44,219 bases of DNA, from assembly GCA_937899995.1 (NCBI GenBank), contig CALCCK010000017.1:1-44219 (forward strand), read 5' to 3'. This document shows, piece by piece, positions 1 to 44,219 of this stretch. Numbering within the stretch: the stretch's first letter is position 1; every line of letters starts with the position of its first letter. Both the position numbers and the translations under genes were made by a program. This DNA comes from an uncultured Gammaproteobacteria bacterium (GTDB taxonomy: Bacteria > Pseudomonadota > Gammaproteobacteria > PS1 > Pseudothioglobaceae). The notes beneath the pieces were generated by a model. It saw nothing but the letters and a program-made list of their open reading frames with translations, did no database searches and had not been told where the DNA came from.

Positions 1-104
1 GAGGGGGGGGGGGGGGGTGTGGGTGTGGTTTTTTTTTTTTCAAGCAGAAGACGGCATACGAGATAGGCTTGTGACTGGAGTTCAGACGTGTGCTCTTCCG
101 ATCT
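1..104. other. Sequencing artefact: homopolymer junk plus Illumina P7 indexed adapter
   Basis: Bases 1-40 are G-rich and T-rich low-complexity sequence. Bases 41-64 match the P7 flow-cell primer (begins CAAGCAGAAGACGGCATACG). Bases 65-70 (AGGCTT) sit where the 6-base index belongs, and 71-104 match the TruSeq read-2 adapter ending GCTCTTCCGATCT. Genomic sequence starts at 105. Any protein read through here is false, including the IGRAHV tail that appears on dxr. The identity follows from recall of the standard adapter sequence. Confidence 0.97.
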
Positions 105-591
105 CTGAGCGACCACCCTGTAAGCATTGGAAGATAGCACTGTGTTCTGAATCGACAGGGATGAGTTCTGCACCGGAGTTTTTCACTGCATCCATGAAAA
201 TATCACCCGCCAAAACCAAGGATTCTTTATTGGCTAGTAGGATGCGTTTGCCAGCTTTAGCTGCTGCCAAGGCTGAAGCCATACCGGCTGCACCAACAAT
301 GGCAGCCATGACATAATCGGTTTGTTGGTGTGCGGCAATATCACACAAAGCTTGCTCACCACTGAACACCTGGGTGTCATTATTGAGAGCAGCTTGTAAT
401 TTTTCAGCAGCTTCTTCGTTCGTCATGACAGCATAAGTTGGCTGATATTGCTGACACAATTCAAGCATTGTTTGCCAGCTAGTGTTGGCGCTAAGGGCAA
501 AGATGTTAAATTGATCACTATGCTGGTCAATCACAGATAAAGTACTTTTGCCAATCGATCCGGTGGCGCCTAAGAGAGTTATGTTTTTCAC
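105..591 (-). CDS. dxr: 1-deoxy-D-xylulose 5-phosphate reductoisomerase, N-terminal part (cut by adapter)
   Basis: Second enzyme of the MEP isoprenoid pathway: NADPH-dependent conversion of DXP to 2-C-methyl-D-erythritol 4-phosphate in the cytosol. About 162 residues remain of a family length near 390-400. The N-terminus carries the NADPH-binding loop GATGSIGKST (residues 8-17), and the conserved LANKESLV and PVDSEHSAIFQ stretches precede the break. The start overlaps the cdsA stop by 4 bp, so the two are translationally coupled. The gene is truncated because the contig runs into adapter at 104, so this is an assembly edge and not a pseudogene. The last residues apparent beyond 105 are adapter translation. 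Confidence 0.95.
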
Positions 592-1403
592 AGCAGGTTT
601 AAGCCCAGTAGAAAAAACGGTGCTGCTGCGGTAAGTGAATCGATACGGTCTAACACCCCACCATGACCTGGCAGAATCTGCCCACTGTCCTTCATACCTG
701 ATTCACGTTTAAATAAACTTTCGAACAAGTCACCCAAAACAGAAACACTAGCAACAACAAGCGTTAGTAACAGATAGCCGAAATATTTTTCAGTTGCGAT
801 GCTTTGTACTTGTAGAAAGACCAGCATTACAACTAAGGCAAAACCAATACCGCCCAACACGCCCTCGACAGATTTTCCAGGGCTGACCCTAGGTGCAAGC
901 TTGTGCTTTCCAAACTTTCTACCCACAAAATAAGCGCCTGAATCTGCCCCCCAAATAAGCAACATTAACAGTAAAAAATATTCATCGCCTTTTAAATGTA
1001 AGTTAACCAGAGCAACCCACATAGGCGCCAACAGCAGCACGCCATTCATTGATCGAACAATGCCGGAGCCAAACCAAGTTTGTGTGTGATTGGGGTAACT
1101 TAACACCCAAAATAAGTTCAACCCCCACCAAGCAACAGAAACATAAAGTAGAACATATAAACTGTCTAGATTTTGCGCGTGATTATTTGCAACCAACGCA
1201 CAACCAACAATAAACAGTGTTAATAAAGCCCTGTTAATAGGTTGAGTAATTTTAATTAGTCGTGAAAATTCCCAAGCACCAAGCGCAACAAATACTAACA
1301 ACAAGTAAGAAAAATAAGGCGTAGGTAAAACAAATATTGCCCAAATAAAGGCAGGTGCTAAGATTAGTACGGTTACACTTCTTTGTGCTAATCCGCTTAG
1401 CAC
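588..1403 (-). CDS. cdsA: Phosphatidate cytidylyltransferase (CDP-diacylglycerol synthase)
   Basis: An integral inner-membrane enzyme that makes CDP-diacylglycerol from CTP and phosphatidic acid, the branch point for all phospholipids. The 271-residue protein has about eight hydrophobic segments. The C-terminal family signature is seen as VSVLGDLFESLFKRESGMKD followed by the GHGGVLDRIDSL block, with the catalytic and metal-binding Asp residues. It overlaps uppS by 7 bp upstream and dxr by 4 bp downstream, the usual uppS-cdsA-dxr order. Its CDP-DAG product is the co-substrate required by the two CDP-alcohol phosphatidyltransferases at the other end of the window if they act on diacylglycerol lipids of the PssA type. 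Confidence 0.96.
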   Translation of the reverse strand: MLSGLAQRSVTVLILAPAFIWAIFVLPTPYFSYLLLVFVALGAWEFSRLIKITQPINRALLTLFIVGCALVANNHAQNLDSLYVLLYVSVAWWGLNLFWVLSYPNHTQTWFGSGIVRSMNGVLLLAPMWVALVNLHLKGDEYFLLLMLLIWGADSGAYFVGRKFGKHKLAPRVSPGKSVEGVLGGIGFALVVMLVFLQVQSIATEKYFGYLLLTLVVASVSVLGDLFESLFKRESGMKDSGQILPGHGGVLDRIDSLTAAAPFFLLGLNLL

Positions 1404-2110
1404 GCTTTGTCCTTTCGTGCACCAAAACGACGGTCGCGATAGTTAAAACTTCCAATGGCTTTATCAAGGTCTGCAGAAGTAAAGTCTGGCCACAAGATAT
1501 CAGTAAAATACAGCTCGCTATAGGCGATATCCCACAGCAAGAAGTTACTGATTCTTAGTTCGCCACCGGTACGAATTAATAAATCAACTTTCGGCTGATC
1601 TGCTAGGCATAAATATTGAGAAAAAGTATCAACATTAATGTCATCAACGTTAATTTCATTATTGGCTGCGCGCTTAGCAATTTGTTGTGCTGCTTGTGCG
1701 ATGTCCCATTGGCCGCCATAGTTAGCGGCAATTACCAGGGTTAAACCCGTGTTGTTGACCAATAGTTCTTGCGCATCAACGGCTGCTTGTTGTACTTCTT
1801 GGGGGAACAGGCCAAGGTTACCAATAATTTTGAGTTTGACGTTGTGCTTATTAAGTTTGTTAGACTCTTGCTTTAATACATTTAAAAACAACTTAAACAA
1901 CAAAGACACTTCTTCATTTGAACGGTTTTTGTTTTCACTACTAAAAGCAAATAAAGTCAGTGTCTTGACACCCAGTTTGCCACAATGATTTACCACTTCG
2001 CGCACTGCCTTAACACCTTTTTGATGGCCTTGGATGCGAGGCAAGAAGCGTTTCGACGCCCAGCGACCGTTACCGTCCATAATAATTGTAATGTGTTTAG
2101 GGGGGTTCAT
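1397..2110 (-). CDS. uppS: Undecaprenyl diphosphate synthase (cis-prenyltransferase)
   Basis: Makes C55 undecaprenyl diphosphate, the lipid carrier for peptidoglycan and O-antigen, by adding eight isopentenyl units to FPP. The 237-residue protein opens with HITIIMDGNGRWA, the catalytic Asp and phosphate-binding motif. It carries FAFSSENKNR (residues about 66-75) and the C-terminal DLLIRTGGELRISNFLLWD signature, all diagnostic. It is the first gene of the uppS-cdsA-dxr unit. In many gammaproteobacteria rpsB-tsf-pyrH-frr lie upstream. Here the upstream neighbour is the divergent hisF, and a piece of tsf lies at the other end of the window. Confidence 0.97.
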   Translation of the reverse strand: MNPPKHITIIMDGNGRWASKRFLPRIQGHQKGVKAVREVVNHCGKLGVKTLTLFAFSSENKNRSNEEVSLLFKLFLNVLKQESNKLNKHNVKLKIIGNLGLFPQEVQQAAVDAQELLVNNTGLTLVIAANYGGQWDIAQAAQQIAKRAANNEINVDDINVDTFSQYLCLADQPKVDLLIRTGGELRISNFLLWDIAYSELYFTDILWPDFTSADLDKAIGSFNYRDRRFGARKDKAC

Positions 2111-2204
2111 GGGCGCTAATTATACCTATTGAGCGGCACAAGCCTTTTGAAAGTATAAATACGGTAAAATTGTATTTATTAATTTTTAATAAAAAGTTAT
2201 CCTT

Positions 2205-2978
2205 ATGAGTTTAGCAAAAAGAATCATTCCTTGTCTTGACGTGCGTGACGGTCGTGTGGTTAAAGGCGTACAGTTTGTTGACATTAAAGATGCGGGCGAT
2301 CCGGTCGAGGTGGCTAAGCGTTACGATGATGAAGGTGCTGATGAAATTACTTTTTTAGACATCACTGCATCACACGAAGGGCGCGATACAACAGTAAATA
2401 TGGTGCAGAGTATTGCTGAACAAGTGTTTATTCCGCTCACTGTTGGTGGCGGTATTCGTAAACCTGAAGATGTGAGAGCAATGCTCAACGCAGGTGCGGA
2501 TAAAGTTGCGGTAAACTCGGCTGCAATTTTTAATCCTGGTTTAATTAACGAACTCAGCGCAAAGTTTGGCTCGCAGTGTATTGTAATAGCCATTGATGCA
2601 AAACAAGTGTCAAAAAACCCACCAAAATGGGAAATTTTTACCCATGGTGGGCGTAAATCAACCGGTATAGATGCTGTTGAATGGGCGGTAAAAATGACCG
2701 AAGGTGAACACGGCGCCGGTGAGGTGTTATTAACCTCAATGGATTGTGACGGTGTTAAAACTGGTTTTGACTTGGCGCTGACTAGAGCAGTTTCTGATGC
2801 AGTTAACGTGCCAGTCATCGCCTCAGGTGGTGTGGGTAATTTAGAGCATTTATCTGAAGGCATTTTAAAAGGTGGTGCAGATGCAGTTTTAGCAGCAAGC
2901 ATTTTCCATTTTGGCGAATATACGGTTAGCGAAGCAAAGATGGCCATGCAAAAAAACGGCATCGAAGTAAGGTTGTAA
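2205..2978 (+). CDS. hisF: Imidazole glycerol phosphate synthase, cyclase subunit
   Basis: The (beta-alpha)8-barrel cyclase of histidine biosynthesis. With HisH it converts PRFAR plus ammonia to IGP and AICAR. The 257 residues match the family length. The catalytic Asp in CLDVRDGR (residue about 12) and the second Asp in IAIDAK (about 131) are present, as are the phosphate-binding [10 protein letters not shown] and ASGGVGN loops. The ATG follows an AT-rich leader (2111-2204). HisH and the other his genes are not in the window, so this is a lone his gene in a cox-assembly neighbourhood. It is followed after 67 bp by a SCO-like gene. Confidence 0.97.
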
Positions 2979-3045
2979 TACTGACAAAATTGATTTTTTA
3001 ATAGCTTAAGCGTATCATTGCGCGCTTTGCAAAACAAGGTTTTTT

Positions 3046-3579
3046 ATGAATTCTAAAAAAGAATTATGGATATTACTATCTTCATTTGTCTTGCCGATTG
3101 TTTTGGGCACGGCATTCTTCTATTGGAACCCGACAGCGTTTACGGGAACGACAGTCAATTACGGAAAATTTGTTAATCCGATTATTACCACTGAAAAACA
3201 AGATGTGGTCTTTAGCAAGGACACACCGGGTGATTTACAAGGTTTGTGGACATTGGCTTACGCCACCAATCAATGTGATGATGCCTGCATAAAAACACTT
3301 GATGATATGAAAACCACACGCACACTTGTGAATGAGAATATGCGTCGTATTCAGCGACTTTTATTAATTAATGGTGCTACCGACATAAGAGAGTCTGGTT
3401 TATTGATTGCTCACCCGAGTGAAGCGCTTAGTCAAAAATTGGGGAAATTTCCAAAAAATTCTTTATTTTTAATCGACCCATTGGGCAATGTTATGCTACA
3501 GTACAACCCACAAACATTAGAGATTAAGCGCGTGCTTAAAGACTTAAAACGCTTACTTAAATTATCACGTATCGGTTAA
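3046..3579 (+). CDS. SCO-like membrane-anchored thioredoxin-fold protein, cytochrome oxidase assembly cluster
   Basis: A 177-residue protein with one N-terminal membrane anchor (residues about 8-27) and a periplasmic thioredoxin-like domain. A CxxxC motif is visible (CDDAC, about residue 77), the spacing used by SCO copper chaperones, and there is a SCO-like FLIDPLGNVMLQY strand near residue 142. The His that normally precedes this strand in SCO proteins is absent (the sequence reads FPKNSLFLIDP), so copper binding of the usual kind is doubtful and a thiol-reductase role is possible. It sits 12 bp ahead of ctaB. I recognise the gene as a typical hypothetical of proteobacterial cox clusters, not a named one. 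It differs from the full SCO1 at 4686-5447. Confidence 0.75.
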   Translation: MNSKKELWILLSSFVLPIVLGTAFFYWNPTAFTGTTVNYGKFVNPIITTEKQDVVFSKDTPGDLQGLWTLAYATNQCDDACIKTLDDMKTTRTLVNENMRRIQRLLLINGATDIRESGLLIAHPSEALSQKLGKFPKNSLFLIDPLGNVMLQYNPQTLEIKRVLKDLKRLLKLSRIG

Positions 3580-3591
3580 TCGGAGATTGTT

Positions 3592-4473
3592 ATGCCATCA
3601 TTAAGTGATTTACTTGGCCTATGTAAACTTAAAGTTGTTTCTTTAATTTTATTAACGGCTGTGGTTGGTATGTTTTTAGCGGTGCCTGCGCCGTATTTAC
3701 CAGACGCCTTATTAGTGCTCAACGCCTCAATAGGCATCTCTATGGCTGCTGCTTCAGCAGCGGTGTTTAACCACGTGGTTGATGAGCAAATCGACATTCA
3801 AATGTCCCGTACTGATCAGCGCCCTTTGCCACAAGGTAAAGTGACCCGTAACCAGGCATTGGTTTGGGGGGTGTTTTTAGGCATTATTGGCTTGGGTGTT
3901 TTGCAGTTATTTGTTAATACTCTTACCATGGTGCTCACGTTCATTTCATTGATTGGTTATGCAGTTATCTATACCATGTATTTAAAACGCGCCACACCAC
4001 AAAATATTGTGATTGGTGGCGCCGCAGGCGCCGCACCACCAGTACTTGGCTGGACAGCAATCTCAGGCACTCAAGGTATCGAATATGCATTATTATTATT
4101 TTTAATTGTATTCATTTGGACGCCACCACATTTTTGGGCGTTAGCAATTTATCGTGTGGAAGAGTACAAAAAAGTCGATGTGCCAATGCTACCAGTAACG
4201 CACGGCCTAGCTTACACACGCATACAAATTTTGCTTTATACAGTGTTGTTATTGCTAGTGACACTGCTACCGTACTTAGCAGGCATGTCAGGGCTTATTT
4301 ATCTAGTTTCTGCTGTGGTACTAGGGCTGATATTTTTAATGTATGCGATTAAAATTTACAAAAATCCCGATGATAATAAAATCGCCTGGGCGACATTTAT
4401 GTTTTCCATTAACTATTTAATGTTGTTATTTGTTGCATTATTAGTAGACCATTATTGGTTAATCACACTATAG
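3592..4473 (+). CDS. ctaB: Protoheme IX farnesyltransferase (heme O synthase)
   Basis: Adds a farnesyl group to heme B to give heme O, the precursor of heme A for the aa3 oxidase encoded downstream. It is a 293-residue polytopic membrane protein of the UbiA superfamily. The first Asp-rich prenyl-diphosphate motif is NHVVDEQIDIQMSRT followed by DQRPLPQG (about residues 60-84). The second region contains AIYRVEEYKKVDVPMLPVTHG. An ATG with upstream CGGAGA supports the start. It forms a unit with the SCO-like gene upstream and a DUF2970 gene downstream (19 bp gap), and works with CtaA encoded on the opposite strand at 5475-6452. Confidence 0.96.
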   Translation: MPSLSDLLGLCKLKVVSLILLTAVVGMFLAVPAPYLPDALLVLNASIGISMAAASAAVFNHVVDEQIDIQMSRTDQRPLPQGKVTRNQALVWGVFLGIIGLGVLQLFVNTLTMVLTFISLIGYAVIYTMYLKRATPQNIVIGGAAGAAPPVLGWTAISGTQGIEYALLLFLIVFIWTPPHFWALAIYRVEEYKKVDVPMLPVTHGLAYTRIQILLYTVLLLLVTLLPYLAGMSGLIYLVSAVVLGLIFLMYAIKIYKNPDDNKIAWATFMFSINYLMLLFVALLVDHYWLITL

Positions 4474-4492
4474 GCAAAACAACGGAATCATT

Positions 4493-4684
4493 ATGAAAGG
4501 ATTAGGCCAAGTATTTAAAGCAGTCAGTTCCGCCATGGTGGGCGTGGGTAAAAAAGAAGACCTTATCAAAGATTTTGAGCGCGCTGAAAAACAAGGCCCG
4601 TGGGCTTATATCATTGTCGGCTTAGTGATGACTGCAGTATTTATTGGACTAGTAATTGTTGCTGTTAAGCTAGTATTGCCTTAA
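4493..4684 (+). CDS. DUF2970 small single-span membrane protein
   Basis: A 63-residue protein: a basic N-terminal half (KAVSSAMVGVGKKEDL) and one hydrophobic helix (residues about 39-60). This layout and its place in cytochrome oxidase gene clusters match the DUF2970 family. Function is unknown; a role in oxidase assembly is guessed only from neighbourhood. Spaced 19 bp after ctaB, and its stop nearly touches the stop of the convergent SCO1 gene. Confidence 0.8.
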   Translation: MKGLGQVFKAVSSAMVGVGKKEDLIKDFERAEKQGPWAYIIVGLVMTAVFIGLVIVAVKLVLP

Positions 4685-4685
4685 C

Positions 4686-5447
4686 TTAGTCTAGTGTTTT
4701 AATAATTAAATCTAACGCCTTTGCCATTTCTGGTGCACGATGTGGGTTGGTCAGCAGCCCGGTTAACTCCAGTTTGGGGTTAAGCAGTAAATAACTGGCG
4801 GTGTGATTAACTAAATAGTTACTTTCTTTAGCAACCTTCATTTCTTTCATCGGTATCACCATTTTTTCGTCACCTCTTTCGACTGAATTCTGAGCATGAT
4901 TTTGCGACACTCTTTCTTTGATTTTGGCGATCTCGTGATAGATTCCCAGTGTTTTTGTTAATTTACTTAGAGCTTCATTCTCAGCACTTAACCCAATGAA
5001 GCTCGTGTTAAATTGTTTGACAAACGCCCCTAATTTACCAATATCACGATTTGGATCGACCGAGATAAATATAACCTGTAGCTTATCAGCCTGTTGCATC
5101 ATGCCAAGCGTTTGGTTGAGGGTTGCTAAATCTGTTGGACATACATCTGGGCACGTAGTATAACCAAAATATAAAATAGACCATTTCCCAGTAGCGGCAG
5201 CAGATAGTGATGTTGTATTACGATTATCATCTATCAAAGTGAATTTCCCTTGTAATGACTTAGGGCTGGAGTATAAGGACATGGTTGGATACACCTGTTC
5301 TTTCAAGTCTTGGAGTTGGTTGGCGCTTGGGACGAATAAGTAATACACCAATGCAACAATTCCCAACCCTAGCCATACAATAGTATTACGTGCTTTCTTG
5401 ACTTGTACGCAGTTGTTGCCCTCCGTACAGTTGCTGGATTTACTCAT
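4686..5447 (-). CDS. sco1: SCO1/SenC copper chaperone for CuA assembly
   Basis: A membrane-anchored periplasmic thioredoxin-fold copper protein that delivers Cu to the CuA site of CoxB. The 253-residue protein has one N-terminal span (about 22-42). The copper ligands are CPDVC (in YFGYTTCPDVC, about residue 157 of the alignment block) and the distal His in NHTASYLLL. A lysine- and glutamate-rich insertion lies between the conserved core and this His (around KIKERVSQNHAQN), making it longer than the core SCO fold. Transcribed with ctaA immediately upstream on the same strand (gap of 27 bp to its stop). Confidence 0.94.
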   Translation of the reverse strand: MSKSSNCTEGNNCVQVKKARNTIVWLGLGIVALVYYLFVPSANQLQDLKEQVYPTMSLYSSPKSLQGKFTLIDDNRNTTSLSAAATGKWSILYFGYTTCPDVCPTDLATLNQTLGMMQQADKLQVIFISVDPNRDIGKLGAFVKQFNTSFIGLSAENEALSKLTKTLGIYHEIAKIKERVSQNHAQNSVERGDEKMVIPMKEMKVAKESNYLVNHTASYLLLNPKLELTGLLTNPHRAPEMAKALDLIIKTLD

Positions 5448-5474
5448 TATTCGACATTCCTTTTATTTCGTGAT

Positions 5475-6452
5475 TTAGGTGTTGGTTTTAAAGATTTTGT
5501 GTACTAGACCAACAATACTAAGCAATAATAACAAGGCGAATGTATTATGCAACACGGCGATAAACATTGGCAACGATAGTACAACATTTAAAATACCAAG
5601 CATTACTTGGACTGCCAGCAGTCCGCCGACTAATAGTAGGTTATTTTTTAAATGCAGGTAATGTTTAAATGAAAAAACTAGAGAAATAATTAATATGGTA
5701 GTTACTAATGCACCAATACGATGCATCATTTGAATAGCTGCACGTGCTTGGTTTTCTAGTACACCATATTCGTAGTCATATTCTGCGCCAATTGGGCCCC
5801 AATATAATGCCTTAGCAAAATCCATATTCGGCCACCACGAGTCAAGGCAAGTTGGGAATTGATCGCCACAAGAAAGTGCCGCATAATTGGTGCTAGTCCA
5901 ACCACCTAAAACGATTTGCAGGCTAAGTGCAAACAGTGTCAAAAAAAGCAAGTATTTATGTCGTTTTAAAATGTGCCGATAAGCCGAAGCTTGATTATTT
6001 TGATTTAAGTAGAGCCAAACAAGCAAAGCAGTAGTGACAAAGCCCCCAATTAAATGAGTAGTAACAATACCAGGATGAACCATGAGTGTCACGGTCCACA
6101 TACCAAACGCGCCTTGTAACATCACAAACAACGCTGTAAAACTTGGCAGAGTCATAGACTGGAAGCGTTGCGGCTTCCCTCTTAAAGCTAAGAACCATAA
6201 GGTTAGAATGACCAGCCCAAGTGTTGAGGCTGCGTAGCGATGTACCATTTCTTTCCAACCTTTGGCAGCTTCCAGTGGGCGATCATAACCTTCAAGCCTT
6301 GTACCATCAGCTGCGTCTGGAACAATGAGTTGGCCATAACAACCCGGCCAATCTGGACAACCTAGGCCCGCATCACTGAGACGAGTATAGGCGCCTAAAA
6401 TAACCACGATTAGTGCTAAAACAATAGAGATTTTTAGTAATTTTTTAAACAT
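5475..6452 (-). CDS. ctaA: Heme A synthase (COX15/CtaA)
   Basis: Oxidises heme O to heme A for the aa3 oxidase. A polytopic membrane protein of about 325 residues with eight predicted spans in two four-helix halves. Conserved features seen: GAYTRLSDAGLGCPDWPGCYG near the N-terminus (paired Cys in the periplasmic loop), the His in MVHRYAAS, the second-half MMHRIGALV, and HNTFALLLL near the C-terminus. I chose the ATG at 6452 (MFKKLLK) over a TTG 9 bp upstream. It pairs with ctaB on the other strand and shares a transcript with SCO1. Confidence 0.95.
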   Translation of the reverse strand: MFKKLLKISIVLALIVVILGAYTRLSDAGLGCPDWPGCYGQLIVPDAADGTRLEGYDRPLEAAKGWKEMVHRYAASTLGLVILTLWFLALRGKPQRFQSMTLPSFTALFVMLQGAFGMWTVTLMVHPGIVTTHLIGGFVTTALLVWLYLNQNNQASAYRHILKRHKYLLFLTLFALSLQIVLGGWTSTNYAALSCGDQFPTCLDSWWPNMDFAKALYWGPIGAEYDYEYGVLENQARAAIQMMHRIGALVTTILIISLVFSFKHYLHLKNNLLLVGGLLAVQVMLGILNVVLSLPMFIAVLHNTFALLLLLSIVGLVHKIFKTNT

Positions 6453-6580
6453 AAAGAGCAACTAAGTATCACAACAATCAAATAATGTCATTATTTTAAT
6501 GCATAAAATTTTTTATGCAAAGCCCTTCTTAAAAAACCCCTATACATGTTATTCAAGAGGCTTTAAAAATTAAGACGGTA

Positions 6581-7064
6581 TTATTTTAATTTACCAATCA
6601 TGCTCTTATAGGCGTGCCAAGTCGAGCGGACCAATACTGGAATCACAAATATCAGGCCAACAAACATAAATCAGCGGTGAGAACATCATCCAAGCAATGG
6701 TAAGCACAACCAAAATAACAGACAGAAAAAAACTCGGACAAGAGCTGTTGGTTTTAAATGCGGCGCTAAATACGGTGCCAATGCTCGGCTTTTCACCAGT
6801 AGCCAATCGTCTTGATGCATCGTATAGGTTTATGGCAGAAATTAGGCCCAGTAGTAAAATAATGACTGCCACTAAAGGCGATGCAACATCCCCCAGTGTT
6901 TCAGAAGTACTGAGATAATGCCATGCTCCATAGGAAACCACGATAAAAAGTACGCCGTAGAAAATCACTAAAGTCGGCATGGTCAAAAAATCATTAACAC
7001 CTTGTCTGATCCAGATGAAAGGCGCACCTATACTAACTTTTTTTAAGTTCGGCAGTTTTGCCAA
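6581..7064 (-). pseudogene. DUF2189-type integral membrane protein, frameshifted and shortened
   Basis: The open frame runs 7064-6606 (152 residues) with several hydrophobic helices and the DUF2189-like block NLYDASRRLATGEKPS. Its last ~20 codons are out of frame. After SPLIYV, shifting frame near 6680 gives VGLIFVIPVLVRSTWHAYK and ends at a stop at 6581-6583. That ending, with its final WHAYK, is typical of the family. Even after frame repair the protein is about 160 residues, whereas family members as I recall them are near 250. A stretch between MMFSPLIYV and the C-terminal helix therefore also seems to be missing. An indel error in the assembly could explain the shift but not the missing segment. 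Confidence 0.7.
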
Positions 7065-7159
7065 GGTTTTCTTGTATTCTTGTGGTTTGTGATATTGCCA
7101 TTTATTCAGCCTCTTTGAAAGAATTTCACGGTTAATTCTTCTGTATTAAAACAGACACG

Positions 7160-7226
7160 ATTGGCCTTGTCAATAAGACGTCATAACAAACCTATTTGTT
7201 AAAAAAATTGGCTGTTGTCAATAAAA
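7160..7226. repeat. Pair of imperfect direct repeats upstream of coxB
   Basis: Two copies of ATTGGC-n-TTGTCAATAA lie at 7160-7178 and 7207-7226, about 47 bp apart start to start. The second runs into a perfect inverted repeat AATAAAAT-TG-ATTTTATT (7220-7237). They sit between the divergent DUF2189 pseudogene and coxB, just before a TATAAT at 7261-7266, so they are candidate regulator-binding sites. No known regulator consensus was recognised. Confidence 0.4.
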
Positions 7227-7260
7227 TTGATTTTATTAATGAAGCAGTACAAAAATTAAG

Positions 7261-7266
7261 TATAAT
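7261..7266 (+). promoter_or_regulatory. Candidate -10 element of the cox operon promoter
   Basis: A consensus TATAAT lies 67 bp ahead of the coxB ATG and just downstream of the direct repeats. No good TTGACA-like -35 box is found 16-18 bp upstream, which would fit an activator-dependent promoter. The assignment rests on the hexamer and position only. Confidence 0.4.
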
Positions 7267-7332
7267 TTACAACAGTTTTTTAACGCGGTTTTGTATTAGA
7301 AAGTGAAAGGTATTTATTTATTTGGAGGATTT

Positions 7333-8442
7333 ATGAAAAGATTAACAACTCTTTTAAGCGCTCTAGTTGCCACGATGTCAACGAATGTGTTTGCTGAGTA
7401 CGGCCTTAACATGACTAAAGGTGTAACCTCAATTAGTCGTGATATTTATGATTTACACATGATGGTATTTTGGATTTGTGTTGTTGTTGCGGTACTTGTA
7501 TTTGGTGCAATGTTTTATTCTGTGTTTGCACATAGAAAATCAAAAGGCGCAGTTGCATCTCAATTTCATGAAAGCACCAAGGCTGAGTTTCTTTGGACGG
7601 CAATTCCAGTTATTATTCTAGTTGGTATGGCAATCCCTGCTTCTAAAACACTGATTGATTTAGAAGATACTTCTAAAGCAGAGATGAGCATAAAGATTAC
7701 TGGCCACCAATGGAAGTGGCAGTATGATTATCCAAAAGAAGGTATTAGCTTTATTTCTAATTTGGCGCAATCTCATAAAGATGCGCTTACAGGTACGGAT
7801 GCTGATCGTGAAGCTGTCGGTAACTACTTACTTGAAGTAGACAAACATTTGGTTTTACCAGTAGACACTTCAATTCGTTTCTTAATCACTTCAAACGATG
7901 TAATCCACTCTTGGTGGGTACCAGCTTTTGGTGTGAAACAAGATGCTAACCCGGGTTTTATTAATGACGCATGGGCTAAAATTGATGAAATCGGCACTTA
8001 CCGAGGTCAGTGTGCTGAGCTTTGTGGTAAAGACCACGGTTTTATGCCAATTGTGGTTGATGTGGTTTCTAAAGCAGACTACGCTAAGTGGGTGGGTGAA
8101 CAGCAAGCAGCAGCTGCAGCAGCAGTAGCAAGCGCTACTAAGACATGGTCTAAAGATGAGCTAATGGCTCAAGGTGAAAGTGTCTATAACACCAACTGTG
8201 CTGGCTGTCACAAGAAAGACGGTTCAGGTATGCCGCCGGTCTTCCCAGCAATGAAAGGCTCACCAATTGCAAACGGTGCAGCAGCTGAGCATATGAACAT
8301 TGTTCTAAACGGTAAAGGTGCAATGCCACAGTTTAAAATGTTAGGTGATGCAGATCTTGCAGCAGTAATTACTTATGAAAGAAATGCCTTTGGTAACACA
8401 GGCAGTGTTGTTCAACCTTCAGATGTTAAATCTGCACGTTAA
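7333..8442 (+). CDS. coxB: Cytochrome c oxidase subunit II with fused C-terminal cytochrome c domain
   Basis: Subunit II of an aa3/caa3-type oxidase: accepts electrons at CuA and passes them to heme a in CoxA. 369 residues from the ATG at 7333, which has a GGAGG site 7 bp upstream. Order: signal peptide (1-21, ending NVFA), two membrane helices, the cupredoxin domain with HSWWVPAFGVK and the CuA ligands in CAELCGKDHGFM, an Ala/Gln linker (QQAAAAAAVAS), and a cytochrome c domain with heme-binding CAGCH and a distal Met in KGAMPQFKM. The built-in cytochrome c can replace or supplement a soluble donor. First gene of the cox operon. Confidence 0.96.
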   Translation: MKRLTTLLSALVATMSTNVFAEYGLNMTKGVTSISRDIYDLHMMVFWICVVVAVLVFGAMFYSVFAHRKSKGAVASQFHESTKAEFLWTAIPVIILVGMAIPASKTLIDLEDTSKAEMSIKITGHQWKWQYDYPKEGISFISNLAQSHKDALTGTDADREAVGNYLLEVDKHLVLPVDTSIRFLITSNDVIHSWWVPAFGVKQDANPGFINDAWAKIDEIGTYRGQCAELCGKDHGFMPIVVDVVSKADYAKWVGEQQAAAAAAVASATKTWSKDELMAQGESVYNTNCAGCHKKDGSGMPPVFPAMKGSPIANGAAAEHMNIVLNGKGAMPQFKMLGDADLAAVITYERNAFGNTGSVVQPSDVKSAR

Positions 8443-8458
8443 TTAAAGGAGAAATAAA

Positions 8459-10066
8459 ATGACAACAGCAACAGCTTCTCACGACGATCATCATCACGGC
8501 CCTGAAAAAGGCTTAATGAGATGGATCAAGACAACGAACCATAAAGATATTGGTTCTCTTTATTTGTGGTTTGCATTCACTATGTTATTAGTGGGTGGCG
8601 CCTTCGCAATGGGTATTCGTGCTGAATTATTACAGCCAGGATTACAATTGATGGAACCACAATTCTTTAATCAGTTAACCACTATGCATGGTTTAATCAT
8701 GGTATTTGGCGCGATTATGCCAGCCTTCGTTGGTTTGGGTAACTGGCTGATTCCAATGATGATAGGTGCGCCTGATATGGCACTACCCCGTATGAACAAC
8801 TGGTCTTTCTGGATTCTACCATTTGCGGGTGGTATCTTATTAAGTACGTTCTTTATGGAAGGCGGCGCACCAGCATTTGGTTGGACGTTCTATGCACCGT
8901 TATCAACAACGTTTGCACCAGACTCTACCGACTTCTTTATTTTTGCGATTCACTTGTTAGGTTTCTCATCTATTATGGGTGCGATTAATATTATTGCAAC
9001 GGTACTTAACATGCGCGCTCCTGAGATGAAACTAATGGATATGCCATTATTCGTATGGACATGGCTGATTACTTCATTCTTACTAATCGGTGCTATGCCT
9101 GTATTAGCGGGTGCAGTAACGATGATGTTAACGGATCGTAACTTTGGTACAGCATTCTTTGATGCAACCGGCGGTGGCGACCCAGTATTGTTCCAGCATA
9201 TTTTCTGGTTCTTTGGTCACCCTGAAGTATATATTATGATCTTGCCAGCGTTTGGAGTGGTTTCTCACATTATCCCGACCTTTGCTCGTAAGCCATTATT
9301 TGGCTATTCTTCAATGGTATATGCAACAGCATCAATTGCCTTCTTGTCATACATTGTATGGGCACACCACATGTTCTTGACCGGTATGCCAGTCGCAGGT
9401 GAGCTCTACTTTATGTATGCAACCATGTTAATTGCGGTACCAACCGGCGTTAAGGTCTTCAACTGGATTGCCACTATGTGGAAAGGTTCAATGACATTCG
9501 AGACACCTATGTTATGGGCGGTTTCATTTGTATTCTTATTCACCATTGGTGGTTTCTCTGGCTTAATGCTAGGTATCGTGCCAGCCGATATTCAGTATCA
9601 CGATACTTACTTCGTGGTTGCGCACTTCCACTATGTGCTAGTAACAGGCGCACTATGGGGAATTATTGCTGCGGTATTTTATTGGTTGCCTAAGTGGACT
9701 GGCAAGATGTACAACGAAACTTTAGCTAAGATACATTTCTGGTGGGCAGTCATTTCGGTTAACGTATTGTTCTTCCCTCAGCATTTCTTAGGTCTTGCAG
9801 GTATGCCACGTCGTATTCCTGATTACTCATTACAGTTTGCAGATTTCAACTTGATTTCTTCATTAGGTGGTTTTGCATTCGGTGCATCATTCTTCTTATT
9901 GACTTACATCGTGATTGATTGTATTCGTAATGGTAAGCCAGCTAGCGCGCGTCCTTGGCCAAGTGCAAAAGGTTTAGAGTGGACATTAGAGCCAAAGGCT
10001 CAATACCACAGTTTTAATAAACCACCATCAAGAGCATTGATTGAGGCTGAGTCTCAAAACTCTTAA
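8459..10066 (+). CDS. coxA: Cytochrome c oxidase subunit I
   Basis: Catalytic subunit that reduces O2 and pumps protons; binds heme a and the heme a3-CuB centre. The 535-residue protein has 12 predicted helices. Visible signatures: [18 protein letters not shown] (CuB His and the His-Tyr pair), WAHHMF (CuB His-His), and [11 protein letters not shown] (heme a and a3 ligands). The N-terminus has a His-rich cytosolic stretch (HDDHHHG). An AAAGGAG site precedes the ATG. Its stop codon overlaps the start of a 34-residue gene (TAATG), then ctaG and coxC follow. Confidence 0.98.
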
Positions 10067-10170
10067 TGGATGACAGAAGAAAAGGCGTCGTTATTACTAC
10101 GGTAATCGTAAGTGCCATAGCAATAGGAGTATTTGTAGCGACCATCGTATACTTTAATCCTGGTAGCTAA
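10066..10170 (+). CDS. Cytochrome oxidase small assembly protein (34 residues)
   Basis: The ATG shares its A with the coxA stop (TAATG), so it is translationally coupled. The 34-residue product has a basic N-terminus (MDDRRKG) and a single membrane helix (residues about 8-28), ending YFNPGS. Tiny one-helix proteins at exactly this place, between coxA and ctaG, are known as cytochrome oxidase small assembly proteins. The ctaG ATG follows after one base. Identification is by position and topology, as the sequence is too short for motif evidence. Confidence 0.75.
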   Translation: MDDRRKGVVITTVIVSAIAIGVFVATIVYFNPGS

Positions 10171-10171
10171 T

Positions 10172-10696
10172 ATGAAACAACGAAAAGAAATAACAAAAGG
10201 GTTCTGGATAAAGCTAGTCTCAGCACCAATATTGATGTTTTTCTTTGCTTATGCAATGGTACCCATTTATGATGTCTTTTGTGAGATCACAGGCTTCAAC
10301 GGTACAACCGGCAGAGTATATAGTGAACAACAATATGTGGTAGATGAGAATCGCAAAGTTGAGGTGAGTTTTTTCGCCATGACCATGGGTGGTTTTCCAG
10401 TACAGTTTGGGCCAAAGGTAAGTTCGATGGAAGTAGTGCCAGGTAAGTTTTATACCACCAGCTACATTGCCAAGAATAATACCGATAACATAGTTATTGG
10501 CCAAGCGATCCCTAGTGTCGCACCGACAGAAGCGGCACTTTATTTTAAGAAGTTAGAATGCTTCTGTTTTAATAAACAGGTATTCAAACCACATGAGGAG
10601 ATCGAGATGACTTTAAGATTTGTGGTTGAACCAGAGATGGATAAACGCATAAAAGATATAAGTTTATCCTATAATTTTTTTAAACTTGAAAGCTAA
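10172..10696 (+). CDS. ctaG: Cytochrome c oxidase assembly protein CtaG (COX11)
   Basis: A membrane-anchored periplasmic copper chaperone that inserts CuB into subunit I. 174 residues: one N-terminal helix (about 10-30), then an Ig-like beta domain. Diagnostic motifs are VPIYDVFCEITGFNGTTG right after the helix and the copper-binding CFCF in KKLECFCFNKQ (about residue 128). It lies one base after the small assembly protein and 17 bp before coxC. Confidence 0.96.
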   Translation: MKQRKEITKGFWIKLVSAPILMFFFAYAMVPIYDVFCEITGFNGTTGRVYSEQQYVVDENRKVEVSFFAMTMGGFPVQFGPKVSSMEVVPGKFYTTSYIAKNNTDNIVIGQAIPSVAPTEAALYFKKLECFCFNKQVFKPHEEIEMTLRFVVEPEMDKRIKDISLSYNFFKLES

Positions 10697-10713
10697 AAAA
10701 AGAGGAAAAAAAT

Positions 10714-11646
10714 ATGAGCGAACAAGAATATTACATACCAGACGGTACTTACTGGCCAATTATTGGCTCAATCGGTTTAACAACATTATTTGTTGGTTTT
10801 GCTAATCAAATGCACGGTGCAGAATGGGGCGGCTCAGTGATGGTGCTAGGTTTTGCTATTACTGTATTTATGATGTTTGGCTGGTTTGGTCTAGTTGTTA
10901 ATGAAAGCAATAATGGCATCTACAATAAGCAAGTTGATCGTTCATTCCGTTGGGGTATGAGCTGGTTTATCTTCTCTGAAGTGATGTTCTTCGCAGCCTT
11001 CTTCGGTGCATTGTTCTATGCGAGACAACTTTCAGTGCCATGGTTAGGCGGTGCAGATAATAATATCTTTACCCCGGATTTGTGGAATGCGTTTAGTGCT
11101 TCTTGGCATCAAATGGCATTTATGGCACCAGGCTCTGTTACTGACACTGTGCTTCAATCAGGTACTGTAATGAGCTTCCCCGCTGTTCCTGCTACTGGCA
11201 TTGAAACAGCAACACCAGCAATGGTGGTTGATCCATGGGGTTTGCCAGCACTTAATACTGCTTTACTATTAGCCTCTGGTGTGACACTAACTTTTGCTCA
11301 TCACGCATTGCGTGCGGGCCACCGTAATCAAATCGTTGGTTGGTTAGTAGCTACTATTGCATTGGGCGTAGCTTTCCTGGGTTTTCAAATTTTGGAATAT
11401 GGTCACGCGTACCACGATGGTTTGAAACTAACTTCGGGTATTTATGGCTCTACATTTTACATGTTGACAGGTTTCCATGGATTCCACGTAACCGTAGGTG
11501 TAATCATGTTAACGGTTATTTTATACCGTGTTCAGAAAGGCCACTTCAATGCAGATAACCATTTCGGATTTGAAGGTGTTGCTTGGTACTGGCACTTTGT
11601 AGACGTTGTTTGGTTAGGTCTATTCATTTTTGTTTACTGGCTATAA
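10714..11646 (+). CDS. coxC: Cytochrome c oxidase subunit III
   Basis: A structural oxidase subunit that stabilises subunit I and lines the O2 path. The 310-residue protein has seven hydrophobic helices. Typical blocks: SWFIFSEVMFFAAFFGALFY, HHALRAGH and LTGFHGFHVTVG, ending VDVVWLGLFIFVYWL. A loop rich in Ala/Thr/Pro between the second and third helices (around VPATGIETATPA) is longer than in short COX3 forms. Preceded by an AGAGGAAAA site and followed by a rho-independent terminator, so it closes the core cox transcript. Confidence 0.97.
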   Translation: MSEQEYYIPDGTYWPIIGSIGLTTLFVGFANQMHGAEWGGSVMVLGFAITVFMMFGWFGLVVNESNNGIYNKQVDRSFRWGMSWFIFSEVMFFAAFFGALFYARQLSVPWLGGADNNIFTPDLWNAFSASWHQMAFMAPGSVTDTVLQSGTVMSFPAVPATGIETATPAMVVDPWGLPALNTALLLASGVTLTFAHHALRAGHRNQIVGWLVATIALGVAFLGFQILEYGHAYHDGLKLTSGIYGSTFYMLTGFHGFHVTVGVIMLTVILYRVQKGHFNADNHFGFEGVAWYWHFVDVVWLGLFIFVYWL

Positions 11647-11664
11647 TAGTTAGTTAGAACAATA

Positions 11665-11692
11665 AAAAGGCCCCTTTATTGGGGCCTTTTTT
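11665..11692 (+). terminator. Rho-independent terminator after coxC
   Basis: AAAAGGCCCC-tttatt-GGGGCCTTTT forms a 10-bp stem, with the T run continuing to 11692. It lies 18 bp after the coxC stop. Confidence 0.92.
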
Positions 11693-11718
11693 ACAGGTAA
11701 AAAAATCAGGAGTTGTTT

Positions 11719-11961
11719 ATGACAGAAGTTGTTATTGTTTTAATTATTATTGCCATATTAGTGGCGCTAGGTTTTGGTTTAATTGGCATGGTTAAAGGCG
11801 GTAAAGCAGGTTCTGATAAGATGTTTAAGTCATTAGTACTACGTGTCTCTTTGTCGGTGTTTTTATTTTTGTTGGTATTGTTTGCTGGGTACATGGGCTG
11901 GATTGAGCCAAATGTAGTGATGTTTGATGCCCCTGTGGCACCAGCACCCGTACAAAAATGA
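11719..11961 (+). CDS. DUF2909 twin-helix membrane protein
   Basis: An 80-residue protein with two membrane helices (about 3-25 and 38-60) joined by a basic loop (VKGGKAGSDKMFKSLVLR). This matches the DUF2909 family found beside SURF1 in oxidase clusters. I chose the ATG at 11719 because CAGGAG lies 7 bp upstream; an upstream TTG at 11713 overlaps that site. Its 3' end overlaps the SURF1 start by 4 bp. Function unknown. Confidence 0.8.
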   Translation: MTEVVIVLIIIAILVALGFGLIGMVKGGKAGSDKMFKSLVLRVSLSVFLFLLVLFAGYMGWIEPNVVMFDAPVAPAPVQK

Positions 11962-12653
11962 TCAAACGCAGTTTCATCTTGCCAGGGGTTTTAATTTCTC
12001 TAACAGTCTGGGGTTTGTTGTCACTAGGGTTTTGGCAACTTAATCGTGCAGATGAAAAACGAGACATTGAAAGCGCAATAGTTTTAGCCCAATCAAGCCC
12101 CGCTCAGCTGGTAGAAGCTGATGATATTCATACTAAGGAGCACTACCGCGTGTTGCTTAATGGTTATTTTGATACGAATAAACAGTTTATTTATGACAAT
12201 CAGATTGTTAAAGGCAATGCAGGCTACTATGTTTTAACCCCATTTGTGCTAAATGCAGAAACAGCGATTTTGGTTAATCGCGGGTTTGTGCCTTGGTATG
12301 GAAAACGTGGTGAGCTCGTTGACATTAAGATAGACAGTCACCTAAGTACCATTGAAGTCGGTTTGATTAAGCATCAGCAGCGCATTGAGCTAAAACCACA
12401 AGAAATTGACACAACGTTTCCAATACTGATTCAGTCTTTAGATCTTGATCAGCTCTCGCAATTATCCAATTATCAAATCATCCCAATGCTGGCACAACTT
12501 GACGTCAAGGCTAGCAATGGATTCTTTAGGCAGTGGAAGCCATTTTATGGCAGTGTCGATAAGCATTTAGGTTACGCGTTGCAATGGTTTTTAATGGCCT
12601 TAATGCTCAGTATTATCGCCATTAGGTTGTTAATTAAAAATAGTAGAGATTGA
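11958..12653 (+). CDS. surf1: SURF1 family cytochrome oxidase biogenesis protein
   Basis: A heme A insertion factor for subunit I, with membrane spans at both ends and a periplasmic domain between. 231 residues: N-terminal helix (8-28), the SURF1 signatures LGFWQLNRADEKR and AILVNRGFVPW, and a C-terminal helix (about 205-225) preceded by the LGYALQWF block. It overlaps DUF2909 by 4 bp. Its stop codon lies inside an FNR-type palindrome that belonged to the ccoN remnant behind it. Confidence 0.93.
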   Translation: MIKRSFILPGVLISLTVWGLLSLGFWQLNRADEKRDIESAIVLAQSSPAQLVEADDIHTKEHYRVLLNGYFDTNKQFIYDNQIVKGNAGYYVLTPFVLNAETAILVNRGFVPWYGKRGELVDIKIDSHLSTIEVGLIKHQQRIELKPQEIDTTFPILIQSLDLDQLSQLSNYQIIPMLAQLDVKASNGFFRQWKPFYGSVDKHLGYALQWFLMALMLSIIAIRLLIKNSRD

Positions 12654-12663
12654 TCAATATCAA
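12650..12663. promoter_or_regulatory. Perfect FNR/ANR-type box
   Basis: TTGATCAATATCAA matches the TTGAT-N4-ATCAA consensus for FNR-family oxygen sensors at all ten defined positions. It overlaps the SURF1 stop and lies just before the ccoN remnant; cbb3 oxidase operons are classic FNR/ANR targets. Any promoter it served now drives a broken gene. Confidence 0.65.
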
Positions 12664-12678
12664 ATACTAATTATTCTC

Positions 12679-12960
12679 TTGACGCCATTACATCAACTAT
12701 GTAGAATTCCTCTTTATTTGGTCATCGGCACCACAATTAGTGTCTATATCGCCTCAGAGTTGGCTTGGCCGTTTATAAATGATTTGGGTACTGATTTACC
12801 TTATTTTCAATTTGGTCGTTTAAGGCCGCTACATACCAATACAGTAATTTTCGCCTTTGGTGGCTCGGTACTTATGGCGTCCGCTTTTTATATTGTTCAG
12901 TGTACTAACCAATCCAAACTTTGGTCTAATAAAATGGCGGGGTTTACCTTTTGGTCGTGG
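12679..12960 (+). pseudogene. ccoN: Remnant of cbb3-type cytochrome oxidase subunit I (ccoN), N-terminal ~94 residues
   Basis: The translation contains the CcoN signatures ASELAWPFIN, FGRLRPLHTNTVIFAFGG (with the low-spin heme His) and FTFWSW, but stops at about 98-100 residues of a family length near 470-480. It begins with a TTG and no clear ribosome site. At about 12958-12962 the CcoN homology ends abruptly, and the next bases encode the end of a cytochrome c5 in another frame. The rest of the ccoNOQP cluster is absent from the window. It is read as a deletion remnant. Confidence 0.85.
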
Positions 12961-13055
12961 CTAAATCAGCCAAAGGTATGATGCCACCAAAGGGCACCTG
13001 TATGGATTGCTCAGATACTGAATTAAGGCCAGTTATTCAATATATGATGGGATAG
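12960..13055 (+). pseudogene. Remnant of a cytochrome c5-type gene, C-terminal ~30 residues
   Basis: In the frame shifted from the ccoN piece the sequence reads AKGMMPPKGTCMDCSDTEL and ends ...IQYMMG at a TAG (13053-13055). This is the characteristic C-terminus of cytochrome c5: the Met ligand in MPPKG and the CMDCSD disulfide motif. The heme-binding half is missing. It is joined to the ccoN fragment without a gap, so one deletion removed everything between. Confidence 0.75.
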
Positions 13056-13123
13056 CGTTAAATAAAAAATTCTTGAATTTTTCAAGGCATTTGTTTTCTT
13101 TGTGGGTATAATTCTCAACAGTT

Positions 13124-13199
13124 GCCGAAGTAGCACAGTTGGTAGTGCAACTGATTTGTAATCAGTAGGTCGCCAGTTCGAGTCCGGCCTTCGGCACCA
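13124..13199 (+). tRNA. tRNA-Thr(TGT)
   Basis: A 76-nt cloverleaf with encoded CCA. The acceptor stem is GCCGAAG/CTTCGGC, the anticodon stem-loop CTGATTTGTAATCAG carries TGT, and the T loop is GTTCGAGTC. The D arm holds AGTTGGTA. Confidence 0.95.
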
Positions 13200-13203
13200 T
13201 ATT

Positions 13204-13241
13204 TAAAAGGGTTTGTAGTGATCACACTATGAGCCTTTTTT
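13204..13241 (+). terminator. Terminator after tRNA-Thr
   Basis: AAAGGG...GTAGTG-atca-CACTAT...CCTTTTTTT forms a hairpin ending in a run of seven T, starting 5 bp after the tRNA CCA. Confidence 0.7.
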
Positions 13242-13512
13242 TATAAGCCTTATATATTGGGAAAATGATAGAAGTTTTAAAAACTTTCTCGAAAAGCCAT
13301 ATCCACAACAATTCTTAGACTGGAAAAGCGTTTAGAAGCCCAGGTTGAAGTTTCTTTTATAGATTTGATGATGTTAGAATTATAATCCTAATAGCAAAAG
13401 AAAAATTTCAGGTAAAATTTCCATATATTCCTCCCATTTAATAAATTAACAATATAGCATATTCTATCACGGAAGGAGAAAATATATTTACATATATTTT
13501 AGAATCGGCATC
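13242..13512. other. Intergenic stretch without an intact gene
   Basis: The AT-rich region between the tRNA-Thr terminator and the lolA stop holds no intact ORF. One short plus-strand frame near 13262-13331 (ENDRSFKNF...QQFLDW) could be a protein remnant, but I cannot assign it to a family. With the ccoN and cytochrome c5 scars just upstream, it is consistent with a decayed locus. Confidence 0.5.
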
Positions 13513-14106
13513 TTAACGAATAACATCAAATTCTGAACCAAGCTTTAGATCAAAATCTTTCGGTTTGATTGCAGGATTTATCAAAGCTTTTTCAAAAATA
13601 ATCTTAATAGTTTGATCAAGCGGATTTTTGAATGAAATCGCGTGTAGCACCTTATCTTTGAAGCCAAATAGTAATTGTTGATATTGTGATGATTGACTAT
13701 TGGCCTTGTACCAATCAATACCGTCTTGTTGATGAGAAAAAATCGGTATATTTTTTATCGTATTAGGTTTATTAATTAGCCAATAAAGCGGCGTTTGAGA
13801 TAGGTCTTGTGATTTTTGTAAACTGGCCTGTTCTAACTCAATATCGACTAGCCAGAGCTCATTGTTATTGAGTAATAATATTTCTTCATTGGGCGTAGTT
13901 GTGTGCCAACGTAATTGTTTAGGGCGGTTAAAGATAAAAGAGCCTGACCTGGTGTTTATTAAGGCGTCTTTATCATCATAAGTGGTTTGAATAAAATCAG
14001 CCTTCAAAGAAGTTAAGGTATTAAAAAAATCAGAGAACTGATTGTTGTTTGCGCCAATAGCCATATGAACCCAAAACAGTGTCAGTAAAGCGAGAGCTCT
14101 AATCAT
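13513..14106 (-). CDS. lolA: Outer-membrane lipoprotein carrier protein LolA
   Basis: The periplasmic chaperone that ferries lipoproteins from LolCDE to LolB. 197 residues: signal peptide (1-18, ending AIGA), then the LolA beta-barrel core with LKADFIQTTYD, GSFIFNRPKQLRWHT and NNNELWLVDIELEQ. Its start overlaps the end of ftsK by 8 bp, reproducing the common ftsK-lolA order; in many genomes rarA follows lolA, but here rarA is at 23032. Confidence 0.93.
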   Translation of the reverse strand: MIRALALLTLFWVHMAIGANNNQFSDFFNTLTSLKADFIQTTYDDKDALINTRSGSFIFNRPKQLRWHTTTPNEEILLLNNNELWLVDIELEQASLQKSQDLSQTPLYWLINKPNTIKNIPIFSHQQDGIDWYKANSQSSQYQQLLFGFKDKVLHAISFKNPLDQTIKIIFEKALINPAIKPKDFDLKLGSEFDVIR

Positions 14107-16378
14107 CGTGGTTAATGGGTTCTGGTGCTATTACTTGGCGATTGCCAGCGCTGTTCATAGTGCTAACCACACCACTGGCCTCCATATCTTCGATAATACG
14201 CGCGGCGCGATTGTAGCCAATGCGCATACGTCGCTGTAAGCTAGAAATGGAAGCACGGCGTGATGAAGTAACAATTTGCACTGCTTCGTCATATAGAGGA
14301 TCAAGCTCTCCTGTTATGCCACCACTGTTTGTGCTTTCATGTGAATTGGCTGATTCACTGTGAGCATTAAGAATGCCATCAAGGTAATTAGGTTGTGAGT
14401 TTTTGCGTAGGAAGCCAACCACACGAGTGATTTCATCATCATCAACAAAGGCGCCATGGATACGGGTTAAGTGTGAGATACCTGGGGTCATATAAAGCAT
14501 GTCACCCATGCCGAGTAATTGTTCTGCACCGCCCTGATCTAAAATAGTACGAGAGTCTACCTTGCTTGAAACTTTAAAGGCAATACGCGTTGGTATGTTA
14601 GATTTAATTAGGCCAGTAATCACGTCCACGCTTGGACGCTGTGTCGCAATAATTAAGTGAATACCGGCAGCACGTGCTTTTTGAGCTAGACGCACAATCA
14701 GCGCTTCCACACGCTTGGCTTTGGCGCGGTCCTCTTGGGCAAGAGCACCAAGCATGTCGGCATATTCATCAATTACCAGCATAATTAGCGGTAGTTTTTC
14801 TAGCTCAGCTGCAGTTTCGCCTTCTTCAGCCGTGTTGGCGTTAAAAGAAGGGTCCAATAATGGCTCACCTTTAACTTTGGATTTTTTGAGTTTTTCATTA
14901 AAGCCTTCAATATTGCGTACGCCAAATTTAGCTAATAATGAATACCGGCGTTCCATTTCGTTCACACACCACCATAGAGCAGAGGCCGCTTGATTCATAT
15001 CGGTCACCACTGGGGTAAGCAGATGTGGAATATCGGCGTAGCAAGCAAGTTCAACAATTTTAGGGTCGATCATAATCATACGTACTTCGTCAGGCTTGGC
15101 TTTGTATAACACACTTAATATAATGGCATTAATACCAACAGACTTGCCCATACCGGTCGCACCTGCCACCAATAAGTGCGGCATCTTAGATAAGTTAGCA
15201 ATCACTGGTTGCCCGTTAATATCTTTACCTAGACCCATTGTCAATACTGAAGAAGACTTGACAAAGACCTCTGAGGCGAGGATTTCTTTCAAGCTGATCA
15301 TTTCACGTTCAGCATTTGGGATTTCTAACCCAATCACGGGCTTGCCTGGAATCACATCAACAATACGCACACTTTCAACCAACAAGGCTCTAGCGAGGTC
15401 TTTATTTAGATTCATGATTTGCGAAACTTTAACGCCCGGCGCTAATGAAAGCTCAAATTGAGTAACGACAGGACCTGGAGTAACGGTAGTAATACTGACT
15501 TCAAAACCAAAGTCTTTGAGTTTAATCTCCACTTGGCGCGACATATCCTCAAGTGCTTGCTCGGAATAACCGGAAGTGTTGATACTGATTTCATCAAGCA
15601 AGGATAAATCAGGTAAGCCACTCAAAGTTTTGGTGTTAAACAAGTTAGATGAAGCGGGCGCGATTTTTTTGTTGGATTTGATCTTGGCGGACTTAACCTT
15701 AGCAATGACATTATATTTTTTTGCATTAGCTTGTTTTGGTGTAATGACGACTTTGGCGGCCTTTTTTATTTTTGCTTTTTTTCTAGACATCTTTAGATTG
15801 TTTATAAAGACACCAACAACGCCGATAGTTGAAGTGAAAATACCAGCCCAAGATGCAGTACTGGCAATGCTAAAGCTAATCATCATAATGCTTAGATAAA
15901 CAACGAATGAAGCCGAACCAAATAACGTGCCAAAATAACCATGCATTATATTGCCGATCCAACCACCTGCAGGGCCTGAGGTATTTTGTGCCAGTATCGC
16001 AGCACTGAAGGCAACCATCACCATCACGGCAATTAGACGAATCATCAAGACAGATCGATTTGTTGGTTTTTGACCTGTATTCTTGTGAATGCTATAGCCT
16101 AGCCAGATTAACGAGATTGAAATTAGGTAAGCACCATAACCCAAAATTGATAAAGAAATGTCACTCAAATAAGCGCCAAACACACCAGCTAAATTAATCA
16201 CAGGCTCTGTTAGTACAACATCACCTGACCATGGATTTTCTGTTGGTGAATAAGTGATAAGCGCTACAAGATACACCAAACCCAAAGTGCTGAGCGCAAT
16301 AAACAATACTTCATTTACAGTTCGAGGCCAAGGTTTTTTTTTGGATTTTCTGCTATTTGAGGGGTTATTTTTTTTCAA
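14099..16378 (-). CDS. ftsK: DNA translocase FtsK
   Basis: A septum-anchored hexameric dsDNA pump that clears chromosome dimers and activates XerCD. Order: four or five N-terminal membrane helices, a short basic linker (KKAKIKKAAKVV) much smaller than the E. coli linker, the alpha/beta RecA motor with Walker A GATGMGKSVG and Walker B LIMLVIDEYADM, and a C-terminal winged-helix gamma domain (RRASISSLQRRMRIGYNRA). The open frame extends to 16537 but has no ATG there and would run into trxB. I prefer the TTG at 16378 (LKKNNPSNS), giving 759 residues; this start is uncertain. Confidence 0.93.
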   Translation of the reverse strand: MKKNNPSNSRKSKKKPWPRTVNEVLFIALSTLGLVYLVALITYSPTENPWSGDVVLTEPVINLAGVFGAYLSDISLSILGYGAYLISISLIWLGYSIHKNTGQKPTNRSVLMIRLIAVMVMVAFSAAILAQNTSGPAGGWIGNIMHGYFGTLFGSASFVVYLSIMMISFSIASTASWAGIFTSTIGVVGVFINNLKMSRKKAKIKKAAKVVITPKQANAKKYNVIAKVKSAKIKSNKKIAPASSNLFNTKTLSGLPDLSLLDEISINTSGYSEQALEDMSRQVEIKLKDFGFEVSITTVTPGPVVTQFELSLAPGVKVSQIMNLNKDLARALLVESVRIVDVIPGKPVIGLEIPNAEREMISLKEILASEVFVKSSSVLTMGLGKDINGQPVIANLSKMPHLLVAGATGMGKSVGINAIILSVLYKAKPDEVRMIMIDPKIVELACYADIPHLLTPVVTDMNQAASALWWCVNEMERRYSLLAKFGVRNIEGFNEKLKKSKVKGEPLLDPSFNANTAEEGETAAELEKLPLIMLVIDEYADMLGALAQEDRAKAKRVEALIVRLAQKARAAGIHLIIATQRPSVDVITGLIKSNIPTRIAFKVSSKVDSRTILDQGGAEQLLGMGDMLYMTPGISHLTRIHGAFVDDDEITRVVGFLRKNSQPNYLDGILNAHSESANSHESTNSGGITGELDPLYDEAVQIVTSSRRASISSLQRRMRIGYNRAARIIEDMEASGVVSTMNSAGNRQVIAPEPINHDD

Positions 16379-16452
16379 GGCGATTTCAGCTTGCTTTATA
16401 ATGTTTCGGATAATAGAGATTTTGTGTATAAGTATAAAGGATTGGTATTTAA

Positions 16453-17397
<945 letters not shown>

Positions 17398-17442
17398 TTC
17401 ATCATTATTAAGAAGATTTATCGGTATAATTCTGACTTTTAA

Positions 17443-17518
17443 GGCCACATAGCTCAGTTGGTAGAGCAAGGGATTGAAAATCCCTGTGTCCCTAGTTCAA
17501 TTCTAGGTGCGGCCACCA
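17443..17518 (+). tRNA. tRNA-Phe(GAA)
   Basis: A 76-nt cloverleaf with encoded CCA: acceptor GGCCACA, anticodon arm GGGATTGAAAATCCC with GAA, T arm CTAGTTCAATTCTAG. It lies 45 bp after trxB. Confidence 0.96.
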
Positions 17519-17537
17519 TAATTATTAATAGATTATT

Positions 17538-17569
17538 AAAAAGCGCACTGTAAAAAATGCGCTTTTTTT
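17538..17569 (+). terminator. Terminator between tRNA-Phe and the 50-residue ORF
   Basis: AAAAAGCGCA...TGCGCTTTTTTT forms a 10-bp stem with T runs on both sides, so it can act bidirectionally for the tRNA and for the convergent small gene. Confidence 0.85.
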
Positions 17570-17588
17570 ATTTGCAAGTCGTAAAGGT

Positions 17589-17741
17589 TTATATCCCCGC
17601 TGGAATCCCTGGCATCCATTCCATAATGCCCCAAATAATAACCAGTGTTAAAAATGCACCTGCTAGCATCGCCATAATAATACAAACTTGTGTGATACCA
17701 CATTTTTTTGAACCAATTTCTTCACCTGCGTACTTCATCAT
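17589..17741 (-). CDS. Small single-span membrane protein (50 residues)
   Basis: Starts with two ATGs (17741 and 17738) preceded by a strong GAGGAG site 9 bp upstream. The product is MMKYAGEEIGSKKCGIT... with one membrane helix (about 17-41) and a short tail ending MPGIPAGI. I do not recognise the family. A strong ribosome site, a proper helix and a terminator behind it argue for a real gene. It belongs to a pocket of small secreted or membrane proteins (17.6-18.7 kb) between trxB and the UPF0149 operon. Confidence 0.6.
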   Translation of the reverse strand: MMKYAGEEIGSKKCGITQVCIIMAMLAGAFLTLVIIWGIMEWMPGIPAGI

Positions 17742-17912
17742 TTTATTACTCTCCTCAAGATAAAAAATAGTTGTTTTTTTACTTTGATTTTAATACTAAC
17801 ATAATTGAAATCATGAGCATGACTATCATTATTGGCTAATATTGGCATAAAACAGTACAGACTTTTGCTCAGGTCTAAATAAACTATATTACAGTTTTAT
17901 TATATTATAAAA

Positions 17913-17940
17913 TTGACATATTATAGTTACATGATATAAT
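17913..17940 (+). promoter_or_regulatory. Consensus sigma-70 promoter
   Basis: A perfect TTGACA (17913-17918) and a perfect TATAAT (17935-17940), with the preceding TGA, are separated by 16 bp. Predicted transcription starts near 17947, at the foot of the hairpin 17948-18003. This is the only fully consensus promoter noticed in the window. Confidence 0.8.
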
Positions 17941-17947
17941 ATGTTAT

Positions 17948-18003
17948 ATGTTGCCACTCTCCCCCAAGAATTATTCTCTCCTCAAGAGATAAGGTGGCAG
18001 CAT
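17948..18003 (+). ncRNA. Structured leader or small RNA element A with CU-rich loop
   Basis: Arms ATGTTGCCAC (17948-17957) and GTGGCAGCAT (17994-18003) pair over 10 bp with one G-U. The loop exposes CTCTCCCCCAAGA and TCTCTCCTCAAGAGA. It begins where the consensus promoter would start transcription and ends 25 bp before the 82-residue ORF. The CU-rich loop is complementary to Shine-Dalgarno sequences. It could be a cis leader regulating the ORF or an independent small RNA. A similar element lies at 18752-18844. Confidence 0.5.
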
Positions 18004-18028
18004 ACTAATTAACCAAGAGACAAATAAA

Positions 18029-18277
18029 ATGAAACTAATGATTAATACAATTGCGCTAACATTATTTTTGGTTGCAACAGGAGCTTCTGCCGAGGTTTCA
18101 AAACCTTATGGTACATTTAATCCGTTGGCGATGTTTGATCTTGCGCCAAGAACACACAAACAAAAAGCAGACAATGCGTTTTATAACTACGGCAACAAGG
18201 GTTATGATTTTGTCGTAGAGGCGATATTACCTATACTGTCAGTCAGACCAAGGCAGATTGCTAGCTTAGAAAAGTAA
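18029..18277 (+). CDS. Small secreted protein of unknown function (82 residues)
   Basis: The product has a clear signal peptide (1-21, ending GASA), then a short mature part of about 60 residues with one Pro/Gly-containing segment (SKPYGTFNPLAMFDLAPRT) and a mildly hydrophobic C-terminal stretch. No Cys in the mature part. It is served by the consensus promoter and structured leader upstream, so it is probably highly expressed or tightly controlled. Convergent with the next gene, 3 bp between stops. No family recognised. Confidence 0.65.
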   Translation: MKLMINTIALTLFLVATGASAEVSKPYGTFNPLAMFDLAPRTHKQKADNAFYNYGNKGYDFVVEAILPILSVRPRQIASLEK

Positions 18278-18280
18278 TCA

Positions 18281-18664
18281 TTAATAAGCGCTAGTTGCGT
18301 TTATTGCAAATTTACTTGGCTGACCAAGTAAATCGTTACTTACTCTAATTTTTAATTGTTCGCCCTCAGGCTTTGCACGCATACGAGCCGTGAATTGTTG
18401 ACCCTCAAAAGATAATTTAATGCGATAGCCTTGGAGGGATTTTAAAATTCTTTTCTGATAGCTTACATTCCAACAGCCTGGTGTCTTTGATTGGCAAGGT
18501 TTGATAAGTTTTTCAATATTGTAGTGCATATAGATTGGCTCAACTGAGTCAATGCTAGCATTGATAACGTGTGTTCTTGCGAATACACTGCTAGAGAAGA
18601 GGAATAGCGTTGCTAGGAGTGCTATTATTCCTTTGCTGGTGCTTTGTTTAGTGTCTTTACGCAT
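18281..18664 (-). CDS. Periplasmic protein resembling the N-terminal part of glycine-zipper 17-kDa antigen-like proteins
   Basis: 127 residues with a signal peptide (about 10-30, ending VFA). The mature part reads INASIDSVEPIY, a Cys pair (KPCQSKTPGCW) and GYRIKLSFEGQQFTARM...PEGEQLKIRV. This order (V..V.PIY, Cys/Trp region, GY.V.Y...G...T...PG..L.VRV) is what I know from 17-kDa antigen/glycine-zipper 2TM proteins, but the Gly-rich membrane repeat is absent. The homology is therefore partial. No function assigned. Confidence 0.6.
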   Translation of the reverse strand: MRKDTKQSTSKGIIALLATLFLFSSSVFARTHVINASIDSVEPIYMHYNIEKLIKPCQSKTPGCWNVSYQKRILKSLQGYRIKLSFEGQQFTARMRAKPEGEQLKIRVSNDLLGQPSKFAINATSAY

Positions 18665-18751
18665 GCCCTTTCCCTTTAGTCTGTTTTTGTAAATAGATCT
18701 ATAACATATATTTATAATATTATGATATAATAATATTCAGAAGATTATATT

Positions 18752-18844
18752 CTCTCCCCCGAGATACATTTCATGATTTTCTAATAGGTAGTCGTTTTTT
18801 TTATTCTCCTCAAGTTTAGTTAGGCGGCTACCTCCTCCTCAAGA
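18752..18844 (+). ncRNA. Element B: second hairpin with CU-rich motifs, related to element A
   Basis: CTCTCCCCCGAGA (18752-18764) lies 28 bp after ATGATATAAT, as in element A. Then arms AGGTAGTCG (18786-18794) and CGGCTACCT (18825-18833) pair over 9 bp with one G-U around a loop holding TTCTCCTCAAG. CCTCCTCCTCAAG follows at once. No ORF lies downstream on this strand before the convergent UPF0149 gene, so it is either a stand-alone small RNA or the leftover leader of a lost paralogue. Confidence 0.4.
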
Positions 18845-18969
18845 TTTAAGCGCTTTACGTCAGCCATATTAACAACATGCATGCACTTTGCAACACTATC
18901 ATTAAAGTATAATTTTATAATATACTGAATTAAAATTCAGAGTTGACTATAAACCTATTGGAGTAAGGC

Positions 18970-19527
18970 TTAATGTAGTAATTCTGGAGAAATATAGTCT
19001 TGTTTAGAAGGTTGTAGTGTTTCTTGGATAAGTAGGGTGCCCATGCGCACAAATTCGATAATTTCACTTAGGTCTTGTGCATTTTGTTCATTATCGAGCA
19101 CTTCAGCATCGAGCTTGGATATTTCACTAAAATCTTTAATCATCTCAAGCACGTCTTCATCATTGGTAGAGATTTTTTGTAGCCCTAGTCCCACTAGAAA
19201 CCCTTGACACCACTGAATAAGAGTATCAGCTTGCTCTCTGAGTGCGCAGTCTTCGCCTGCAATGACTAACTGAAAGTTTAGTGTGGCATCGCCCAGTTGT
19301 AACAAGGTGTTGTTGTAGATCTGGGCAAGCTGTTCGTGAGCGGATTTTTCGCTATGGTTGTTAAGGTCAATACTTACCAATACTTCCCCTAACCAATCAT
19401 CCAATGCTAAGTCAGGTTTGATACAGGCAAAACCACATAAAATGCCATGTGCACTGGCAATGGTGTCATCTGTGTTTAAGTGATGTAAGACGCTTTTGAC
19501 TTCGTCATAGTCAATCAAGTTGTCCAT
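18970..19527 (-). CDS. UPF0149 (YgfB/YecA-like) family protein
   Basis: A 185-residue soluble, mostly helical acidic protein. The family blocks ASAHGILCGFACIKPDLALD (near residue 24) and WCQGFLVGLGLQ (about 127) are visible. E. coli YgfB is a dimer of unclear role. It is the last gene of the mltB-ruvX-pyrB unit, 2 bp after pyrB. The C-terminus lacks the SEC-C zinc motif found in longer YecA members. Confidence 0.85.
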   Translation of the reverse strand: MDNLIDYDEVKSVLHHLNTDDTIASAHGILCGFACIKPDLALDDWLGEVLVSIDLNNHSEKSAHEQLAQIYNNTLLQLGDATLNFQLVIAGEDCALREQADTLIQWCQGFLVGLGLQKISTNDEDVLEMIKDFSEISKLDAEVLDNEQNAQDLSEIIEFVRMGTLLIQETLQPSKQDYISPELLH

Positions 19528-19529
19528 GA

Positions 19530-20492
19530 TTAGGATTTACCAGCTAAGATTTCCATCACTGCCATACGCACAGCGATACCGTTAGTGACTTGTTGTAAGA
19601 TAACGGATTGATTTCCATCAGCGATAGAAGAGTCGATTTCAACACCACGGTTGATCGGGCCTGGGTGCATAACAATGGCATCTGATTTTGCCAGTGCTAG
19701 ACGCTCAGTCGTTAGTCCGTAGCTGTCGAAATATTCTTGTTCATTAGGAATATCAGCTTCTAGCATGCGTTCTTTTTGTAGACGTAGCACCATGATCACA
19801 TCGCAATCTTTTAAACCGGCATGGATATCATCCAAACATTTAACCGAAGCACAACGTTCAGAGTCGTACTGTAGACCCATTGGTGCAATCAAGCGGATAT
19901 CCTTTGTGCCTAAGGTTTTTAGCGCTTGAATATCTGAGTGTGCTACACGTGAGTGGACAATATCGCCGATAATGGCTACCGATAAGCCCTCAAAGCTTTG
20001 TTTGTGCTGACGAATGGTGAGCATATCCAGCAATGCTTGAGTTGGGTGGGCATTAATGCCATCACCAGCATTGAGAATAGCAACCCCTTGTAGGTTTTCA
20101 GCCACGTGATGTGGTAAGCCACTTTGATTGTGGCGAATGACAAACATGTCGATTTGCATAGCTTTAAGCGTGTGCATGGTATCGAGTAGTGATTCGTTTT
20201 TCTTGGTGGCTGAGTTGGCTAAGTCAACGTTAATGATATTAGCACTAGTGCGCTTGGCTGCAATTTCAAAGGTATTTCGAGTACGGGTTGATGGCTCAAA
20301 GAATAAGTTAGCCACACTCATGTCATCAAGAGCTTTGGATTTTTTTAGATTACCGGCATCATCAATTAGGCCGTCGGCGATATCAAGAATGTGAGTTAAA
20401 TGATTTTTGGAAAGGCCTTCAAGGCCTAATAAATGGATTAGCTTGCCCTCTGGGTTAAGTTGAACATCGTTGCTAATCAAATCTTTTTTCAT
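19530..20492 (-). CDS. pyrB: Aspartate carbamoyltransferase, catalytic subunit
   Basis: Condenses carbamoyl phosphate with aspartate, the committed pyrimidine step. 320 residues. The carbamoyl-phosphate site is FFEPSTRTRNTFE (about residues 65-77); the HPTQALLDM loop (about 149) and HPGPINRGVEID near the C-terminus are intact. The start overlaps ruvX by 20 bp. No pyrI regulatory subunit is adjacent, fitting the class that works without it. The ruvX-pyrB pairing is common in gammaproteobacteria. Confidence 0.96.
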   Translation of the reverse strand: MKKDLISNDVQLNPEGKLIHLLGLEGLSKNHLTHILDIADGLIDDAGNLKKSKALDDMSVANLFFEPSTRTRNTFEIAAKRTSANIINVDLANSATKKNESLLDTMHTLKAMQIDMFVIRHNQSGLPHHVAENLQGVAILNAGDGINAHPTQALLDMLTIRQHKQSFEGLSVAIIGDIVHSRVAHSDIQALKTLGTKDIRLIAPMGLQYDSERCASVKCLDDIHAGLKDCDVIMVLRLQKERMLEADIPNEQEYFDSYGLTTERLALAKSDAIVMHPGPINRGVEIDSSIADGNQSVILQQVTNGIAVRMAVMEILAGKS

Positions 20493-20901
20493 TTAACCAT
20501 GTTTGCAATATTAATTGTGCTGAGCGCTTATCAACTTCACCACGTTTGGCGTTTGGATGATTATGATTATATTTTAGTTGGTTTTTGGCATCAGATGAAG
20601 ATAAATATTCATCAATCATCTCAGTTTTGATGCTATAGCGATCTTCAAGTTTTCTAGCAAATGATTTGGCAATAAAGGTCATTTCTTGTTCTTTCCCATC
20701 TTGGTCAAAAGGTAGTCCGACAATCAATAAATCTGCATGATGTGTTTTGATAATTTGATCAAAACTCGCCCAGTTAGTTGAGCCATTTTTGTGGTGGGTT
20801 ACCACCTCAATACCACTGGCTTGTAGGATTAAACTATTGGCAATGGCAACACCGGTACGCTTGGTGCCAACATCAAAGCCTAGGTAGGTTTTAACACTCA
20901 C
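20473..20901 (-). CDS. ruvX: Putative pre-16S rRNA nuclease / Holliday junction resolvase-like YqgF
   Basis: An RNase H-fold nuclease implicated in 16S rRNA 5'-end maturation. 142 residues with the first acidic residue in GFDVGTKRTGVAIAN, the LLIVGLPFDQDG block in the middle, and EYLSSSDA plus DKRSAQLIL at the C-terminus. It overlaps mltB by 4 bp upstream and pyrB by 20 bp downstream. Confidence 0.93.
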   Translation of the reverse strand: MSVKTYLGFDVGTKRTGVAIANSLILQASGIEVVTHHKNGSTNWASFDQIIKTHHADLLIVGLPFDQDGKEQEMTFIAKSFARKLEDRYSIKTEMIDEYLSSSDAKNQLKYNHNHPNAKRGEVDKRSAQLILQTWLNEKRFD

Positions 20902-22076
20902 AGGATTTGTAATTGTTGTAACAATTGATAACCAACATAACCATCAATAGGTAAGTTGTGGTTGCGCTGATATTGGCGCGCCGCACCACGAGTCTTAGGG
21001 CCAGAGATGCCATCAGGCTCGCCAGTATTAAACCCCAGTTGATTAAGCGAGGTTTGGATAAGTTTAATATCATCACGACTTAAAGAAGGCTCAGTAATTG
21101 GCTTGGCAGCTAATACGCTAGCGCCAATAAGGCGATCAGACAAATAACCTACAGACAAAGCGTAGAGGATTGAATGATTCCACCTTAAAATGGCTTGGAA
21201 ATTACGATAGGCTAAAAAAGCTGGGCCGTTATAACCCATCGGCAGCACTAATGATGCGGTCATAGTAGAGTTAGGTAAGTCTTCGTCGGTTGCTGTACGT
21301 ACGCCAAGCGCTTGCCATTCATTCACGGTTTTTTTGGTGCTGAGCTTGGCCAGTTGGTAATCAAAATTAGATGGAATAGTGACTTCACGCCCCCAGCGTT
21401 CGCCTCGGCGCCAGCCAATTTTTTTTAAAAAGTTAGCGGCACTGGCAAAAATATCAGCTTTGTTATCCCACAATCCAATCTCACCATCACCATCGGCATC
21501 AACCCCATAAGCGGCAACATTGGTTGGCATAAATTGAACATTACCCATTGCACCTGCCCATGAACCTTGGGCATCTGACGGGATTTTGTTGTCATCGATG
21601 AGTTTAAGTAGTGCCAGTAATTGCGTGGTAAAAAAAACGGAACGTCTTTTATCGAAACTTAAGGTTGCTAGAGATCGAACCAAATTTAAGTTACCTGTGT
21701 TGTTGCCATAGTTGGTTTCTAAACCCCAAAAGGCCACAATAATGTGTGGCGGCACCCCATATTTTTGATAATTATGTTGAAAGATGGCTTGATGTTCTTT
21801 TAGAAATTTTTTGCCATTTTTAAGCCGGTAAGGGCTGACTCTTGATCCTAGATAGCGCCAAAAGTTTTGGCTAAATTCTGCTTGTGATCGATCAAATTTA
21901 ATTACTTTAGGATTGGGGGTTAAACCGTAAAAGGCTTGATCGAGCGTAGTGGCTGATATACCCTGGTTGGTGGCCTTGGTGCGGATATCCGCTAAGAATA
22001 ATTCAAAGCTACGCGCAGTGGTATCATCTGCATATGCAGATGTCGTTAATAACAAGCAAAAAATAAGTCGTAACAT
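20898..22076 (-). CDS. mltB: Lytic murein transglycosylase B with C-terminal peptidoglycan-binding domain
   Basis: Cleaves glycan strands with formation of anhydro-muramic ends. 392 residues: signal peptide (1-16, ending AYA; no lipobox, so soluble), the transglycosylase domain with catalytic Glu in FWGLETNYG (about residue 119) and AMGNVQFMPTNVA, then a PG_binding_1 domain (about 335-390: LIQTSLNQLGF...DGISGPKTR). Only 14 bp separate its ATG from the divergent apbE ATG, so each promoter must lie inside the other gene or very close. Confidence 0.94.
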   Translation of the reverse strand: MLRLIFCLLLTTSAYADDTTARSFELFLADIRTKATNQGISATTLDQAFYGLTPNPKVIKFDRSQAEFSQNFWRYLGSRVSPYRLKNGKKFLKEHQAIFQHNYQKYGVPPHIIVAFWGLETNYGNNTGNLNLVRSLATLSFDKRRSVFFTTQLLALLKLIDDNKIPSDAQGSWAGAMGNVQFMPTNVAAYGVDADGDGEIGLWDNKADIFASAANFLKKIGWRRGERWGREVTIPSNFDYQLAKLSTKKTVNEWQALGVRTATDEDLPNSTMTASLVLPMGYNGPAFLAYRNFQAILRWNHSILYALSVGYLSDRLIGASVLAAKPITEPSLSRDDIKLIQTSLNQLGFNTGEPDGISGPKTRGAARQYQRNHNLPIDGYVGYQLLQQLQIL

Positions 22077-22090
22077 GTCAAAATTATATA

Positions 22091-23035
22091 ATGCATAGAG
22101 TCTTATTAATCTCTATCTTTTTACTCTTGAGTGCTTGTAGTGGTAATCAGCTAACACAGGTAATCACAGGTTCGACCATGGGCACCACCTATACGGTTAA
22201 AACCATTGATTCAGACGTTTCCAAATTACAGATTGAGCAAGTGTTAAAACAAGTTAATAAAACCTTCTCAACTTGGGACCCAAATTCAGAGCTTTCTTTG
22301 CTCAATCTTAAACCAACCCACCGATGGATTAAAGTATCGAGCGAGTTATTTTTTGTTTTAAGTCAATCACAAAAAATTTATCAACAAACCCAGGGCTATT
22401 TTGACCCTGGCATTGGTCGTTTGATTGATGCATGGGGTTTTGGAGTGGCTAAGGTAGTGCAAAAACCAAGTCGAATACAAGTGAGTGAATTATTGCCATT
22501 ATCATCTATTCGGTATTTACAACTAAACAATGGTCAAGTGAAAAAGACCAAAGATATTCATATCAACTTGTCAGCCATCGCCAAAGGCTTTGGCGTCGAT
22601 CAGGTAGCACATTTACTCAAAAAGCACCAAGTGAAAGATTTTCTCGTTGAGATCGGCGGAGAAGTCATTGCCAGCGGCAAACAGGGTGATCGGCATTGGA
22701 TGCTTGGCATCGAACGGCCAAATGGTGCTAAGCCAATTGCTATGGTTTTAAACAATCAAGCGATTGCCACTTCGGGCAACTACCGTAATTATTTTGTTTG
22801 GGAAGGTGAGCGCTATATGCACATTCTTACACCGATTAATGGTTTGCCAGCCGACACCGACTTAACATCGGTGAGTGTACTTAATCAACAAACCATGATG
22901 GCTGATGCTTATGCGACAGCAATGATGGCGATGGGCAGTGAAAAAGCAACCGAGTTGGCCAAGCGACTTAATTTGTCAGTTGTGTTGATATTGAATCAAC
23001 AACATGATTTTAAAGTGGTAAAAATAAACCCATGA
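22091..23035 (+). CDS. apbE: FAD:protein FMN transferase (ApbE lipoprotein)
   Basis: Covalently attaches FMN to Thr of target flavoproteins such as NqrB/C or RnfD/G. 314 residues with a lipoprotein signal (LLLSAC, Cys at about 16). Motifs: GSTMGTTYTVK, PGIGRLIDAWGFG, NLSAIAKGFGVDQVA (substrate site), EIGGEVIASG and the metal-binding DADAYATAMM-like C-terminal block (MMADAYATAMMAMG). Its end overlaps rarA by 4 bp. No nqr or rnf genes are in the window, so targets are elsewhere. Confidence 0.95.
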   Translation: MHRVLLISIFLLLSACSGNQLTQVITGSTMGTTYTVKTIDSDVSKLQIEQVLKQVNKTFSTWDPNSELSLLNLKPTHRWIKVSSELFFVLSQSQKIYQQTQGYFDPGIGRLIDAWGFGVAKVVQKPSRIQVSELLPLSSIRYLQLNNGQVKKTKDIHINLSAIAKGFGVDQVAHLLKKHQVKDFLVEIGGEVIASGKQGDRHWMLGIERPNGAKPIAMVLNNQAIATSGNYRNYFVWEGERYMHILTPINGLPADTDLTSVSVLNQQTMMADAYATAMMAMGSEKATELAKRLNLSVVLILNQQHDFKVVKINP

Positions 23036-24276
23036 AGCCCCTAGCGGAAAACTTAAGACCACAAACACTGGATGATTTTTTTGGTCAGTCACATTTGCTG
23101 AATGACAACCACCCGCTTAAGCAGGCGATTGATCGTCAACAATTACATTCAATGATCTTATGGGGTCCATCAGGCACAGGAAAAACCACTTTGGCGCGTA
23201 TTATTGCCAGTCAAGTTGATGGCCATTTTGCACAAATGAGTGCGGTATTAGACGGCGTTAAAGAGCTACGCGCGGTGGTTGAAAACGCTAAGAAGTTTCA
23301 AAATATTGGGCAAAAGACCATTTTATTTGTTGATGAAATACACCGATTTAACAAAGCACAGCAAGACGGGTTTTTACCACATATCGAATCAGGCCTCATT
23401 ACACTGATTGGCGCCACCACTGAGAATCCATCATTTGAGCTTAATCGGGCTTTGCTCTCGCGTTTGAGTGTATATGTGCTTAATCCTTTAAGTGCGCAGG
23501 AGCTGTCTCAAATACTAGACCGAGCTCTGGCACATGAACAGCTTGAATTAAACGATAAAGAAGTGAGTGCGCAAATTATTAATGCCAGTAGTGGTGATGC
23601 ACGCCGCCTAATCAATATTGTTGAACAAATTGCCTTAGCTAAGTTAGCTATATTAGATGTGCAATCAGTCGGGCAATTGTTACAAGATAAAATCAGCGTC
23701 TTTGACAAGGGTGGAGATATTTTTTATCAACAACTTTCCGCTTTTCACAAATCGGTGCGTGGCTCTTCACCAGATGGTGCGCTTTACTGGATGGCCAGAA
23801 TGTTGGTGGGTGGTTGTGACCCTAAAACCATTGCTAGGCGACTGCTGGCTATCGCCTCAGAAGATATTGGTAATGCCGACCCAAGAGCATTAGAAATCAC
23901 CCTTAACGCATGGGATGTGTATGAGCGTTTGGGCGACAAAGAAGGTAATCGTGCCATTGCTCAAGCAGCCACGTATTGTGCGGTAGCGCCTAAATCTAAC
24001 GCAGTTTATAAAGCCTTTAATCAAGCAATGAGTGAGGCAAAAGCAACCGCCGATTTGGATGTGCCTAAACATTTATGTAACGCACCAACCGCATTGATGA
24101 GTGACCTAGGTTATGGTGAAAGTTATCGATATGCGCATGATGAGGTGGGAGGTGTAGCCAAAGGCCAAACTTACTTTCCTGAGGCGTTGGGTGAACAACA
24201 ATATTATGTGCCGACGGATCGGGGTTTAGAGATTAAAATTAGTGAAAAGCTTAAAACATTGAGGCAGAAAAAATGA
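23032..24276 (+). CDS. rarA: Replication-associated recombination protein A (AAA+ ATPase, MgsA)
   Basis: A clamp-loader-like AAA+ protein acting at stalled forks. 414 residues: Walker A GPSGTGKTTLAR (about 46-57), Walker B FVDEIHRFNKAQQD, sensor 1 IGATTENPSFELN, arginine-finger ALLSRL, then the tetramerisation domain with SSPDGALYWMARML and the C-terminal YPHDE-like RYAHDEVGG and YYVPTDRGLE. It overlaps both neighbours by 4 bp (apbE and crcB), so the three are one transcript. Confidence 0.96.
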   Translation: MKPLAENLRPQTLDDFFGQSHLLNDNHPLKQAIDRQQLHSMILWGPSGTGKTTLARIIASQVDGHFAQMSAVLDGVKELRAVVENAKKFQNIGQKTILFVDEIHRFNKAQQDGFLPHIESGLITLIGATTENPSFELNRALLSRLSVYVLNPLSAQELSQILDRALAHEQLELNDKEVSAQIINASSGDARRLINIVEQIALAKLAILDVQSVGQLLQDKISVFDKGGDIFYQQLSAFHKSVRGSSPDGALYWMARMLVGGCDPKTIARRLLAIASEDIGNADPRALEITLNAWDVYERLGDKEGNRAIAQAATYCAVAPKSNAVYKAFNQAMSEAKATADLDVPKHLCNAPTALMSDLGYGESYRYAHDEVGGVAKGQTYFPEALGEQQYYVPTDRGLEIKISEKLKTLRQKK

Positions 24277-24668
24277 CTTTTTTACCCACCGTACTGGCGA
24301 TTGGCGTTGGCGCAACAATTGGCGCAACTATGCGTTATTACTTAACGCAATTTATGAACTCAACGTTTGGCCCGGCTTTTCCTTACGGCACCTTAAGTGC
24401 GAATATTATTGGTTCGTTTTTAGCGGGCGTGCTGGTGGTGATTGTTTTAGAAAAAGCCGCACTGCATGAGGCTTATCGTTTATTGCTGTTGATTGGTCTT
24501 ACTGGCTCTTTAACCACGATGTCGACCTTGTCTTGGGAGTCGGTAGAGATGATTAGTTTAGGGCATTATGGACAAGCCAGTGTTAATATTTTATTGAACG
24601 TTTTGTTGTCGTTATCAGCAGCAGGTGCCGGCGTGGTGCTTACTCGGTATTTATTTCTTGCTCAATAG
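24273..24668 (+). CDS. crcB: Fluoride efflux channel CrcB/Fluc
   Basis: A dual-topology dimeric fluoride channel. 131 residues with four membrane helices and the family signatures GATIGATMRYYLTQ, FPYGTLSANIIGSFLAG (pore Asn) and GLTGSLTTMSTLSWE (TM3 break, Na+ site). The last 29 bp overlap the 3' end of the convergent gshB. No fluoride riboswitch is seen in front, and the gene depends on the apbE-rarA transcript. Confidence 0.95.
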   Translation: MTFLPTVLAIGVGATIGATMRYYLTQFMNSTFGPAFPYGTLSANIIGSFLAGVLVVIVLEKAALHEAYRLLLLIGLTGSLTTMSTLSWESVEMISLGHYGQASVNILLNVLLSLSAAGAGVVLTRYLFLAQ

Positions 24669-25587
24669 CATCGAATAATACACCGGCAATGTTGAGATTA
24701 AATTGAGCATCAAGCTCGCGAATACAAGTAGGACTAGTGACATTGATTTCAGTAATATAGTCACCAATTACATCAAGCCCAACGAACATAAGACCTTTGT
24801 CTTTTAAGGTAGGGCCAATTTGCTCACATAAATAGTAATCTCTATCGCTCAAAGGCTGGCCGATACCGGTTGCACCGGCTGCTAAATTTCCTTTAAAGCT
24901 GCCTTCAGCTGGCATACGTGCCAAAGCATAATCAATGGGTTTTCCGTTGATTAAGAGGATGCGTTTATCGCCCTTAACAATATCGGATAAAAACGCCTGG
25001 GTAAGAACTTGGCGTGTTCCTTGGTGAGTCAAGTAATCGAGCACCTCATCAATATTACTATCGCCATCGGTAAGTTTAAAAATATCGTTGCCACCCATGC
25101 CATCAAGCGGTTTAACCACAACGATTTTTTCCGTTGTAATAAAGAATTTAATTTGATCTATTTGAGTGCTAATCAATGTTGATGGCATGCAGTGTGCAAA
25201 GTTGAGGGCGAATAATTTTTCATTGGCATCGCGTAGGGATTGCGGTTTGTTGACAACTAAAACACCATTATTTTCTGCTTGTTCAAGTAAGTAAGTGGCA
25301 TAAATATAATCCATGTTAAACGGCGGATCTTTACGCATTAAAATGACATTAAATTCACTCAGTTCAATTGTTTGATTTGACTGCCTTTCAAACCAATTAT
25401 CTGGATGATCAACCACAGTGGTTTTTGACGCATAGGCGAATATTTTGCCTTGTTCAGCAAACAGATCGGTTGTGTCGAATGTGTAGATTTCCCAACCACG
25501 CCGGGTTGCTTCTAGCATCATGGCCAGCGAAGAATCTTTTTTGGGATTGATATTAGCAATATCATCCATGAGTACAGCAAGCTTCAT
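24640..25587 (-). CDS. gshB: Glutathione synthetase
   Basis: The ATP-grasp ligase joining gamma-glutamylcysteine and glycine. 315 residues from the ATG at 25587 (MKLAVLMDDIANINPKKDSS), matching the usual N-terminus. An in-frame ATG 48 bp upstream adds residues not typical of the family. Motifs: LMRKDPPFNMDYIYAT, VVKPLDGMGGNDIF (ATP-binding), LAAGATGIGQPLS and the C-terminal INVTSPTCIRELD. Convergent with crcB. Confidence 0.95.
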   Translation of the reverse strand: MKLAVLMDDIANINPKKDSSLAMMLEATRRGWEIYTFDTTDLFAEQGKIFAYASKTTVVDHPDNWFERQSNQTIELSEFNVILMRKDPPFNMDYIYATYLLEQAENNGVLVVNKPQSLRDANEKLFALNFAHCMPSTLISTQIDQIKFFITTEKIVVVKPLDGMGGNDIFKLTDGDSNIDEVLDYLTHQGTRQVLTQAFLSDIVKGDKRILLINGKPIDYALARMPAEGSFKGNLAAGATGIGQPLSDRDYYLCEQIGPTLKDKGLMFVGLDVIGDYITEINVTSPTCIRELDAQFNLNIAGVLFDAIEQEINTE

Positions 25588-25731
25588 AATATGTATTATA
25601 AATGAATTAACCTGCTGATTGATTGAGTCAAGCATTGGGTAAATCTTATTTTGTTTTTAATAAGGTCTTTGAAATAACTTAATTTACTACTGGACAATGT
25701 CACCACAAGTACGTATAATTGCCGCCTTTAG

Positions 25732-25808
<77 letters not shown>

Positions 25809-25817
25809 AAGATTACG

Positions 25818-25840
25818 ACCCCCCTTTTTAGGGGGTTTTT
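25818..25840 (+). terminator. Terminator or attenuator between tRNA-fMet and rimP
   Basis: ACCCCCC-ttttta-GGGGGTTTTT forms a GC stem with a T run, 9 bp after the tRNA and 30 bp before rimP. NusA is encoded behind it, so read-through control of the operon here is plausible, as known for metY-rimP-nusA. Confidence 0.85.
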
Positions 25841-25870
25841 ATTAAGTTTTATTTGATGATAAGTTAGTTA

Positions 25871-26332
25871 ATGGCAAAAATTTCTGACAAAATTGAAATA
25901 TTAATCGATCCAGTGATTGTAGACATGGGCTATGAGCTAGTGGGGATTGAATATGTTGCCAGTGGCAAGCACAGCACTTTGAGGATTTATATTGACTCAG
26001 AGAATGGTATTGGTGTCGATGACTGTGAGACAGTGTCGAGACAAATTAGTGCTATTTTTGATGTGGAAGATCCAATCACAGACCAATACAATTTAGAAGT
26101 ATCATCACCAGGTATAGAGCGTCCATTGTTTCATATTGGGCATTATCAGCGCTTTTTAGGCCACGATATTAAATTACGATTGGTTAGACCAATCAACGGG
26201 CAAAGAAAATTTAACGGTGCAATCGGTAGTGTTAGTGAAGCTAACAATAGTGTTGAACTAATAACGGAATTAGGTCCAGTGATGCTGGATATTGAGTTAA
26301 TTGAAAAGGCGAATTTAGTCGCCGACTTTTAA
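25871..26332 (+). CDS. rimP: Ribosome maturation factor RimP
   Basis: A 30S assembly factor. 153 residues with LVGIEYVASGKHSTLRIYID, the GVDDCETVSRQIS block and LEVSSPGIERPLF, all characteristic. It precedes nusA by 13 bp, in the conserved rimP-nusA-infB order. Confidence 0.95.
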   Translation: MAKISDKIEILIDPVIVDMGYELVGIEYVASGKHSTLRIYIDSENGIGVDDCETVSRQISAIFDVEDPITDQYNLEVSSPGIERPLFHIGHYQRFLGHDIKLRLVRPINGQRKFNGAIGSVSEANNSVELITELGPVMLDIELIEKANLVADF

Positions 26333-26345
26333 GTAGGAGAAAGAC

Positions 26346-27821
26346 GTGGAAGGTAAAGAATTATTTTTAATGGTTGAGGCGATTTCTAATGAGAAAAACA
26401 TCTCGCAAGAGGATGTGCTCGAGTCTTTAGAAGAGGCGTTAGCAGTTGCAACAAAGAAACGCAACAATATTGATGCGTATGTTGAAATTGACAGAAAAAC
26501 CGGTGAGTTTAATACCTTTAGACAGTGGATGGTAATTGATGACGGTGAAAACTTTGTTGATGATGATGGTACTGAGTTTGATACAGAATTACACATTCAT
26601 GCCAAAGATGCGAATGGTGTAGCGGTTGATGACTTTGTACGTGAACCAATGGAAACTGAAGAATTTGGTCGTATTGCTGCTCAAATCGTAAAACAAGTCA
26701 TTATTCAAAAAGTACGTGAAGCTGAAAGAGAAGTTATTGTTGAAGACTATACCAAGCGTGTGGGTGAGGTGATCATGGTGACGGTTAAGCGTGTTGACCG
26801 AGGTAACGCCTATGTTGATATGGGTGGTGTTGATGGCATGATTTCTAAATTTGACTTAATTCCAAATGAATCAGTGCGTAAGAATGATCGTTTAAGAGCT
26901 TATATTAAAGAAGTGAAATCAAGCCCACGTGGCGCGCAAATTTTTTTGAGCCGTACAGTGCCTGAGATGATGATCGAGTTATTCGAGATGGAAGTACCAG
27001 AGATTTCTGAAGGTTTGATTGAGATTATGGGCGGTAGTCGTGATCCTGGTATTCGTTCAAAATTAGCCGTTAAAGCAAAAGACAAACGTCTTGATCCAAT
27101 TGGTTCTTGTATTGGTATGCGTGGTTCACGCGTGCAAGCGGTATCAAATGAGCTTAATGGCGAGCGTGTCGATATCATTCTTTGGGATGAGGATCCTGCA
27201 CAGTTTGTAATCAATGCTATGGCGCCTGCTGAGGTAAGTGCTATCATCGTTGATGAAGACAAAAATTCAATGGACATTGCTGTTGAAGATGACCAACTGG
27301 CCTTAGCAATTGGTCGTGGTGGTCAAAATATTAAATTGGCTTCACGCTTAACTGGTTGGAAGCTTAACGTTATGTCCGTTAGTGAGGCAGATGACAAACA
27401 AGCAGAAGAAAATCAAAAGACCAGTGAAAAATTAGCTGAAAAGTTAGGTGTTGATTCTGAAGTGGCCGGCGTGTTAATTGACGAAGGCTTTGGTAGTATT
27501 GACGAAGTTGCCGATGCAGATGCATCTAGTTTAGAAAGTATTGAAGAGTTTGACACTTCTATGGTTGAAGAATTACAAGAGCGTGCTTCTGATGCACAGT
27601 TAGTGCAGGCATTAAGTGATGCAGAATCTTCTGAAGTGTTGATGAGTGTTGAAGGTGTTAGTGAAGACTTGGCGCAAGCACTAATTGAATCAGATATTGC
27701 AACGGTAGATGACTTAGCAGAATTGTCAATCGATGAATTATTAGACATTCAAGATATGGACACTGAAGTGGCATCGGCTGTTATTATGACCGCAAGAGAA
27801 AACGAAGGATGGTTTGATTAA
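26346..27821 (+). CDS. nusA: Transcription termination/antitermination factor NusA
   Basis: An RNA polymerase-bound elongation factor. 491 residues starting at GTG with AGGAG 7 bp upstream. Order: N-terminal RNAP-binding domain (1-125, including VEAISNEKNIS), S1 domain (about 135-200), two KH domains (GSCIGMRGSRVQAV and LAIGRGGQNIKLA), then two acidic C-terminal repeats (about 365-490), as in the long gammaproteobacterial form that contacts the alpha CTD. Confidence 0.97.
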   Translation: MEGKELFLMVEAISNEKNISQEDVLESLEEALAVATKKRNNIDAYVEIDRKTGEFNTFRQWMVIDDGENFVDDDGTEFDTELHIHAKDANGVAVDDFVREPMETEEFGRIAAQIVKQVIIQKVREAEREVIVEDYTKRVGEVIMVTVKRVDRGNAYVDMGGVDGMISKFDLIPNESVRKNDRLRAYIKEVKSSPRGAQIFLSRTVPEMMIELFEMEVPEISEGLIEIMGGSRDPGIRSKLAVKAKDKRLDPIGSCIGMRGSRVQAVSNELNGERVDIILWDEDPAQFVINAMAPAEVSAIIVDEDKNSMDIAVEDDQLALAIGRGGQNIKLASRLTGWKLNVMSVSEADDKQAEENQKTSEKLAEKLGVDSEVAGVLIDEGFGSIDEVADADASSLESIEEFDTSMVEELQERASDAQLVQALSDAESSEVLMSVEGVSEDLAQALIESDIATVDDLAELSIDELLDIQDMDTEVASAVIMTARENEGWFD

Positions 27822-27879
27822 TTAAGTAAAGACAAATAAAACTTAATTAAAAACAAATAATAAATAATAGGCAAGCATT

Positions 27880-30294
27880 ATGGCACACACAGTTCAAACG
27901 TTATCTAAATTACTGAAAAAGACTACAGACGAGGTCATTACGATTCTAGCTAATGCAGGCGTTGATGGTAAGACCGTAGATTCTGAAATCTCAGCTGAGG
28001 AACGAAAAATTTTGATGGGTAGTTTGTCTAAACGCTCAACCAACAAGTCCAGTATGTCGGTTTCACACAAGCCTAGCACCAAATCAAGCGTAAATACTAC
28101 TGGTGTTAAAGTTCGGGTTAAGAAAAAGCGTGTTAAAAAAGAAGCAGCCCAAGAGGTTGACTCTGTTGATAATGAGGCTACGCTTAAAGCACAAGCTGCG
28201 CTAGATGCAGGCCGTGATGCAGATGAAAAATTATTAGCACAAGATGCTAAGCGTCAAGAAATGACGCGTTTGCAAAAAGATCAAGTACAAGCGCAAAAAG
28301 AACAGCAAAAGGTCGCCAAACAAAAAACGAAAGACGAAGTTGTTAATAAAACCATAACCCCTGCCGAAGACAAAAAACCAAAACGTTTACACAGAGTTCC
28401 AAGTAACAATGGGCGTCGACAACTGCATGTGGCTAGACATAATCCAAACCGCAAACTGAAGAAAAAAGACAGAACACGTTTAAGTCAAAAAATTCAAGAA
28501 GAACAAGCACAGCATGGCTTCCAAAAGCCAGTCGAAAAAGTGATTCATGAAGTGGCTGTACCTGACAATATTAAAGTCATAGACCTGGCACAAAAAATGA
28601 CAACCAAGGCTGGAGAAGTACTTAAAGTACTGATGGGTATGGGTGTGATGGTGACATTGAATGATGTAATCGACCAAGATACCGCATTACTAGTGGTTGA
28701 AGAGATGGGCCATAAGGGTGTTGCCAGCAAGGAAGAAACCATTGAAGACACGTTGATTGAACAATCAAAACCAACCGGCGATGAAAGCTTAAGACCACCA
28801 GTGGTAACCATTATGGGCCATGTTGATCACGGTAAAACCTCATTATTAGATTATATTCGTCAAGCCAAAGTGGCTGATAGCGAAGCAGGTGGAATTACCC
28901 AGCATATTGGCGCTTATCAAGTTCAAACTAATGATGGTGCCATTACTTTTATTGATACACCAGGACACGCAGCGTTTTCAAAAATGCGCGCTCGTGGCGC
29001 AAATTCAACCGATATTGTTATTTTAGTAGTAGCCGCTGATGACGGTGTAATGCCACAAACAATTGAATCAATCAAACATGCGCAAACTGCCGATGTACCA
29101 ATAATTGTAGCAATCAATAAGATTGACAAAGAAGGTGTAGACCTTGATAAGATCAAACAAGTACTTTCAACTCATGATGTGATTTCTGAAGACTGGGGCG
29201 GCGATGTAATGATGGTACCAGTGTCAGCTCACACAGGTGAAGGTATTGACGCCTTATTAGACGCCATTACATTAACGGCTGAGGTCTTAGAATTTTCAGC
29301 AGCAGTCAAAGGTCCAGCACAGGGCACTGTACTAGAGGCGCGACTTGAAAAAGGCCGTGGCAAGGTAACAACTATCTTAATACAATCAGGCACCTTGAAA
29401 AAAGGCGATATTATGATTGCTGGTTTGGAGTATGGAAAAGTTAAACAAATTGTTAACGATCAAGGCAAGGTATTGAAAGAAGCAGGCCCATCGACACCGG
29501 TTGAAGTGCTAGGTTTATCAGGCGTACCAAATGCTGGTGATGAAGTATTAGTGGTAGAGTCTGAGCGTAAGGCTCGTGAAGTGGCTAACTTTAGAAAAGC
29601 ACGTGATCGTGAAGCTGAGTTGCAAAAACAACAAGCTTCAAAAATGGAGAACTTCTTACAGAAGATGGAAGAAGGTGATGTTTCTACAGTTAATGTATTA
29701 TTGAAGTCCGATGTGCGAGGATCAGCACAGGCATTAGTAGAAGCCTTAGAAGAATTATCAACCGATGAAGTGCGTGTTAAAGTGGTGTCTAGTGGTGTGG
29801 GTGGTATTAACAATACTGACATTAACCTAGCATCAACATCAGGTGCATTGGTACTTGGTTTTAATGTGCGTGCCGATGCAGTGGCACGCAGAACAGCTGA
29901 CAATGAAGGTGTACGCATTGAATACTACTCAATTATTTATAATTTAATTGATGACGTGAAAGCCATCATGAGTGGCTTATTAAGTCCTGCATTGAGTGAA
30001 AATATTATTGGTATTGCTAATGTGAAAGACGTATTTAGATCACAGAAATTGGGCGATATTGCTGGCTGTATGGTTGAAGAAGGCGTGGTTAGAAAAGATT
30101 TACCAATTCGTGTACTGCGTGACAGTGTGGTTATTTTTGAAGGCGAACTAGAATCTTTAAGACGTTTCAAGGATGATGTTAAGGAAGTTAAATCAGGTAC
30201 CGAATGTGGTATCGGTGTAGCGGGTTATAACGACGTTCAACCAGGCGACCAGATCGAAGTATTTGAGCGCATTGAAACCGAACGTAGTTTATAA
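27880..30294 (+). CDS. infB: Translation initiation factor IF-2
   Basis: The GTPase that delivers fMet-tRNA to the 30S subunit. 804 residues: IF2N domain (1-50), a long charged linker (about 50-220, rich in Lys/Gln/Ala), a second IF2N-like domain, the G domain with [23 protein letters not shown] and NKID, and C-terminal domains C1-C2 ending [10 protein letters not shown]. Follows nusA by 58 bp. Served by the initiator tRNA gene upstream in the same cluster. Confidence 0.98.
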
Positions 30295-30310
30295 AAACAT
30301 CCTTTAGTTA

Positions 30311-30649
30311 ATGGCAGAGCAACCTTCCTACCGAGTTGAACGTGTTAATGAGCTAATTCGTCGTGAGTTAGTGATACTCTTAAAAAACGAAACCAAAGAT
30401 CCGAGACTCCAATCAGTAAGTGTGACCGATGTCTTGTCCAGTCGTGATCTTAGTAGCGCCAAGGTGTTTTATACTGTACCAGAATCCGATCAAGCAACGG
30501 TTGAGGTTTTATTAAACAAAGCCAGTGGTTTTTTCCGTTCGCGCTTGTCAAAAAAACTAGATCTGCGTCATACACCAGCATTAAAGTTTATCTTTGATCC
30601 TGCACCGAATGCCGGTGCTAGAATCGAAGATTTGTTGTCTAAACTTTAA
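30311..30649 (+). CDS. rbfA: 30S ribosome-binding factor A
   Basis: A cold-adaptation and 16S 5'-end maturation factor of the KH fold. 112 residues with RVERVNELIRRELVILL at the start and LRHTPALKFIFDP in the C-terminal half. It lies 16 bp after infB and 11 bp before truB. Confidence 0.95.
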   Translation: MAEQPSYRVERVNELIRRELVILLKNETKDPRLQSVSVTDVLSSRDLSSAKVFYTVPESDQATVEVLLNKASGFFRSRLSKKLDLRHTPALKFIFDPAPNAGARIEDLLSKL

Positions 30650-30660
30650 CGCATTGCCAA

Positions 30661-31572
30661 GTGTCTAGGCGCAACCCAAAAGGCAGAGAGGTTAATGGCA
30701 TTGTCTTGCTTGATAAAGACACTGGTCTAAGCTCAAATGCCGCCCTGCAAAAAGTCAAACGATTATTCTTCGCTAAAAAGGCAGGTCATACAGGTGCCCT
30801 AGATCCATTGGCCAGTGGTATTCTACCGATCTGCTTAGGCCAAGCAACCAAGGTGGCAGGATTTTTACTCGATGACGACAAACGTTATTTTGTACGCGGG
30901 CAATTTGGCCAAATTACTGATACGGGTGATGCTGAAGGCGAGATAATCAAAATCCAACCTTTTGAACATTTGATTGATGAAGAAATTCACATGGCTGTTA
31001 ATCAGTTTGTTGGAGATATTGAACAGATACCACCGATGTACTCGGCATTAAAAAAAGACGGGCAGCCTCTATACAAGTTAGCTAGACAAGGTATTGAGAT
31101 TGATAGGCCACCACGCCCAGTCACCATTCGTCGTATTGATTATTTGGGTTACGAACAGGGGGTTGTGAGTTTGGAAGTATCTTGCTCTAAGGGTACTTAT
31201 ATTCGTACTTTGATCGAAGATATTGGCAACAAGCTGGGTTGTGGTGCGCACGTGATTGAGCTTCGACGCACAGGTTTTGCGCACATTGATATTACTCAGA
31301 CGATTAAATTTTCAGACTTGGAGAAACTAGCCACTGATGATTATCAAAAACTAGATGAAAAGATATTTGCCACACAAGATATGTTGCCAAATTTTGATAG
31401 CGCCTACCTTGACGAGCAACAAACGATTGACATTAAATATGGCAGATCAATTGTCTTCGATACACCTCATCCATTTGAGATAATTAAGTTGTTTGATCGC
31501 CACAAGCAGTTTTTAGGCATTGGCGAGCCAAATGAAGATGGGGGCATTAAACCCAAGCGATTATTCATTTAA
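30661..31572 (+). CDS. truB: tRNA pseudouridine(55) synthase
   Basis: Makes pseudouridine-55 in the T loop of tRNAs. 303 residues from a GTG start. The catalytic Asp lies in HTGALDPLASGILP (about residue 44). Other conserved blocks are QIPPMYSALKKDGQPLY and CSKGTYIRTLIEDIG. The C-terminal PUA-like part ends KPKRLFI. No strong Shine-Dalgarno is visible before the GTG; coupling to rbfA is likely. Confidence 0.96.
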   Translation: MSRRNPKGREVNGIVLLDKDTGLSSNAALQKVKRLFFAKKAGHTGALDPLASGILPICLGQATKVAGFLLDDDKRYFVRGQFGQITDTGDAEGEIIKIQPFEHLIDEEIHMAVNQFVGDIEQIPPMYSALKKDGQPLYKLARQGIEIDRPPRPVTIRRIDYLGYEQGVVSLEVSCSKGTYIRTLIEDIGNKLGCGAHVIELRRTGFAHIDITQTIKFSDLEKLATDDYQKLDEKIFATQDMLPNFDSAYLDEQQTIDIKYGRSIVFDTPHPFEIIKLFDRHKQFLGIGEPNEDGGIKPKRLFI

Positions 31573-31593
31573 GAATTGACTATAATCTAGTTC

Positions 31594-32232
31594 ATGAATA
31601 CTGGAAAGAGTAAAAAAAACGCATTAGTTGGTTATTATTTTGACGATAACCTAATGCGCAGCGTTAAGGGTGATAGTAGCTTGCGAGATAGCGTTTATAA
31701 TCGTAAACGTACTCTGAATTTAGTAGATGAAAATATTGATAAATTGTTAGAAGTCATCTTATTTTTATTACTGTCTACTGGTATTTATCGTATTGTGATT
31801 GGGCTTAATAACGGTGAGATTAAGACTTCATCGGTATTTGATCCGTTTAATGTTGAAGTACATTTGGCCGAAGATTTATTAGTACCAGATTATGTTTTCA
31901 ATCATTTTGGTATGATTGCTCTGGATGAAAAAGAAGCGTTGATTAAGCGTTATTACCATATGCTTGAGCACGATCATGCATTTGAATATTTATCTGAAGA
32001 ATGGCAAGGAGCATTCCATGCGCGTAACGAAAGCATGAAACAACTCACAGACGAAGACGAGCTTAGATACATCATCGAGCACATTCCTGCCTTACGTAAT
32101 TTAGAGGGTTATTATTTACGTTCAGCAGTGATTAATTTATTTAATTCAACTATTTCTATGTCGTTTAATTGCGATGGTACGCAAATTATGTCGCATAAAA
32201 AATTTAGAGAGTTTATTGAAGAATACGTATGA
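31594..32232 (+). CDS. Conserved-looking hypothetical protein in the nusA-infB-purD operon
   Basis: A 212-residue protein of unknown family. It has one hydrophobic segment (about 50-66, LEVILFLLLSTGIYRIVIGL) that could be a buried helix and not a membrane span, then a charged, largely helical C-terminal half (DEKEALIKRYYHMLEH, DEDELRYIIEHIPALRNLEGYYLR). No catalytic motif, Cys cluster or signal peptide. It starts 21 bp after truB and overlaps purD by 4 bp, so it is co-translated with housekeeping genes. That supports a real gene. Confidence 0.75.
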   Translation: MNTGKSKKNALVGYYFDDNLMRSVKGDSSLRDSVYNRKRTLNLVDENIDKLLEVILFLLLSTGIYRIVIGLNNGEIKTSSVFDPFNVEVHLAEDLLVPDYVFNHFGMIALDEKEALIKRYYHMLEHDHAFEYLSEEWQGAFHARNESMKQLTDEDELRYIIEHIPALRNLEGYYLRSAVINLFNSTISMSFNCDGTQIMSHKKFREFIEEYV

Positions 32233-33494
32233 AGATTTTAGTAATAGGAAGTGGTGGCCGAGAGCATGCTTTGGCTTGGCAATGTGCCAAATTTAATGAT
32301 GTTAAAGAGGTGTTTGTTGCGCCAGGCAATGCAGGCACTGAGTTAGAAGACAAACTCACTAATATTAATATCGGATCAGAAGACATCGATGGACTGATTG
32401 CTTTTGTAAAAGATAACCAAGTTAATCTTACCATTGTTGGCCCTGAAGGACCATTAGTGATTGGCGTGGTTGATCGTTTTCAAGCTGAAGGCTTGGCTAT
32501 TTTTGGCCCAACACAGGCAGCATCTCAGTTAGAAGGGTCTAAGGCTTTTTGTAAAGATTTTCTTGATCGTAATAATATTCCAACTGCTAACTATGATGTC
32601 TTTACTGAGGTAGGGCCAGCGGTAAAATACGTAGAAGAAAAAGGCACGCCAATCGTTATTAAAGCCGACGGCTTAGCCGCAGGCAAGGGTGTGATTATTG
32701 CCAATACGCAAAGTGAAGCCGTTAATGCTATTAACGACATGCTTGAAGGCAATCGATTCGGCAAGGCAGGATCTCGCGTGGTGATTGAAGAATTTTTAGT
32801 CGGTGAAGAAGCAAGTTTTATCGTCATGGTAGATGGTAAAAATATCTTACCAATGGCCACTTCTCAAGATCACAAGGCCCGCGATAATGGTGACAAAGGC
32901 CCTAATACTGGTGGCATGGGGGCGTATTCCCCCGCACCGATTGTAACCGATGAGATTTTCCAATCGGTAATGGACAGTGTGATTCGCCCAACGGTTGATG
33001 GCATGGCAGCAGAGGGTAATTCGTATACGGGCTTCTTATATGCAGGCTTGATGATTGATCAAAACAATAATTTTAAAGTATTGGAATATAACTGTCGCTT
33101 TGGCGATCCAGAAACTCAGCCAATCATGATGCGCCTTCAATCAAACTTAGCAGAGTTATGTTTATTGGCCACAAAAGGTCAGCTGGATGAAGCCACCATT
33201 GAATGGGATGAGCGCTCAGCTATGGGCGTGGTATTGGCGGCTAATGGTTATCCTAATGCTTATCCATCGGGTGAAGTAATCGGTTTACCAGTAGACAATG
33301 CCGAGGCAAAAGTTTTTCATGCCGGCACCAAGATGGATAACGGTTCAGTGGTAACTAGTGGTGGTCGTGTGCTTTGCGCTACGGCACTCGGTGCCGATAC
33401 TAAAGATGCGCAAACAAATGCTTATACATTGCTTGAAAAAATCAACTGGCCAACAGCGTACTATCGTACAGACATCGGCTTTAAGGCATTATAG
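32229..33494 (+). CDS. purD: Phosphoribosylamine-glycine ligase (GAR synthetase)
   Basis: The second step of purine synthesis, an ATP-grasp ligase. 421 residues. N-terminus [18 protein letters not shown]-grasp loop [15 protein letters not shown]; the [10 protein letters not shown] block and metal site [16 protein letters not shown] are intact. The start overlaps the hypothetical gene upstream (ATGA). Confidence 0.97.
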
Positions 33495-33496
33495 AT

Positions 33497-34060
33497 TTGA
33501 TTATTGTCGGGGTTGATGAGGCAGGCCGTGGCCCACTCGTAGGCTCTGTAGTAGCTGGCGCAGTTATCCTGCCGAATGATTTTGACTTACCAGGGCTAAC
33601 TGATTCAAAAAAACTCAGCGAGAAAAAACGCGAGACATTGTATGCATTAATCATTCAACAATGTCAATGGGCAGTTGGCGAATCAAGCCCTCAAGAGATT
33701 GATGAAATCAATATCTTACAAGCAACTATGCTAGCCATGAAGCGAGCTGTCGAGAATTTAAATATCAAATACGATCAAGTACTGGTGGATGGTAATCGTT
33801 GCCCAGAGCTTGAAAACTGTCAATCAATTATCAAAGGGGATTTGACTGAGCCGGTGATTTCAGCTGCCTCGATTATTGCCAAAGTGACACGAGATAGGCA
33901 AATGGTTGCGCTAGATGAACAGTATCCAGAATATGGTTTCGCCAAGCATAAGGGTTATGGAACAAAGGTTCATCTTCAAGCGCTGGCAGAGTTCGGTGCG
34001 ATCAAATACCAACATCGATATTCTTTCGCACCCATTAAGCGAGTGCGAATATCAAATTAG
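33497..34060 (+). CDS. rnhB: Ribonuclease HII
   Basis: Removes ribonucleotides from RNA-DNA hybrids. 187 residues from a TTG start 2 bp after the purD stop; no ATG upstream in frame. Active-site motifs [12 protein letters not shown] (first two acidic residues), VDGNRCPE and [12 protein letters not shown] are present. Its end overlaps the convergent dolP by 4 bp. Confidence 0.95.
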
Positions 34061-34794
34061 AAGCTTGTTCCAGTCGTGCCAGTTAATTGATTAATTTTTT
34101 CTTGAATTTTGGCTTTTTCTGCTTCCAGATTGGCTATTTTCTGTTTTAATTTTGCCTTCTTAATCGATTCAGTTACTTGAAGTTTGTCGCGCATAATCTC
34201 AACTACTGGTCTGGTCTTTAAATAATCAAACAGTCTAACTACTTGTTTAATGCCTTTGGCTTTAGTCACTATTTTGACAGCCTTATCAGCCTCACGTTTG
34301 GTAACTGCACCCATCAAATAAACTGTTTGTGCTTCAGTCATGACACGCACGTGTGTTGGATGAAAAACTTCTTGATTCTGAAACATTGCCTCAACCTGCA
34401 AGGTAATAGCTGAATCTCTTGCTCTTTTTAATAGGCTACTACTAGATCTGACAGACACTTCATTAAATACTTGCTTAATGGCTGGAGATTGACGCTTTGC
34501 TTGTTTACTAATGTAGGCACGTAGCGCTTTGTTTGGTGCCTCGCCAGTAATAAGTACCGCCTTATTGTAAATTAGAAAATTAAGATGTGCATCATCAAGT
34601 TTAGGGTCTTTAGCCACCCAGGTGGCTAATTTTAAATAAGTAGTTTTGTCATCTAATATAACACCAGCACTGCGACGATCATTATTAACAGCAATAATAG
34701 AACTAATGCTAGATATGCCTTGGATTGCAGGCAGGCAACTACTTAGTAATACAGAATGAACAATTAGTAATGCAAGTAAGGCCAATTTTTTCAT
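34057..34794 (-). CDS. dolP: BON-domain outer-membrane lipoprotein (DolP/YraP-like)
   Basis: An envelope-integrity lipoprotein. 245 residues with a lipoprotein signal (LLSSC, Cys about 20), then two BON domains (about 50-120 with [19 protein letters not shown], and about 125-195 with [18 protein letters not shown]). A lysine-rich coiled-coil tail (about 210-240, [20 protein letters not shown]) extends beyond the E. coli protein, which is about 190 residues. It lies 8 bp after the yraN remnant. The yraN-dolP order matches E. coli, minus diaA. Confidence 0.9.
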
Positions 34795-34802
34795 GTGATT
34801 TC

Positions 34803-35176
34803 CTAAAGCGAGAACGCGTCTTTAATCCAATTGATTTTAGGATATTTTAAATCAGATTCGACATCGACAACATCAAACCGACAGATAAATTCTTGATACT
34901 TTGAATGCTGTTGAAGATAGTGCTGTGCAGTACGAATCAGTTTACTTTGTTTGTAGAGCGATCAACCGTATCAGTGGCTGAGATAAATTGATCATTTTGA
35001 CGATAACGAACTTCAACAAAAACTAGTGTTTGTTCTGATTTATCAAGCATAATAATGTTTATTTCACCACACTTGGTTAAATAGTTTTGTTCGATTAGTT
35101 GCAAGTCATTTTCTTGCAAATAGATCAGCGCTAGGTTTTCTGCTTGGTTGCCGGTTTGTCGTTTGAAGCTAAACAT
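34803..35176 (-). pseudogene. yraN: YraN family (UPF0102) endonuclease-like protein, frameshifted
   Basis: The intact frame 35176-34937 gives the YraN N-terminus (GNQAENLALIYLQEN, CGEINIIMLD, FVEVRYRQN) but ends after 79 residues at a TGA. Shifting frame near 34950 restores the usual C-terminus: KQSKLIRTAQHYLQ, RFDVV and INWIKDAFSL, stopping at 34803. Repaired length is about 122 residues, as expected. It is either a genuine single-indel pseudogene or an assembly error. It starts 6 bp from the divergent rsmI ATG. Confidence 0.88.
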
Positions 35177-35182
35177 GGATTT

Positions 35183-36007
35183 ATGTCGTTATATATTGTT
35201 GCTACACCGATCGGAAATTTAGATGATATCACCTTTAGGGCGATTGAAATACTAAAAACTGTTGATGTAATTTTGGCAGAAGACACCCGTCATAGTAAAC
35301 GACTGCTTGATTATTACGACATTGCCACGCCAATGCGTGCGTTTCATGAGCACAATGAAACCCAGAAAACAGCCACTGTTATTAACGAACTACTCAGCGG
35401 TAAAAACATGGCACTGATTAGTGATGCTGGCACACCATTGATTAGTGATCCGGGCTATGTGTTGGTAAGCGAGGCTAAAAAAGCAGGTGCTGATGTGGTG
35501 CCAATCCCTGGACCAAGTGCTATTATTAGCGCTTTATCCGTTGCCGGTATTGCCAGTGATCGCTTTAGTTTTTTCGGATTTCTACCAGCCAAACAGACTG
35601 CGCGACTCAAGGCGATACAAGACAGTGCGCATCTAGATGAAACGGCAATATTTTATGAATCGCCCAAACGCATTTTAGCCAGTCTGCTTGATTGTCAGTC
35701 TGTGTTGGGTGATGAGCGAGTGGTTTGCTTAGCCAAAGAAATTACCAAATCGTTTGAAACCATCAAAACAGATATCTTACCTAATTTGATTGATTATTTG
35801 CAAGCGGATGATGCCCACCAAAAAGGTGAATTCGTCATTCTAATTTCAGGCATTGATAAAAATAACAAAGTGATTGGCGAGGCGCAATTAGATAAAATAT
35901 TACCGATATTGCTGAGTGAAATGGGCACCTCAAAAGCCGCTAAGTTGGCTGCTAAAATCACCGGTATTGATAAAAAACATTGCTATCAAAGGGCGATTGA
36001 ATTATGA
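35183..36007 (+). CDS. rsmI: 16S rRNA (cytidine-1402 2'-O)-methyltransferase RsmI
   Basis: Methylates the ribose of C1402 in the decoding centre. 274 residues from the ATG at 35183 (MSLYIVATPIGNLDDIT). An upstream GTG (35144) lies inside yraN and gives a non-family extension. The SAM-binding tetrapyrrole-methylase fold is shown by ISDAGTPLISDPG and PIPGPSAIISAL, with FYESPKRI further on. It overlaps the next gene by 4 bp. The divergent rsmI/yraN arrangement is conserved with E. coli. Confidence 0.95.
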   Translation: MSLYIVATPIGNLDDITFRAIEILKTVDVILAEDTRHSKRLLDYYDIATPMRAFHEHNETQKTATVINELLSGKNMALISDAGTPLISDPGYVLVSEAKKAGADVVPIPGPSAIISALSVAGIASDRFSFFGFLPAKQTARLKAIQDSAHLDETAIFYESPKRILASLLDCQSVLGDERVVCLAKEITKSFETIKTDILPNLIDYLQADDAHQKGEFVILISGIDKNNKVIGEAQLDKILPILLSEMGTSKAAKLAAKITGIDKKHCYQRAIEL

Positions 36008-36315
36008 GTTATTACACACAGCATATCTTTTTTTGCAATAACGTGCGTGATGAGGGTAAAGCCTGTTGTTCACAATTAGGCGCTGGTGATATGTATCGTT
36101 ATGCTAAAGATAAGTGTCGCAACGATGGTATTCTGGGTGAAGGTAAAATTGGTGTCAGTGAATCGCGCTGTTTAGGTCGATGTGAGCATGGGCCAGTGGC
36201 CGTTGTATATCCCGATAATGTTTGGTATCAATATATTGATGAAGATGATATCGATGAAATTATCACCGAGCATTTGATTGGCGGTAATGTGGTAAAGCGC
36301 TTACAAATCAAGTAA
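36004..36315 (+). CDS. Thioredoxin-like [2Fe-2S] ferredoxin
   Basis: A 103-residue protein of the (2Fe-2S) thioredoxin-like ferredoxin family. Likely cluster ligands are Cys in FFCNNVRDEGKACC and in RCLGRCEHGPVAVVYP. Such proteins (Azotobacter Fd/Shethna type) carry electrons of unknown partner. ATG overlaps the rsmI stop; the 3' end overlaps coaE by 15 bp, tail to tail. Confidence 0.88.
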   Translation: MSYYTQHIFFCNNVRDEGKACCSQLGAGDMYRYAKDKCRNDGILGEGKIGVSESRCLGRCEHGPVAVVYPDNVWYQYIDEDDIDEIITEHLIGGNVVKRLQIK

Positions 36316-36906
36316 TTTTTTTGCTAAATCTTGTACTTTTTGCTCTATTTCAAAAATTTCCGAATTATTTTCTAAAATATCGGTTGGTAATTTTTTAACT
36401 AAAGCTAAGCGTTGTTCTCGGCTAGCTTGTGCTGAAATCATCTTTTGAGCAAGAATTTTGTCCATATTCTTACGCCTTATCAGTCTTTTTAGTTGATTTT
36501 TTTCGTTACAATCCACCACAATGGCGCGATCGAACAAAGGTGATAGGTTTTGCTCGACTAGTAATGGCACTTCAACGACAACCAGATGAGCATTGAGTTT
36601 TTCGATGTCCATTTGCATTTTTTCCAATATTTTAGGATGCAAAATTTCTTCAATTAATTTTTGATTGTCCGGATTGTCAAACAATTGCTGGCGCAAAGCT
36701 TCTCGATTAAGACTTTTATCTGAGTTAAGAATGGTGTTCCCAAAGTTTGATACCAATTCACCTAAGCCTTTAGTATTAGGCATTACGACTTCTCGTGCAA
36801 TCACATCAAGGTCAATAACAAGCATGCCCAATTTTTTAAAAATTTGGCTAACGCTCGACTTGCCGCAAGCAATACCACCAGTGAGTGCAATTTTAAGGGC
36901 TGTCAT
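36301..36906 (-). CDS. coaE: Dephospho-CoA kinase
   Basis: The last step of coenzyme A synthesis. 201 residues from the ATG at 36906 (MTALKIALTGGIACGKSS); a TTG 18 bp further out adds atypical residues. P-loop GGIACGKSS, VIDLDVIAREVV and VVEVPLLVEQ are conserved. Last core gene before tRNA-Met and the accessory region. Confidence 0.95.
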   Translation of the reverse strand: MTALKIALTGGIACGKSSVSQIFKKLGMLVIDLDVIAREVVMPNTKGLGELVSNFGNTILNSDKSLNREALRQQLFDNPDNQKLIEEILHPKILEKMQMDIEKLNAHLVVVEVPLLVEQNLSPLFDRAIVVDCNEKNQLKRLIRRKNMDKILAQKMISAQASREQRLALVKKLPTDILENNSEIFEIEQKVQDLAKKLLDL

Positions 36907-37005
36907 GGCTATTGATTTTATCAACTGTGCAAATTGAATAGTAACAATATTTGTAAGCTAGCTATTGACATTATTGCCAAATATCCCGATAATACACGCT
37001 CTTTT

Positions 37006-37082
37006 GGTTATGTAGCTCAGCTGGTTAGAGCACAGCATTCATAATGCTGGGGTCGGTGGTTCAAGTCCACCTATAACCACCA
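37006..37082 (+). tRNA. Elongator tRNA-Met(CAT), likely integration site
   Basis: A 77-nt cloverleaf with CCA: acceptor GGTTATG, anticodon arm AGCATTCATAATGCT with CAT, T arm GGTGGTTCAAGTCCACC. Its 1-72 pair is a normal G-C, as in elongator Met. Phage-type debris and a switch from core to accessory genes start directly at its 3' end. Confidence 0.95.
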
Positions 37083-37088
37083 TATTCT

Positions 37089-37108
37089 ATAAGGCTTTAA
37101 GCCTTTTC
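37089..37108 (+). terminator. Terminator after tRNA-Met
   Basis: AAGGCT-TTA-AGCCTTTT forms a short 6-bp stem with a T run, 8 bp after the CCA. Confidence 0.6.
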
Positions 37109-37129
37109 ATTAAATTCAATATTTATTCA

Positions 37130-37148
37130 GGGTACGCCACGGGTACGC
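37130..37148. repeat. Tandem 8-bp direct repeats next to tRNA-Met
   Basis: GGGTACGC occurs twice (37130-37137 and 37141-37148), separated by CAC, an 11-bp period or about one helical turn. Short tandem repeats beside a tRNA 3' end resemble integrase arm-binding sites of an integrated element. No integrase gene remains in the window. Confidence 0.45.
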
Positions 37149-37168
37149 TTTTGGATTTTTTAACGCCT

Positions 37169-37396
37169 TTAACTTGCACCCTTGCTGTTATGTCTGTCAA
37201 AGTGAGGAATTTTGATTGTTTTTTTATTTATTACTAACCATCCGACTTCTACCATAGCGTCACAAAAGTAATCGTTTCTAGCAAGGTTGTTAAGGATTTT
37301 TATTACACTGATAGGTTCAACTCCATCAGTTGAATGCTCATTAAACCAGCCCCATATTCTAGTTAGTTTTCCAAAGACGCAATCAGAATCCAGTTC
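37169..37396 (-). pseudogene. Fragment of a phage/island replication-type protein
   Basis: An open minus-strand frame of 75 residues without a start codon. It contains RIWGWFNEHSTDG, NDYFCDAMVEVGWL and IPHFDRHNSKGA. This series (W-G-F..H..DG, FC.AM..VGWL, (L/I)P.FD.HN...AK) is one I know from phage and integrative-element replication or primosome-like proteins. Both ends are missing. A further open piece of 36 codons lies upstream on the same strand (37439-37549, including NEHIKSLQSARDK), unassigned. Confidence 0.6.
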
Positions 37397-37590
37397 CTAA
37401 ATATGGTATAATTACAACTTGGTTTTTATATAAATTGATCACAAGACCAAAATAAACAACTCTAAAGTTGCATCTATCTGTGAAGTTTCTGATTTATCAC
37501 GAGCCGACTGTAGGCTTTTGATATGTTCGTTTAAATGCAAATCATTAAGTTATTATCCAATATCCTAGAAGAATAGTGGAGAGTTTTCTG
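37397..37590. other. Island-edge intergenic sequence
   Basis: AT-rich sequence with no intact gene. It carries the unassigned minus-strand open piece at 37439-37549 and leads into the short ORF and ribosome site in front of the aminotransferase gene. A promoter for the operon must lie here, but I see no consensus match. Confidence 0.4.
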
Positions 37591-37656
37591 ATGACGATTT
37601 ATTTATTTAAAAAAGTGGCTGACGCATTAGTAAGAATCGGAGACTTAAAATTATAA
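37591..37656 (+). CDS. Possible 21-residue leader ORF ahead of the aminotransferase operon
   Basis: ATG ACG ATT... encodes MTIYLFKKVADALVRIGDLKL. Its TAA stop overlaps the AAGGAG ribosome site of the next gene (37655-37660), an arrangement that would couple the two. It may be a leader peptide, or the tail of a lost upstream gene. No Shine-Dalgarno of its own is clear (GGAGAG lies 8-14 bp upstream). Confidence 0.3.
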   Translation: MTIYLFKKVADALVRIGDLKL

Positions 37657-37669
37657 GGAGTATAAAAGA

Positions 37670-38896
37670 GTGAAGCAACATTTATTATTTACACCCGGTC
37701 CAGTCAATGTAGTTCAGAATGTAAGAGAGGCTATTTGTAAACAAGAAATTTGTCATCGTGAAATCGATTTTGAATATTTGTTACAAAGTATTGAAAATAA
37801 ATTACTCACACTCTTCGAGATAAAGAATAGAGCGGATTATCGAGCGGTAGTCATTACCGGCTCTGGAACTGCCGCCAATGAATCAATGTTGTCTTCAGTT
37901 GTTGCTGGGAAGAATATTCTTATTCTGTCTAATGGCGAATTTGGCGAAAGACTACACAACATATCTAAGATTCATAATGAAAATACTTTTTTACTGGAAT
38001 TTAACTGGGGAGAAGAACTAAGCCTGAAAAAAATTAAAGATTTTTTGCAGATACAGAAGATTGATATCATTGCCATGGTTCACCATGAAACCAGTTCTGG
38101 CATGTTAAATCCTTTGGAAAAAATCGGAAAACTTGCAAAATCACATGGTGCGATATTTATTGTCGACTGTGTAAGCAGTGCAGGCGCAGAAGTAATTGAT
38201 CTGGAAAAATGCAACATTACATTTTGTTCAAGTTCGAGTTCAAAGGCAATTGGCTCTTATCCTGGATTATCTTTTGTAGTTGGTGAAACTCAAGAGTTTG
38301 AGAAATTAAAGAATCTTCCCATTAAATCTATGTATCTAAATTTGTATAAATTTTATGACTTTATAAAAACTTTTTCTCAGACACCTAATACACCAGCGGT
38401 GCACTCATTCTATGCTCTAAATCAAGCGCTATCCAATATACTCAACGAAGGTATTCAAAATCGCTATGCTAATCTGAGAGATAAAGCCAATAAGTTAAGA
38501 CAAGGCATGCTGAGTCTAGGGCTTAAGTTTGTAATTAATCAGAAAGATATGTGCTCGATATTAACCACTGTTTATACTCCATCGTATATCGATGTCGGTG
38601 TTTTGCGTCAGAAATTGCGCGAAAAATCTATTATTATCTACGAGGGAAAGGGTTGCTTTAAGAATCGTGCTTTTCAGGTTGGAAATATAGGTGACTTGTC
38701 TTTTACTGATATCCAATATTTTTTGGATTCACTGAAGAAGGTATTGGATAGTTTTAAGCCGACTGGAGAAATACTACCTATTATTGAACTGGTTAGGACG
38801 TTAAGTGTTGTTGGAATCAGCAGTCAAATCCAAAAACCCACTCCTGAAATTGAAAAAATTAGTACCAATATTCTGATATCCAAAGCAACATTATGA
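37670..38896 (+). CDS. phnW: PhnW-like class V aminotransferase (2-aminoethylphosphonate-pyruvate transaminase family)
   Basis: A PLP-dependent transaminase; PhnW interconverts 2-aminoethylphosphonate plus pyruvate with phosphonoacetaldehyde plus alanine. 408 residues from a GTG start with AAGGAG 9 bp upstream. PhnW-type blocks in order: LLFTPGPVNVVQNVREA, VITGSGTAANES, IAMVHHETSSGMLNPLEKIG, IVDCVSSAGAEVIDL (PLP Asp), SSSSSKAIGSYPGLSFVVG (Schiff-base Lys), SMYLNLYKFYDF and YEGKGCFKN/FQVGNIGDLS. A C-terminal extension of about 35 residues is not typical. The Lys region differs from the usual SANKCIQG, so the substrate may differ. It overlaps the next gene by 4 bp. Confidence 0.75.
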   Translation: MKQHLLFTPGPVNVVQNVREAICKQEICHREIDFEYLLQSIENKLLTLFEIKNRADYRAVVITGSGTAANESMLSSVVAGKNILILSNGEFGERLHNISKIHNENTFLLEFNWGEELSLKKIKDFLQIQKIDIIAMVHHETSSGMLNPLEKIGKLAKSHGAIFIVDCVSSAGAEVIDLEKCNITFCSSSSSKAIGSYPGLSFVVGETQEFEKLKNLPIKSMYLNLYKFYDFIKTFSQTPNTPAVHSFYALNQALSNILNEGIQNRYANLRDKANKLRQGMLSLGLKFVINQKDMCSILTTVYTPSYIDVGVLRQKLREKSIIIYEGKGCFKNRAFQVGNIGDLSFTDIQYFLDSLKKVLDSFKPTGEILPIIELVRTLSVVGISSQIQKPTPEIEKISTNILISKATL

Positions 38897-39669
38897 ATGA
38901 AAAACTGACATGCTTATGGGCGACGAAAACAAAAGATGATGAATGGTGGTCTTCTTTTGTCACAGCACCTCTAGCTATTGCACTTAATTATTTCGTTGTC
39001 GATATTAAATGGTTAACGCCCAACAAAATCACTCTTATTTCTTTTCTTACCGCTATTGTTTCAGCTCTGTTTATTATTTTGGGTGGCGCTCAGAACTTTA
39101 TTATTGCCGCAGTTTTGATACATTTAAGCCATGTTTTTGATTGCATGGATGGGCAGATGGCGCGGTATCGAAACACCACCTCACAATTAGGTGGTTATTA
39201 CGATAAGCTAACCGACCAAATACAGGTGATACTCTGGTTTGGTGCAATAGGTTATGCAGCTTACAACCAGTCTCATAATGTTCTACCGATATTTTTGACG
39301 CTAATTGGCATTGCCTTCTACTCGCTTCGTGGCTATTTAAAGTATTTGATGATTTACACCAAAATGTCACAGGACAGTCAATACTTTGAAGTGCTTTCCA
39401 AAAAAGAATCGATGACAAAAAAAGAAGATACTGCAGGTCTTAAATTTGGTTTTTCAGCAAACCTGAAGTGGTTTATAGCCGAGCAGCGAAAAATACTTTT
39501 ATTTAATGAAGGGGTTTTCATTTTCATGCTATCACTCGCACTTGTACTTGATGTACTCACGCCCATGCTTTGGGTGTTTGCATTAAGTCAGCTTTATTTA
39601 GGGCTTATGCGTGGCTGGCAAAGAAGTGTTCAAATAAAAAGTAATGTGGTAATCATTATCAACAAGTAA
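38893..39669 (+). CDS. CDP-alcohol phosphatidyltransferase family membrane protein
   Basis: Transfers a phospho- or phosphono-alcohol from a CDP-linked donor, releasing CMP. 258 residues, several membrane helices. The signature D-x2-DG-x2-AR-x8-G-x3-D-x3-D is complete: DCMDGQMARYRNTTSQLGGY followed by YDKLTD (about residues 77-102). ATG overlaps the aminotransferase stop (ATGA). With the cytidylyltransferase 36 bp downstream, it suggests CDP activation of an amino-alcohol or aminophosphonate and its transfer to a lipid or glycan. The substrate cannot be told from sequence. Confidence 0.8.
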   Translation: MNEKLTCLWATKTKDDEWWSSFVTAPLAIALNYFVVDIKWLTPNKITLISFLTAIVSALFIILGGAQNFIIAAVLIHLSHVFDCMDGQMARYRNTTSQLGGYYDKLTDQIQVILWFGAIGYAAYNQSHNVLPIFLTLIGIAFYSLRGYLKYLMIYTKMSQDSQYFEVLSKKESMTKKEDTAGLKFGFSANLKWFIAEQRKILLFNEGVFIFMLSLALVLDVLTPMLWVFALSQLYLGLMRGWQRSVQIKSNVVIIINK

Positions 39670-39704
39670 AGAATTTGGTGTGGATGCAGTCACTACAATA
39701 ATTA

Positions 39705-40472
39705 GTGACAAGTGTGATTTATTTTCATGAGGATCTAAAAATTAAAGCAATTATTTTAGCCGCTGGTGTAGGCTCAAGAATCAGACCATTAACAGATAAC
39801 TGCCCTAAAAGTCTGTTAAAAATAAATGGTAAAACCATTCTTGAAATGATGTTGTCACATATTCAGGCGTGTGGAATTAATGAAGTTGTCTTTGTCTTGG
39901 GCTACTTACAGGATCAGATAAAAGATTATGTGAAAACACAATTTCCTGATTTAATCGTCCAATTTATAACGAATGAAAAATATGAAGTAACGAATACTGG
40001 TTATTCTTTAATGTTAACCAAAGACTTTGTTCAGGATTCAACCTTTATTAAATTTGATGCCGATGTTGTTTTTGATATTAATATACTAATAAACCTTATT
40101 GCTTCTGAATATGATAATTGTCTATGTATCGACAAAAATATTAATCTTGATGCAGAAGAGATAAAAGTCATTATTAAAGATGATAATAGAGTGGTTAAAG
40201 CCAGTAAAACAGTTAATCCTGTAGATGCAATTGGTGAATCAATAGGTATTGAAAAGATCAGCGGTGAAACAGCGCGTACTTTATTTAATGAGCTGGAGCT
40301 AATGATGAAAGATGATCAATACCATCAGGAATATTATGAAGCAGCTTATGAAAGACTCATTGAAAAAGATGTCCCTTTTCATGCATTAGATATTTCAGGA
40401 CTGAAATGGACTGAAATTGACACCCAAGAAGATTTTATGCTTGCAGAAAATATTTTTAGTCAGAGTACTTAG
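39705..40472 (+). CDS. Sugar-nucleotidyltransferase-fold cytidylyltransferase (LicC/PntC-like)
   Basis: Likely CTP:phosphocholine or CTP:2-aminoethylphosphonate cytidylyltransferase. About 255 residues, with KAIILAAGVGSRIRPLTDNCPKS at the nucleotide site, FIKFDADVVFD (metal Asp) and a C-terminal YYEAAYERLIEKD plus GLKWTEIDTQEDFMLAE, which resembles LicC- and PntC-type enzymes. Start uncertain: GTG 39705 is used here. GAGG at 39729-39732 points to a rare ATT at 39741 just before the KAIILAAG block. Last gene of the three-gene unit. Confidence 0.75.
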   Translation: MTSVIYFHEDLKIKAIILAAGVGSRIRPLTDNCPKSLLKINGKTILEMMLSHIQACGINEVVFVLGYLQDQIKDYVKTQFPDLIVQFITNEKYEVTNTGYSLMLTKDFVQDSTFIKFDADVVFDINILINLIASEYDNCLCIDKNINLDAEEIKVIIKDDNRVVKASKTVNPVDAIGESIGIEKISGETARTLFNELELMMKDDQYHQEYYEAAYERLIEKDVPFHALDISGLKWTEIDTQEDFMLAENIFSQST

Positions 40473-40783
40473 AATCAAGACATACTGGTAATTTCAATGA
40501 GCTGAGGTTGACTAGACTGGTAATGTTTATATAGAGATGTTAAGGTATAAGCTGTAGATGTTTATAACTGTAACACAGGTGATAGTAAAACATATTAAGT
40601 TCTTTATTAGCAAGTAAACAGATAAATTATAGTATCTAAATAATCAATACTTTCGCATATTTACACAGACTCCGAAGATACAGGGAGGCTCATTGCTCTT
40701 GGCTAAGTAGTAATAAACTCTCCCTCACACATGAGATGGGGTTTGGACTCTGACTAGGCTCTAATTGAAATATAATCTTTAGT
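40473..40783. other. Intergenic stretch
   Basis: AT-rich, no intact ORF on either strand. It contains the first CTCCCTCACACA copy (40720-40731) of a repeat found again behind the nuclease gene, and a weak TATAAT (40770-40775) before the ATG at 40784. Confidence 0.5.
40720..40731 (+). repeat. Flanking direct repeat, left copy
   Basis: CTCCCTCACACA is identical to 41855-41866. About 27-45 bp after each copy a second similar stretch follows (ACTAGGCTCTAATTGAAAT and ACTAGGTTCAAATTGATAT). The pair brackets the zinc-ribbon nuclease gene. Confidence 0.5.
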
Positions 40784-41848
40784 ATGAAACTAACCTCCTA
40801 CCCACACTTAGTTAAGGAATGGCATCCAACTATGAATGGAGACCTGACTCCTGAAGATATTACTCATGGAAGCAAAAAGAAAGTCTGGTGGTTGTGTTCT
40901 AAGGGGCATAGTTTTGACTCAATGCCCAATAGCAGAACAAGCAGGAAGACCGGGTGTCCCTATTGTTCAGGAAGAAGAGTAGGTGAAGACAACAACTTAC
41001 TTCATTTATTTCCTGAAATTGCTAAAGAATAGCATCCAACTAAAAATGGTGAGCTAACTACTAATCAGGTTACTTCTCAAAGTAGCAAGAAGGTCTGGTG
41101 GCTTTGCCCCAAAGGTCATAGTCATGAGTCAGTTGTAAAACATAGAACGCTCGATAAGAGTAAATGTCCTCAATGCTCTAATCAGTCCTCTGAGCCTGAA
41201 ATAAGAATCCTTGCTGAGTTGAAATGGTTTTTTAACGAAGTAAATAGTCGTTATAAAATTGATGGTGTTGAGGTTGATATTTTCCTGCCAAAATTTAATG
41301 TGGGTATTGAGTATGATGGCAAGTACTGGCATAGCGATAAAGAGGATAGCGATTTAAAGAAGAATAAGTTTTTACTATCTCAAGAGATTAACCTTATAAG
41401 AGTTAGACAACACCCTCTTAAATCATTATCTGGAAATGATGTGGTTGTTAATATTATTCGCTCATTAGAGAAAGCGGATTTGGACGAGATACTTAAAAAG
41501 ATTCACCCATTTGTAGATAACACCACCAAGGAGAAAATTAACACTTACCTTGTTAAATCATCCTTTGTTAATGATGAGTTATTTAAAGTTTATAGAAGTT
41601 ATTTCCCATCACCATTTCCTGAAAAATCTCTTCTAATTACACACCCTTTACTCAGCAAGGATTGGGATTATGATAAGAACTATCCATTAAAGCCAGAAAA
41701 CTTTTCGTATGGAAGTGGAAATAAGATATGGTGGTTGTGTTCCAAAGGTCATAGCTACAAAAGGTCACTAAACACCAGAACCTCTCATGGCACTGGCTGT
41801 CCTTATTGTTCAGGAAGGAGAACACTTAACTACGACCTTTGGAAGTAA
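40784..41848 (+). pseudogene. Zinc-ribbon (DUF4379-like)/PD-(D/E)XK nuclease-like protein interrupted by an amber codon
   Basis: One frame of 354 codons is broken only by TAG at 41030-41032 (codon 83). Repeat 1 reads VKEWHPTMNGDLTPED, and the same place in repeat 2 reads AKE-stop-HPTKNGELTT, so the stop replaces a Trp (TGG to TAG). Order: zinc ribbon 1 (about 28-72: WWLCSKGH...CPYCSGRR), ribbon 2 (about 103-137: WWLCPKGH...CPQCS), a nuclease-like core (about 145-215: VEVDIFLPKFNVGIEYDGKY, D165, E176, K180), and ribbon 3 (about 305-350). Such proteins are common in phages and mobile elements; targets unknown. It could be dead, or translated as two pieces. Confidence 0.75.
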
Positions 41849-41854
41849 TATAAC

Positions 41855-41866
41855 CTCCCTCACACA
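41855..41866 (+). repeat. Flanking direct repeat, right copy
   Basis: CTCCCTCACACA, 6 bp after the nuclease stop codon; identical to 40720-40731. The following ACTAGGTTCAAATTGATAT (from about 41905) resembles the sequence after the left copy. Confidence 0.5.
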
Positions 41867-41995
41867 CCAACGAAATTTGGATTTAATTGTCCTCTGGGTT
41901 TATACTAGGTTCAAATTGATATTGAGTATGTTAATGGCAAGGAGTCAAAAATAACTTACTATTCCGAGACTGGCGAAGTCACGAGCATTAGTAAT

Positions 41996-42196
41996 CTATA
42001 ACTTGCTCTCAGCAAAGTCTATAGTGACATCACTAATATCATAAACAAGGGCTTTGAAGTCTTTATCCTCGTTGTAATATTTATAATAGCTCGTTCTACT
42101 CATACCAACAGGGGCGCACTCTGTAGATACAATGTCCAAACTCTTTGTTAGGATTGGTAGTAATTGTTCTTTTTTTAAGTTGTTCAGATTTTTCAT
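41996..42196 (-). pseudogene. Phage-type helix-turn-helix (terminase small subunit-like) fragment
   Basis: 66 residues from the ATG at 42196 (MKNLNNLKKEQLLPILTK). The block LDIVSTECAPVGMSRTSYYKYYNEDKDFKA and the end DISDVTIDFAESKL match the N-terminal HTH part of small phage proteins (phBC6A51/terminase small-subunit type) as I recall them. In those the protein goes on after FAES(Q/K)L, whereas here a stop follows at once, so it looks truncated at the C-terminus. Confidence 0.55.
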
Positions 42197-42318
42197 AAGC
42201 GTGATTCTAACTAATAACAAAATTATTTGTATGTGTATTACTACTTAATAGGATGTACAGGGTAATTATGCGGTGTAAAATAAACTTAGTTTTATAAGAA
42301 TAAGGAGTGAAGCACGTA

Positions 42319-42543
42319 ATGTTTGAGAAACCTATGAACCAAGACCTTGGTACTGATACTTTTGGTAACAGGGTACACCTAACTAACAGACCACCAATGA
42401 AAGGAGTTAAGTTAGCTACTGTTGACACTGACTATGTCAACCCTAGGAATAATGTAGAGACCCCTATGGAGGGTGTGAGTAAGGACAGCGATAGAACTGT
42501 GAGGCATGTTTATTATGACAGGTCTAAGGTTGAGCCAGACTAA
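42319..42543 (+). CDS. Hypothetical protein (74 residues), probably mobile-element derived
   Basis: ATG with AAGGAG 11 bp upstream. The product MFEKPMNQDLGTDTFGNRV... is hydrophilic, rich in Asn, Asp, Arg and Pro, without membrane or signal segments and without Cys. No family recognised. The good ribosome site supports a real gene, and the phage remnants on both sides suggest a phage origin. Confidence 0.5.
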   Translation: MFEKPMNQDLGTDTFGNRVHLTNRPPMKGVKLATVDTDYVNPRNNVETPMEGVSKDSDRTVRHVYYDRSKVEPD

Positions 42544-42629
42544 TTGGTATAACCTAAAGCAGTTTATGTTCCATTCAGATTAGATTTTCCAAAGCCTAAC
42601 CCATCGGCGGAATGTTCCGTTATTTAGTT

Positions 42630-42774
42630 ATGGAAAACAGAACCATCATCAAACTACCACAAGTATTAGGATTGACCAACTTAAGTCAAGCAACCATAGG
42701 TCTGACTAATGTCAGATGATGTGTTCCCGAAATCATTCAAACTTGCTTATCGCTCTTCAGCATGGCTTGAGTAA
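42630..42774 (+). pseudogene. AlpA-family excisionase/regulator remnant, multiply broken
   Basis: ATG at 42630 gives NRTIIKLPQVLGLTNLSQAT, the AlpA/MerR-like HTH start. A shift of about one base near 42715 and a TGA are then needed to continue as LMSDDVFPKSFKL and RSSAWLE, the usual AlpA C-terminal half (LFPK-(P/S)-KL...W). A TAA then replaces the expected Ser in AWLE-S-E. At least three lesions are visible. AlpA proteins control integrase or excision genes of satellite prophages. Confidence 0.65.
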
Positions 42775-42883
42775 GAGATATTGTATTAAGCGTAGATAAT
42801 GGACTTAACAACTTAATTAACTATCCTTTTTATATGAAAGTGGATTTTGATTCTAATCTAAATCTATCGCCGCCTATCCTATA

Positions 42884-43297
42884 CTATTCATTTTGAGCGA
42901 TTACATTTTTCTTTATTTGAGTGGACGAAGTCCGGGGATGATATTGAATTTGTACAACTTTTTTTCCTTGTGAATGAAAGTATTCTTCCACATCCTGATT
43001 ATGAGGCTTTCTACCCCAGTCTTCCCCAATAACAAAAATATCTGCTTTAACTTGTTGACAAATAGTAAGGTAATCTAATTCATGATACGGGATTACGATA
43101 TCCACACAACGAAGTGCTTGTAGCATCTCAATACGTTGCTCGAGCGGAATAATAGGCGTATTAGGCTTATATAGTTTGACAACCTCATCAGAGGCAATGC
43201 CAACAGCAACAGTATCACCTAATGATGCGCAATGTTCCAATAAGGCAAGATGCCCCACATGTAATAAATCAAATGTTCCTACTGTATATACTACCAT
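42884..43297 (-). CDS. HxGH-type cytidylyltransferase (glycerol-3-phosphate or phosphoethanolamine cytidylyltransferase-like)
   Basis: Activates a phosphorylated alcohol with CTP. 137 residues, the size of TagD. Motifs: VGTFDLLHVGHLALLEHC (HxGH), EQRIEMLQALRCVDIVIPY, DIFVIGEDW(G) and RTSSTQIKK (RTxGISTT-like). Substrate (glycerol-3-phosphate, phosphoethanolamine or other) cannot be fixed. Follows the CDP-alcohol phosphatidyltransferase gene at 43346 on the same strand by 48 bp, making an activation-plus-transfer pair. Confidence 0.82.
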   Translation of the reverse strand: MVVYTVGTFDLLHVGHLALLEHCASLGDTVAVGIASDEVVKLYKPNTPIIPLEQRIEMLQALRCVDIVIPYHELDYLTICQQVKADIFVIGEDWGRKPHNQDVEEYFHSQGKKVVQIQYHPRTSSTQIKKNVIAQNE

Positions 43298-43345
43298 TGA
43301 GATTATTCCTTATTTTGATTGTTAATTTTAAATTAGTGTTTGTTT

Positions 43346-43999
43346 TTATATGAGTTTCCAACTGTAGATAACTGTAATACTGAGTGTATAAAAAGAGAGG
43401 ATAAAAATATTGATAGGCTTGCCAGAAAGCTTTGGTGTTTTGATTTGCGAAACATTTAAAGCTGCAAGTCCTAAAATACTAATATATAGAATAATTAAAA
43501 ATACTTCTCCAGTAAAAATTCCTTCAAATAAAAATATAAAAACAAGCACTATATTATTGCTATCAAGAGCCAGACCTGTGTATTTCGATCCACCAGAAAG
43601 ACCATAAGTATTGAAATAACTCAATCGAAGAGCGCTGGCAGAAATGATAATAAACGCCCCGAATAAGAACAAAGGCTCAAATTTTCCATAACTTAAAAGA
43701 AGAATAGCTGGAGATACTCCATAGTTTACAATATCTATTAATGAATCAAGCTGACCCCCAAAAAAACCTTGTTCACTGGTTCTTCCTTTCATTCTTCGTG
43801 CAACTAATCCATCTGCCCAGTCAAATGCAACAGCCCAAATCATGCCAATCATAGCTGCGTAATAATTTTCTAAAATACTAAAATAAATAGCTAATACTGT
43901 ACAGGCCAGCCCTAAAAGTGACAATAGATTAGGAACATCCTTCACGTAGGAAAGAATAGTGGGTTGTATTACTTGAGATTCTGACTTATTTTCAATCAT
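43346..43999 (-). CDS. CDP-alcohol phosphatidyltransferase (PssA-like)
   Basis: 217 residues with about six membrane helices. The signature is DWADGLVARRMKGRTSEQGF followed by FGGQLDSLID (about 61-89). It has the D-x2-DG-x2-AR start and the G-x3-D-x3-D end, but 12 residues between AR and G where 8-9 are usual. The QLDSLID ending recalls CDP-DAG-serine phosphatidyltransferases. The insertion is an oddity to check. Starts 24 bp after the truncated tsf; transcription may come from the tsf side. Confidence 0.82.
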   Translation of the reverse strand: MIENKSESQVIQPTILSYVKDVPNLLSLLGLACTVLAIYFSILENYYAAMIGMIWAVAFDWADGLVARRMKGRTSEQGFFGGQLDSLIDIVNYGVSPAILLLSYGKFEPLFLFGAFIIISASALRLSYFNTYGLSGGSKYTGLALDSNNIVLVFIFLFEGIFTGEVFLIILYISILGLAALNVSQIKTPKLSGKPINIFILSFYTLSITVIYSWKLI

Positions 44000-44023
44000 T
44001 TTTAATCTTTAGTCATATATTTT

Positions 44024-44219
44024 TTAGAGCGTTATTATAGTTGGTAGTTGACCGCCTACTACATTAACATACTTATTAAAATTTAGTACATTTACGCGCC
44101 TAATGGCCACGTTTTCACCAACTTTAGCTACAATGTTTTCCCTGGATTTCTCTAATGAATCACCATTATCCAACGTTTGAGTTAAAAACTCATCAATATT
44201 AGCAGGAGTTGTTTTAAGT
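44024..44219 (-). pseudogene. tsf: Truncated elongation factor Ts gene (C-terminal part missing), runs off the window
   Basis: The minus-strand frame reads ...ENIVAKVGENVAIRRVNVL then FNKYVNVVGGQLPTIITL and a stop at 44024-44026. VAKIGENI.IRRV is the highly conserved end of the first core subdomain of gammaproteobacterial EF-Ts. About 150 residues that should follow, beginning (Y.H...RIGVLV), are absent. The gene is thus cut by the adjacent island sequence. Whether the upstream half is complete cannot be seen. A full tsf is expected elsewhere in the genome. Confidence 0.72.

Follow-up and report, generated by a model that had tools for sequence, protein, structure and literature searches.

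The window, by which we mean the entire stretch of DNA analyzed (44,219 nucleotides), carries an operon of 3 intact genes on the forward strand, designated here AT, PT, and CyT (Table 1). The AT protein matched the Pfam family Aminotran_5 with 81.8 bits, above the curated cut-off; PT matched CDP-OH_P_transf (PF01066) with 59.7 bits against a cut-off of 22; and CyT matched both NTP_transferase (45.4 bits) and NTP_transf_3 (38.7 bits) above their curated cut-offs. A preliminary description of this DNA had recognized the 3 enzyme classes and their arrangement as one tight operon, and the open reading frames, the Pfam matches, and the full PT motif agree with that description. The 4-bp overlap that it reported between AT and PT was likewise found (ATGA), but the gap between PT and CyT is 35 bp rather than 36.

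Table 1. Features of the cassette and its surroundings; positions are those of the window unless a locus is named
Feature	Position	Strand	Length	Remark
tRNA-Met (CAT)	37006..37082	+		directly upstream of the cassette-bearing region
Leader	37398..37669	+	~270 bp	forms the left portion of the mobile unit; L031, L032, L033 (from 37419), and L034 share it along with the cassette
AT	37670..38896	+	408 aa	class V PLP aminotransferase of the AEP-transaminase (PhnW/AepZ) family
PT	38893..39669	+	258 aa	CDP-alcohol phosphatidyltransferase
CyT	39705..40472	+	255 aa	LicC/PntC-superfamily nucleotidyltransferase
23-bp direct repeat	40709..40731, 41844..41866			flanks the DUF4379 genes
DUF4379 zinc-finger genes	40784..41032, 41219..41848
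Cytidylyltransferase-like gene	42884..43297	-		RfaE-domain-II/glycerol-3-phosphate-cytidylyltransferase-like
CDP-alcohol transferase gene	43346..43999	-		PssA/archaetidylserine-synthase-like
P-loop ATPase/kinase-like gene	L032:10004-10573, L033:10027-10587			between PT and CyT

Nucleotide similarity to other cassettes begins approximately 270 bp 5' of AT and stops just past CyT, at about 40480, and these limits outline a mobile unit of about 37398-40480. The leader probably holds expression signals. A promoter scan found sites no more numerous than in shuffles, and a terminator scan returned 2 weak sites, each within the AT gene. The conserved unit starts approximately 315 bp downstream of the tRNA-Met gene, which may have been the entry site of a genomic island.

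Several features lie to the right of the unit. The DUF4379 genes look like one endonuclease-like gene split by an in-frame stop, and a sequence related to this region is found close to the cassette in L033 (7191-7293). Farther downstream, the cytidylyltransferase-like gene scored 94 bits against a cut-off of 181.5, and its protein has relatives with 78-85% identity in 10 other Thioglobaceae genomes from several genera. Because of these relatives, this gene and the CDP-alcohol transferase gene beside it are probably not part of the cassette.

The cassette was found at 7 other places, namely in Thioglobaceae, in other Gamma- and Alphaproteobacteria, and on a Sulfitobacter plasmid. There were 2 other carriers (G033 and G006) among 83 Thioglobaceae genomes. 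A scan of genome contigs yielded 6 loci, comprising G033 and G006 again (L031 and L033), other Gammaproteobacteria (L032, L034, and L036), and an Alphaproteobacteria MAG (L035). A plasmid collection added Sulfitobacter sp. SK012 from marine sediment, with the same gene order and the same 4-bp overlap. One carrier MAG is titled ALOHA Candidatus Thioglobus autotrophicus. The order AT-PT-CyT was present wherever CyT was covered (the L035 record ends inside CyT), and in L032 and L033 an additional gene separates PT from CyT. This P-loop gene was considered as a head-group kinase; it had no Pfam match in either locus and no NCBIfam match in L033, and homologues with 54% identity, annotated as AAA ATPases, are present on Priestia plasmids, so it is probably a hitchhiker. 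Carriage of the cassette by phages was also considered and was not supported, as neither an alignment of AT against viral contigs nor a search of phage records with CyT gave a relative.

Flanking genes differed at each locus long enough to judge, L031 holding little beyond the cassette. Identity of AT to the window was 93% in L031, 89% in L032, 88% in L033, 86% in L034, 72% in L036, 70% in L035, and 60% in L107. InfB identity to the window genome was 66% (partial), 45%, 73%, 51%, 54%, and 48% for L031, L032, L033, L034, L036, and L035, respectively. Given a different setting each time and an identity far above the housekeeping level, the cassette is, as judged from sequence, a unit that has moved horizontally between unrelated marine bacteria. 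Most cassette gene comparisons gave a dN/dS of 0.14-0.45, indicating purifying selection; AT against L031 gave 0.69, but the synonymous divergence there was only 0.05 (0.18 for AT against L033). The order and frames kept in 7 other records, together with purifying selection in most comparisons, indicate that the cassette open reading frames are real genes.

In Nostoc, the same trio occurs with pepM and ppd in a phosphonolipid cluster (PMC5987646), so that the cassette resembles the latter half of this pathway. If it were the tail of a phosphonolipid pathway, AT would make 2-aminoethylphosphonate (AEP) from phosphonoacetaldehyde, CyT would form CMP-AEP, and PT would form the AEP lipid; the phosphonoacetaldehyde would come from PEP mutase (PepM) and phosphonopyruvate decarboxylase (Ppd) that are unrecognized or missing, or from another organism. 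The phosphonate reading of the preliminary description ran along these lines, with a lipid or a glycan as acceptor and with AEP import as an alternative, and what stands of it is the likeness: the gene set is that of the pepM-ppd-AEPT-NTPT-CDP-APT clusters without pepM and ppd (PMC5987646). In a class sample of 369 genomes, AT had a match in 22, the window's own genome among them, and 16 of these 22 had PepM. Most of the regions retrieved around AEPTs of the class also encoded a relative of CyT or PepM close by, and the nearest AT relatives sit beside PepM.

The carriers gave a different result. The window's own genome (1.24 Mb, 99.15% complete) had no PEP mutase with 2 models and no Ppd over the cut-off, which runs counter to the suggestion that these genes lie elsewhere in it. 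No PepM (TIGR02320) was over the cut-off in the 6 other carrier genomes, some of them incomplete, or in the Sulfitobacter strain, where the search covered the plasmid. Likewise, Ppd (TIGR03297) was over the cut-off in 0 of 7 carrier genomes, some incomplete, the best score being 42 against 312 bits. As controls, the PepM search gave positives in 2 of 83 Thioglobaceae genomes and in 18 of 274 genomes of the class; the 2 positive Thioglobaceae genomes do not carry the cassette. Matches to PepM in G006 and G033 were rejected, being below threshold and in methylcitrate-cycle-like neighborhoods.

Some related genes were noted in these and other genomes. G006 has a separate PhnW (586 bits with TIGR02326, above the cut-off) that adjoins aldehyde-dehydrogenase-like and PhnA-like genes in an apparent AEP-degradation cluster (L059:3456-7289). 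Two Thioglobaceae genomes without the cassette, G001 (L057/L037) and G057 (L058/L038), encode a true PEP mutase whose N-terminal stretch is cytidylyltransferase-like, and in G057 this gene is within a surface-glycan-like gene cluster. Plasmid pSINME02 of Sinorhizobium meliloti AK83 (L130:3687-7505) has aepX (PepM) followed by genes for a class I/II aminotransferase, a phosphocholine-type cytidylyltransferase, a CDP-alcohol transferase, and a formyltransferase.

AEP could also be salvaged rather than made. In that case, AEP imported from a host or from seawater would be activated by CyT and loaded onto a lipid by PT, with AT in a side role such as nitrogen salvage or balance. The sea and the lipids of marine invertebrates are rich in AEP (PMC3909097), and the window's own genome lacks PepM, Ppd, and, in our search, the C-P lyase gene phnJ. 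The same genome had no PhnW, however, and the cassette has no transporter. AT is as conserved as CyT and is always first in the operon, yet it would oppose CyT; salvage accounts for CyT and PT, but not for a conserved AT. These data make AEP salvage improbable. As a general explanation, the more specific proposal that a mollusc host provides the AEP is unlikely, since the sediment Sulfitobacter plasmid and the ALOHA MAG are, on present evidence, not host-bound, and the conserved AT would be left without a job.

The best curated model for AT was TIGR03301 (PhnW-AepZ), at 298.8 bits against a cut-off of 360.8. The 2 other cassette ATs scored were also below it (L107, 284.6 bits; L036, 292.4 bits), in contrast to positive controls of 386.9 bits for a PepM-linked AEPT and 511.6 bits for a PhnW. 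In the tree, AT fell inside the branch of AEPT, PhnW, and the cassette, separate from the alanine-glyoxylate transaminases (100/100), which is consistent with a phosphonolipid role and rules out AT as an alanine-glyoxylate transaminase. The cassette ATs formed a single clade (100/100) on a long stem; this clade was joined to PhnW with moderate support (87/94), at a point where the tool warned that long branches meet. The only other AT-like match in the window's own genome was 27% identical. An AlphaFold model of AT from a shallow alignment had a pLDDT of 48 and was too poor for use.

The PLP lysine (Lys192) and the PLP-pairing Asp166 were kept in all 8 cassette ATs. In contrast, all 8 cassette ATs have Gln at position 336 (38675-38677), where all 23 AEPT/PhnW sequences have Arg. 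We take this Arg to be the equivalent of Arg340 of Salmonella PhnW. The latter is the substrate-anion (substrate-binding) arginine of class V transaminases, and by homology Gln336 may mark a functional change. Glu90 and Glu325 were gained, and Gln336, Glu90, and Glu325 together form a signature shared by all 8 cassette ATs and by none of the 23 AEPT/PhnW sequences. Thus, the assignment of AT to the PhnW family was right as to family, but not as to a member that reaches the AEP-transaminase cut-offs or keeps the family arginine.

Arg25, Lys35, and Lys168 of CyT are the equivalents of Arg15, Lys25, and Lys153 of PntC (the GXG(T/S)R...PK motif and the catalytic Lys), and all 3 were invariant in the 7 cassette CyTs aligned. 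Asp118/Asp120 and Asp239 were also conserved. The column of the AEP-contacting Glu104 of PntC holds Asp118 in CyT, and most PepM-linked PntCs of the class also have Asp there; the column for the AEP-contacting Glu196 is uncertain by one residue. The best PDB match was LicC of Streptococcus pneumoniae (1JYK/1JYL, 5e-22), followed by the Treponema structures 6PD1/6PD2. In the tree, the cassette CyTs grouped together in one clade (100/95) that lay apart from the two PntC clades, with the CyT of Prevotella F0039 as sister (98/89); support for the deeper division of the tree into two halves was weak (53/18). The description of CyT as LicC/PntC-like is therefore upheld for the superfamily and the catalytic residues but not for membership in PntC, and these results do not assign CyT to the choline or inositol type either. 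The PntC/LicC catalytic residues and the family of AT fit the tail of a phosphonolipid pathway, but the missing PepM and Ppd, the low AT scores, the lost arginine, and the position of CyT outside the PntC clades count against it, and we regard it as the main rival explanation, although an unlikely one.

The motif D83-x2-D86-G-x2-A-R-x8-G-x3-D104-x3-D108 is complete in PT (residues 83-108, about 39139-39216), and its residues were invariant in all 7 PTs aligned. PT nevertheless varies more than the other two cassette genes. In L036, it was 29% identical to that of the window, compared to 72% for AT and 78% for CyT, and even this exchanged PT kept the motif. In L033, the synonymous divergence of PT was 1.29 compared to 0.18 for AT, and the identity profile dropped within PT. 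Exchange of PT while AT and CyT stay suggests that the latter two work as a single functional core, which would supply the donor in the form of an activated head group, and that PT sets the acceptor to which this head group goes.

Instead of a lipid, the acceptor of PT might be soluble or a glycan, as in a phosphodiester of the inositol-phosphate or osmolyte type or in a surface glycan. The best matches of PT and CyT, which were weak, included di-myo-inositol-phosphate enzymes and archaetidylinositol phosphate synthase; however, the scores were far under the cut-offs of these families, and an aminotransferase has no place in a pathway of the inositol-phosphate type. A eukaryotic cholinephosphotransferase, which has a lipid acceptor, is a solved relative of PT equally near as the inositol-type ones. 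We consider a soluble or glycan acceptor very improbable.

Taken together, we favor, with a probability of roughly 0.5, a self-contained, horizontally moved lipid-headgroup cassette whose head group is an amino-alkyl phosphate more likely than a phosphonate. AT, as a PLP enzyme, would convert a precursor found in all hosts into a small amino compound, since a cassette kept in unrelated hosts should use a precursor common to them. Rather than AEP, its product would most likely be an amino-alkyl phosphate derived from a carbonyl-bearing central metabolite, or alternatively an amino alcohol phosphorylated later by a host kinase. CyT would then couple the amino-alkyl phosphate to CMP using CTP, giving a CDP derivative, and the membrane protein PT would transfer the amino-alkyl-phosph(on)ate onto a lipid alcohol with release of CMP. 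The sequence in which the three enzymes act, the choice of a lipid over a glycan as acceptor, and the choice of phosphate over phosphonate in the head group are predictions. The complete PT motif, the intact catalytic residues of CyT, and the PLP lysine of AT support this lipid-headgroup model. Further support comes from the joint transfer of the genes into unrelated hosts, the exchange of PT beside a stable AT and CyT, the negative PepM and Ppd searches of the carriers, the AT signature, and the kinship of CyT to the one in the Prevotella operon. Against an amino-alkyl phosphate, the cassette fixes no kinase and no phosphorylated precursor, and all AT relatives in the AEPT/PhnW branch whose role is known work with AEP, the nearest of them sitting beside PepM. 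More tentatively, the head group could be one not yet described, with AT turned from an AEP transaminase to a non-phosphonate substrate through loss of the Arg and gain of two acidic residues, and with PT exchange between carriers placing the head group on other lipid acceptors.

If the lipid-headgroup model is true, a 3-gene unit carries head-group synthesis across marine bacterial classes, making surface or lipid chemistry exchangeable; such exchange might, speculatively, answer phage, grazers, or hosts. PhnW-like, PntC-like, and CDP-alcohol-transferase genes alone are not evidence for phosphonate synthesis, a caution that bears on surveys of the marine phosphorus redox cycle.

The phosphonolipid clusters of Nostoc and Burkholderia (PMC5987646) and the pnt clusters (PMC6697681) have, like the cassette, the AT family, a PF12804/PF00483 cytidylyltransferase, and a CDP-alcohol transferase in one operon. 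The cassette departs from the known phosphonolipid clusters as a conserved and mobile unit of 3 genes, in carriers without PepM or Ppd found, and with AT and CyT clades of its own. The PntC-AEPT fusion of Treponema denticola (6PD1/6PD2), which was the top PDB match of AT, also has the same two enzyme classes adjoining; however, the cassette is distant in sequence, its genes are separate, it has no linked PepM, and it has Gln where Treponema has Arg. LicC of S. pneumoniae shares the catalytic motif of CyT, but choline uptake or kinase genes are absent beside CyT, and sequence cannot resolve the substrate pocket. Two further systems, with no PepM in the stretches seen, resemble the cassette in joining a PLP enzyme, a related CyT, and a head-group transferase. 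The Prevotella F0039 operon (L128:6946-9544) has a HisC/CobD-like gene, CyT, and a LicD-like gene, and on a Rahnella sikkimica plasmid (L129:6980-9458) a CDP-alcohol transferase comes after a CobD-like/CyT fusion. Their PLP enzymes are of class I/II, unlike the class V enzyme of the cassette, the Prevotella transferase is LicD-like, and the roles are putative. These systems suggest that a PLP enzyme, a CyT, and a transferase form a recurring logic that is not tied to PepM.
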